Shown: positions 1 to 64,000 of the stretch, in pieces
How positions within the stretch are numbered: the stretch's first letter is position 1
How the letters are laid out: each line of letters opens with the position of its first letter
DNA from: Seison nebaliae
Taxonomy: Eukaryota; Rotifera; Pararotatoria; Seisonacea; Seisonidae
Direction: 5' to 3'
Assembly: GCA_023231475.1 (NCBI GenBank)
Contig: JALJEE010003034.1
Coordinates: forward strand, 29,622-93,621
DNA length: 64,000 nucleotides
Translations under genes and position numbers: made by a program
Notes under the pieces: model-generated
Database searches by the model: none
The model's input: only the letters and a program-made list of their open reading frames with translations
Told to the model about the DNA's origin: nothing

Positions 1-2
1 TA

Positions 3-200
3 CAATTCGAAGATTAGACAATTCGGAGACCGAAAATTCGGAGACTACAAAATCGTTACAGGAAACTCGTTACAACTAATAATTCAAAATCTTCGTCTCC
101 CAAAACTAATATTTCCTAAAAATAGCCTCCGAATTGTCGGTCTCCGAATTTTCTAGTCTCCGAATTGTCGGTCTACGAATTGCCGTTCTCCGAATTGTCT
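3..200. repeat. Short tandem repeats in inverted orientation
   Basis: Five degenerate copies of a 15-16 bp unit (consensus tctccgaattgtcgg) lie head-to-tail at about 126-200. Three copies of the same unit lie in the opposite orientation at about 3-50 (caattcggagaccga type). The two clusters could fold into an imperfect hairpin with a loop near 75 bp. No coding capacity. This is probably a decayed foldback or minisatellite; it is cut by the window edge, so its true length is unknown. Confidence 0.7.
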
Positions 201-267
201 GTATGGCAACCATAAGTTTAAAACAAAATTGACTAACGAATGGATTTTTAAGGTACTGTGACGGTTA

Positions 268-694
268 CCTGGCAGTCTACTCCTTTTGGTTTTTCCTTCA
301 AAAAAGGACAGTTCTACGGTTTTAATTCGGACAGTTCTACTCCTTGTGTTTTATCAAAAAGGACAGTTCTACTCCTTTTCGAAGAATTTCGGACACTTCT
401 ACTCCTTTTTTCTGTAATATAGGACATCTTTTTTGGCAATATAGGACACTTCTACTCCTTTTAACAACGTTACGGACATTTCTACTCCTAATTAATTTTT
501 TTTTCGACAGTTCTACTCCTTTTTTGAAAAAGATTTTTTTATAAAACTGAATTTTATAAATTGGATTAGTTATAAATGAAATTTTTATTCATTAAAGTAG
601 GAAATTAAAAAGAAAAATATTTGATTGAAGTTAAACAACGTAAATAGTAGTAGAATAAAGTAGAAGTGTCCGTAACGTTGTTAAAAGGAGTAGA
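268..694. repeat. Degenerate minisatellite with an inverted arm
   Basis: A core of about 19 bp (ggacagttctactcctttt) recurs roughly seven times between 268 and 530 at a spacing of 25-45 bp, separated by unrelated AT-rich spacers. About 36 bp of it (around 448-486, with ttaacaacgttacgg between two cores) reappears as the reverse complement at about 655-694. The arms would pair across a loop near 170 bp. The short open frame over the array has no ATG-led family match and is not a gene. Confidence 0.7.
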
Positions 695-1539
695 ACTCGA
701 TCACCAAAAATGTTATCTATCGATGTCGATGTGACATAATTTTGCCAATATTTGACTACATCGTACTCACTATTCGAATTCTGGAATTCTTGGAATCCAG
801 GTATTGACGTCGAATTTGCACGTGTACACTCTAAAGATCTAACGATAAGTGGAAAGCCGGTGTGCCAACGTAGATCAATATTCTTTACAAGCAACGCTAT
901 GGAATCGGTGACAGACATGAGGAAGATATACAGGAATAACTATATCAATTTATTTATATTATTTTATTCATATTCTATTTTTAGTTTATTAAATAAGTGA
1001 TTTTGAGAAATAAAATAGAAGAAATTAAACTTACAATTGTTAGTGACATGTTGTAAGAAATCTCTCTACATTACCAAATTCGTCTATACTACAGAAGTTT
1101 TATTTATCATTTTGCATTCATTGATCATGCTCACAGCCTTAATAATAACGAATAAGAACTTCTCCATGAGAAATGTTTCGATTCTACCTTCGTTTATTCG
1201 TCAACAGTTTCGTATCCCTGTGCAACTGGAAGAGTTTACTTACGAAAGTTATTCTATTTGCACTTCGTTTTTTATAATTAATATTGTTGTTTTATCGTAA
1301 GCTCTCCTTTTGTATATGCGCGTGGATTAGAATAATATAATAAATAGAATAGAAAGATGATATAGTCTCATGAAGATTGTGTAGAAATGCAGACTATAAG
1401 AATTTTCTTTACTCTTTATTACGTAAGTTAATTTGCGTTTATTAATAAGCGTCAATCTTCTTTGTATTTGTATTTTGCTTGTCGTAATTGGTTCTCATAA
1501 ATTGTTTCAAGTTAACAGAACAATTCTAAATGGGACAAA
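695..1539. other. Intergenic, no gene seen
   Basis: AT-rich DNA upstream of the acetyltransferase gene. Open frames occur on both strands at about 631-1000 and 1037-1300, but they are short, overlap one another and match no family. The 1037 frame opens with TTG rather than ATG. Nothing else is supported. Confidence 0.5.
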
Positions 1540-2430
1540 ATGGTCAAACTATTACCAATGGAATACAACGTAACTGTAGAAAAATTTTTGTTAAAGTTCC
1601 AAAATTATAATGATATCTACAATGATGAACCTTTCTCTTCCGAGAATTTGATTAAGCAAATGGAGGAAGAGATTGAGAAGAACAGTCAAGTACAATCTAA
1701 TGCTTGTCTACAAATTATTCAAAAATTTACAATTCCTATGGTTCTAGTTTTAAATGATGAATGGCCGAGAAATAATCATTTCATTTTTCTTGGTCGATTC
1801 CTCTCAATTCATCGTTCAAAATATGATTCATCAGATGAACAACCTAAAACGCTGCCTCACAATTTTTCCATATCATTCGCATTACTAAATGATGATGAAG
1901 AAGTGATAGGGACTTGTATCGTTACTCGATTAAACTATCGGAATAAAGAGGATTTTCTTAAACTTAATGGTATTATGCTCGATCGGAGAAAAGCCAATTC
2001 GATTTCGAAGACCGGTAGCAAACCAATAGGATATCGCTGGAATTATCTAGAAGAAGATCGTAATGGATATCATGAATCGATCGATAATGGCATAGAAATG
2101 TTTCTTTTGGAATCATTCATCATCAAACGAAGTGAAAGAGGTAAAGGATATGGAAAACAAATGTTAAATCGATTGGAAACATTTTTAAAAAGTTACTTGA
2201 AAATGATGAAATGTAAATACATTTGCATCTATTTGACAACGTTAGATCAAATGAAATTTTATGAGAACTCCAATTACCAATTGAGTAAAACGAAGTTTAT
2301 TGTTGTAAAAAGTTCAACATCATTGAAGTTGCGTAACAATCCTTATCTCAACTCACTTCAGAATCAAGAAATGACATTTCAACCGAATACAGGCAATGAT
2401 TTAGCATTTTTCAAATTATTGAAATTTTGA
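1540..2430 (+). CDS. NAA80: NAA80-like actin N-terminal acetyltransferase (GNAT fold)
   Basis: A 296-residue protein in one exon. It matches NAA80, which acetylates the processed acidic N-terminus of actin. The family signature near residue 70 reads LNDEWPRN (LNEEWPRS in vertebrates). The acetyl-CoA loop RGKGYG (R-x-x-G-x-G) follows FIIKRSE near residue 205. The stretch YLTTLDQMKFYE near residue 235 matches the NAA80 hallmark LTTHDQVHFY. Between these, FALLNDDEEVIGTCIV is the usual GNAT beta-strand pair. An ATG at 1530 is out of frame, so 1540 is the start. The last 35 residues, rich in Asn and Gln, look lineage-specific. The gene lies about 530 bp upstream of myosin VIIa on the same strand. 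Family assignment is firm; the substrate is inferred from homology. Confidence 0.85.
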   Translation: MVKLLPMEYNVTVEKFLLKFQNYNDIYNDEPFSSENLIKQMEEEIEKNSQVQSNACLQIIQKFTIPMVLVLNDEWPRNNHFIFLGRFLSIHRSKYDSSDEQPKTLPHNFSISFALLNDDEEVIGTCIVTRLNYRNKEDFLKLNGIMLDRRKANSISKTGSKPIGYRWNYLEEDRNGYHESIDNGIEMFLLESFIIKRSERGKGYGKQMLNRLETFLKSYLKMMKCKYICIYLTTLDQMKFYENSNYQLSKTKFIVVKSSTSLKLRNNPYLNSLQNQEMTFQPNTGNDLAFFKLLKF

Positions 2431-2958
2431 AATTCATATTTTTGAAAATTGTATTTTTCAATTTATTTCTAATGAGAATTTCTACTGATAATTTTATTAT
2501 ATTTCATAGAATTTCACCTCTAACTTCTTATATTTAATTTCAATTTATGAGAATGATTTTTACACCATTATTCTGATATACATCCTTAAATGGTTTTCTA
2601 AAATAAATTTATGACTAATCTTCTTTGAGCTGGTCGATTTACATTTGAATGAAAGAAATATCACAGGTAAAGAACATACGAAAAGTGGCTGTTCACAAAT
2701 CGGCAAACAGTGTATTGTTGTGATGTAAACTTAAAGTTTCATCAAGTTTTATGATCGATCAACACCTCTGACTGTCTATATAATTTTAAATGAAATAAAT
2801 TTGTCCTTTATGACGTAGATAATGAAATTATAAAAGTTAAAACTCTTCGACTACTTAATAAATTGGATAAAATAAAAATTTTAAAGATTTCAATAATAAC
2901 AAATTGGTGACTAATAAATTATTCGAATAAATTCGATAATAATAATCTTTCAGTAAAA
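2431..2958. other. Intergenic between NAA80 and MYO7A
   Basis: 528 bp of AT-rich DNA with no supported frame. It should hold the 3' end of the acetyltransferase gene and the promoter and 5' UTR of the myosin gene. No clear TATA box or conserved motif could be singled out. Confidence 0.4.
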
Positions 2959-5900
2959 ATGCCAGCTGCTGCGGTTCGATTTTGGATTTATTTCAGAAAT
3001 TTTTGAAGAATTAATTTTCAGGGCGAATATGTATGGTTGGAACCGAAGACGAAGGGAGAATTTGACGTTCCAATCGGTGCAAAAATACTTAGCGTGAAAG
3101 GAGGACAGATACGTCTGAAAGATGATAACGGGAAAGAACTTACTCTACCTGGAAACACCAAACTGAGACCGATGCATGTCACATCGGTTGATGGACTGGA
3201 TGATATGATAAATTTAGGAGATCTACATGAAGAAGGAATTCTCCATAATTTACATATGAGATATGAAAATAATAAGATTTATGTTAGTAGTCTTCAATTG
3301 AAAGATCTTCTTATCTTTTCGTAATTAATTTCTATATTTCATAACAATTTCAATTTATAGACATATACTGGAAGTATTTTAGTTGCAGTGAATCCTTATA
3401 AAGACTTACCGATTTACTCGACTGATTTGATGAGGTCTTATCAGAATCGTGCATTTTCTGATATGCCACCACATGTATTTGCTATTGGAGATAATGCATA
3501 TCAAGCAATGATGAGAAACCAAGTTAATCAATGTATAATTATTAGTGGGGAATCAGGTGCAGGTAAAACAGAAAGTACCAAATTTATTTTGAAGTTCTTA
3601 GCAACAGTGAGTGGAAGACATTCGTCAATTGAGAAACAAATTCTTGATGCCAATCCTATTATGGAAGCTTTCGGTAATGCGAAAACAATTCGAAATGACA
3701 ATTCATCAAGATTCGGGAAATATATCGATATCCATTTCAATTTCAGTGGTGCAATCGAAGGTGCTAAAATAGATCAATATCTTTTAGAAAAATCGAGAAT
3801 CGTTCAACAAACGAAAGACGAAAGAAATTATCACATTTTCTATTGTATGTTGGCTGGCATGAGTGATTCGGAGAAGAAGAAATTGGGATTGACTAATCCT
3901 AAGAGTTACAAATATTTATCTGGTGGCAGTTTCGATTGTCATGGACGAAATGATAAGATTGATTATGAGGAGATTTTGGATGCGTGCAAAACGTTGATGT
4001 TTTCTAAAACTGAAATTTTCGAGTTGATGAAAATTCTCGCTGGTTTACTTCATTTGGGAAATATTATTTATTCGAAGAAAATGGATGATAATTTGGAAGG
4101 CGCGACCATAACTGACAAATTATCATTAAATTCAGTGGCGACTATCTTCGATGTAAAGGTTGACGATTTATCTCAATCGTTGACACACAAAACAATTTTC
4201 ACTGGAACTGATTCAGTCACTTCTCCACTACGTGTCGATCAAGCAATGGATGTACGAGATGCATTTGTCAAAGGAATATATGGAAAGATGTTTATTTGGA
4301 TTATTGACAAGATTAATGAAGCGATTTATCGACCAACAAATCCTGATGATACGCGAGGTATCGGTGTTCTCGATATTTTTGGATTTGAGAATTTTGGAAA
4401 GAATTCATTCGAACAGATGTGCATCAATTATGCCAATGAGAATCTTCAACAATTTTTTGTTCGACATATTTTCAAATTAGAACAAACGATGTACGACAAT
4501 GAAGGAATTTCTTGGAAAAACATCAAATTTACAGATAATCAACATATTTTAGATTTGATCGCGGAAAAACCATTAAATATCATTGCTCTAGTTGATGAAG
4601 AAACCAAATTTCCTAAAGGAACCGATCTCACCATGTTAGAGAAATTACATTCAAATCACCAAAGAAATCCAGATTATTTGTTACCCAAATCTTCGGGAGA
4701 CAAATCGTTCGGTATAAGACATTTCGCAGGAGATGTCTTCTATCATTCTGATGGTTAATTCATTTACTTTAGATTTTTCTATTTTAATTGAATTTAATTA
4801 ATTTAAATAGGATTTCTTGATAAGAATCGAGATACATTCTCTCAAGATCTCCTATGGTTGTTACAATCGACCAAATCATCATTTTTGAGAAAATTGTTTA
4901 GCAATGATTTAGACACAGTTAGACAAGATTTATAATAATGAATTAAATAATTATAATTTCTCCTCACTCTCCTCCTATAGTTGATTAACGATCCAACGGT
5001 TTCATTTACATTTCCTATGGGTGATTTAATCAATTAATTTTATGGAATTATTTAGGGAACAGAAACGAAAAGAAGAACGCCAACACTTGGTGCCCAATTC
5101 AAAAAATCTTTAGATGTTCTTATGACGAATTTATCAAAATGTCAACCATTTTTTGTTCGATGCGTAAAACCGAATGAAGTGAAGAAACCGATTGTTAATA
5201 TTTCGAATTTTAATGGAAAAACAGAATTTTTAAAATAACTTCAAAGATTTTCGACAGAGAATTAGCCGTACGACAATTGAGATATTCGGGTATGATGGAA
5301 ACTATTCGTGTACGTCGAGCTGGTTATCCTATCCGTCATACGTTTGCAGAATTTGTTGATCGATATCGGTTAATTTTTGAGTAACTCAAAAACTGATTAT
5401 AATAATTGATTCGATCGTAGTATGTGTTGCGATGGAATTAATCCGAGTTTCAAAGAACGTGATTGTAAATCTGCATCCAAAAAGATATGTGTGAAAGTCC
5501 TAAAAAATGGAGATTATCAATTGGGAAAGACGAAAGTCTTTCTAAAAGTTTTTTTATTTTTCAATCGAAATGTTTTTAATAATTCCCATTAGGATTCCCA
5601 AGATAGTTTAATGGAGAAAGCGAGAGAAGAAGCTATTGCACAAAAAATTGAAATTCTTCAACTTTTCATTAAAGCGTGGGCGATGAGAAAGATATTTCTC
5701 AAGTTAAATGGCGGTATGGAAATAATTCAAAATCACTGGAGAATGTATAAGATTAAAAGACAATTTGATAATGTGCAAAATGGTTTTATGAAAGTCCAAT
5801 CTATTTTCCATTCTAGAAATACAGCTCGAAGATACTTTACTTTGTTAATGAATCTGATTAAAATTCAAAGTCAATGTCGTGGATATTTAGCTCGTAGTAA

Positions 5901-8900
5901 TGCCAGATTATCTTATCGAAGTTTATTAGAGTTACAAGCGGCAATCAAAGGACATTTAGTGCGAAAATATTATGGAAAAGAATTGAAACATTTAAAAAAA
6001 TTAGAGGAATTAGAGTATAAGAAAGAAAACGATTTTGAGTTGAACAGATCGTCGATGGAGGAAAGCGAAGCATTAAGCAAAGCCGAAAAGTCTTTTTATA
6101 AAGGTGTCAAAGTTATCGATAAAGATCTGGAAGAATGGCAAATGGAAAATAAGAAAAAAACAGAGAAAGTTCAATTGTTGTTAGAATTGTTAAGCAGGAA
6201 ACAAGATGGAGATAAAACGGTCAATAAAGAATTAAGTGAAATTTTTGGATTTTTGCAAAACACTCAAAATGACGACGAAGACAACGATGAGGAGGAAGAA
6301 GAAGAAATTGAAGAAATTGAAGAAATTAAACAATTCACTGCCGATGTTTCTGATCATTTATTTAAGAAGTTTGCCAAAACCCATTTTGGAAAAGACGTAA
6401 CATCGTCATACGAAAGAAGAATGATAAATAACTCACTTCTCAATTTGCAAGCGATGTGTGACAAAATTGGCGCTTTGGCCACTTGGATTAACATTTTAAG
6501 GTTCATGGGTGACATTTCTGATGTGGCAGAAGACACTCAGAAACTTAATGATGATCCGGCACCAATTATTACTCGAATTTATAGTACAATAGGAAGGAAG
6601 TTGAATGAAAAACATTTGATCGAAGCACAAAAATATATGGGGAAAATATCAACAGAGAAACCGAATAGACGTGCCACCAAACAAATAAATGCAACCGCTC
6701 AAGGTGATAATAAGAAAGTTCGTCAAGGAAATCCATTCATTCAAGAACGTGTAATGACGAATTTGGAGAAAGTTCATTTTATCACTTCGATGGGTATTTT
6801 GAGACCGGAATTGAGAGATGAGATCTATTGTCAAATTTGTAAACAATTAACTAAAAATCCTGATAAACGATCATTCGCTCGGGGTTGGGTGTTATTGACC
6901 ATGTGTATATGTTGTTTCATTCCAACTGATCGATTTATTCTTTATTTGAGAAAATTCATAATGGACGGTCCTGTTGGATATCGGTCATTCTGTGAAGATC
7001 TTCTCAAACGAACATTCAAAAATGGTACAAGAGATCAACCATCGTCATATATTGAATTACATGCCGTTTGTACCAAAGAACCAATTATTCTTCCAATTCA
7101 ATTTGTAAATGGTCATTCAAAAACTTTGTACGCTGATTCTGCAAGTTCCGCTAAAGAAATATGTACTGCTCTGTGTGATAAAATAGGATTAGTTGATCGC
7201 TTTGGTTTTGCACTTTACATCAGCATGGATGGAAGCAAATATTCCATTGGTAATGGTTGCAATCATGTCATGGATATAATCTCGAAAGCGGAACAAGCCA
7301 CCAAAGAAAAGGGTTCAGGTGAAGCTACAGCGGCGTGGAATATTTTATTTAGAAAAGAGATATTCAAACCATGGCATAGTGCATCGGACGATCCAATTTC
7401 AACGAATTTAATTTATGAACAAGTTTTCATTTGAATTAAAAATTAAAAAATTATTTTAAAAAAGATCGTTCGTGGTGTTAAATATGGAGAATACTCGTTT
7501 GATAGTGACCAAGAATTCGCTAAGATGGCCGCACAACAACTTTACATTGACATTGGAAGTGGTTACTAAAATTCTGATTATTAAAATAGAATAAAATTTT
7601 AATTTACATTTTCATTTCATAATTTAGAGTTTGATTCGAAGAGATTATTAGAAATCTTACCAGAATTAATACCAAATAAAGCCAGTAAAACTTCCGTGAG
7701 AGACTTGAGTAAGTGGAAAACATTAATCACGGATGAATTCAAAAAAGGAGATTTTGTTTTAAACGATGTTGGCATTGATCGAACAAAAGAAGATATTGTT
7801 AACTTTGCCAAATTTAAATGGCCATTATTATTCTCCAGATTTGAGGATGCACATCAGTTAAATTTAAATATCTCTTCGATCAATTCAACCCTTTAATTCT
7901 TCAACAGAATTTCCGGCCCTAAACTATTAAAAAAACAAGTGAAACTTGCAATAAATTGGACGGGAATTTATTTCATTGACGATCGAGAACAGGTGCTTAA
8001 AGAGATTCCTTACGCAGAAATAACTGGAATCTCATCTTCCGAGTTTGATGCCTTTTCATAATTTAAAAAATTTGATATTTCTTTTATATAGATCGACAAG
8101 GTTCAATTACAATTTCATATTTCATGTATTGTGAATGAAGGAAATTTTTATTATTATTAGAATTAATCGAATCTTTACACAAAACTTGAGCATCTTTACC
8201 GTTTCTGGTGATCAATATGTCTTCGAAATTTATTATGCAAATGAATTACGAGAATTAATTGTGATGTTTCTCGAAGGATTGCGTGAAAGATCCAGATATC
8301 TCATAGCAATTAAAGATTCTGATTCTTCAGATGGTTTTCAATTTCCTTCGCAATTCTCCAAATATAAATGTCGTTTTAGTTGAAGATATTCCTAATCCTC
8401 CTAAAGATCTTTTAAATTTCCGTAGGGGAGATCTTATTATAATGCAAATAGATAACGATGGTGAATTGAAATTGAAAAAAAATTCATGGACCAAAGGAGA
8501 ACACGAGAGAACTAAAGAAACCGGTTTGAAATATATTTGATGATATTCCTCACTTTTTCCATTTAGGCAATTTTCATAGTTCCGCTTTCTATCGCGTTCC
8601 AACAATGATGAAACCGGCACCTGAAATCTTAAAACAATTTGCAATACAATCCATGTCTCAAACGGACACTAAAAATGGGAAACGAAATAATGATTATGAA
8701 ATTAATGAAGAGGATTTACGAGAGCCATATACATTAGAAAATTTCAGTTATGAATATTTCAGGTTAATAGTTTTATTGTAAATGTGGAATTGATTCAATA
8801 AATTTATTGGTTTTGGACCATAGACCACCAGTGAAAACGACATCATTTGGTAGGAGACATGTTGAGAAATTGTCGATGCATCAAAGAGATCCATTAAGGA

Positions 8901-10486
8901 ATTCGTTGTTGAAGAAAATAAACGCGAAACAATCGTTAAATGATAAAGGAATTGATATATTTGAATCAATTCTTCAATATTGTGGTGATATATCGACGAA
9001 GGCTGAAAGGAAATCGGTTGAATTGACTGACGAAATATTTAGTGTACCATTAGAAAATGAATTGATAAGAGATGAGATGTATTGTCAAATGATGAAGCAA
9101 TTGACTAATAACAAAAGTATTACAAGTGAAGAACGAGCTTGGGAGTTGTTATATTTGGCAACAGGAATGATGTTACCATCAACTTTAGTAGAGAAGGAGT
9201 TGGCGACATTCCTTAAATCGAGACCAAAAGAGAAAATTGCAAATGAATGTTTCCAACGGTTGTTAAATGTAAAACGGTCTCCCTTTAAATTGTCATTAGA
9301 AGAATCATGAAAAACTGTTTTTAGATTAGGTAACAGAAAGTTCCCACCTCATCTTACAGAAGTCGAAGCAATTCAGGATGGAAGTTACATAATGTATCAC
9401 AAAGTCTTCTTCCCTAATGACAAAGATGAAGAGTTTGATGTAACGAGTACGACTCGAGCGAAAGATATTTCATCACAATTAGTTGACAAATTGAATCTAG
9501 CATCAACTGAAGGATTCTCGTTATTCATCAAGGTGAAAGATAAAGTCATAAGCATCCCAAGAAATGACTATTTTTTTGATTTCGTTCGACATCTAACCGA
9601 TTTCATGAAAGGTAATTCGAACGAAAAGATCGCTTATATGATATTTTTCATGAAGAAACTTTGGATTAATGTGTCACCGGATGAAGATACGGTTGCCGAT
9701 AGAAACTTTTACTTTTATCAGGTTCTCCTCATAATAATCTAATAGTTATTAAATATAAAATGAACAAAAGGAACGACCAAAATATTTGAAAGGACATCAT
9801 AATGCGACGGAAGAAGATGTCATTAAACTTGGAGTATTATTATATAGAATCAATTCGAAAGAAGAAGAATTTTTTGGTGATACAATCGAAGATAAGAAAG
9901 ATGATTTCATTCCAAAAAATTACCAACGTCAAAAGAAAATTGGGCAATGGATAAAGTTAATCGAACAGAAATATGAATCTCTTCAAAACATGTCAAAGTC
10001 AGAAGCAAAATCAGAATTCGTTCGAGTTCTATCGACAATGTCAACGTTCGGTTGTGCATTTTTTGATGCAAAAGTTATTTTTTATTAATTTATTTAATTA
10101 TGGAAATATTGTATCATTGTTAAGATAAGAGGACAATCATATGGATTACCTTCTATTATCCTTCTTGGAATTAATAGTTCTGGTCTGATGATAATGGATG
10201 CGAAAGATAATGTTATTCTTCATTTATAAATTATTCTAAATATTCGTCTTTTTCAGAGTTTATTAGCGGAATATCCGTTTACCAAAATTCTCAGTTGGAA
10301 ATCGTCCAGTAGCAAATTTGTTCTGTCAGTAAAAGAATCAAGAGAAGAAAGGAAATTAACTCTTGAAACACGATTGGTAAATATTTTTAATTGACGTGTC
10401 ATTAATGTTATTACATTTTCTAGGGTTATCGAATTGATGATTTATTGACTTCCTATGTCAGTAAACTGATGAATACCCAGAAATAG
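2959..10486 (+). CDS. MYO7A: Myosin VIIa heavy chain
   Basis: Unconventional myosin VII, an actin motor that tethers adhesion and stereocilia-type complexes. Twenty exons give about 2124 residues (human about 2215): 2959-2973, 3022-3282, 3361-4753, 4811-4917, 5056-5193, 5247-5368, 5421-5547, 5593-7422, 7465-7561, 7628-7856, 7908-8042, 8161-8333, 8380-8523, 8567-8762, 8824-9261, 9325-9721, 9771-10073, 10125-10211, 10257-10376, 10424-10486. All junctions keep frame. Order: N-terminal motor with P-loop [10 protein letters not shown] and NDNSSRFGK, short IQ neck ([13 protein letters not shown]), acidic linker, MyTH4 (SFARGWVLL), FERM, SH3 ([11 protein letters not shown]), second MyTH4 (EERAWELL) and FERM ending at TSYVSKLM. 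Least certain are the 15-bp first exon and the 8043-8160 intron, where another exon choice exists. Eighteen of 19 donors are GTT. Confidence 0.95.
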
Positions 10487-10949
10487 TAAAGTTATCGGAC
10501 ATTTCATTGAAAAGAAAAAAACATTATAAATTTAATTAGAAATAAATTTTTGATTTCATACAGATCATTTATTATATTGTAAACTTCTCCTAAAGTCTTA
10601 GTGTGGGCGTCCACAAATCATTTTTTTAATAACTTATGTCATCTAAACTTAATTCTTTAGATTTTATAGCTACTTAATTGGTTGCGTTATTATCGAATGT
10701 ATCTAACGTACAAATAAAATTTGATGAATTATTATTTATAGATCAAAATATTTGCGATTTATATAATTGGTAAGCATATTATGACATTCCATTTTGATTA
10801 TGTCAGAGATGTCATACAAACTATATATATATATATATATATATTATAGATTACGTAAATGATCGGATCCAATGATATATTAATACATCGAACTACAATT
10901 TCCATATCAAATAATTTATAAAACAACCCAATCAACAACTAAAATACCA
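10487..10949. other. Intergenic with a (TA)n tract
   Basis: AT-rich spacer after the myosin stop codon. A run of about 12 TA dinucleotides lies at 10822-10845, about 100 bp before the next start codon. It may act as a flexible promoter element or be a simple microsatellite. No coding frame is supported. Confidence 0.6.
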
Positions 10950-11093
10950 ATGGGATCATCGAGTTCAAAGCCTCAACCATATCCACCTGCTTATCCACCT
11001 CCAAGGCCTATGCAACCCAATCCATATATGAATGGATGCCGATCTCCATACGGACATGGAGGTGGTTATTATGGAGGAATGGGTTATTATTAA
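10950..11093 (+). CDS. 47-residue micro-protein with myristoylation and PPxY motifs
   Basis: Single-exon ORF, not recognised as a known family. It begins MGSSSSK, a good N-myristoylation consensus (Gly2, Ser6, Lys7). Next comes a proline-rich stretch PYPPAYPPPRP containing PPAY, the PPxY ligand of WW domains. The last third is Gly/Tyr-rich (GHGGGYYGGMGYY). Compositional order over a full ATG-to-TAA frame is unlikely by chance in DNA of about 70% AT. The likely product is a small membrane-anchored adaptor, perhaps for a NEDD4-type ligase or other WW protein, but that is inference from motifs. It follows MYO7A on the same strand by 463 bp. Confidence 0.5.
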   Translation: MGSSSSKPQPYPPAYPPPRPMQPNPYMNGCRSPYGHGGGYYGGMGYY

Positions 11094-11612
11094 TCCAGTA
11101 CCAACATCCAACCACATAAATTACTTTTAAATTGAGAACTTTCAATAATAAACTCCTATATTATACAAATGATTCTTTAACAAATATTTCTCTATTCTGA
11201 TTTCCATTTTTTTGATCATAATAATAAAAACTTTAACTTTAATTCCAAATTGTATTCTTTCAAATTTTTTATTCATAATAATAGTTTATTATTTATACGG
11301 AATAGTTTACTAAAGACTAATCGTTACATCCTACAGAAATATCTACAAAGATCTTTGGAACTAATATAACCATTGATAATATTCAAACTATGAAGATTTT
11401 TCAGGAGACCATAATTATTGAATATGATTATCATAATAGATATAATTTAATCATAAAATTTTCGTGTAATATATCGGTATTAGATGGATGAAATTTAGCT
11501 CAAATAATGGATTTAATTCGAATGTAAATTACCGGCCGATAATTCAGTAACCGAAATGAGCAAAAAAGAGGTTAAATTTTAAATTTATCTAGGAAATTAA
11601 GCTCGATTCCTA
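11094..11612. other. Intergenic
   Basis: 519 bp of AT-rich DNA containing the 3' end of the micro-protein gene (an aataata/aataaaa cluster at about 11140-11230) and the upstream region of the next small gene. Nothing else is supported. Confidence 0.4.
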
Positions 11613-12037
11613 ATGTCTAAAGATCTTAGAATGTTATCGGAAGTTGATGCGCGTAAAATACAATGTGTTCAAGAATGATGTTAAATCTCAAAAAAGTTAA
11701 TCTGAAACCTAAATTTTCTTTTCTGAAATTGTTTTTCTTCTACAAATCAGTTTTACAAAAGAAAATTCAAGAGGAAATAAAAAACCAGCAAAAGGGAGAC
11801 GATGTAGAATTGTTAATAAAGAAATGGAATAATGTGGCAGAGATTATGAATAAATCCGTCATACAATTGGAAACTTTAGACAATGGGAAATACAGTTATT
11901 TCTTTCAATTTCGCATTAACTAGACTGGGCGAGTTAATTTATTTACAAATGTAGAAGCACATATTCGACCGGAACAATTGAACAATAACGCTCCTTTCCG
12001 AAACGAGGACGGTTCGTGTATGGACAAGGAGAAGTGA
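11613..12037 (+). CDS. Small three-exon gene, possibly SFR1/MEI5-like
   Basis: Exons 11613-11664, 11751-11894 and 11955-12037 join in frame to about 92 residues. It begins MSKDLRML, has a lysine-rich helical region (LQKKIQEEI) and the stretch VELLIKKWNNVAEIMNKSV. The phrase LLIKKW followed by an amphipathic helix recalls the C-terminal part of SFR1/MEI5, the Swi5 partner that stimulates RAD51 strand exchange. The protein ends 25-30 residues later in a polar tail. Introns are 86 and 60 bp, typical for this genome; the first donor is GTGTTC, unlike most. The resemblance rests on one short block, so the family call is tentative. The coding call rests on frame-consistent junctions. Confidence 0.4.
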
Positions 12038-12962
12038 ATGACAAGGCCAATTTGGAATGATTCATATCATATTTAAGATTTGATTTTTACTTTAAATAAA
12101 TCGCATATAAGGTAATTTAATTAACTTCCCCGTGTGTTGTATGAATGTTAAATTAAGTTTGACAAACAATAAAATTTCTGTTAAAAAGTTTGATTTAAGT
12201 TTGGGTAAAAATCTCTTTAAAAGATTTCAGTTTCGATTGTAAATTATTCATCAAGAGAAGAATTTCATCAGAATTCGATGAATCTTGATGTGTTCGATCA
12301 AAAGTTGTCTTTAATGGAGAACAGAGTGGAAGAGGATACAACGAATGAAATGAAAGTATTTGGGAAAAGATGAGTCTTAAATTGATTGATAAGAACCATA
12401 TTGAAATTGTGTTGACACCGGTTGTTGACAATTGGTTTATATTTGATAGTTTTCGTCAATTCGTTCTGTTTTCTTTGGTAACAAGTTATTGGTAAGAATA
12501 AGAGAGAACGAGCAAATATTATTATCTTATGTGAATGTTTAATAATTATGAGTTTCGTTTTTGATGACGACGATCATCATGATGATTTAAGTTATTGTTT
12601 GACGTTGAGAGAGGATGATATTAAATAATTTAGAAAGATAAACTGTTAGAGAGAAAGAGAAGAAAGAGGAAAAGGAAAGGGAGGGGAAGGAATTATATGA
12701 AACAATGAGAAGTTTTGGAATACCATTCACTCAACATCGTATCTAGATTCTTCTTCATTAAATTCTTATGATTGATAATTTAAACTCTATCGCATTAGAG
12801 AGATAAGCGAATGAGATCAATTCTCACATCGTTAAAATACTCACCGATTAATATACGACTTAATAGAGTTCTTAATGCAATTCAAAGAATTCGAGCAACA
12901 TATTCACATGAAAAGGAGAGAGAGAAGGATCGACGAAACAATAGAATTGAATTTCCATCATT
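12038..12962. other. Intergenic, with purine-rich tract and tiny open frames
   Basis: Between the SFR1-like gene and the end of the ZC3H4-like gene. A small ATG frame at 12548-12625 encodes an Asp/His-rich peptide (FDDDDHHDD), and 12650-12695 is almost pure purine on the plus strand. Frames at about 12280-12490 read as short hydrophobic peptides but could not be joined through normal splice sites. No gene is supported. Confidence 0.4.
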
Positions 12963-15900
12963 TCATTCAGTCTTTTTCTCATTTTCTATCAAGTGAAATT
13001 TGAATAGCTGCTTCAAATTGCCTTCACTCACTAATCTTGCTATATCAATATTGGGACGGGAATCTGTCATCGGCGTCGTCGTTGCTTTGTCACTAGGTGA
13101 CGGTTTGGGCGTCAACGGTGACATGGACGGTCGAACGATACTCTCATGATCAATAGAGTTTCCCTTCAATGCTTCTCCTTCAACTGAACTGGTTAGATGG
13201 TGCTCGTTCTTAACATTATTCTCCTTGTCCATCGAGCTCATTGATCCTTCATTCTTCTTTATGTCCGCGTCCGATTCCATCACAACAGATACGGAACTGC
13301 ATGAAATGAAACTCTTAACCAAATTTTTACTTTTATCTAAGCTTAGATGGTCGTCGTATAATTTCCTTGTTTTATTTTCTTTGCAGTTTGGATATAATCC
13401 ACTTCTCGTCAAGTTAGTTCGCTTCTCTAATCCTGCACGATTCTCCAATGAAGAAGGTTCATAGATCTTAACTCGAGGATCATCAGAATTATTAAGATCT
13501 GATGGATATTTCACTACTGGAGATGCTTCTTTCAATTTTGGACAATTATAATTTCTCGAATTGATATCAGATCGTTTCCTATTTATATTATCCTTCAAAA
13601 TAAACGACAGACGTTTATAGAAACATAATAATTTGTAAATCGACTAACTTCATCTTTGAATCGCAAATCGACATCACCTGTAAAATTTGATTTCGTCTCT
13701 GGAATATCTTGAATAAAAAGGAGATTAATTCGATAAGAATCGAGAAGAATATGATAACACTAACTTGCCATCAAATGTTTCTTGTCTGTTAATTTTGATC
13801 GATCAACAATTGGAGTTGGAAGTAATCCTCCTTTTCGACTATCAATCATTTTCATTCTATTCTCATAACATTCAGGTATTGTATCAATTAATGGTTGAAG
13901 ATGTGCCTTCAACACATTCCCCACTTCATTGTCACATGCACGAGGTAATTGTTTAGTTGCTGAGAGAACAACATTGTTCGGTATTGAGGTAATTTTTGGG
14001 AAATTGACATTAGTGAAACAATTATTTTCTGTTGATGGAAAAGGAAATTTTATTGTTGTTGATGTTGTTGTTGCTGTTGTTGTTGTTAGTATTGGTATAA
14101 TATCTTCTTTTTTAGCTATTGAAATTTTATAAGTATTTTTAATTCCATTCGCTTGTGAAAATAGTGGACGGTTTGGATTGGATTTACTATATCTCGATTC
14201 ATATTCTTCTTCTTTCAATTGAATTGTGAAAATATTATTCATTTTATCTTGATTCTTCAAATCCTCACTCTCCATCTCTTTACGACACTTGAAAAAAAAA
14301 AGATAAAAATTGTATTAGAGAAAAACATATTGGGAAGACTTAAATCTAACTAATTCCATAGCATTCTGTAAATATTTTGGGATATCTTTGTGAGAGAATC
14401 GACAAACCGATCCAGAACGACATCCAATTCGAGACAAATGATAAAATTTACAAGGGAAGTCTCCATGTAAGAATGGACAAGCATCGCCCTTGTTGCATTG
14501 GTTCGTCAAATAGAATTTACAAACTGTTAAACTTTTCTTCTGTTCATTCTCCATATTCACATCACCATCGTCATCCGGTCCTTTAGATGAGATGTCATGA
14601 GAGAAGGTACAGGCATCTCCTTTCGTACATTTCCCACTAAAGAAATATCGACACTTCACTCGATTCTCTTCACGCTTCTTCTTCATTTCTATATATAACT
14701 GACTTTTCATTTGTTGTTTCAATTGTTTTGCCGATATCAAACTTGCCTTTTGACGGACACCATATACATCCTGAAAAAGATATGATAGAAGAAAATGATA
14801 ATCGAATGGAAACTTGTTGATTATTATCATGTGGATGAATTTGTTTATTCGCCTTCTTATTCTATAAAAGGAGAATGAACAAAAGAAATTAATAAAATTT
14901 GATGGAAGAAGAATAAAAACGATTATAAGTTCCTCATTATTAGTTAAGTCTTCTTCATCATTCTCTTCCAAGTTAATGAATGAATAATCATTTCTATTGA
15001 CGTCATCATCTTCTCGTGCTAGTAAGGAATCTTTTGATTCGATCGAATCTAACAACGCGTCAAATGTTATCATTTGTTCATTATCTATCGCTTCCTGTTT
15101 ACGTCGTCTAATGAATTCATATTTCAATCGTCTCTGCTTCGTCAATGGCATCAAACCATCCATCCCTATCCTCCTTTCCTTATTCTGTGATTTTTTTTTA
15201 TGTAATCTCTCTGATTTAACACTTCTGTGCGAATATCTAATACCTAAAGTGACATCCTGTTTCTTAATTAGAATTTTGTTCTATGAATATTGTTATTGTT
15301 CTGAAAAATTTTGAAATATTCTTTTTCGATTTCAATTTAATAAACAATTCCTTTACACATTCAATATAAATTAGAATTCTAATATTTTCTACTTTTAAAC
15401 AATTTCACTCCCATCGAAAAAATATTATATTATAATATCCCAAATGATTTTACATTCTTTAATCAATTCATATAACTAAACTATTCATGAAAAATACTAT
15501 TGTACCTCCTTTAACAAAATTTTTCTATTTTCAAATTGATTCTATTCCATCTCCTATGTATCACGAGATCGAAATCATCATTTTAATAATCGAAATCTTT
15601 TTTTTTAATATGAATTGAAGAAACTGTTAACCTGTGTCTTCGGATTTGGTAATGGCCGTTTCCGCAAATGCTTATAAGGTTTGGATGATGGATCTATGAT
15701 AGAAGAACGAATAAATTTACATTAATTACTACCAATTATGATAAAGATGAAACCAATATTATTGTTATTAATCGTTTTATGTCGATGTTTATTATTCAAT
15801 TTACTTTTCTCCTCTTTCTTCTTCTGAAAAGTATTGTTGTTAGTCGTCGTAATAGTCGTCTTCGATACATTGGCACCGTAAGATAACACATTCTCATTGC

Positions 15901-16091
15901 AATGCACCACCGCATACTGACCATTTGATTGCCATTGTTGTTGTTTTGATGGAATTCCATTCGATCCTTTCCTCATATTTTCCTCAATAATATCTTCTTC
16001 CTCATTTATCTCTCCATCTTTAAAAGAAAAATATTCGAAAAAAAAAAGTTGAGAAATAGAGACCTTCTATGAGTTTATCTTCTGCCTCCAT
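12963..16091 (-). CDS. ZC3H4: ZC3H4/ZC3H6/ZC3H8-type triple CCCH zinc finger protein
   Basis: Nuclear zinc finger family that restricts non-productive transcription (Drosophila suppressor of sable; vertebrate ZC3H4 with WDR82). Nine exons give 765 residues: 16091-16064, 16017-15754, 15693-15632, 15184-14921, 14861-14814, 14770-14351, 14287-13765, 13707-13649, 13592-12963. Three CCCH fingers sit at residues 262-280 (C-x7-C-x5-C-x3-H), 306-324 and 329-349. The second leads into the third through GDFPCKFYH, matching NEFPCKFYH of ZC3H4. The acidic N-terminus DGEINEEEDI matches the family's DGELEEGELE. The C-terminal 400 residues are Ser/Thr/Lys-rich and disordered. Its start lies 213 bp from the next plus-strand start, suggesting a shared promoter. 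Confidence 0.88.
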
Positions 16092-16304
16092 CTCTGATAC
16101 CTTCAACTTATAATTTATTTCTATTAAGTTCGATTTAATTATTTAGTTAAATTTCCACTAAATGCTTGTTGTTCGTTCGTCCAACGGAAGATTATATGAC
16201 AAACGAACGACGAAAGGAAGACGTATGTTATTTGTACGTTTAATTATTAATTAAAATTGATCGAAAAAATCAATTAACTACACAATTAATATTCGCAGTT
16301 TAAG

Positions 16305-17050
16305 ATGGAATCTAGCGGTAAGAAAATAGAAGAAATGAATGAAAATAATAAAGAATTATAATGAATAAAAGATATCTAATAAAATTATTACTTCCAATCG
16401 AACGAACTACCGAAAATATAACAGTAGTCGTAGTAGTAGAGACTTGTCACAAAAGAACGTTCTCGTTTTGGCTTTGGAAAAATAAAAATGAAAATATGAA
16501 AAATTCTTAATTCTGCTCTCGATTAAAATAGAAAACGAACACTCTTTCCATTTCACATACAACTTATCCAATAAATCATTTCTTATCTTATAAATTTTCC
16601 GTTTTCTTTTTTTTATTTCATCTCTAGTCAGTGCCTTTTATACGAGATGGGTTGGATTCGATCGATCCTTTAAGATTCAACACATTCGACTACATTGGTA
16701 ATGAGTAGAAGAATATGTATCTTTAAACGTGATGAATTATTTTTTTAATTAATAATGACATGAAAAAATATTATTTGATTATTCGAATTCAATAAAATCT
16801 AATGAAATAAAATTTTCTTCTCAAATTCACCTCTCTTCTCTAAGAAATGAGAGGAACATTTTGTGATATAGAATATATATGGAATCTTTTAATTCCTCTT
16901 AATCATTAAATGAGTAATATATGTTAATTTAATCTCCATCTAAACAAATTCAATCTTTCAGTTATCTTTGTTTTAATTTGGAATAATGGTGGAATAAATA
17001 ATTTGTTGGATTTTCCACAGAACCAATTCAATTTCTTTTCTATTATTTAG
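16305..17050 (+). CDS. Possible 55-residue single-pass membrane protein
   Basis: Three exons, 16305-16317, 16632-16697 and 16962-17050, join in frame. The first part reads DPLRFNTFDYI and runs into a hydrophobic segment VIFVLIW, followed by an Asn/Phe-rich tail. No family is recognised. Donors are GTAAGA and GTAATG, classical in form and unlike those of its neighbours, and the second intron is long for this window (264 bp). It starts 213 bp from the divergent ZC3H4-like gene. It could be a real small membrane protein, a misjoined model or a non-coding spliced RNA; confidence is low. Confidence 0.28.
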
Positions 17051-17399
17051 ATGAATGATATTTCTTGATGATATGAATGTGTAAAGAAGGACTTCTAATG
17101 AATCTTGCAATTTCCCTTTAAATAATTTTAACTATTCTCGTATAACATGGATAAACAATACTGTTAAATCAACAAATAAGTATCTCAGCATGTCCAGGAA
17201 TGTCGTGGAGAAATTTTTCATAATTACCATGTTCAAATTTTAAGCTTCGGAGAGCATAAAAATGCTTTTTAAATTAAATATCAGATATTTAATGTTTATT
17301 ATAGTATTGCTCCAAAACGTGTTTTTTGAATGTTAGGCATCGTTATTTCAAATTTAAAATACTCATTATTTTTTCAAAAATAAATTCACATGTCCACTC

Positions 17400-18521
17400 A
17401 TGTCTCTTATTTATAATAATGATAATAAAGATTTTATTTTGTCGGCATTAAAAATAAATGAAAGAATTGGAAGAACGAACGCTTTTGAACATCGTGATAT
17501 CAAATTTAAATTTTATGAAACTGAATCAATTAAAGATTTCGAGAATGATGTGAATGACGGAGATATCGAAAGAATACACAATTGGTATGTTCGTGGAACG
17601 ACGGTGGAAGTCAATATTGGAGATACTGTTGTCATTGGACAAGTGAGTGCTCGTATTCAAAGTCCTTATGAATCGCGCAACAATGAAGGAATAGTTAATA
17701 TTAACTTCGAAATTCTTCAAAATGCCTTTGGTAATGTCGATGTCTCTCATCAAGCAAATAGATCATTATCCGTTGAAATGTCGAGATTGCTCGAAAGGAA
17801 TATTTTGAGATCATCAATGATTGATGTTGAATCATTATGTATCCGTTCCAATGAACAGGTGTGGAAGATTGACATTAATCTGCTATTATATCGTTATGCA
17901 GGAAATATTATCGATACGGCAAACTTGTGTTGTTTGGCCTTACTGAAAACATTTCGACGACCAGAAATCGAAGTGAAGGAAGATGTGAATAATGGATATG
18001 CCAATATCACATTAATGAAAGACTGTGATATGATTCCATTATCTATTCTTCATTTACCCATTTTCTGCACTTTCAATTTCTTCAATGACGCCCAACAATA
18101 TGTTGTGGATGCGAATGAAATGGAGGAAGTGTTCTCGTCAAGTCGTATGATGATTTCTATCAACGAACATTTGGAGATTTGTTGTATGAGAATTCAGGGA
18201 GAAGGAAACATCTCACAAGAGAAATTGAATCATTGTATAAGAATCGCCATAAAGCATTGTAAATGTCTTCGGAAACGACTTCTTGACAATGTCGATGAAT
18301 TTATGAAGAAGAATTTACCCGACCAGAAAGTTAAACGATTTAAAGTGAGCAAATTCAATGTAGAAAAAGAAAAGGATTTTGAATCGTTTATTGAAAATGA
18401 GAAGAAGTTAATCGAAGAAACGGAAAAGAAAATGAAAGAAGAATCTCACGACAAAACTATGACGAATGATGATGATGATGATGATGAAGGTGAAATATTA
18501 CTGAAAACTTTAACTTTATAA
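17400..18521 (+). CDS. EXOSC9: Exosome component RRP45 (EXOSC9)
   Basis: Non-catalytic RNase PH-like subunit of the nine-subunit RNA exosome barrel, 373 residues in one exon. The N-terminal RNase PH domain is clear: R-x5-EHRDIKFKF near residue 27 (human YDYRNIRISF), VIGQVSARIQSPY near residue 80, SLSVEMSRLLERN, and SLCIRSNEQVWKIDINLLLYRYAGNIIDTANLC (human SLCVVAGEKVWQIRVDLHLL). The second domain has MIPLSILHLPIFCTFNFF near residue 215. A charged tail of about 80 residues ends in a run of seven aspartates. The residues for phosphorolytic catalysis are absent, as in all animal RRP45. Its stop lies 38 bp from the stop of the convergent 7TM gene. Confidence 0.93.
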   Translation: MSLIYNNDNKDFILSALKINERIGRTNAFEHRDIKFKFYETESIKDFENDVNDGDIERIHNWYVRGTTVEVNIGDTVVIGQVSARIQSPYESRNNEGIVNINFEILQNAFGNVDVSHQANRSLSVEMSRLLERNILRSSMIDVESLCIRSNEQVWKIDINLLLYRYAGNIIDTANLCCLALLKTFRRPEIEVKEDVNNGYANITLMKDCDMIPLSILHLPIFCTFNFFNDAQQYVVDANEMEEVFSSSRMMISINEHLEICCMRIQGEGNISQEKLNHCIRIAIKHCKCLRKRLLDNVDEFMKKNLPDQKVKRFKVSKFNVEKEKDFESFIENEKKLIEETEKKMKEESHDKTMTNDDDDDDEGEILLKTLTL

Positions 18522-18559
18522 AATTATTATTCTTAATCGAATTTTTAAGAGAGACATTG

Positions 18560-19996
18560 TCATGTATTCAACTCAAAAGTTTGTACTCTTCGTCCACGAA
18601 AAAATGATCTTGTAAATTTCCTGAATAATCTCCTGATTTCGGGGAAGGTGAAGATGTCGAGAATGAAGATATAAGAGAAATAGGAACTCGCTGACAATTT
18701 GAGAAATGGGAGAATATAATGATGGAATATTTCTAATTTGACGATTGAAAGTTTAATGTAAATTAAAAATTCCATATAGAGATAATAAGGGAAAGTGAGG
18801 AAGATGAAGATGATGTTCCTAACTAGTAAATATTTGGAAATATTTACATGAATATTTTGAAATTTCTTCAAGAATTTTGACGATTTCCGATTGTTTTTCG
18901 TTTGGCGGATGTCGACGATGAGAATGAGGATGGAAATGATAGCGAGAATGATGGGAATGAGATAGAAAAGATAGAATTCAACTGACGATAAATAATTTTT
19001 CATAAGAAATTTAAAATGTGAATTATTCGTGAGTATGTGACGAGTTAGAGAGGATTGATTGGAATAAATACAAAAGTTTTGTGGTAATTCAAAGGGGAGA
19101 TAATGAATTGTGGTGATTGATGAGAGGAAGAGAATGACAATGAAAGGAGTATAGAAAGGATGACGAGAGAAAATATAGATGAACCATCGACAAAATGAAG
19201 ATTTCCCATAAAAGAATTTATGGGATTTGATTGATCGATGGAAATGTTTCCGTTTCTTTTTGATGTAAATATAAATTCGTTTGATATTCATAAACATCTC
19301 ACAAAAAATGATTAGACGAATATTAAAAAATAAATGAAATGTTCTCAAATTGCATAAGATGTCCGTATAAAAATATTTGTCTATAATATGATAATCTGTC
19401 AAATCATCTTTCCAATTCATGCAAAGTGAAATCATTTCCGGTAAATGAAGATGGATAATAATGAAGATTGATGACAAATAACGAATAGTCATCATATAAT
19501 AAATGAATAGATTGAATGAATAGCGACTGGTGAAAATTCGGAAGTCATTTCTTAATAAATTATCGAAAACATTCGTTGTCTTTCTATCATAATCGATGGA
19601 TGTTATGAAATTATTTTGAGTGAAATCTTCTTTTTTTTCATCACTCCATCGAATAGAGATTCGTTGATGAGAAATATCATCTTCCAAAGTTTTCGTGCTA
19701 ATCAATTCGATATCTGACGAACGTTGACATTTTAACACTTTCTTCTGATATCTTTTGATTTTATTCGAAATGTTCATATATCGTTCGTGGTATTCATTAA
19801 TAATTTCTGACCGTTTCTTTTGAATTAGATGAATATAGAGGAAGAAGAAGAGTAGATTAAATGTCAATCCAAAAATGAAATTGATGAAAGCAATATATAA
19901 TTCCACAAGATCAATATAATGATATTGACGATGCCATTCGTCAGATGTATGTTGATGGAATTGACATTCGTCACTAATATTTTCTAAGAAGGACAT
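18560..19996 (-). CDS. Orphan seven-transmembrane, GPCR-like protein
   Basis: A 478-residue single-exon protein with seven hydrophobic segments at about residues 28-54, 162-186, 207-233, 275-298, 342-366, 392-415 and 433-458. The N-terminus is short and carries an NIS glycosylation sequon. The C-terminus is short and basic. The helix 3 exit reads NIKRIYIY where class A receptors have DRY. Helix 7 reads LDIFTFPEIRR, a possible remnant of NPxxY followed by a basic helix 8. About 105 residues separate the first two helices, far more than usual. The family is not recognised; a divergent peptide-type receptor or a lineage-specific 7TM family are the options. The gene ends tail-to-tail with EXOSC9. 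Confidence 0.65.
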   Translation of the reverse strand: MSFLENISDECQFHQHTSDEWHRQYHYIDLVELYIAFINFIFGLTFNLLFFFLYIHLIQKKRSEIINEYHERYMNISNKIKRYQKKVLKCQRSSDIELISTKTLEDDISHQRISIRWSDEKKEDFTQNNFITSIDYDRKTTNVFDNLLRNDFRIFTSRYSFNLFIYYMMTIRYLSSIFIIIHLHLPEMISLCMNWKDDLTDYHIIDKYFYTDILCNLRTFHLFFNIRLIIFCEMFMNIKRIYIYIKKKRKHFHRSIKSHKFFYGKSSFCRWFIYIFSRHPFYTPFIVILFLSSITTIHYLPFELPQNFCIYSNQSSLTRHILTNNSHFKFLMKNYLSSVEFYLFYLIPIILAIISILILIVDIRQTKNNRKSSKFLKKFQNIHVNISKYLLVRNIIFIFLTFPYYLYMEFLIYIKLSIVKLEIFHHYILPFLKLSASSYFSYIFILDIFTFPEIRRLFRKFTRSFFRGRRVQTFELNT

Positions 19997-20282
19997 GATG
20001 ATGAGTTTATTGAAAAAAAAAATATTTCATCGAGATGAAAGATATTTGTTGAAAGAGGAATATTAATCATTAGGTGAAATTTCACATCTTTCCAAAATCG
20101 AATAAAACGTGCTCAACTCATCCACAATTCATTAAAGGAGTGGTAGAAGAACAGTTATTTTGTATCAACCAACAGAATTTTCTTTTGACTTTTCATCAAT
20201 TCTTCATTCACCTTCTTCACATACTCAGTCATTTCATCTTTTATCTATTCAACATGAAATGGCAATGAATACATCAATCAAT

Positions 20283-21121
20283 TCAAGAATCAAATTTAAC
20301 GAGATTATTCAAAGCAAAAATTAAATCTTTCGACTCTTCTTTCTCCTTTCGACGTATTTGCTTATGAAATGAATTATGTTGTGTTCGCAAATCGACAATT
20401 GCCTTGTCCGCCAGATTTTTCGCATTTCCACTCAATCGCAATCTGTGTTCGCGTGTCAATCTATCATCATGACCAATTATTGAGAATTAGCAATCGATTA
20501 AAAATGCGAACCGTTGAACAGGAATAAATATACTTGTCTTATCTTGTTGAGGATGGACGGATAACGATGAATTTTCAATTGATCGTACTACTTCTGGAAT
20601 ATACTTCAACAAAGAAAATCATAAATTAATTAAACGATCCAAAAATGAACTTGAGGAAAAGAATTCATATCAACTACAATAGTTTTCTCATCAAATTTAT
20701 TGATCGATGAAAAATTTCCTAATTTCTCCAGTTTATTACCAATTTTCACATTAAAATTTTCGAGAACATCTTCAATGATTGATACGTGTAATTAGTAAAA
20801 AGTGAAAATATAACTGGTATCCAATCGAAGCGGTAATTTCTTGTCTAAATCCATCTTCAATCGATTCACAACGTCCGTCATATTCCTCTTGAATTTATCG
20901 AAATCGATTACGGAGTTCAATTCATCATTAGATAATGTTATTTTCTTTATATTCTTCTGACGCTTCTCTCAAATCGAACAAAGAGGGAAATTAAATCATT
21001 ACGAAAATGAATGAAAACTTGCTAAATAATTAGATGTGGACAAAGGTTGGACCGGTACGACAAAAAAACTTGTCGCTTGTCGACATAATTGTCCTAATAA
21101 AATTTTCTTTAAATTTTGCAT
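20283..21121 (-). CDS. MRRF: Mitochondrial ribosome recycling factor
   Basis: Splits mitochondrial ribosomes after termination. Five exons, 21121-21019, 20967-20815, 20769-20651, 20603-20512 and 20460-20283, give 214 residues with consistent phases. The N-terminus (MQNLKKILLGQLCRQ) looks like a mitochondrial targeting sequence. The C-terminal domain has the family signature VQRLTREHRLRLSGNAKNLA (human IPQVTREHREMLVKLAK), a basic helix and a terminal helix RKEKEESKDLIFALNNL. The middle domain is shortened and divergent. All four introns are 47-51 bp with GTT donors. It lies about 290 bp upstream of the 7TM gene on the same strand. Confidence 0.85.
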
Positions 21122-22663
21122 TTCTATCTGATAATTTTAAGAATATGTTTTACAAAATTGTTATGTTTCCGTTTGTTCATATAAAAAATTAAAATCTCTC
21201 TGATCAAGAATCAAGAGAACCACTAACTCAAATTCGGCAAAGTAGTTGATAAGGCTTTCGAATTAACTGTGTGGAATGGAAATCGACATAAAGAACATGT
21301 CGAATTAATTCACGAGGTTCAACAATCAATCTTAAAACTACAAATGCTTAACAAGTAATTTTACGACTCGAACTATTCTTAAAAAGTTTAAAAAATTATT
21401 GAATATTGATATATCAATCATTTTGTCTCATTTCCGAACTTCTTCCTGTTTATACCTAATTTTTAGTAATCAATTAAAATTATTATTAGTTAAAATTGTT
21501 TAAACTTGATAATAACAAATTGTTATTAACAATCATTAAAAATGTTTTTGTAAAATATATCAAGTACTCCAAACGCTTTATTGTAATCATGTTTAGTTTG
21601 AAAATTTGTATATTACAGTATGGTAGATTAATAATGATAATAATTGATGATATTCTTCAACTTCACAATTTTAATTCATTGGATTACAGAATCTTATTCT
21701 TTATCTCCTTCCTTCTTTATTATTATTTTTAATTTATCTAATAAGAGTGAAGTTAAGTTGTTGGAAATTTAGTATTATGGACATAAGAATAAACATTCGA
21801 TTTATTTTGTAATTAAGAAGTTTCCCTGGGAACTGGAATTAAATAGGTACAATTTATACGATAACATGAAACTTCTATGGTTGAAAGTTACTGTATTTTG
21901 TAAAGAAAGAGAAAACTTCTTCAACCTTCAAATGTGGCAGCAGAATGAATGCAATAAAGAACAGGAATTGCATTTTTATTCAGTTTTTTTATTCAGACAG
22001 CTATTCTTTTAAAAGAGGAAAATGTGATATTTCCCTCAATTTCTTATGAATAATCATTTTGTGAAACTTATCAGTTACTTTCTATTTCGATTGGAATTTG
22101 TAATGATCGAAATAAATGATGATTCGCTGTGAACAGCAGAACATCTTCAGTTTTACATGTTCTTTTTTTTCTTTATGAAGAGAATGAAATAGCTGAAGAT
22201 GATTTCTTTATTTCCTAAAAAAATAAAAAAATTTAATAAATATAAATTGCATTTAATGGATTAAATTGATTTTATTAATATGTATTAACACATTATACTT
22301 ATAGATAATAATATTTGAAATGATTTCAAATATTGATTAAATAATCGTATTTAAACAGTCAAATTTCTATGTGATCTTTGAACTGTTTTAAAAAAAATAT
22401 GTAGAATAAGTGATGATAATAAGAATTAAACATGAGATATTTTTCGTATTATTTTTCTTTTTTTTGTTTGTTTTCTTTTTCTTTTATTTTCTCATTTACT
22501 TAAAGTCTCGTTGAATTTATCTATTTCATTTTTTGTTTCAACATTTCTAGTATTGTTTTAAAATAATTTCATTCTCATTTGGACATTCTTCGTTGTTTTG
22601 TATAAACTAATTGGAAGCGGATAAATTTAGTAAGTTCAATTTCACTCCAACTATCACATCAAA
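21122..22663. other. Intergenic, one exon-like stretch
   Basis: About 1.5 kb between the start codons of MRRF and LDH, so it holds two promoters. At 21240-21356 a plus-strand frame reads KAFELTVWNGNRHKEHVELI and on to a TAA with coding-like composition and predicted helix. No start codon or splice acceptor could be joined to it convincingly. The rest is AT-rich with no recognisable feature; T-rich tracts cluster at 22440-22560. Confidence 0.4.
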
Positions 22664-23770
22664 ATGAGTTCCCAAGAACTTTCAAAATTGTTAAAGACAG
22701 TCAGCAAAAATGTTGAACAATCACCATCAAAAGTTCATTTGAATTTCTCAATTAATTAAAATGGATTTTATTGAAATTTAGATTTCGGTTATTGGTACCG
22801 GTTCGGTTGGTATGGCTTGTGCATTCGCCATTGCTTGTCGAGAGATCAGCACAGAAATAGCATTAGTCGATATTCGAGATGATGTTGTCAAAGGAGAATT
22901 GTACGACATGCAACATGGAAGTGTGTTTATTGGAAGTCCGAAAATGGTTGCCGGTTCTGATTATTCGATTACAAAAGGATCGAAAATTTGTGTCATTACG
23001 GGTGGATTGAGACAAATGGAAGGAGAGACTCGACTCCAATTGGTAGCAAAGAATACGGAATTATTCAAAAAGATTGTTCCCGATTTGTTGAAATATTCTC
23101 CAAATGCACTCATTTTCATCATTTCCAATCCGTGTGATATTCTCGCTTATGTCTCGTGGAAGATGACAGGAATTCCCATCAATCGAGTTTTCAGTTCCGG
23201 AACGAATTTAGACTCTGCGAGATTCCGTTTCTTTATCGCTGAGAAGTTGGGTACAGTGGCGAATAATGTGGAAGGATTAATTCTAGGAGAACATGGAGAT
23301 AATTCAGTTGCTTGTTGGTCATCAGTCACTGTTGGAAATGCTCATTTATTGTCGATCGATTCAAAAGCTGGATCATCCGATTTGTTGAAGAATGTCCACA
23401 AAGAAACAATTGATGCAGCTTATGAAGTCATCAAATTGAAAAGTTTTATTTTTCTTTTGAATATTTTAAGAAAATAAAATAAAATTATTCAGAATACACA
23501 TCATGGGCAATCGGATTATCTTGTGCTGATATTTGTGAATGTATCATCAAAGATCGACGTCAAGTTCGACCAATGGGAACGAATGTGAAAGGTATGTATG
23601 GAATAAAGGATGATGTGTTTATGAGTGTTCCATGTGTCATTGGAGCGAATGGTGTCACTCAAATTATCAATCAACCATTGACACAAGAAGAGATTAGTGG
23701 ACTACAGAAATGCTCAAAAGTTCTTCTCGAAATTCAGAAAGGATTGGACATTCCCAACATGAAGAAATAA
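22664..23770 (+). CDS. LDH: L-lactate dehydrogenase
   Basis: Interconverts pyruvate and lactate with NAD(H). Exons 22664-22732, 22782-23442 and 23493-23770 give 335 residues, the usual animal length. The Rossmann glycine motif is GTGSVG. The active-site loop reads RQMEGETR, where Gln occupies the position that is Arg in malate dehydrogenase, so lactate specificity is kept. Substrate-binding NLDSARFR and catalytic histidine LGEHGDNS are present. AYEVIKLK spans the last junction, as in vertebrate LDH. The loop start GGLRQ differs from the usual GARQ. Introns are 49 and 50 bp with GTT donors. It converges with the calcium sensor gene, 578 bp apart. Confidence 0.95.
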
Positions 23771-24348
23771 ATATCTGATAGTAGAAAATTAGAAATTGAG
23801 AAAATTTAGAATTTTAGTTCAGAGAAATTCTTCTAGTTCTTTTTTCTCTTCATTTCAAATAAGTATTCTAGTTCATTTTTTTAAATCAGAATCATTGACG
23901 TTTCTTTATTAGAGAGTTTAACAAATGAACAATCTCATTTACAAATGCAACTTTCAGTAGAATGATCTTTCATGCTTTATTCCTCTATTTTATGGCATCA
24001 AACCATTCCTCCTCTCCAACTTCCTTATTTCTCCTTCATCTTCCTTTACCCATCTTTCTAGTTTCAATCTCAAATTAATTTAATTTTTTTTCATTCTATT
24101 TCAACATTCAATTCAATATTCTTTAGAAGAATAAATTGTTTTCTTTCCATTCTCATCTCACTCTCATTTGAAAGATCATTTGTTTATTATATAATAATTC
24201 ATCACAAAAATTTCACATGAAAATATATTCGAGAACCAAAAAAAAAAATAATGGAATTTAGGCAAACAAAAAAAAAGAGAAATTAAATATGTTAGAGAAA
24301 TAACAAATTAGACAAAGGACTAAAATGAGAATTATTATTTCATCTACA
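23771..24348. other. Convergent 3' flanks of LDH and the calcium sensor
   Basis: AT-rich, homopolymer-rich spacer. An aataaa at 24131-24136 on the plus strand could end LDH transcripts, and tttatt/aataa-like sequences serve the minus strand. No coding frame. Confidence 0.4.
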
Positions 24349-25110
24349 CTAAATGACGGATGGTGTTAAGAGGTTCCTCAATTCCGAATCTTTCATACAA
24401 CCCTCAAAGAATTCTTGTTCAGAAAGGAAACCATCAGCTGTCTTGTCCATTTCACCAAATATTTCATCAACTCGTTCTTCTGGTTTTGTTGCTCCCTTCA
24501 TTTCACTTTCTCCCATCAATTCATAAATAGCCTGTAAAAGTAATTTTAATGTGGACAATTCGAATTGAATGGAACTTTAATAATAATCGCCAATTCCTTC
24601 TTATCGACTTTTCCATTCGAATCGATATCATACATTTTGAATGCCCATTTTAATTTCATTTCAATCTCATTCCCACATGTGATCGATATGGCGATAAGGA
24701 ATTCACTAAAATCTAAAATTAATCGAATATTTCAAATAAAATTTCAGATTAAAATTAATAATGGATAAAATATTTAAATTAAAATGTTTTAATTTGAAGT
24801 CAAACCTATTTTATTCGACTCATCTGTATCGAATGTACGAAAGACATGTTCGGTGAATTTTTCGACTTTGCCATGAGGATAGAATTGTTTGTAAACTTCG
24901 TAGAATTTCTTCTTTGTCAATTTGCCACTCGGACAATCAGCCTTTAAAGATGGAATAAGTGGATTGGAAGAGAAATGAAATAAAAAGATTAACGAGAAAA
25001 CCACGATGCCAATTCAACACTTCCGATCGATTGAATCCAGTTGCTTGTTCCAGTAGTGTAATTTCTGCTTCACTTAACGGTGAACTGCCTTTCGAATGCT
25101 TCTGTCCCAT
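24349..25110 (-). CDS. Neuronal calcium sensor (hippocalcin/neurocalcin group)
   Basis: EF-hand calcium sensor with a myristoyl switch. Four exons, 25110-24994, 24941-24806, 24712-24576 and 24531-24349, give 190 residues. It begins MGQKHSK, an N-myristoylation signal. The family phrase [14 protein letters not shown] (WYKGFLRDCPSGHL in neurocalcin) carries the inactive EF1 with its CPSG. EF2 is [14 protein letters not shown]3 [12 protein letters not shown] and EF4 [12 protein letters not shown], so three sites look functional. HVFRTFD and [10 protein letters not shown] are conserved. The C-terminus [12 protein letters not shown] is lineage-specific and prevents assignment to a named vertebrate paralogue. 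Introns are 52, 93 and 44 bp, all with GTT donors. Confidence 0.9.
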
Positions 25111-27028
25111 TTCGAGAAATGAATTCTTATTGTGGAAAATGAAATGAAGAACTTCTATTTAAAAAATGAAGTTTTATACAAGGTTTTATTTTTCTGTTGA
25201 CATATGAAAACAATAGATGTGCCTGGACATTTCACATAGTCGAGGTGACAGATGTAGCGAACACATTGTGTAAGTTAATCAATTCTACTCGGAAGTTTCT
25301 TGATATTAAAAAGAATATTAGTTGAATGCGGAATCGAATAAGAATCATCTCGATCAGGAAATCAATAAGAAAGAGGACGAATGGAAATAAATAGGAAATG
25401 GTATTGACGGACAGAAGGACAGCTTCCTAAATTTATATTATCACTTTTTATTCACTTTAAATAATTATTGTTTATTCAATTCCTCTGTTAAACAATTTTC
25501 TTTATCATCTTTTCGTTCGGGAATAACCGAACAACAAAAATTTCAATAGTCGCATATAATTGAATGTGCATAGTTCGAGCACTTTAATAAATTTATGTCC
25601 ATTTGTCCATTCAATCAATCAGTGTTTTCCTTCACGAATCACAACAAAACACTTATAAAAGAAAATTCATGAAAGAAAAACTGACAATGATTTTGAAGCG
25701 TCATTGATGATTGATCGTTTGAGACGAGGAGAACAAACGAAAATAAACGATCAAACTCATTTGATAAAATATTTTCAAAATTTTAATAAATTTCTTCGTT
25801 TTTTATTGAAAGGAGATGAATAATTAATTCTTATTAAAAGTAATGCACGAAATATAATGTTTCCTTTCAATTATGGAATGGATAAGAGAAAATGGAAAAG
25901 AGAGTTATAAAGGAGAATTCCCGATCGAATATGTGGCAGAATGTAGCATGAAATTAAACACAGATTCATGCTAATGAAAATGCATGAATAATGAAGGATA
26001 ACTTCACAAATAATATGTGATCGGAAGATAGTTAGAATGGATATTGTTCCGATTTTCCTTCTGATTACTTTCTATTCCTCATACGATTTCCATAACAATA
26101 CTGTCAATGATATATACATGTTCTCTATAAAAAGAGGAAGGAAAAGTCGAGAAATAATTGGGAGAATTAAATAGGTTTCATTTGAAGAAATCGATTTGAG
26201 ACAAGTCAAAAAAAAGACATGTGAAAGAGAAGTAAAAAAAAGAAAATTAAATTAAATTATTAGAATGATAATTTCATCGGATAATAGAATAAAGGAAAAG
26301 AGGGACGAAAACTCTGAAATTATTCTACGATTGTTCTATACACATATGCGTTCTCCCAACGTTTATTGTTAGTAAGGAAATCGAATGAACAAAGGCATAA
26401 ATCACCACATGAGTAATATGAGAGGACGTAGCGTGAGAGAAGTTCATATTTAAAGAATTTATGATTTATGTTCTTTCTCTATTAGATTGTTGTGTGAATT
26501 CAAGGTTAATGAAAATATATGATTCACTTATCATCAAATATTATCAATATAGATGAGGAAGAATTCTGATGAATTAATATTAGATAATAATAAATTACCG
26601 ATTACTAAGAAACATTCTATTCCATCAATTATTTCTTCTTCTTTTGGGAGGTACTTTCTCTCCATTTTACTCCTTCGACTTATTCTACTTCTGAAGATTA
26701 ATCGTTATTTAATCGTCGAGTTTGTGAAGTAGCCATGGGAAAATTCAAACATTTTCCCCCTCTCACCGAAATACAAACAGTATATGTCGTATATTATGTG
26801 TGTCGTGCAACAGACTGTAATTAATCATCAAAATGTTATTGTTGTGTAGAAGGATAATCAGTTTATGTGGTTGATTAACGGCAATGAGAAGAAGAAATAG
26901 AAGAGAAATAGTTTTAATAAATTTTACAATTGATAAAGAAATGTGATTGGAAATAAGATGAAAGTGGATGAATAATATTCTAAATATAAGTTTAATATTT
27001 CACTATTTAAAAAAAATAAAAAATCTCA
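25111..27028. other. Long intergenic region with a small secretory-type ORF
   Basis: About 1.9 kb upstream of the calcium sensor and of SMIM12, so it contains two divergent promoters. A 45-codon ATG frame at 26037-26174 has a hydrophobic start (IVPIFLLITFY) and a basic stretch SIKRGRKSR, reminiscent of a tiny prohormone but unsupported by anything else. Remaining frames are shorter than expected by chance. No RNA gene was recognised. Confidence 0.35.
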
Positions 27029-27325
27029 ATGTGGAATATCATATTAACAAGGGTTATATCTCGGTATATTCCTATCATATCTCTGCCGGTTGCTGTCGTG
27101 CTCGGAACAACTGGATATTTCGTGGAGAAGATGATACGCGGTGGAGAATCGGGCTATGAGCAAGCACCCGTATATGAGGAGAGTATTATTGATGTGAGAG
27201 AGAAGCGTCTCTTACAGACGGAAGATAAGGATGCATGGAAATTTGAAGCAAGCGAGACAATATTTAATAAAAATAGAACGAAAGATGCAATGCCAACATC
27301 CAGCAACCGGAAGAGAGATGAATAA
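27029..27325 (+). CDS. SMIM12: SMIM12-like small integral membrane protein
   Basis: A 98-residue single-exon protein matching SMIM12, a conserved single-pass protein of unknown function. It begins MWNIILTRVISRYIPII (human MWPVFWTVVRTYAPYVT), with a transmembrane segment at about residues 14-32 (LPVAVVLGTTGYFVE) followed by KMIRGGESG. The tail keeps the family pattern: SIIDVREKRLL (human SISERREDRKL) and FNKNRTKDA (human LNRNRPEKN). An in-frame ATG-less extension upstream is not needed. It converges with the Rag gene, 54 bp between stop codons. Confidence 0.85.
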   Translation: MWNIILTRVISRYIPIISLPVAVVLGTTGYFVEKMIRGGESGYEQAPVYEESIIDVREKRLLQTEDKDAWKFEASETIFNKNRTKDAMPTSSNRKRDE

Positions 27326-27379
27326 ATTGATTAATTTACTTTTTTCATTTTCACACTGTTTCTTTTGTTATTTGAATAA

Positions 27380-28924
27380 TTAAAGGAATTCCCGATATAT
27401 ATCCATTGGATGTTTCATCAATTCATTATCAGTTGTCGCGGGTGATTCGAGTAATTTCTTTATCGCTTCGTTCGCATGATTAAAATTACAATCCATTAAA
27501 TAACGTTGTTCAACTGTATGACATTTCATTGAACAAGCGATAGCTAACGAACCGATCACTTGTCTCAAATAGACATATCGATCTGGATCACTATGAAGAC
27601 GAACAACAGCCAAAAAATTGTTGAGTTGTTTACTCTTATCCGATGATTTGGTGGACGTGGTTGAGGTGGAGCCGGTCGAACAATCGGATGTTGTACTATA
27701 AGAAGTTGTTGTCGATTTCTCTTTATCTTCACTTTCCTCGTTCTGCTGTTGTTCGTGGAGAATATTGTTATAATTTTTATTGTCATAATATTTCGTCGTT
27801 GTCAAACAGAGTTTGATGACATTCGAATACATTTCAAATATATAATCGTCACAACTATTAGCGGCGTCAGTAGCCAAATAAATTCGACTGACAATATCGA
27901 AAAGAAAACATTTTTCGACTTTACACGAATCTGCTAAAATCTTGAGAACTTCAGCTAAATTTCGCATTTGGGGTGTGATTCTCTGAATCGTTTTACTAAA
28001 TGCTTCAAACACTGAATAATCATAGATTGATGTCAAATGGAAATTCGTATAAATTTGACGAATGTTCCGCAATGCGAGTTGTCGATAGACTTCATTGGAA
28101 ATGAATTGGAAGACTGTCTCTCTCTCCGCCATTGACAATCCGTCGACTTTATGAACTAAGATCTCGAATCGAATATTCGTATTCAATTCGTATCCTCTCG
28201 AAATACAAGTGACTAAAGCATCAAGTGATCTTTGTAGGATTGATTTCTGTAATTTTGCATCGATCACATAAATGAGAGCGTTACACAAACTGATCTTTTC
28301 TAAAATTTCATCGGTTAATTCGATTTGTCCCGGAATCTCCGTTACTGTCAATTGAATAAAACTCAAATTCTCATAATAATTATTCTCAACTTCGACGGTT
28401 GGTGGAAGATGTGTGGTGTTCACTGGTGATTCCTGATAAAAGACGACTCGTTTTATCGACGTCTTTCCACTTTTCTTCAATCCCATCAATAGAACTGATG
28501 GTCGTAATGCTTTCATATTTAATGTAGTGGCTGAATCCACTTTCTCCTTTTCTTTCATTTCTCCTTCATCTTCCTTCTCTTTATCATCATCATCACCTTC
28601 TTCTTCTTCTTCTTCATCTGTCGTTGTCTTATTATTTTCAAGAATTTCAATATCGTCCGTACTATTTCCATCATCCTCATCGATATGATGATCGTCTTTC
28701 GACAAATAAGGAAGATCTTTCGAATCAACATCTACATGCAATCCACCATCACCTTCATCTACTTCTTCTTCATAGATTGGAAGAAGACGAACCATCGTCT
28801 CATCCTCATCCAAATGTTGTTGAACATCATCATCTTCCTCATTCAATGAATCGTCGACATAATCATCAATTCGAATAACACAATCATTCGACCGATAATT
28901 CTCATTATTTACTTTTAATTTCAT
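27380..28924 (-). CDS. RRAGC: RagC/RagD-type GTPase with acidic N-terminal extension
   Basis: Rag heterodimer subunit that recruits mTORC1 to lysosomes when amino acids are present. It is 514 residues in one exon; the first ATG is at 28924, since the longer open frame starts with a TTG. The P-loop is GLKKSGKTS (human GLRRSGKSS). The switch II motif reads EIPGQ where RagC has DFPGQ, replacing the usual Asp by Glu. G4 is HKVDG, typical of RagC/D. The C-terminal roadblock domain begins near FLLFDIVSRIYLATD-type sequence. Two additions stand out: about 135 acidic residues before the GTPase, and a Ser/Thr-rich insertion of about 50 residues (TTTSYSTTSDCSTGST) inside the roadblock domain. Confidence 0.88.
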   Translation of the reverse strand: MKLKVNNENYRSNDCVIRIDDYVDDSLNEEDDDVQQHLDEDETMVRLLPIYEEEVDEGDGGLHVDVDSKDLPYLSKDDHHIDEDDGNSTDDIEILENNKTTTDEEEEEEGDDDDKEKEDEGEMKEKEKVDSATTLNMKALRPSVLLMGLKKSGKTSIKRVVFYQESPVNTTHLPPTVEVENNYYENLSFIQLTVTEIPGQIELTDEILEKISLCNALIYVIDAKLQKSILQRSLDALVTCISRGYELNTNIRFEILVHKVDGLSMAERETVFQFISNEVYRQLALRNIRQIYTNFHLTSIYDYSVFEAFSKTIQRITPQMRNLAEVLKILADSCKVEKCFLFDIVSRIYLATDAANSCDDYIFEMYSNVIKLCLTTTKYYDNKNYNNILHEQQQNEESEDKEKSTTTSYSTTSDCSTGSTSTTSTKSSDKSKQLNNFLAVVRLHSDPDRYVYLRQVIGSLAIACSMKCHTVEQRYLMDCNFNHANEAIKKLLESPATTDNELMKHPMDIYREFL

Positions 28925-29582
28925 GGTTAATAAATTTTTTTCTTTCCTTTTTTTTTGCAAATCGAAGTGATAAGACAATTCGTAATTCTATCTCATATTT
29001 GCTTTCTCAATAATCAGCACTTGACATTAAAGAATAAATAACATCCACAATGTTTCTATGTTGACGATCCTTGTCCGAATTTTCATTTCTTTTCTCATGA
29101 ATGAATTTTATTCTGCTTTTTATTCGATCGTATGAACTACCACGTTCATTTCTTGCTTAAAAATTTCAAGCTTATTCCTCTCGTTTTTCTTCACTTCCCC
29201 TAGTTTTCTACTCTTTTTTTTTTGTAAGTTAATCATTTGTGAAATTTATTGCTATCAAACACTTACCATTATTCGTTCCATTTCTGTTTTATCACACAAT
29301 TTTTGTGTTTCATAAACTTAATAAAATTTATTATTTTTCTTTTATAATTCTTTATCCCAATGCCAAATGTGACATCGTCAAATTAAAATTTAATTAAGAA
29401 GTTTAATTGATATTAAATGAGAAGTAATTAACTTACTTTCATCATGAATCACATTAGTTTGTTGAGTTTTTGTCGATTGGATTTAGGATGGAAAAATAAT
29501 GAGAATATGATTTTAAACGTATAAGAAATAATGTCTCATTCAGTGAAGTAGAAAGGAAAGCTTATTAGAAAATTTGAAAAGA
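28925..29582. other. Divergent upstream region of RagC/D and SGPP
   Basis: 658 bp of AT-rich DNA separating two divergent start codons, with long T tracts at about 29211-29222 and 29280-29350. It presumably carries both promoters. No conserved element was identified. Confidence 0.4.
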
Positions 29583-31088
29583 ATGTTCGGTGTGATACGC
29601 ACATTGGCATCATCTCAGTTAGTTGCGCAATTGCAACGATGCATGGGCGTAGGCGTAGTATTGGAGGGAAAAAATTCCGTAAAATTTTTTTATTCTTATC
29701 TCTTTTATATCATCATGAAATTGGCCGCTTGCACTGGTGGCGAAACATTCAATTGTGTTTTTATGCCAGTTGTCTACTGGTTCTGGCAAAGTGATGTGGC
29801 ACGTCGAATGTGTCTGATATGGGGCTCTCTCATGTACATTGGACAAGCGATGAAAGATATATTGAAAATACCTCGACCACAAACGCCAATCGTGCATCAT
29901 CTGGAAAAGGCGTTAAACTTTTGCAATTTATTTTTGTTTATTCTTTTGTGTAGTTATGTGACGGAATATGGTATGCCGTCCACACATGCCATCGTAGCAA
30001 TTTGTATCCCATATACACTCTACTACTACTCCTTACAAATAATGGAAGTTTTTTTTTTTGAATTTCACACATGATACTTAATATTTAGTAGTTGAATGAA
30101 TTCATCTTTTGTGGAATTTTGATATTCTGGTCTGTATCAACTTGTATTTCTCGTGTATATCTGGGAATGCATTCCGTTCTCGTTAATTAAATTTCTTTTC
30201 TTCGTTCATTAAATTATTATTAAATATTTATTATATGAAAAAAAGGATGTGATAATAGGTAGTCTATTGGCATGGAGTGGAACTTATATGTTGATCGATA
30301 GTAAATTAATTAATTTCATTGAAGACGAATTGATAATGAATAAATGCTTATCCATGTCATTGGTTACATTGACGACGTGCATTTTCTTGTGTCTTATTTA
30401 TCCTCAATTGAATGAGAAGAATTATGAGCAATTCATCGAATTGAAAGAAGATGATATAGAAATCAATTCAGAAACAATTACAATTGATATGAATAAGAAA
30501 TGTTGTGACACTAAATCGAAAAGAATTTGGAATAGTGCTCGTAGTGATGCATTTCTCATAATATCTGTCATCTGCGGCATTATTGTAGGTTGTCAATTTT
30601 TTTATATCTTCAACAACAAAACTGACTTTATTCAATTTAATAAAAATCTCAATAACACCAACAACATCATCATCAATAACACCAACAACATCATCATCAA
30701 TAACAAAAACAACGGAGACAATCAAATACATTTATTCTTCATTAAATTAATTATTGGATGTCTAATATTGTTCATCGCTCGTGAAGGAAGTAAGATATTG
30801 TTTCTACGTCTCCCTTATACCATCTACTCGACGACATCTCTCCACAGAACGTTATTTTGTGGTACAGATAAGATTGTGGATCAATTAAGAAAATATAACA
30901 ATATCTCGCAACAAATCACATCAATTCCTATGACTATCATTCCGTTGACGATTGAGAATTACAAGAAACAATTCTTCCCTGAATTATTCTATAAATTTTC
31001 TACCTATTTTCTTGTCTCATTTGTCGTTGTATATATTTGCCCTCAAATATTTACTTATATCGAAACGATTTCTCTCAATCTCAGCTGA
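29583..31088 (+). CDS. SGPP1: Sphingosine-1-phosphate phosphatase
   Basis: PAP2-type lipid phosphatase of the endoplasmic reticulum that dephosphorylates sphingosine-1-phosphate. Exons 29583-29911, 29954-30047, 30092-30181 and 30246-31088 give 451 residues. All three catalytic motifs are present: K-x6-R-P at residues 91-99 (KDILKIPRP), PSTH at 118-121 within EYGMPSTHA, and SR-x5-H at 161-168 (SRVYLGMH), continuing SVLDVIIG. The first exon has transmembrane segments VKFFYSYLFYII and FMPVVYWFW. The longer open frame starts at a TTG; 29583 is the first ATG. A loop in exon 4 is Asn/Ile-rich and contains two exact copies of a 21-bp unit (about 30653-30694). Introns are 42, 44 and 64 bp, all GTT. 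Confidence 0.92.
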
Positions 31089-32302
31089 CAGGACTTACTA
31101 CCCATCGTTTCATATGAGAACTAAAAATCTTTTCCACTTTGTTCAAATTTACTATTTCCTTATAATATCAGGAGAAAGTTATCTTTTCTTCCGATCTGTT
31201 TTACAATCATTTAAACTAATTAATCCATAGTTTATTGAATCAATGTTATTTTTATTATGATTTTCCATATAAATAAAAATTCCATCAATTAAATGTAATT
31301 TATTACCAGTTTAATTTATCGAGTAAGATTATAATAATCTCAACAGAAACGATTTGAAATAAGGGAATTAATTAGAAGTGGAATGAAGAAATGAAGAAAC
31401 TAATTAAAATCTTATCAAAATTTGACAAATTTGAAGAATGAATTCCGACATTTATTCTCCTATGCAGAATAACAGAAGATTCATTTTCTTCTTTCACCTA
31501 CAAGTAATGTCCATCTGTCTATATCTGAACATATTAATATAATATGGAGAATTATGTATCGTTCTCATTTGTATTCATCGAATTTTTATTGGAATGTCAC
31601 TGGTAATTCGAGAAATGTTTTCTTTCAATTCATTTCTCAATTTTATCGAATGAAAATTCTCTTTTATGATAATAATAATAATAATCATTGTTGTTGTTGT
31701 TGTTCTCGTTCGATAGGAAAAAATTATTTTGTTAGGAAAGTAGAATGAAGATAAGAGAAATAATAATATGATCATTTATTAAATCGTTTCATTTTAATGT
31801 CTGTTGGAATGATTATTTGGATTTTTGAAATTGGATGAATTTTAGTTTTCATCGTTCGCTATTAGTTTTGATAAGAAATCGTCAAGAAATTTCAATGTTG
31901 ATAACCTTCTACGAAAGTTCCATAAAAATAATTCATATAAGTAAATAATAATAAGAAATCATAAGAAATTAATTGACGTTAAAATATATCCATCTCTATT
32001 ATGATGAAATAATTTATTTTATGCTTTATGTAAACATTTTAGAATGGGAAATTTTGAAGGAAATACTAAATCTTTTTCCACGTAAATTTCCTTATCAGAA
32101 CATTTTTACTTTATTATCGAAAATTTCTTCAAATTTTCTTTCTACTTTAAAATTTCTTTTTTTCTGGTAAAAGTTCCAAGTCTGAATTTGAAGATAATTT
32201 GTTAGAAATCATGCAAGGTCGTTTCAGTACCCTGAAAGGTTTCAAGTTACCACATTTTTTGATATCGATCGTTTATGAGATTCCAATTTTTTAAGGAGAG
32301 CT
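31089..32302. other. Intergenic
   Basis: 1.2 kb between two plus-strand genes. AATAAA at 31272-31277 could end the SGPP transcript. A microsatellite stretch (aat repeats followed by tgt/gtt repeats) lies at about 31669-31706 and creates spurious frames on both strands. No gene supported. Confidence 0.4.
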
Positions 32303-33625
32303 ATGCGGAAAAGTGTGTTGAATGACGATATAGAGATCGATGGAAAACGATCTGTTTCTAGAAAAGAGTTCTTAGTTATGGAACAAGATAAATTACAGGA
32401 AGCTGCAAGAAAAGGTGATATTGTAAAATTGAATAAGATTATGGAAAGAGAATGCAACACACCTGGTGAATTACAGCGAACTCCAGTTCACTGGGCGGCA
32501 TTATATGGTCGTTTAGCAGCTCTCCAACTTTTAATTTCGAGAGGGTTTCAATAAACCTCATTTATATTAGAATGTTCATAATTTTCTATTCTATTCTAGA
32601 GGTGAACCGGAAAGAGTTGATATTCATGGAAATTCTGCCTTACATTTAGCCGTGATTGGCAATCATATTGATTGCATTCATTACTTGATTAAATTCAATA
32701 TAAATATGTGGTTGATTAATAACAAATCAAAAACTGCTCTAGCTTTAGCATCCGAACAACAATCAACGGATGTTATTCTGATGTTATTTAGTGTTTAAAT
32801 TACTCCGTTTGCACAGGTCATTCACATTTTGGATGATGCAATGATGGAGAAACAACGACTTTATCCTAAACATTCAAGAAAAGATCGAGAGAAAGCAGTA
32901 GAACGTCACAAGAGACGAATGGTGGCCTTACAAAAATTTGAAAAGAAATATCAGAAAAGTATTTCCCAAAGGAGTACGATTAGTCGAAATACATTTCCGG
33001 ACAATATACAGCAAAGTCCTCAACCTATTGAACGCCCCCCCGAAAGAAGTTACCGAAAAATTGTAATTATCCTAAATTTTTTGCTCACTCAAAAATAAAA
33101 ATTTTTTAGTGTTCCATAGTCGGATAATTGTTGCACCAGGAAACGATGGTCAATTACGAGGTCAAATGAAGTATGATAATTCAATTTCAATGAAATCTGT
33201 TTCATTACTTTTATCCTCAGAATAATTTTCAAATTATTTAGAATCGACCGATGGTAATCCGAACGACATCACATGAGAAAAAAGAATTATATTCCCCATC
33301 AACAACTGATTATAAAGAAAACGATTCTATTTTAAGTTCGGCGGAAGAAACTGAAGAAGATGATGGAGAAGACGAGAATGATGATAACGATGAATCTTCA
33401 ATCGATGATCGTTTTCGTCCTCGACAAACAATTACAAGCATAGTCACTAAAGATCAGCCACAAATAATTAATAATCGTCAATCTGTCGAATATATTCGTC
33501 AACAAGAGAGGATATCCAATAATCATATTGGAATAAATTATCCGCAAAATATTATCAACAATCCACCGCCAATAACATATGTCGATGATCTTCAAGATAA
33601 AGAATCGATTTCAACTTATTTCTAA
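32303..33625 (+). CDS. USH1G: SANS/USH1G-like ankyrin scaffold, SAM domain missing
   Basis: Scaffold of the Usher type 1 complex, which binds the tail of myosin VIIa. Exons 32303-32544, 32600-32771, 32817-33048, 33110-33198 and 33242-33625 give 372 residues. Three ankyrin repeats match USH1G: AARKGDIVKLNKI, TPVHWAALYGRLAALQLLISRGGEPE and HGNSALHLAVIGNHIDCIHYL (human [23 protein letters not shown]). The next block, IHILDDAMMEKQRLYPK, aligns without gaps to VRYLDSIAAKQSSLNPK, and a basic coiled stretch follows. The remaining 170 residues are acidic and Asn-rich. No SAM domain is seen, but the protein ends TYF, a class I PDZ ligand form. An ATG at 32378 aligns better with the family start than 32303. 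Confidence 0.82.
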
Positions 33626-33740
33626 TAAACAAATTCCCCCCACTATAACTACTTTAATTTATATAACAAATTTTCCATTTCAAATTTATTGATTTCTCTT
33701 AAAATATAATATCAATTTTTTGTTATATGTTCATATTTAT

Positions 33741-36700
33741 CTATTGAATGGCACAAGTTTCTTTCGGATGAGATTTCTTTCCTGGACCAACGAAAAAACC
33801 TTTTCTTCCTTTACCCCACGAATCGTGAATGATATCACCAAATCCATCTCTGACCTTATTGAAGAACATTTCACTCATACCTGCTGCAATTTGTCTTCCG
33901 AAAGGATTATCTGCCAAACCTGGCATAAATTGCACCATAACGCCCGAAAGTAGACGGGCAGCAGGAGCAGCAAATTTACTTTTCTCTTCTTCATCTCGAT
34001 CACTTAATAAATTAGAGAAAGAGGAAATCAGTCCAGTTAAATCAAATGAATTATTATTATGGACTGTCTGAAGTGACATATCTTCATTTTCACCGTAAGT
34101 GGTATTGGCAAAACCTCCATAATTGTTATATCCCCATTGGGAATATTCTTGACCACCTTCATATGGATCTCCATAATTGTTACCTTGATTCAGACGTGGG
34201 ACGGATTGAGTTAAAATTGAATCAAGTGCCTTCGACACTGTGGAATTATTGGATATATGTTTTTGTGCCATTGAATTGAAGAGATCTAAGATGTAAATTA
34301 CGTAAATAAAATGAAATTGAGAGCATTAAAAGAATAACTTATTACTTGAAATCCTCCGTTCGAATTCATATATTGACCACCGAATTGGGCCAACAATTGA
34401 CGAAGGAGATCGTTGAGATTTACCTGATTCATCGGTTTCCATTTATTTTCATCTTCATATTTCTTCGAACATTAAACGGTGAATATTTGAAAAAAAAAAA
34501 AATTTCTCTAACCGGCAAATTTTCTGGGCCTGGATTATACGGTATCTTATATGTACCATTTGCTGGTTTTTCAGTAAATAATCGTACCAAAAATTGACCA
34601 TCTTGATTCTCATGATAAGTGGAAGGAATAAAGATGTAATATCCTGGATCTAATCGCAGACGTGCTGTTACCTTAAGGAAATGTGACAAAGAATAATTTT
34701 AACATATTTCTGTTCAAAACTTAACTTCTCTCATATTGATATAACTACCAGTAGATCCAACTTTCCTCAGTTGATGAGCAGATAACTTGACTGCTCCTTG
34801 TCCTTGTTCTGCTATTATTTGTTCGGCGACAGCATCATCTTTCACTTGATATGTTCTTAATTGAACATAATATTCTCCACTATTTGCCATATCGGCTTGT
34901 TCCATTCGTCTTTGTCTTGAATGTTTCTGGATGAGTGACATTAAAATGGTACATTTGGGATCATGATCATTTTCGTCTGGATCTTCTACTTTCATCAAAT
35001 ATTGTGGATTAGTCCAAAACGAATCTAAAATTAATAATGATATGAAGAAATTGAAGAAATAAAAGGAACAATGAGAAGCATTTCCACATCCACCAGCCGA
35101 TAATCCATTTTTCCAATTTCCATGATACTGAGTTAAACACCAAGTTAAATCTTTCTGAAAAAGTAGAAGAAGTAAAACGAAATAGAAATTGATAGAGATT
35201 GAAATTCAAGTAACATCTCTTGCTTGAATTTCTTCGGAAAAAGCATCAGGTGTCAAATGAACAATTTGGAATCGTTGGAAGTTTTCCGTCCAATCTCGAA
35301 AATTCATCCTGTTAATCGGATTATAATAAATCATATCAAGGAAATGATTCTAACCAAAATTCACCATCATGATCTTTAACCAATCCTAAATGTTGTTGAC
35401 CTTCAGGGCTGACGTTATTCCACAAATGAGAACTTCAAAAATTTTTAATTTGAATTTAATTTCGGTTGGTTAAGAATTTTGATTTAAACTTGTCACTCCA
35501 ATCACCATTCCATTCCACTTCATTACCCCACGGATTTCTCAATCTTAATAGTCTACATGTTCTTCCATGGATTTTGAATCGTGCTACTCGTGTAATTGAG
35601 AAAGCATGACCTCGTACCAGTCCATTGCTCAATCGAGCTTCTTTCACATTAGGATCAGCCTAATTAATGATAAGAAAAGAATAAGTTAGAGACGATAAAT
35701 TGAAGATTAACATCAATAGAACATCCCATTAATGAATTGAGTTTACTTGCTTGTAATATGATGTCGAAAAAGTTTCGTTTTGATCTAACATCCTTTAATT
35801 CAAAATTTTCTTGTACTCCACCTGTCATATCAGTCAAGGCATCAGCTGTTAATCCGCCTTCCAACGTTTCATAAGAACCGTTCAATTTTGCATAAGCTTT
35901 CTCCATCAAACATGGCCAAAATTCATTAGGTTGTTCCTTATTCTTGCAAAATATTACTTTGTTATTAACACATGGTAACAAATCGTCGACGACGACATCT
36001 ACCCATTCGCCAAAACGCCAAAATCTGAAGTGGAATATTCCTAACAACATTTAAAAATAACGATATAAAAATATGGTTTTACCTCCATATGATGGATCCT
36101 GATCAGGTAATCCTTGATCTTTTGGAACAATGTGAGTAAATATCTTCCCATTAGTCGCTACCACAGCTGCTCCGGCAATAAACCAGCAGTTACCTAACAT
36201 TCCTTGGTCGAGGTCCATACGACTCGGTCCACCAACAAAGAAGCTTGCATCTTGACGCATTTCCTAGAAAGTGAATGGATATTATAATATTTTTTATTTA
36301 TAACGATAAACTTGTGGTCGTTTCCATTCGATGGAATGGGGAGTTGATTTAGTGTAATATATAGAGGAGCCTTCCGGTGGGAATTCGGGATCGACAAATA
36401 AATTTTCTGAATTATAATATGGTTTCAATTGTTCATATACTTGTCCTTTATATGGTCTGACTTCTGAAGAGACACCATCAACCTGTAAAGGATTAAACAT
36501 ATCCGATTGCCCATAAGCAAGAGGTGTCTTAGTTTTTATACCGGCAGTTGGGTCATCTGTCACATCATCATCCGGTTCTGCCGTATCATCGGCTCCCACA
36601 CCTCCTCGAGCTTCTACAACCGATTCATCGAAATCGAAGTCTTCATCTTCTCCATCGATATCGTCGTCATCATTCAAATTAATCTCAAAATGTTCTTCTG

Positions 36701-37055
36701 GAGCTGGTGGATAATAGTCTGGATTTTCCCCATATCCTTCTTCTCCATAACTTCCGTCTCCTTGATCTCCCCCTTCATATCCACTTCTTCCATAATTATC
36801 ACCGTCTCCTCCATAACCATCTCCTCCCCCATTTTCGCCCCATTGTCGTCCTCTACCGCTATGATGATGACCATGATGACCTCTTCCATGTCCACCTCTA
36901 CCATGACGTCCGTGGCCGTGATGTTGATCAGTGAAATTTTGGAAGAAATCACCTACTTGTCCGGACCAATCGCCAATGTCAGCTTGTTGAACAAATCGTT
37001 GACCGAACTCTTGTCCAAATTGACGAAATTGATCGAAATTGTCTCTATTCCACAT
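33741..37055 (-). CDS. Calpain with Gly/His-rich N-terminus and C-terminal CaaX box
   Basis: Calcium-dependent cysteine protease. Eleven exons: 37055-36312, 36263-36083, 36040-35712, 35659-35490, 35432-35355, 35308-35215, 35154-35070, 35024-34726, 34671-34513, 34423-34339, 34285-33741; about 922 residues. Residues 1-150 are Gly/His/Tyr-rich (HGRHGRGGHGRGHHGHHH), then acidic. The protease core has catalytic Cys274 (QGMLGNCW), His436 (LVRGHAFSI) and Asn460 (RLRNPWG), then EFWMNFRDW. The C2-like domain includes GNWKNGLSAGGC and the RLRLDPGYYIFIPSTY block. In place of the penta-EF-hand domain is a tail of about 220 residues, ending in a basic region and CAIQ, a CaaX prenylation signal (terminal Gln favours farnesyl). 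The junction 34338-34286 depends on a GTTATT donor. Known relatives without EF-hands include nematode CLP-1. Confidence 0.9.
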
Positions 37056-37723
37056 GACTGTTCAATGAAACGAAACTCTTGGAAACGATAAATGACAAAT
37101 GAAAATTTTAAATCGGTGACTATTTTTTGGAGTTTATACATCAAAAGAGAAAACATAGTTTGAAAACAATCATATTAACGACCTTCAATCAATGACTCAT
37201 TCATGTTCTTCACTGTCTCATTGAGAATTACATGGGAAACTTTGATTTTATTTTTCATTATGTTTTACCATTATGGTAAGCGATTTGTGATTAGGAGTAT
37301 TAATACAACCAATTATCTTTAACCAAACTTCAAATTCAAAATACGGAAAATCATAGATATCTGCATATCTAACATATTGTAAGTAATCTCAATAATTGTC
37401 AGTACACTTATATTTAGTTATTCATTTTCCATCTTAATTTCATTTCATCATTAAAGTAATTTCCGATTAATTATATCATAATTATTCAAATTAATAACTT
37501 TATAAACTCTTCAAATTTTTAAATAGTTTAAAATAATTGTTAAAACCTTGAAAGCTATGAGAGAAAACATTTCCAGATTTCGTATCTTCTCTTAGCCTAA
37601 TTCAATAGAAAGGAAAAGAATTTAAAGAATTAGAAGGAAAGAATTTTCTTCGTTTTCGACAAATGTAAAGCTCTCAAAAATTAATTAAGATTCACGAGTC
37701 TAAAATATATTAGATTAATATCA
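37056..37723. other. Divergent promoter region between calpain and PNO1
   Basis: 668 bp of AT-rich DNA between two divergent start codons. No coding frame and no recognisable element. The last 30 bp upstream of PNO1 are purine-poor and contain no upstream ATG. Confidence 0.4.
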
Positions 37724-38498
37724 ATGGAGGAAGAAAATGATATCGAATTGGTAGACAACAGGAAGCGTCATGACGAAGATATGGAAGTTGAGGAGAAGAT
37801 AATTGAGAAAGATAATTCGGAGAAGAAGAAACAGACGAAAGTGCAATGGAGGAAAGTGGCAATTCCAAAGAACAGACGTTCTTATTTGAAAAAGAATTGG
37901 ATGAAAATTATGGAGACATTAGTTAATCAATTGAATCTCCAAGTACGTTATAATACCGCCACTCATAATGTAGAAATGCGAGTTATATTTCTCTTCAAAA
38001 ATTTCTTCTTCTAAAATATTTTATTTCGATTATCATAAAAGACATGTGAGAAAACGGATGATATTTCTATTATTCAGAAAGCATGTGATTTCATTAATGC
38101 ATTCGCTCTCGGTTTTGAGATAGATGATGCGATTACTTTAATTCGTTTAGATGACTTATTTCTCGAATCATTTTATGTCACTGACGGTTCTCACTTTTTT
38201 AATAATTTCAATTAACATTTCTTAACGTTTTTAATTAAAAGTCAAATACTTGAAAGGAGATAGTCTTTCAAGAGCGATTGGTCGTATCGCTGGTCATAAT
38301 GGAAAGACGAAATATACTATCGAAAACGTGACAAAAACTAGAATTGTCGTAGCAGATTGTCGAATTCATATTCTGGGAAGTTATGAGAATATCGCAGTAG
38401 CAAAACGATCAATTTGTAATTTGATTATGGGATCTCCTCCCTCCAAAATTTACGGTCGATTGAGATCATTCGCTTCGAAAGGAATGAAATCATTTTAA
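37724..38498 (+). CDS. PNO1: PNO1/Dim2, KH-domain 40S assembly factor
   Basis: RNA-binding partner of the endonuclease NOB1, needed for 18S rRNA 3' maturation in the nucleolus and cytoplasm. Exons 37724-37981, 38042-38186 and 38242-38498 give 219 residues. An acidic/basic N-terminus leads to KVAIPKNRRSYLKKNWMKI (human RKIPVPANRYTPLKENWMKI). Junctions fall at EMR/TCEKT and TD/VKYLKGD. The last exon contains LSRAIGRIAGHNGKTKYTIE, nearly identical to human, then RIHILGSYENI and NLIMGSPPSKIYG. The GxxG loop appears as GHNG. Introns are 60 and 55 bp with GTT donors. Its stop is 80 bp from the stop of the convergent micro-exon gene. Confidence 0.95.
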
Positions 38499-38578
38499 TT
38501 AAACGGAAATTCGAAATAAATTTTATTCTTTCGTCACAAAAATCTTTTTTACTTATAAGTTCGTTTAAAATAAATTGT

Positions 38579-41500
38579 CTATATTGTTACTCTGAAAACG
38601 CCACGAACATGTCCGTAAGAACCAGCTGGTGTGTTACTCGATTCCTTCCCAATAATCGTATCCGTAGAGTAGAAGACTTCATATTTATCATTCATATATC
38701 TTAAGGAGAAGTATTGGCGAGTTGCCAATGGATATCGTGCATCATTCAAGTGTACGACACATATATTAATCGACTGGACTTTATTCAAATCAGGCAGATC
38801 GAGATGTTTCGCTAGAGACAATACGTCATAGATTTCCTGCTGAAACCCTCCCAATTGATAACAAATATTCAATCCAATTTGAACGACACATGAGAAGATG
38901 CCACTTGTCGCTGCATCCGTCGAGAACTTCTCCAATTTCTTATAAGTTAAATCAGGTATCACCAAAACTTTTTTCGTCGGACTGATAACCATATATCCAC
39001 TGGAAAGTATTTTTGGTTCTTTCGAACCATCATAAATAAACTGTCTGTGTTGATTTCCATAGAATACGAAATTATGTAAATGTAGTCCTGCATCAAACCA
39101 ATTATTGACAGTTTTCAAATATTTAAAAATCACTAACCGTTCTTCGAATTGATTAATACATCTTCCGGTCCAGCATCTTTATCCGAACATGCAAACGCCA
39201 ATTGAATATACATATATTTCTGAAGACCTTTGCATAAGTCGAAAGGTATTTCCAATTTAGCGAAGTCGGCTAAAATTGGAACGATGGGAAGTCCAGCTCT
39301 ATTGAAATCGTTCTTAATTTATAGACCACAATATAAAAGAAAGAATAACATTGCTTGTAATTCATTACGGATGTCAATTGAGCATGCTTGTGGGGGAATA
39401 GTATTGATATCTTCCATCTTCTGAGTGATTTGCGCTTTCGTCAAATAAGTTCGGAAAACAGCATTCACTATTTGAACTGTGCCACCTATTAAGATATTAA
39501 GAAAATTTCAGAATAAATTGATGACGATCATTAAGAGGAAACCTTCACAATAAATAACTTCTGTTTCACCATAAGCTATATTCCGTCGATGTAATTCAGC
39601 AAGTTTCGATATTCCAATTTTGTATGTTTTACACATCTCGTAAAATTTAGTCAATTTATCTTTAACAACTTCCAGTTTTTTCGCTTCATACGAGATGTGC
39701 GAACCTAAATAATCGACATCTGTTCATAATTTATAGAAAGTTTATTAAAATGATAATTTTCATTAACATGGAGTTACTGCCGTATTCGGAGTCAGTGTAC
39801 TAGTATCTGTACTTGTAACCTTTCCCAAAATATGGAGAACTTGATCTGAAAACGATTGAAGCAAATAATTGGAAAGGTTTATCATTTAACAAAAAAAACC
39901 GTAAAATTCCCCAGTTGTTTGTGCCAATTTTTTCGCTAATTTGTCATGTTCTGTAACCGAAGTTTTTAATACTAAAATCATTCAATTTAAATAACTTTTT
40001 TGCAGATCGAAAATTTTTACTCGTTTGTTCAAAATGCTTTTAAAGAAATCTTCGCTATTTCCATCAGGACCGATAAATTTAAACATTGTGTCATTGATTT
40101 GTTTGATGGTGTCTTCTAATTCTATCAGATTCGACGAAAAATATTAGTTCATATTGAGATTTAATATATTATGAAACTTTTCCGAATTGTTTCCAGTTGA
40201 CTATTCTGTTTATTCACATTGTTATCTAATGGACCTATGAGTTTTGCTATTCGAAACATATTCGAATGATTTGAGATCAATAATAATTATATTAACTGTA
40301 ATAGGTAATATTGTTTTGAGTATATGTTAATTGAATATTGTATATTTGGATTTCTAACAATATTTTCAATCAGAACATAGGGAAAAATTATTGAAACTTT
40401 CTTTCGCATCTAATATCAGGTCTTGAAGGCTTTTAGTTGTTTCGCATGTGGTGGAAAGATCAGATCCTACAGTTTAAAGAATTTTATTAAACAAATTCTT
40501 GAAAAATTAAGTTTGAACCAATTCCACTTTTTTGTAAACTCAAAAGTTTTCTTTCTCGTTTCTTGGTACGTAAAGCTGAAATTAAAAATATTTTAGAATT
40601 TCCATGAATTAAGGAATCAAACTTCGATCTAATTCAGGAATATTGTCTTCTAATTTCTTCATTGCTGTAATAATTGAATTCGTTGTATTATCTATAAGGA
40701 AGATGAATAAGTATATTTAAGAAAGATTATCACAATATTAACAGATAAGTAAATTCTTTGCTTTAAATAGTTCCAACGCAATCTTTTGCTTCAACAAATC
40801 TATTTGAATTATTGAATTGAACAAATATTAATACAACGAGTGATAAATTAATGGATGAAACCTTTTACTATGTCTTTAAATTGTTCGTCTATTTTCTGCC
40901 TGACAACAATTTGACCTCGAACTTTTGAAAAGTTTATGAGAAACAAACTGTTCTTCAACAACTAACTGAGATCGCTTTGATTTAATAGTAGTGAATTATA
41001 CGCATCAGTCATAGCTGGAATTGACAGATATGATTAGAACGATAATAAAAAAATGTTTTTGATTTTCAGTAAGATAACCTCCATACAAATTATTCGAATC
41101 AGCAATCGATTTCTGTGTTAATTGTTCCACTTCGTTTGATCGTTCTGTCCAATCAACTGGAATAAAAATTTAGTTTGACTATCATTAATTAAACAAAAAA
41201 AATTTTAACTTGGATCAACTGATCCATCTTTCAGTGCTCGAAATTCATTTTTTCTTTTTTCAACCTCTAAAATTGGATCATTTCTTTACACAATAAAATT
41301 TGGAAATCGAACCTGAAGTCAAATGTGCTACGTACATAAATGATTGAGCAATTTTATTATTAATTTGACTATTCTGTTCCACTAACGTAATGAAAATAGT
41401 CTAATGATATCAAGAAACGAATTGAAATTAACATATTTTAAATATGCTGTTCTTACCAAAGTTGAGTTGAGGAACAACGGCCGCATTTGTTACAACTTGA

Positions 41501-42254
41501 TCGAGAGTTTTGTATTTCTCTGATAATGTTTGATATTCCGTCTGTTTAGCAGTATTTTCTTGATCTTTTTGTAGCCGTGGATGATATAGTTTTACTAGAT
41601 TCTATCTAACCTAATGTTGTCAACATTTCATCATCAGTTTTATATTGTTGATCTTAAAGAAATCGAACAAGCTTTGTAGAACTTATCGAGATTAAAAGAA
41701 ACTTAAAGAATTGTATACAGTTTCCACGTCGATTTTATCCTTGATCAAACTATTCATTGCTAAAAGTATTAACGAAAATTAATATTAAAATCTAATGAAA
41801 ATTTAAACTTTTTTCCAAATAATTTATATCACTAGACGCATTCCCCGTAAGTTCGTCCTTATCTAAGAATATAAGAAGATTAATATCTCTCTTGCACAAA
41901 AAAAGAAGAAAAGAATATTAACAAAGACTTTGATATTGCATCTTCAACATTTTCAATTCATTTTCTAGAGATAAAACTTCTGAAATTATGGAATATTACT
42001 ATGATTGAAGAAAATTTTAAATAAATAAATATACCATTATTCAATGTGGGTAATTGCCTGGCATGTCTTTTTACTTCGTTTGGTAATGTCTCATATTTCA
42101 CTTTAATGAGAAAGATTACAGTTTAATTTCATTGACAATATTAACTCGAGTAAAATATCTTATCCAAACTGAGAAGGTCATCGGGTAGCGACCAATATTT
42201 ATTGAAATTGATAATTAGTATAAGGAAACAAAATAGAAGATTTAATGTCCTCAT
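38579..42254 (-). CDS. Secreted 24-exon micro-exon gene, family unknown
   Basis: Not recognised. 24 exons give about 774 residues: 42254-42146, 42100-42035, 41979-41929, 41862-41809, 41759-41703, 41652-41611, 41564-41457, 41381-41313, 41266-41210, 41156-41079, 41014-40967, 40921-40862, 40799-40743, 40691-40623, 40575-40519, 40466-40377, 40246-40178, 40121-40071, 39971-39900, 39845-39768, 39719-39543, 39485-39350, 39298-39138, 39087-38579. A clear signal peptide opens it (LLFCFLILIINF). Exons 2-20 encode 14-36 residues each, mostly helical and polar with few Cys; the last exon is a 169-residue possible globular domain. Exons 2-21 are all multiples of three, and every intron is phase 1 except the one after exon 22 (phase 2). 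The donor of exon 18 is the weakest choice. The likely product is an extracellular coiled-coil protein with splice variants. Confidence 0.72.
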
Positions 42255-43078
42255 ATTTTCTTCTCAAAATTCTAATGGAAATGTCTCTTCAAATTACTAA
42301 ACAAATTTATATAAGTTTGAATAAAAAATGAAAACTTTTAAGAACCTTACATAGACATTCTAATTGGGATAAATAAGAGGAATCGAAGAATATATGTGGA
42401 AGCAGTATAAAAAACTTTTCCGCTAATATGGAAAATTTTTTTTTTTTGAATTTTATTTTATGAGATTTATTCATTTAGTTAAAATTTATTTAGTATAAAA
42501 ATTAATGTTCTTTATAATAAAGAAAACATGGAACAACATTCAAAAATGCGGGCGACAAGAAAACGGATGTAAATTAAGAGTCGTCATTCACGACCTAGTG
42601 ATACGATCCTACACCACCCCAGGATCATCATATGCCTACCCTTATGTTGTCTTTCTAGGTTGATAATAATTTTTAACAGTGAGGATAACCAATCATCAAC
42701 GGACACATAAAAAGAATAGGTAAATTACCTAAGGTAATTGATATAACAACAATTATAATCAGCAATCAACTATATTAATACTTTCACTACTTTTCTCTAT
42801 CAAAGCAAACTTATCATTTACTGATAATAAATTCAAGGAATATCCACAAAGCGAGACCAAATTCTTGTGTTGTTCGGCGGTAATTTGCAGATAAAATATT
42901 AATATTATTATTTATTAATCACAGTGAGTGATAGAAAATTCCGATGAGGGATAAAATTAAGAAAAAATAGGGAAAAAAACACATGTAACGGAAGTAAAAG
43001 AAATTAAAATATAAGTGAGAAGATGAAGGATGGGAATAGTCAAGACATAATGTTCAAGACATCACTCTAACGGACAAT
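42255..43078. other. Gap; probable 3' part of the retroelement
   Basis: Upstream flank of the micro-exon gene (42255-42500) and then DNA of higher complexity (42545-42680, with gtcgtcattcacgacctag and ccaccccagg) that reads as untranslated 3' sequence of the minus-strand retroelement next to it. No open frame. Boundaries and target-site duplication could not be identified. Confidence 0.35.
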
Positions 43079-44188
43079 CTAATAATCGTATAGAGTGTTG
43101 CCGTTTAAGAATTTTGAGAGCGCGGTATAATCATTCTGTTCGAGCATAATCCTGGCATCGGAGAGATGTGGACGAAACTTTGATGGAAGAAAACTAGATG
43201 AAGAAAAGTTAAGAATAAAATTTTGGAACTCAGAGGAAGTTGGTGAAAACGGTAGATCATAATAATGTGGAACATGTCCTAGAATCGACCGATCAGTTTT
43301 GAGCATCTCTACGATTAACAAATCCATTCCTTGAAACGACGGATTCGTCGAAACTCCATCCAAGATTCTTAAGATCTGAAAAGGAACCAGATCAGTGAGG
43401 GAAAAGAGAAACGCTCTATTGCAACGACGAAAACAACCGATCAAACAGCGTACAGCCCTGGAGAAGGATCTGTCCATCGCTAAGAAAGAGTTCGAAGAAG
43501 CCACGAAGATGGAATCCAATCCGAATAGTGGCTGAACTAAAATGGTGAAAGGATATTCTTACGTTAGTTCTTAAGGGAAAGAATTTGACACGATTAAGAA
43601 GGGAGAAATAAGTTCGACAAAACGATGATCGAATATTATCGAGAGAACTAGAAGAGAGCTTCCAAGAATCAAGATGGCCACCAAGGAAACGGGTAGATGA
43701 AGACAATTTGATTGGGGAATCGGTGATTCGATTACCTGCCGTGGAAATTGTAACATTCTTCGACGGATTTACAGCAATGTGTAGATTCTTCAATGCTAAT
43801 ATGGTGAATGTTGATAGATCCAACAAAATTCGATTAGATGTGGAGAACAGCACAATATTGTCGGCATATGCATATGCTGCTGGAACTCGCAAGGAATTAA
43901 CTTGAATAGAAGAACGAGAATTGATGAGATCGGTCCAAGAATCGAGCCTTGACGGACTCCACGGTTGACTTCAAAAGATGAGGACTGTAGATTTTAAACC
44001 GAAACAGAACAGTATGACCGTGAACACAACGGTCTTATGAACGACAATATCGAATGATGAACCCCACGAGATCGTAGAGTATGGAGGGCAGGAAGCACAT
44101 CGATGGAGTCGAATGCCCTTGATGAATATGAAGAGGACGGTTCGTTGTTCTGTGATAATAGATCAAAGATCTTAAAATAGCTATACAT
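43079..44188 (-). mobile_element. Decayed non-LTR retrotransposon, reverse transcriptase part
   Basis: Three overlapping minus-strand frames together give the core of a non-LTR reverse transcriptase, in order. At 44188-43994 is an AFDSIDVLPALHTLRSRGV block. At about 43955-43900 is RGVRQGSILGP, the hallmark motif. At 43892-43416 is the catalytic loop AYADNIVLFS followed by NPSKN and RFLGGHL. A thumb-like C-terminal frame runs from 43519 to 43079. The frames are separated by a stop codon and frameshifts. The catalytic YADD is YADN. The 5' part and any endonuclease are missing. It is a dead 5'-truncated copy; the clade cannot be named safely. Confidence 0.75.
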
Positions 44189-44648
44189 GGATGTTATTAT
44201 TTTAGTTTTAAAAATTGCTCTTTTAACAACAACATGAGCTCCTGACCGCTCTTTTTTTGCCCATGCCTGCTATATAGTATATGTTATAATACTAATGACG
44301 AAAAAATTAGAAGGATGGAAGAACGAATGATAAATAATGGAAGAAAAATTAAGGAATATTAATTATAATATTTAGTAAGGAATTGAAAGTTAATCTCAAT
44401 AATTATTACCGTTCACATTAAAATTAACTCATAAGTGACTCTTATACCACTTTGTCCAGCTAGCTTCTCATGAAGTTAGCGAAGTTGAATATGAATTAAG
44501 ATGTTTAGTAAGGATGCTTAGAATTTGAGAAAACTGAATTTCGGTAACTTTAAATTAGATTATTTATGGCAATTAGACCTTGTTATTATATCAAATAGAG
44601 TTTCTATAACAATATAATTATTACGTAATAGCATTAAGAATACGTCCA
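44189..44648. other. Gap between retroelement and TRPM-like gene
   Basis: 460 bp without a supported frame. It separates the dead retroelement from the first recognised exon of the channel gene. Missing upstream channel exons could lie here or beyond the insertion, but none was recognised. Confidence 0.35.
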
Positions 44649-47600
44649 ATGTTAAAAGAAGAGGCTCTAGCAGCCATAAGAGATATCGTTAATATTGACT
44701 CCGCTGAGAATAGTCCAGATGATAAAAGTCGACTTGTCTTTATGATAGACATTAATGGACTTAGCAAACTTGGAATTGTTTCTAATGTGCTTATTGACAC
44801 GATGTTTAAGGAATTGATTCTTATTTTCAGAGAATTAAATTCGGAAGATAAAGGTTAACTAATTCTTATAACACACATTTGTTCCACACATATGAAATAG
44901 TTCAACTGATTGTTATAATTTTTAGTAGCAATAAAGGTTTCTGTTATGATGAAGTGGGTAAAAGATTGCACACCGAACTAGACGACATATTGAATGATAA
45001 CAAAACGGATTCGAAACTCCATATACATATTCCGTATGAGGGGGACGATCGTATCCAATGTCAGGTGGAAGCAACTAATGAAAGTTGAAACATTATTGAA
45101 ATTCTTAAAAATTATCTTTACTATTCTCCAGTTAAACGGACCGATGAAGGAATTGTCGTTATTAAAATTCAACTAATTCTTGACGGTGGTAAAGGCACTT
45201 GGGATTGTTTTGAAAAACATGCAAATGCTGCTAAAAAATTACCCAACAGTTTTCGAATATTAATTTCTGGTACGAATCGAGTAGTGAAACTGATTGAGAA
45301 TTTTGTATTGTTATCTTTCATTGTTTTATAATAACATCATGAACTTCCATTTTCCGATTATGAATAACTATAGTGGTCAGATAAATCATGAAACGGAACC
45401 ACAAGAAGTCTTTTCGGAATTAAAGAAGAACCAAAAAATCAAAGATTTCCAGCATAATTGTTTCATCGCTGATTGGAAAGAGGACAAAGGCATCGAAGAT
45501 TCTCTTATTGGTTGTTTTGCAAATATCATCGACAGTGTCGTTGAAAAAGAATGTAATAAAGACAAGGAAAATAGGAAATTTCTTTATAAACTATACGTCG
45601 TTTATATGATGAGAGTTGCCGAAGGTAAACTTATGGGAATGGATCAATTCACATCATTTAGTAATGCGAAAGATTCGCTTAAACCAGAAGATTTGAATGT
45701 TTATGCAATATATTCTATTGAGAATAAGAATGCTAATTTATTACGTACATGTATCGATTACGATATGATCAAACTGAAAGAATTGGATGTTGATAAATTG
45801 GAAGAAGTTAAATTTGACGCCATACAACCGAATGAAATTTACAGAAATTTCCTCAAGGCAAGTTATCTGGAAAATGTGGATAAAATACCATTACCTGGTA
45901 CTAAAAATTTTTACATGTTGTACTGTTATTGTGTCATTCATACATGTAATGATTTGAATGGTACGAATCTTGAAAATTCATTAAGTTATGTTGTTTGGGA
46001 GAATAGTGAGAATCCGATTCACTATGCATTATTAACAGCTTCATTGTTAAGGATGTTTGTGAAGAATGAAAAAATTGTAAGAAAAAATAATCAGAAAGTT
46101 GTACTAGACGTAGCTAACGACTGGGAAAAATTAGCGATACGTATCTTTCGTCAAGTCACACATAAATATGATCAATTGAATGAAGATTTATTCATTTTGC
46201 CAATTGAAGAAGATATCGGTTTAATTATTCGAATATCTCATTTAAAAATTCTTATATCTCTTGAAAAAAAACTACAGATATTACCATACCAACATTAGTA
46301 GAGAATGGAGAATGTCAAATGTTCGCAAGTGACGAACCAATGCAGAATTATATCGATGCAATATGGTATCCACCATCATATCAATTACCCGAGAATTCGT
46401 CGATGATTATCTTCGAAGTTTCCGTTTTTGTTATCCTAATTCTAATCCTAAATTGTTTAGCTTTTCTTTTGTGCCATTTTGGTATTCCCTTACTGGATTT
46501 TAAAGAAACGTAAACGATTCAAAGATAATAAGATAACTATTCGGGAATTCTTTTCATCCCCGTGTATCACTTATATACATCGAGTAGTTAATATTTCGTA
46601 TATTTCATGTAACTTCTTATTCAATTCATAGTTGGCATATATAGTTCATCTCTCAATTTTCACATATTGGTTGGTTGAATATAAGAAAAAGTTATGGTAT
46701 TTCGAAATATACTCTTTCGGTTTCCATCTCGCTCAAATACTTACCGAACTCGTTCAAACCAAACTATGCGTACCGTCACGCTCTGTTACATTTTATTCTT
46801 ATGGTAAGTCTTCAAATGTTGTTATTTAATAGTGTTGTAGAGTTTCAAGATGTTCAATTAATCTCAAAAAATATTTAGCAGAAGATTGGAATAGAATCGA
46901 TCTTATCATAATCATTTTTACGATTGTGGCTTTTATTATTCGAGTTGTCGAGCAATTCTCTCCCATGAATACTTATGTCATTCACGTCACTAAACTTTTC
47001 TACATCACTGGAGAGACTTTATTATTTGCGAGAATGTTAAACTTCCTAGAAACATTTGAAACAATTGGACCAAAAGTTTTCGCCATAAAAAAAATGGTTT
47101 TATTTCAGTCAATTTAATTGTTAATTGAAATAATTGTTATAGATCGGTAACGTGTTGGGAACATTGCCTGTATTCTTCAGCATCATTATTGCTGGCAGTG
47201 TTGGATTTCAATCATATCTATTTCATAGAGATGTTTTCCGCTTCAAAATCATTACCAGAAATTTATTTAGTTCATTCACATATATGTTGGGTGAATATGA
47301 AGATTTTGAGAAGATTGAAGGTTTTTCATCTGTTCATAATTTAATTTCTAATATTTTGATGTGGAAAATAGGAAATATTGAGAATTGTTATGAAAGAGAT
47401 GAATATCTGAAACTGATTAATAAGAATAATGTTGATGAACCATACCTATGTCCTAAAAAATATGACCAATTCCATTGGCCTTACTTTCTACTATGTATCT
47501 ACGTGGTAATAAGCTCAATTATCTTAGTTAATCTTATCGTCGCTTTTTTTACTAGTGCATTCGAATCAGTCGAGGTTTCATTTTTTTGTTTTTTTCGTCT

Positions 47601-47909
47601 CGTTTATCAAAAAAAATTCTTTATTTAATTCACTAGCAAGAAGCTCGAATAACTTATGGATATCGCCGTTATTTCTTTGTGAAAGAATTCAAGGATATGT
47701 ATTGTGGAATTATTCCTCCTATTGACACCTTAGTCACCATATATTGTTTCCTAAGAGACTGTCGAAAAAACAGGATATCTCCCAATGTGGAAAAAACTAA
47801 AACTGAAGTGCTGAAAAAATTATTTGGATATGAAAAGATGTTATATCTGAATAAAGAGCAAACTAGTCAAATTCAACAGATTCAGGAAGTTTTCGATTTT
47901 CGAAATTAG
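44649..47909 (+). CDS. TRPM-like cation channel with a short N-terminus
   Basis: Melastatin-type TRP channel. Exons 44649-44853, 44937-45059, 45132-45309, 45374-46218, 46278-46417, 46461-46586, 46632-46803, 46879-47096, 47143-47574 and 47637-47909 give about 903 residues. A reduced melastatin homology region retains LILDGGKGTWDCF and ILISGTNRVVKLI (family VEGGPN... VVCDGSGR). The ankyrin-like zone has WENSENPIHYALLTASLLRMF and DWEKLAIRIF. Then come the pre-S1 FCAILVFPYWILKKR, S1 LAYIVHLSIFTYW, S2-S4 with EDWNRIDLIIIIFTIV, pore LFSSFTYMLGEYED, S6 ILVNLIVAFFTSAFE and the TRP helix (ARITYGYRRYFF). It ends about 75 residues later, with no kinase or NUDT9 domain. The second junction uses an unusual acceptor (aataaag). 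The N-terminus is roughly 250 residues shorter than usual. Confidence 0.82.
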
Positions 47910-48009
47910 TTTAACTTTTTTAATTAAAATTTTCGTTGAAACAACAAATTTTCCAATGATTAAAACAAAATTATTATTATTATTTTCATTATTAAAACTG
48001 AATATAAAA
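47910..48009. other. 100-bp convergent spacer
   Basis: Separates the stop codons of the TRPM-like and protease genes. It contains aattat/aataaa-like A/T runs on both strands, so the two 3' UTRs probably overlap. Confidence 0.4.
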
Positions 48010-49892
<1,883 letters not shown>

Positions 49893-50618
49893 TCTGATTG
49901 ATTGAGATTTCTTTGAGATTGAATGTTCAATATCTTTCAATAAAAATATTGGAACATTGGCAAAAGAAGAATGGATGAATTATATGACGCCATCAAATCG
50001 ACCAGAATGACAACTATGTAACGGAATAATAGGTAATGGGAATTGTTTATGAAATTAAATGATAACCGAACGGATAGAACTCTTTCAACAACTTTCGAAC
50101 AAATGAATGACGAACTAGGTATAGAACTATTAATTATTCTTATTAAGACATTCCGTCAATCTACTACTGACATAATCCTTCATCTCCAAATAATTTCTCC
50201 GTTATATGATTACCTGACTATTGTCGCTTAATATCTTTTATGTAAATCGTATTCCACTCTTACGGATATATGGGGATAACATAATGATGGCGAATGGGTG
50301 AATCCTTCGAGAGACTCGTGTTTAATGAATTCATGTCAGATATCGACGTCCAATTGTTTTCGAGGAACTAAAACAACAACCCTATCATCATTACAAAGAA
50401 GAAATGAGAGATTTTTCACTTTTTTTCTTGTTGAGTTTTCCGATTCCGATGAAGTTTTTATGTGATCTTTATTTTCACTAGTACTGTCATCAAGGATGTT
50501 AATCCTTCGTTCAAACCGAAGTAATCGAAAGAAAAAGAGATTTTTTTCAGATTTCATTAAAAATAAAGGTGAAAGAAGAAGAAGAAGAAGAAAAAGAAGA
50601 AGTTATTATTTAATCAAT
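49893..50618. other. Intergenic with (GAA)n tract
   Basis: Lies between the protease start and the end of the large orphan, both minus strand. A (GAA)n microsatellite sits at about 50571-50602. A minus-strand frame of 73 codons at 50336-50557 follows the orphan's stop codon and shares its Ser/Glu/Lys bias, but no donor links it to the orphan. Not called as a gene. Confidence 0.4.
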
Positions 50619-53600
50619 TTAATGAGATTTCATCAAAATCTTCCAATTGATATAGACGGGACTGTCTAGTTCGTTTAACCTTCTTTGCTTCTTATTCCGT
50701 TTTGGAGGTAATTTCTCTGAAGTTAGAGATGTCGACAACGATGACGATGAAGATGAGAAAGATGAGGAGACAGATGATGAAGATGGGGATGATGATAAAG
50801 ATGATTCGGTCGGTATAGAAGCTTCCTTAAGAGTTCGCGATGATTCCGAGTCATATTTTAATACTTCTCTCGATTTCTTACTTTCTGATCGTGATGTGGA
50901 TGAATTAATAATTTTCATTCCTTCTAATAAGCCCGATCTATTCACAAATTGTTCTTGTTTTATTTTCGATGGCAAATTATTGTCATTCGATTCTCTTTCA
51001 GGAACGGGCGGAGGAAATGTATAATTATTCGTCATCATATTATACATATCAGGTGTTGAAGTGGCGACTGGTGCTGGTATATATGGAACATATGTCGTAA
51101 ATGAATTTAATGAACAATGTCCGTTATATGGAGAATTAGAGAGAATTTGTGACATGTTATTCGTTTGGATTGGCGTATTTGAATTATCGTTGAATGATGG
51201 AAATGTAATATTATTATTATTATTATTATTAATATTGTTGGTATTGTTGTTGTTTGTGAGATTTACTGGAAGATTTTGGTTCGTTGAGTTAATATTAGTA
51301 TTCGAATTCTCATCGTTATTATTATTGTGATAATCGAGTGGATTTTTCGACATATTCTTCAAAGTATCATTCAACGTGTTATTGAATGAGGAAATATTAT
51401 CGAACAACATTGATCGTCGATTGAAATGATTGACAAGGTCTTGGACATTCGATAAATGAGATTTATCAATATTATTTTCATGAGACAGTTTCTTATGACT
51501 TCCATCAAGCACTACCGTTTTCTCAATCTTCTCTTGATAATACTTACGCCACCAATCAGCTAAAATATAATTCTGAATAATATTATAATCCAAATTATAA
51601 GATTCAACATTCTTTGTCTGATGATGTTGAAAATGTCGGTTACTGGTCGATGCTGATGATGATGAAGATGGTGATTTCAACGTATAATTTTTGAAACAAT
51701 CTGTCGATTTCGATCTGTTATTTTTCAGTTTAAGTTTTTGTGAATGACTCAAACAAAAATCGACAGATTTATTTCGTTTCTTCGTCGATTTATTACAAAG
51801 ACAATTAGAAATCTCTTGTACATGATATTGAGGAGAATAAGATTGAAGTGATGAATTTCCGTCAGATGAATTTATTAGATTATTCTGATGATACATTAAT
51901 TTGTTTAGGATAGAAAGATATAAACGATCCATACTCTTTCTATTGAAATTACGATGAGTTGTAAAATAGCCGTTAATAACGAATGGATAGACATATGGAT
52001 AATTTCTCTTATATGAAGAGAAATCGACAGAATAATTACTTTGAATCCATGAAGTATCATCTTGATAATTACTCTTCTCTAATTTATTCGTTTCATAATC
52101 TGTAAAAATTCCACTGTCGTATGATTCCATCGGTGTGATAGTAGTGGCGGTAGCAGTTTTGGTTAAAGGAGAAAATGATTTGAACAGTTTCTTATCTGTC
52201 TCAAACGGATGAGAAAATATATCATAATTTGACGCTGTATGTGCACTCACATTCAAATCATTATTTGATGACTGTTTCCTTCTAACATTATTTTTCAGAT
52301 AATAATTCGAATTATATGATCGATTTCTTTTCGGATACAAATTTCGTACATTTCCATAAAGATATGACGTTGCTCTTATTCCATTATTATTCGGTATATT
52401 TCCAATACCATCCAAATGATAAGGTGTGGAATGAGATCGCAATAACGTTGAATGACTTTTGGTCGAATAACGATATCGTCGATGTTGTTGATGAGATTGT
52501 TCGAGTGCTAATTCTTTCCCCGTCAAATAATGATAAGCTGTAGTGGATGATGATCGATTACTCATTTTTAAATTTGTTCCTTGATTAAAGTTATTCCTAT
52601 TCGAATTGTTTTTTAGATTTTGTTGAACGGAATTAACATAATAATTTTCAGGTAAAAACGAATCTTTATAATATTCCCAATATTTTGGTTGGAAATCGAA
52701 ATTATTAAAAGAATTCATTGAAATCGAATTAGAAGTAGATACTTGATTCTCATAATAATTTTCTGTTGGCACTATTTGATTATTATTGACATTTGACATA
52801 TGATTCTCATAAGGAAGAGGAATGACATCATCGAATAATTCATTTGTATAATAATCGGGTAATCGATCAACATTCCATTCCTCAACTAATTTATTATTAT
52901 CATTTCGAGTTTCATAACGATTCGATCTATTTCGTCTTCGATGTAAATGATTTGATTTATTTTTTATTTTCTTTCTCTTATTCTCAGTTTGTTGAGTCCA
53001 GAACCAACTCAATTGATTTTGCCACTGTTCATATGACTGAATGGGAACGAAACCAAAATTGTTTTTCGGTAATTCTTCATCATCTAAAATTATGAAATAT
53101 GAAAGAGAAAGTGTTGAAGAAAGAAAAGTTATAAACTTTTGAAAAAATCATTATATTGATCGTTCGTATTCATCCATTTCTTTAATTTCTTATGTTTTCG
53201 ACTTCGATGTTTGGGTCGAACGGATGAAGGTTGAAGAGGTTGTTGAATATGATAATCAATGAAAGAAGTCCCATTATTCTTTAGGGGATAACTGTTAGGA
53301 TAATCAATCGATTTCGTTTGAGGTTTATTCATGATCGATTGATATTGCTCTCGAGATTTTGAATCGAACAAATTGTTGAGGTGGTTGGACGGATTAATTG
53401 ATTGAATCATACGAGGATTATGACGGAAGTAATTGAAAAAAGGAATTGATGCAGATAAATAATCAAAAGGCCGTTTGTAACTAATGAGAATACTGGATAC
53501 TGAATCTATTGTTCTTGAATTGAGTTCTCTATCTGTCCATTGCATCAAATTCGATAAAAGTGAATTGGATGACAACGACTTCCTTGAAATCATATTGTTC

Positions 53601-55651
53601 AGTTTCGATTGTTTACGGAAGTTTGAACGAGATTTCCGATGGGATTTCGATTTCTCTCTCATTTCTAATCTTTCCTCCATTTCAACTGAATTCTTATTTT
53701 TCTTTGTTGGCGACGAAGTTTTCCTTTTGTTATTTTTCATAATCCCTTTCGATTTACTTATCGATCTGGATCGATTTATCTCCTTGTAAATACTCCATTC
53801 TTCAGTTGTAATCGATGAAGTTTTCGATGTTGCCGTTTCATTTCCATTTTCTTTCATATTCTTTTTCATTTTCTCTTTTTCAATCGATCGCAATTTTTCT
53901 ATTTTACTGTCAATTATCTTTGAACTTAAATTCAATGCAACTGACAACAAAGACGTTGTTGCATCAGTAGGAGTCGAACTGGATGTCGTATTCATTGTAA
54001 TCGGTTGTATTGTCGATGATATTCGAGATGAAGAAGTTGTCGCTGTCGTCACTGTCATTTTTGATGAGGTGACACTCAAAGACGTTGATGAGATATTTTT
54101 CTCAATTCCAACTTCTTCACTTAATTCATATGATATCTTTCTTGGTCTAATTGAATTGTTGAATGATATCCGATTCTTTGGTGTTGTTGTGGTGGTTGAC
54201 GAGATGAGTTCAGTTAAAATCGAATTATCTTTTGTTATTATATCATCAATCTTATGAATATTCGTCGAGTCGGTAGTAATTCGTTGAATGGATTCTGATG
54301 CGACTGATAAACTTTCAGTTTTTGTTGTTGCAATACTACAAATTGGAGTATCTTCCATTTCACTCTCGTCATTGTGGAAAACGTCGTCGCTTAATCTTGA
54401 TACATTGTGAGGACTGATCTCTGAGTCCAAATCTTCACTTGTATCAGTTGTTTCATTTTCGTTCGAATCATTAAAATCAAATGTTTTCACTTCCAATTTA
54501 TGAACACTAATATTTGGATCTGTTAAATCTTTAACATCATTTCGTGATATAAATGATGAATCGATTTTCGTACTCCGATTCTCCATATAACTACAATTAC
54601 TTATACAATTATTATTATTATTCTGATTTGGATTAGTCGATAATGAAGAAATTGTTGTTGTTGTTGTTGCTGTGGTCATTTCGACAGATTCACTATTTAT
54701 ATTCGGTTCATCAATAATTGAATCGTCATTCAATTCAGGAGATAATATTGTTCGAACATTTGAATTAGTCGATCGCTCATCAGAAAAATTTGATAAGAAC
54801 TTCTTCTTTTCCAGATCCGTTATATGAGTAAAGATACTTGGGGTTGATGTTGATTGAAAATTGTGAAATGGTATTTGATAGTTCGATGTAGTCGAATTAA
54901 AAGGATGAGTAATTTGTGTGGGATAATAATTTGACGGACGAATTTCCTTAACATTATTTCCTAAATTGCCAATTCTCAAATTGTTATATCGATGTATTAA
55001 CGGATCTGCTGCATTCATTCTTTCCCCACAATTCTTTAATGGATAATCATATTCTGTTAATGGTAATTTCATGGGAATATTTTTCTCAATAATTTCTTCA
55101 TTGTTCTCTCCTTCATTATTTGAATTAGTTAGAAATAATTTCGCATCAAAAAAACTACTTTCCATTTCCTTGTTCGCTTCCACAACTACTTTCTCCTCTT
55201 TTTCGTTATCCAATCGATTATTGTTCTGCTCAAATTTCCTCTTATAATTCTCATTATTATTCACCCTAAATTGCTGGTTTAACGAATTATTGAATGATCG
55301 TGGATTAATTAGATGGTTATCATCTGGTGGTTGAATATTGCAAATGTTATTTACATTTACTCTTGAACATTTATCCAAGGAGTTCATTTCAATTTGTTCT
55401 CTCACATTCGAGTTCAAATTGTCATTCCCCGTTGTGAGTTGAGACGATTGTTTCTCATAAACATTCGTATTATATGAATTGTGAACATTCAATCGTTCAA
55501 TTTTATCGACAACTATTGCTTTCTCTTTTTCTCTTTCACCAGAAATTGATGGTATTCTGATATTCTCTTTCTTCTCATCTTTCCCATTCGTATAAATATA
55601 TGTGGTAACTTTGATGCAATTTAACTTTTCTCCCAAAAGTTTATATTTCAT
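50619..55651 (-). CDS. Giant Asn/Ser/Thr-rich orphan protein
   Basis: Two exons, 55651-53137 and 53083-50619, joined by a 53-bp intron with donor GTTTAT, give about 1659 residues. The open frame runs further 5' but opens with TTG, so the first ATG is 55651 (MKYKLLGEKLNCIK). The protein is dominated by Asn, Ser, Thr and Tyr, with poly-Asn tracts (a (NNNN) region near 51200), poly-Ser (about 50700-50800) and Thr runs. Basic clusters such as KHRSRKHKKLKKW and KRNKKQRR could be nuclear localisation signals. More conserved-looking islands are the N-terminal 20 residues, YKRPFDYLSASIPFFNYF, FGFVPIQSYEQWQNQLSWFW and ILADWWRKYYQEKIEKTVVL. No known domain was recognised. Probably a disordered scaffold or RNA/chromatin regulator; this is a guess. 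Confidence 0.65.
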
Positions 55652-56410
55652 TTTCACTTCTTTTATGCCACAAATAATTCTTAATTGTATTTTCGATATT
55701 CTAAATATAATTTCGTAAGAAGAAAAAAAATGAAGAATAAAATGTTTCAAGAAGAAATAAGAATATCTGTGAGGAAATTATTTAATAATGAAGAAAATTG
55801 ACCAATTGTTATTAAAATTAATCTTATTCGTCCACAATATTTATTGGATCAATAATATGATTTCTATTGTTTCTTAACATTTCTCTATCATCACATTCGA
55901 ACACAAGATACATAAATGAGACAATTTTCATCCACCAAATTATCGTCAATTCAATTAGCCTCATTCTTTTCAAAATTATTTTAGCTAATTGTTCAATGTT
56001 ATTTCCTGATCATACTCTTATCTAGTAAGGAAGTAACAAGGAGCTTTCTTTCAATCGAACAAGACAATCGGATATATACATTATTCACATTAACAATTCT
56101 CCAATAATGATAAGAATGTGACAAGAAATCACAAGACAAATAATTTTCAAAACGAAAACTATCTTTCCCAATTACCATTAAATTAATTGTTATCTATTTA
56201 TTTTTTAGAGAAAGGCATTCACTTTTTGAAGAAGAATTGAGAACCATTTTATTTGAAAATTTATAGGAAAATGGTAAAAGAATTTTTATAAAATTTTTGT
56301 CGATTTTGAGGAATTACATAATGAAAATTAAAAAGAAATTAAAAGAAAATTTTAAGAAATAAAATGATAATCAATTGAAAATTTTTTTTTCAACTAAATT
56401 CTTTTCATTG
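55652..56410. other. Intergenic between two minus-strand genes
   Basis: 759 bp, AT-rich, containing the upstream region of the giant orphan and the 3' flank of the Tudor gene. No frame or motif stands out. Confidence 0.4.
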
Positions 56411-58972
56411 TTATTCATTCACTAACAGTTTAGCAGCTTCATCTGGCATTGTTATATAAAACGGTTCCTCATTTGACATAGTTAGAAATTTTGCTTTGAA
56501 ACTTATATCACCATTTGCTGTCAGTTTTTTCATAATATCAATAAACTTATCCTTCTTTTTAAATTCTTTCAATTTCACATCAACAATTTGAACTTTATAA
56601 GCAATGGGTTGAATACGTTCCAATTCTTTCGGTAATTCGACAAAGTTCTCTTTTACGACAGATAATCGTGCGACATTCCCATAATCCAGAAAGAAGACCG
56701 TTGCCACACCATAACGTAGATTGACATTTTTAATGAAACATCGATAGAATAATTTATCGCCTGGGTAAAGAGCTAAACAATAAAGACCGTAATGCAATTC
56801 GACTGGTTTACAATTTTTCTCTTCTCTCGTGATAATTTCGTTAATTTTGTTGAGTAAATTGGTATGAAAATCAAATTGAACGTACATAGTTGAAAAATCG
56901 ACATATTCCACTGGATACATTTCATAATATACATCTAACTTAATCATTACAGGTAAATTGTTTTGAGCAATTTCTAATAATTCTATTTCATCAACATCTG
57001 CTTCATTCAACGATGTATCTCCCATAAATTTCTCTAGAACATTTTCCACTTTCTCCAATTTCACAGGAACTGATTCATTTAGATCAGAAATTTTTTCGTT
57101 CAAACTTTCACTCCAACGTTGATAAGTGGGAAGTTGTTCATTCAAATTATTCAACTTCTCTAAATTATTCTCGAGCTTTATTGAACCTTGAACTATATCC
57201 AACTTGTTTCCATGTTCATCAATATTTTCCTCAGCAAACGGTTCCTTATCATCCAAACTGAGTCCATCAAAATTATTCCACACATGTTGAACATCAATTT
57301 CTACCGGTTTTGTCGATTCATCATCTAATTTCTCTCTTAATAATTTATCCGAAGAATCAGTACAAGTCATTCGTAAATTAATATCGTTTGGTCCACTTCT
57401 TATCAGACTTTCAACATGCATCATCTCATCTGGTTTTTTAGGTGATGGTTCTTTCTCATCAGGAACAGATTCGTCTAATCGGAATGATACTCTCTTCTTT
57501 AATTTCTGAATGGGTCTCTGATCGTGAGTGACGAGGAGTGGTCGTCGTATTCCACTAAGATTCTGTTGTATTGGTATACCATCATCAGGATCGACAATCG
57601 GAAGAATATGGGACGTTTCCACTAATTTAGAATGATCTTTTATTATCGAATAATCTAATCTACTTGATTGATCGTGATTGTTGTTGTTCTGATTGGAATA
57701 AGGAATATTTTCTTTTGTATTTAAATCTTCCCAATCCTTTTCCTCATTCAAAGTGTAGACTTTGAAATATTTATCTACTGTCGCTTTCGGGATTTCTTCC
57801 AATACTTCATCGTTGACTTCTATGTCATCAAATTCGTATTGTGAAATTGACTCTTCATCCTCCTCTTGACGATGAGCGAAAGATGAAAAACTATTCGATG
57901 TAGGAATTTTTTTGGAAGGAACGATTATTTGGTTGAGATTAGATGTGGAAGCTTTTGATAAATTTTCAATATTTTTCTGTTCATTCATTATTGATTTATC
58001 AATTTCACTTAAACTTTTTTGATTATTACAATTTATGTTCATTTGACCGTTGGTCATCAATTTCTCTGAATTCTCATATTGACCAGTGGTCAAGTCACAT
58101 TTAGGTGATCGTTCCTGATTGTTCCGTTTATAATAACTACTATTATTCATTGACACAATACTAGTGGACTTAATTGACAATGCACAATCTTCCTGACTCT
58201 CATTATCATCAACTTGTTGATGATTTTCCTTATCAGCTCTTTCTTTAACTACCGTATCATTTACAGGAGAATTATTGAGACATTTATCTCCTTTTTCTTT
58301 AGGAGGCCAACCTTTATCCAAAATACTGAAATAAATAGATTCTCCTGGTAATTTAGGTTTCGATTGGTATAAAGAAATCCAAGTTGCTGTAAATCCTTTT
58401 TTAGTCAAATCTTGAATCACCGAACGACCATCAACAATGATTTCATACATATTCAATTTATTCACAATATTCTTACCACGATAATTGATCTTCACAATTT
58501 TCTTTCCTACAAAATCCATAAAAAATTCATTAGCTTCATCACTCCATTCGATTTCGTTCTTTGGAATTGCATTGAACAGACAACCAATTATTACCGGTAA
58601 ACGACCGATGTGACTAAAACAGCCTCGTAATGGACGTAAATTGTCCTCATGAACATGAATCGATTGTTGGACGTCGATCAATTCCACTTGATAATTTGTG
58701 GAATCGAGTTGTAATTCTATTCTTCCTCTTTGATATTTCAATCTATTTTTGGTGCGAACGACAACCAAATCATCTGGAGAGTATATTCGCTTAGATTGGT
58801 CACTTTTCCCTGTTGGTAACACATTTACTCTTGGAATCCATGCTGATAATGCTTCACTTGCATGATAAACACTCACTGGTCGAAGAGTAAAGAGACTAGG
58901 ACCGCTACCTCCAATCAACACATACTCATCTCCGTCTTCAACTGAATTTGGATTATACCCATGTCTGATCAT
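56411..58972 (-). CDS. Tudor-domain protein (TDRD type)
   Basis: An 853-residue protein in one exon. The N-terminal part has a Tudor-like core, YSPDDLVVVRTKNRLKYQRG then VELIDVQQSIHVHEDNLRPL, followed by LPVIIGCLFNAIPKNEIEWS, typical of the staphylococcal-nuclease-like half of an extended Tudor module. The C-terminus carries a second, better conserved module: GLYCLALYPGDKLFYRCFI, VATVFFLDYGNVARLSV, then LPKELERIQPIAYKVQI. LDYGN is the classic aromatic-cage segment that binds symmetrically dimethylated arginines of Piwi proteins. About 400 disordered acidic residues lie between them. Likely role is as a germline granule/piRNA scaffold, by family knowledge; which TDRD orthologue it is cannot be told. 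Lack of introns is notable in a gene this long. Confidence 0.8.
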   Translation of the reverse strand: MIRHGYNPNSVEDGDEYVLIGGSGPSLFTLRPVSVYHASEALSAWIPRVNVLPTGKSDQSKRIYSPDDLVVVRTKNRLKYQRGRIELQLDSTNYQVELIDVQQSIHVHEDNLRPLRGCFSHIGRLPVIIGCLFNAIPKNEIEWSDEANEFFMDFVGKKIVKINYRGKNIVNKLNMYEIIVDGRSVIQDLTKKGFTATWISLYQSKPKLPGESIYFSILDKGWPPKEKGDKCLNNSPVNDTVVKERADKENHQQVDDNESQEDCALSIKSTSIVSMNNSSYYKRNNQERSPKCDLTTGQYENSEKLMTNGQMNINCNNQKSLSEIDKSIMNEQKNIENLSKASTSNLNQIIVPSKKIPTSNSFSSFAHRQEEDEESISQYEFDDIEVNDEVLEEIPKATVDKYFKVYTLNEEKDWEDLNTKENIPYSNQNNNNHDQSSRLDYSIIKDHSKLVETSHILPIVDPDDGIPIQQNLSGIRRPLLVTHDQRPIQKLKKRVSFRLDESVPDEKEPSPKKPDEMMHVESLIRSGPNDINLRMTCTDSSDKLLREKLDDESTKPVEIDVQHVWNNFDGLSLDDKEPFAEENIDEHGNKLDIVQGSIKLENNLEKLNNLNEQLPTYQRWSESLNEKISDLNESVPVKLEKVENVLEKFMGDTSLNEADVDEIELLEIAQNNLPVMIKLDVYYEMYPVEYVDFSTMYVQFDFHTNLLNKINEIITREEKNCKPVELHYGLYCLALYPGDKLFYRCFIKNVNLRYGVATVFFLDYGNVARLSVVKENFVELPKELERIQPIAYKVQIVDVKLKEFKKKDKFIDIMKKLTANGDISFKAKFLTMSNEEPFYITMPDEAAKLLVNE

Positions 58973-59504
58973 TGTGAGTATATATAGAATATATTTCTGT
59001 TTCTAGAATAAAACTGTAAGTCTGAATCACAAAGGATATTTGTAAATTTACCAAGCACAATCCACGATATTTTCATTTGAAATTACACGAAAATTGCCTA
59101 ATAAACAACTAACTTATAATACCGAAATCTAAGCTTTTCCCAATTGCAACGTTTCATACGAATTAGTGTAAACTTTTCAATGTATACCATTTTAGGCTTT
59201 ATATTGTATTTGAAATCCAAATCAGAAAAGCAATTTTGAAAAATTGGTAAAATATGATAGGCATTCGACTGACATCTTAATTCCAGATTTTTGGTAAACC
59301 AAAAAACATTTTGCTTAAATACTTCAAACGTAAGCTTCTATGTTATACAAATGCATCTGATAATTATTTATTAAAATTATTATTCATAGCTTTTTTTTTT
59401 TATCCCCACGGGAATATTAATAATAAACAATAAAAGAAAAATAATTATATTACAGATGTATAGCGACCGGATGTTTTACAATTTGCAAGATTTGCAAGTA
59501 GAAA
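58973..59504. other. Upstream flank of the Tudor gene
   Basis: AT-rich DNA with no coding frame. Presumed promoter of the Tudor gene immediately beside its start codon. A T11 tract with tatccccacggg follows at about 59390-59412. Confidence 0.35.
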
Positions 59505-59968
59505 ATTGGATATAATTTAGTGTTAATAATTGATGGAAATATGGCTTAAAATTTTTTATTTTTTCTCTCTCTATTTTCAAAACAACTGCAACTGACGGAT
59601 TAGATTTTTGTTTTAATCTCGATCCTTAACTTTTTAAATAAATAAAAGTACAAAATGTCGTTATAATTTATATTTTTAACGTTTACTATGTCCCTGCTTT
59701 GAATTGTCCAGTTTTTAGTACGTATAATTTCTAAAAAACCCATATTTCAACCCTTATTTTTTCGGGTTAAAATTGATGAATTTCGCTCGTTTTTTATTTT
59801 TAATATATCTATTTATCGAGCTGAATCCAATAGTCCAAAAAAAATATGATTTATGATGTATTATTATTGGAACAAGAGCTCTAAAGATATGGAAAATGGA
59901 GAGAGAAAAAGTAAAAAATTTCCATCAATTATTAACACTAATCTATATCCAATTTTCTATGTTAACAT
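59505..59968. mobile_element. Foldback/MITE-like element
   Basis: Two inverted arms flank about 310 bp. The 40-bp outer arms (59505-59545 and about 59927-59967; core ttagtgttaataattgatgg) match with about two differences. Pairing continues inward for about 35 bp through a tttttctctctc stretch, with an 11-bp insertion in the left arm. The interior is AT-rich and non-coding. Structure fits a miniature inverted-repeat or foldback transposon; no target-site duplication could be assigned. Confidence 0.65.
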
Positions 59969-61214
59969 ATTGTCTGAAACTTCAGAAAAAACCCTATCTA
60001 ACTTACAAGTTGTTAGTCAAAATTAACTTCCTACGTACTAAATATCCATCTAATTAAAGCAATTGAAAAAAATTTCTTGATTTTTAGGGATATTTTCCGC
60101 TCGGGGATTTTTTCCTACCCTTCTGCTACCAATTACGTCTCCATTGTCGTTTTTCTGTTCATATTACACTCTTCCGAAGCCTACCCGGTTGTTTAATGTT
60201 TCCGTTCTCTCTATTAGAGAGTTTTAGGAAATGTCTTAGACATATGTCTTACATATATATGTCTTGTTAGACATAAAAATGTCTTTTAACAAAGTATACT
60301 CTCTAATGTAATGCTAATGGAATGGAGGTGGAACAAAGAGATTCTCTTTCTCCTCTGATGGTTCAGAAGGACAGTGATGGAAAATTAAGAATATTCGTCA
60401 ATTATGCAAAATTATTAAAATGTATCTCTGTTAAAGTGTCGAAAATTTGAACGTATATTAGGTACAAGACCTGAGGAAACGAATTACCTAATATTTTCCA
60501 AAGCAAATTATTTGTCAATGATTCGTATCTCTGAATGTTATTTGGTTCCAATAGTTGCAGAACATCGGCATGTAACCACTTTCTAATTTGGTTCGAAATA
60601 CGTTCAGTTTATAATGCAGTTCGGATTAGAAACATATCAAAATAAATTAATGATGTATTTGAACGAAATGTTGTTGAGGATATCGAACCAACTCATTGCA
60701 ATCATGATTATTGGAAAAAGGAACAAAAAAATAAAAGAAATGAGATGAATTTTTTCGTTCTTTTGACTTTCAATTCGTTACATAATTCTATTGTGACAAA
60801 TTTTCCAATATATTTTTTATTTTTTCTAATTATATCTTGATGTTTAATTAAGTTTATTTGTCAATTTAATGACAAATACATCTCTCATGTATTTCTTATT
60901 TAACATCGTCTTAAATCCAGTCAAATCGTTCAATTTCTCAAACATAATGTCTCTCATCCTTTTTCTAAAACAGAATTTATCTATTGGAAACGATTTCCAT
61001 TGTAATTTTTATGTGAAAAATTGTTAGTCACTTGACCAGAATATTTCATATAAATTAAAAAAACAGTTAGTTTTAAAAAAATGAAAAACTTATTATTAGG
61101 AAAATTTATTCGTGCACATTTTGATTGTACCAAAATTTTATTTCTATAAGATCCTATATAAAATTTTTTTAATGTTTTTCATCTCTCACAAGTGGATGTT
61201 CCCTTGTAGTTAAA
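59969..61214. other. Non-coding region with a palindrome cluster
   Basis: 1.2 kb without a credible frame. At about 60236-60295 the word agacat/atgtct occurs seven times in alternating orientation over 60 bp, flanked by tctctattagagag and its partial reverse complement actctctaatg (60205-60308), forming a likely cruciform. The rest is AT-rich spacer. Confidence 0.5.
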
Positions 61215-62030
61215 TAAAACGAATTCGGTTAAATTCTGATTCTTGTAATTGATTCAAAATTTGTTGTAGTTCATCATTTTCTGTCCGTTAGTAGTTTCAA
61301 ACAGATCAACTTGAGCTTGTTCTAATTTGATTCTTTCTTCTTCCAATTCTTGTTTTACACCATATGGATGGTTGTCGGATTTGAAGGCACCAATTTATAT
61401 TTTTTTCCCAAAATTGAAAAATTCGTATTCGAAGGCAATGGACTCAATAGAATAAACATTAAAAGTATGCAAAAAGAGGGTGCCTTCGAATATGAATTTT
61501 CAAATTTGAGAAATCAATATAAAATGGTGCCTCTCATACCTAGATTCCATCCACATTTTCTGTTAATTCTTGAATCTGTGCTTGATTCTCCACCAGCTGA
61601 TTTCGGAAGTTCATATAATGAGGATTAACACTCTGGTAAAAATTATAATATTCTTGTACTCGAATAGAAATTTGCGTATAACTTTCTTCCAGAACTTTCT
61701 TCTGCTTTTCCGTTTCTTTTAGCTGCGTTCCATCTTCTTCAGTTCTTCGAGCTGTTTAAATCCGATCGATCCCTATTGTTGGAATTGATCGTTTTCATAA
61801 GACGGGCGATCTCCATAACTTTCTCTTGATTTTCAGAAGAAATTTCAACAATTTGACATTGTTCTCAAGTGTCATTTCTCAACAGTATCCTCAATTCTTC
61901 TGTCTCCTACTTCTTCTTCTTAACCGATTCATCAAATGATTGTATACAATCAACTTGATACATTCATGCACCATATCTTGAAGAGTTTGAAATGCCCCCA
62001 AAACTGAACGTCCAATTGGAGTGAACATTC
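61215..62030 (-). pseudogene. Decayed coiled-coil gene interrupted by a foldback
   Basis: Read on the minus strand, pieces of a coiled-coil protein appear in successive frames: MFTPIGRSVLGAFQTLQDMV from 62028; then EDGTQLKETEKQKKVLEESY and YMNFRNQLVENQAQIQELTE (about 61740-61560); then KQELEEERIKLEQAQVDLFE (about 61350-61270). Frameshifts and stop codons separate them, and no splice sites restore the frame. Between the second and third pieces lies a foldback sequence (61380-61537). The parent family was not identified. A divergent functional gene with unusual introns is possible but less likely. Confidence 0.5.
61380..61537. repeat. Nested inverted repeat (foldback) of about 160 bp
   Basis: An inner pair of 25-26 bp arms (61412-61436 and 61480-61505; core attcgaaggca / tgccttcgaat) sits inside an outer pair (61382-61401 and about 61516-61536; gaaggcaccaatttatatt against aatataaaatggtgcctctc). 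Its position inside the broken coiled-coil frame suggests insertion. Non-coding. Confidence 0.6.
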
Positions 62031-63783
62031 TTATTTAATTTGAATTATTATCGAATCTAATTCTTCGCAAAACACATTTGGCAGGATTAGAATCTTTTGA
62101 CAATTCTTTTAATCTTTTTCAATTTGTTTCAATTTTTGACCATTGGAATCAAGTTTTAAGAGAAGACTAAATTTAATAATGTCAATTAGAAATTTGGTTT
62201 TCATCAAAAAATGTAAACTTTCATATTGTTCACGAGATTTGTTGTGGTTTCAAATTCCCTTGTGATACCTTACAGTGTTCACAAAAGAAACCGAACGGTT
62301 ATTAATATGTTGAGATATCTCATTGAAAACTGGTTAAATATTATTATTTATATTAACAAAATGCAAGAAAGAACATAATCCAAATCTAATATCTCAAATA
62401 TGCTCTCAATAGAAAAAGTCAATTTAAAATATGTGACGAGATGAATATATTTTTCGTTGTAATAAATATTTTATCGAACAATAATAAATATATATCGTTT
62501 TATTTTTCTCTATGGCGCAAAAATTCAACAGTTTTTTTCTTTTACGAATATACTTTTTTATTGTCTCTTATATTTGTAACAAAAAACGATGATATGTAAT
62601 TTTAATGTGAACAAATTTTTCCACCATCCCCTTCTACGTGTACTCTCCTATGATCGACTGTTTGATTCTTCTCATTTGAAAAATGAGTGTTTCATATTGC
62701 CCTAACCACTTTATTTGTGATTAATTTTTTTTTCGGAAATTAAACTTTCTAAAAATTTGACAGATTCTAAATAATGAATTAGTCCGCTTCTAATGGAGAT
62801 TTTCAATCATTTTCGATACATCTTATAATGAGAACAAATTGAATTTTTTTGGCCAAATAAGCTTACAAAGGAAGTATCCGATATGCAGGAAACGAAAATT
62901 AAACAGCGTATTAAGATAACATTTTTATTTTCTGCCATTTTTTTCAATTAGTGTCTATATTGGAGGAAAACTCATATATTACAAATGAGTGGGTTTATGA
63001 TGGCATATGTGATTTCTGTATAAATTTTGTTGGTCGATCAACATCATAATCAAAAATATTTTAAAATGGCTGCAACTTTTTTCTTATTTAAAATTCGATA
63101 AAAATGAATTCATTTTATGAAAGTACGTATTTTTTTAACCTATCAAACTATTTTAAAAGAAATTTACATATTAGGAAAATTATTTAGGGCTAATAAAAAG
63201 AAGGTTGTTACGAAGTGTCTCATTTTGCCCCACAAGACCGTGGGAAAGATTTATTATTACTTTTTTTAATTTTTTAATTTTTTCTTCTTTTTTTTTCACA
63301 GGCCTCTTCAGCTTGTCTTTTCTGAAATCCTGCTTCAGTTTACCAACGCCACGATATCGGGCAATTTCTTTGGTAAACAATTTTAAATATGTAGCTTAAA
63401 TGTCGACAATATTAAAATATATTGTAATATTCTAACTAGTTCGAACTATTCTTTAAAGTTTTTAAGCTTAATAGTCTTTGAACGTTCACTTGGGAAAACT
63501 AGTTTTTATTTCCTTTATTTTTTAATTGTTTGGTAAATATCTTCGGTTTCATAATCGTTAACATTTTCTATTAACTTCTCTTTTGTGTAGTTCGTGTATC
63601 TTTTTTATCAAGTAAGATATCAAAAAAGCTCTTGTCTAGATTTTATTCTCTTCTCTCAAAAAACCATCATCTAATCCTCGTGGATTTTATATCTTGATCT
63701 TCTTGATCTAGTACGACATAGGGAAATAAAGATTAATTGTTATTTTTATAATTCTTTAGCTCACGGCTACATCCGCCCGCCTT
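62031..63783. other. Gene-poor AT-rich region
   Basis: 1.75 kb with no supported gene. Short overlapping frames on both strands at about 63180-63400 are lysine- or phenylalanine-rich because of A/T runs and match nothing. No RNA gene recognised. Confidence 0.4.
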
Positions 63784-63990
63784 CTAAAGTGGCTTGGTAA
63801 CACAATTTGCAGCAAATTGGATGTGGTTGAGGTTTCGTTTGTTTTTAACCTTAGTACAACGCTGGTGATACCAACTGATTTCGCATTGCGGGTTCGCGCA
63901 TTGTATAAATTTCAATTGGCTTTGTCCTTTCTCGCAATTACAATATTCATGTTTTCGTTTCTTCAGCTTCTTCATCTCATCGATTATCAA
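63784..63990 (-). pseudogene. PHD-finger-like fragment at the window edge
   Basis: A frame ending at 63784 contains a zinc-binding pattern resembling an ING-type PHD finger: EYCNCEKGQSQ, then IQCANPQCEISWYHQRC. ING proteins have YCLCNQ and CDNPDCPIEWFHFAC here. The final Cys pair, normally W-x-C-x2-C, is reduced to FAANC, so the eighth ligand is missing. It may be a partial gene continuing past the window, a degenerate duplicate, or the PHD module some non-LTR retrotransposons carry. Basic residues KKLKKRK precede it. Confidence 0.45.
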
Positions 63991-64000
63991 ATTTCGGTTA

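Follow-up and report, generated by a model that had tools for sequence, protein, structure and literature searches.

A family of phase-1 exon arrays in Seison nebaliae probably encoding secreted rod-shaped proteins with a divergent SUEL-fold domain

Schistosomes possess micro-exon genes (MEGs), in which symmetric exons of 6–36 bp make up about 80% of the coding sequence, according to the available part of the published description (PMC5825161). Secretory lectins have been surveyed in six rotifer species, though not in Seison, and the excerpted text of this survey gives the SUEL lectins of monogononts only as short proteins without accessory domains and the bdelloids as being without secreted SUEL lectins (PMC8878817). 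Seison itself is an epizoic relative of the rotifers; it has compact genes and a haploid genome size near 46 Mb, as the accessible portion of its genome paper states, which also names a set of S. nebaliae RNA reads, ENA PRJEB43415 (PMC8351084). Among the matches listed for the micro-exon-gene literature, titles and abstract openings revealed no Seison paper.

Here we report on a stretch of 64,000 nucleotides of Seison nebaliae DNA (the window). It extends to the end of the 93,621-bp contig C747, part of an assembly of 36.03 Mb. A calcium-sensor gene in the window is a 100% match to SNEBB_000805 of the same species. For another gene of the window, at 38579..42254, the original prediction had proposed a variant-generating secretory system similar to the schistosome MEGs. 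We find that this gene, SNEBB_000812, probably makes a secreted rod-shaped protein.

Gene model, intron phase and splice sites

The public predicted protein SNEBB_000812 (814 residues) is letter for letter the product of 25 spliced exons on the minus strand, running from 42254 to 38579 (gene A). Exon 1 (42146..42254, 109 bp) encodes a signal-like N-terminus, which is strongly hydrophobic in the public model; this is what stands of the signal peptide originally proposed, and it suggests secretion. Exons 2–22 follow as 21 symmetric (1-1) exons on the same strand, measuring, in this order, 66 (42035..42100), 57 (41923..41979), 54 (41809..41862), 57 (41703..41759), 42 (41611..41652), 132 (41433..41564), 69 (41313..41381), 57 (41210..41266), 78 (41079..41156), 48 (40967..41014), 60 (40862..40921), 57 (40743..40799), 69 (40623..40691), 57 (40519..40575), 69 (40398..40466), 57 (40297..40353), 69 (40178..40246), 126 (39996..40121), 51 (39900..39950), 78 (39768..39845) and 177 bp (39543..39719). 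The frame-neutral phase-1 run, first described as 20 exons (2–21) with 19 of 42–108 bp, is therefore real but one exon longer, with 18 of the 21 exons in that size range and a whole span of 42–177 bp. Introns that are nearly all in phase 1 were also claimed, and indeed 23 of the 24 are.

Our own simple splice-aware gene finder was trained first on the window and later on 185 kb. With start and stop fixed, we ran it at four intron penalties: the strictest gave 20 exons, the second gave the 25-exon form, and the two laxest gave 26 and 27 exons. This 25-exon form differs from the public protein at only two acceptors, which are 6 and 12 nt off. The window-trained run in which the start was not fixed missed the first exons and found 16, and the retrained, unforced run shifted intron 7 to phase 0, giving 22 of 24 introns in phase 1. 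We favor the phase-1 version of this intron because the matching exons of paralogue B measure 129 and 69 bp.

Upstream of gene A, an open frame at 43416-43970 (-) weakly matches reverse transcriptase (E 0.044, which does not reach the cut-off) and is perhaps a retroelement remnant. A calpain-like gene at 37055-33741 (-) has a domain III (E 1.7e-15) and a weak peptidase part that stays below the cut-off; its model carries a long N-terminal extension rich in glycine and histidine.

As background for the intron phases we took the other genes predicted in the 185 kb, about 0.5% of the genome. Their 259 introns divide into 98 of phase 0, 101 of phase 1 (39%) and 60 of phase 2, and the longest phase-1 run among them is 6; at this rate a run of 22 has a probability of about 1e-9. 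Four predictions holding the family (24, 27, 33 and 32 introns) were left out of this background, and since those on the contigs of the three paralogues were fused with upstream sequence, some non-family introns were dropped with them. The exon-phase architecture of gene A is real and non-random.

A micro-exon-gene-like locus, in which frame-neutral exons are left out in numerous combinations and variable secreted proteins result, would present just such a picture of 21 consecutive symmetric phase-1 exons after a hydrophobic N-terminus, and any exon can indeed be skipped without loss of frame. The exons, however, measure 42–177 bp and none is 36 bp or shorter, the size that the available definition gives for micro-exons (PMC5825161). 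Additionally, the donor and acceptor scores in gene A are in line with the scores elsewhere (p 0.21 and 0.26, respectively). None of its 24 introns could be retained in frame.

A further property of the splice sites extends beyond gene A. Of the 375 introns predicted across the window and 13 further loci, 357 open with GTT and not with GTA or GTG, as do 26 of the 27 introns in the two genes whose products agree exactly with public models. The Rfam cut-off is exceeded by four U1 snRNA genes (loci L043, L044, L045 and L046). Three of them carry an A in place of the usual U at nucleotide 6 of the 5' end (ACUAACCUG or ACUAACUUG), and this A pairs with the T at intron position +3. The fourth U1 gene is canonical; on the same contig a variant U1 gene lies in the opposite orientation at a distance of about 1.5 kb (C208:6576-6739 and 8280-8439). 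The canonical gene might serve the few GTA introns. The single U6 match keeps ACAGAGA. Altogether, U1 and the 5' splice sites seem to have changed together in the Seison lineage. For the tunicate F. borealis, the accessible text of a paper on non-canonical splicing reports two U1 versions with identical 5' ends (PMC13326754). A GTT/U1 change in rotifers was not described in the titles and abstract openings among the literature matches listed, and this side finding may merit a separate study.

The paralogue family and its terminal domain

Searching the Seison genome with a 615-residue incomplete model of the focal protein, and then with each relative, we found three paralogues, B (C307), C (C803) and D (C629). 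The same own-genome search, whose counts are lower bounds, gave no fifth family gene. Judged by sequence, the focal protein is a member of a family of at least four genes. The search for paralogues with the same phase pattern, which the original prediction had suggested, was thus successful: B, C and D each have a long run of small phase-1 exons and a related C-terminal part. Their gene models are our own, and because the starts were picked for a signal-like peptide, the N-termini of B, C and D lend no independent support to secretion. In paralogue D we placed a 48-nt intron by hand (L039:4769-4816 (-)); it is stop-free and in frame, could be a retained intron, and was read through by the gene finder as part of a 243-bp exon. 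Protein searches up to E 10 returned only SNEBB_000812 itself, and the same searches missed even the Seison paralogues.

Genes A and B are 33% identical, and 23 of the 24 introns of A are found in B at the same alignment column and in the same phase. C and D share 16 of 23 introns. Between A/B and C/D, 4 to 7 introns are shared, compared with 0.45 to 0.49 in random shifts, in an alignment of about 21% identity that is itself uncertain. Over exons 2–22 of A, 18 of 20 A/B blocks have equal length (two blocks were merged across intron differences), with identities of 6 to 58% in these 18 blocks. The largely conserved order and length of the exons argue further against the micro-exon-gene-like reading. 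Five introns differ between the two genes. A alone has the intron that separates exons 4 and 5, for which B has a single 111-bp exon. The four that are specific to B fall in A exon 1, in exon 19 (57+69, separated by a phase-1 intron), in exon 24 (110+51 bp) and near the 3' end of B, the first and the last of these being taken from our own B model alone.

At the other end of the protein, a terminal domain without family match had been predicted. This is right for exon 25 (38579..39087 (-), 509 bp), which encodes a C-terminal region that gave no Pfam match. The part just before this exon, however, is a divergent SUEL-fold domain, which starts in exon 22 behind the end of the stalk, continues through exon 23 (39350..39485 (-), 136 bp) and finishes in exon 24 (39138..39298 (-), 161 bp). 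The SUEL fold was found by computation in paralogue C. The sequence signal in the family is weak: PF02140 scores 19.8 bits in C and 15.8 bits in D versus a curated gathering cut-off of 31.4, and a Pfam SUEL match is absent in A and B. With a mean pLDDT of 35.0, the AlphaFold prediction for the focal protein could not be used. SUEL or rhamnose-binding lectins usually bind sugars through a YGR motif. Because this motif is missing in all four family copies, sugar binding by the family domain is doubtful; in the canonical SUEL domains of Seison, YGR or YGK was present in 4 of 4 read. Many copies of such domains exist in Seison, with SUEL_Lectin above the cut-off at 15 places (C691:50312-54301, C241, C540, C738, C670 and C307:91154), and C691:50312-54301 alone holds seven of these domains within one open frame of 2,689 residues.

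Heptads and 126-nt units in the stalk

Across the four genes, exons of 57 nt occur 23 times and exons of 69 nt 19 times. The places at which neighboring exons add up to 126 nt number 7 of 19 (A, p 0.004), 9 of 20 (B, p 0.0002), 7 of 18 (C, p 0.006) and 6 of 18 (D, p 0.025), in each gene more than in shuffled exon order. A length of 126 nt corresponds to 42 residues and hence to six heptads; in gene A, for example, exon 8 encodes the first and exon 9 the second half of such a 42-residue unit. In the 69+57 pairs (n=14, four genes), hydrophobic residues occupy heptad positions 3 (76%) and 6 (61%), and only 10–20% of the other positions, with a permutation p of 0.0002 (0 of 5,000). The 3/4 spacing of core residues that characterizes a heptad coiled coil is thus found in these 14 units, many of which are paralogous to one another and so not independent; in A the test covers 3 of 14 units, or 126 residues. 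The best register lies at a common offset in 12 of the 14 pairs, while the other two prefer another offset, one of them in a tie. It follows from the heptad pattern that the introns in the 69+57 units sit at fixed heptad positions.

Only 8 of the 79 exons tested in the four genes have a length that is a multiple of 7 residues, so that skipping a single exon keeps the frame but would usually shift the heptads. The strongest objection to free exon skipping lies here, on the assumption that the rest of the stalk is also a coiled coil. Together with the exon sizes, the lengths conserved between A and B and the ordinary splice sites, it leaves the originally predicted variant-generating, MEG-like system unsupported, and we regard such a system as highly improbable.

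Skipping could also proceed in a way that preserves the register. If adjacent exon pairs (69+57 or 78+48 nt, 42 residues) were dropped jointly, both frame and heptads would be kept and the stalk would vary in length under the same head, a possibility to which the many neighbor sums of 126 nt lend some weight. The splice sites show no weakness, however, and we consider this joint skipping quite unlikely. The same low expectation applies to the fuller idea of a length-tunable secreted lectin-fold stalk, in which the two-exon cassettes are optional, the head is constant and the system arose independently of the schistosome MEGs. If true, a single gene could produce stalks graded in length, each bearing the same head.

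A rod-shaped protein and its comparison with known systems

In summary, we computed the gene structure, the family, the register in the 69+57 units and the domain fold in a paralogue, and the reading we prefer, which we hold to be likely, is that of a secreted rod protein. It would begin with a signal peptide, followed by a stalk that is encoded by exons 2–21 (about 450 residues) and is a heptad coiled coil at least in part; then would come the divergent SUEL-type domain and, last, a C-terminal region without an assigned fold. The chains may oligomerize via the coiled coil and thereby display several lectin-fold heads, with extracellular glycans or proteins as possible ligands. The exons would be spliced constitutively. 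The uniform phase would stem from an old array of 126-nt units (42 residues, six heptads) that phase-1 introns cut into 69 and 57 nt, and the exon lengths would since have been held by the need for heptad register. Within a gene, units compared in register are no more alike than when shifted by whole heptads, and we therefore infer the unit duplication from lengths and phase alone. As regards the origin only, the phase may have no common source; introns would then have entered an existing coiled-coil gene with a preference for phase 1 and been kept. Units without residual similarity beyond the heptad fit this scenario, as do the five introns that differ between A and B. Yet phase 1 makes up just 39% of the other introns and the alternating 57/69 lengths are not predicted, so that we think intron insertion rather unlikely.

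On our preferred reading, the striking all-phase-1 architecture becomes explicable by protein register and common descent and not by selection for alternative splicing, and the gene family allows these two explanations to be distinguished. The lectin-fold stalk proteins form a family that we found here only in Seison. Given that Seison lives on marine crustaceans, adhesion or host contact is a candidate role worth testing.

With the SUEL or rhamnose-binding lectins and the lectin domains of latrophilins, the Seison family has the fold in paralogue C and a weak sequence signal in common; it differs by scores below the Pfam cut-off, the absence of YGR and the long stalk. Troponin T is an intracellular muscle protein. 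Its genes resemble the Seison gene, by exon layout only, in combining heptad-repeat exons with exons that fall into a single phase class, but in troponin T it is the exons of this class that undergo alternative splicing, as far as the accessible text describes them (PMC2447309). The schistosome MEGs share the run of symmetric exons and secreted products, the latter presumed for Seison; their exons, however, measure 6–36 bp in the available description (PMC5825161), whereas those of the Seison gene measure 42–177 bp, are largely conserved in length between paralogues and encode a heptad stalk. Secreted coiled-coil lectins (C-type, C1q and fibrinogen-related) differ in the head domain, and the Seison gene stands apart by its longer stalk and its many small phase-1 exons; likened by architecture only, both combine a signal peptide, which is putative in Seison, a coiled-coil region and a lectin-type head (PMC8878817, available part).
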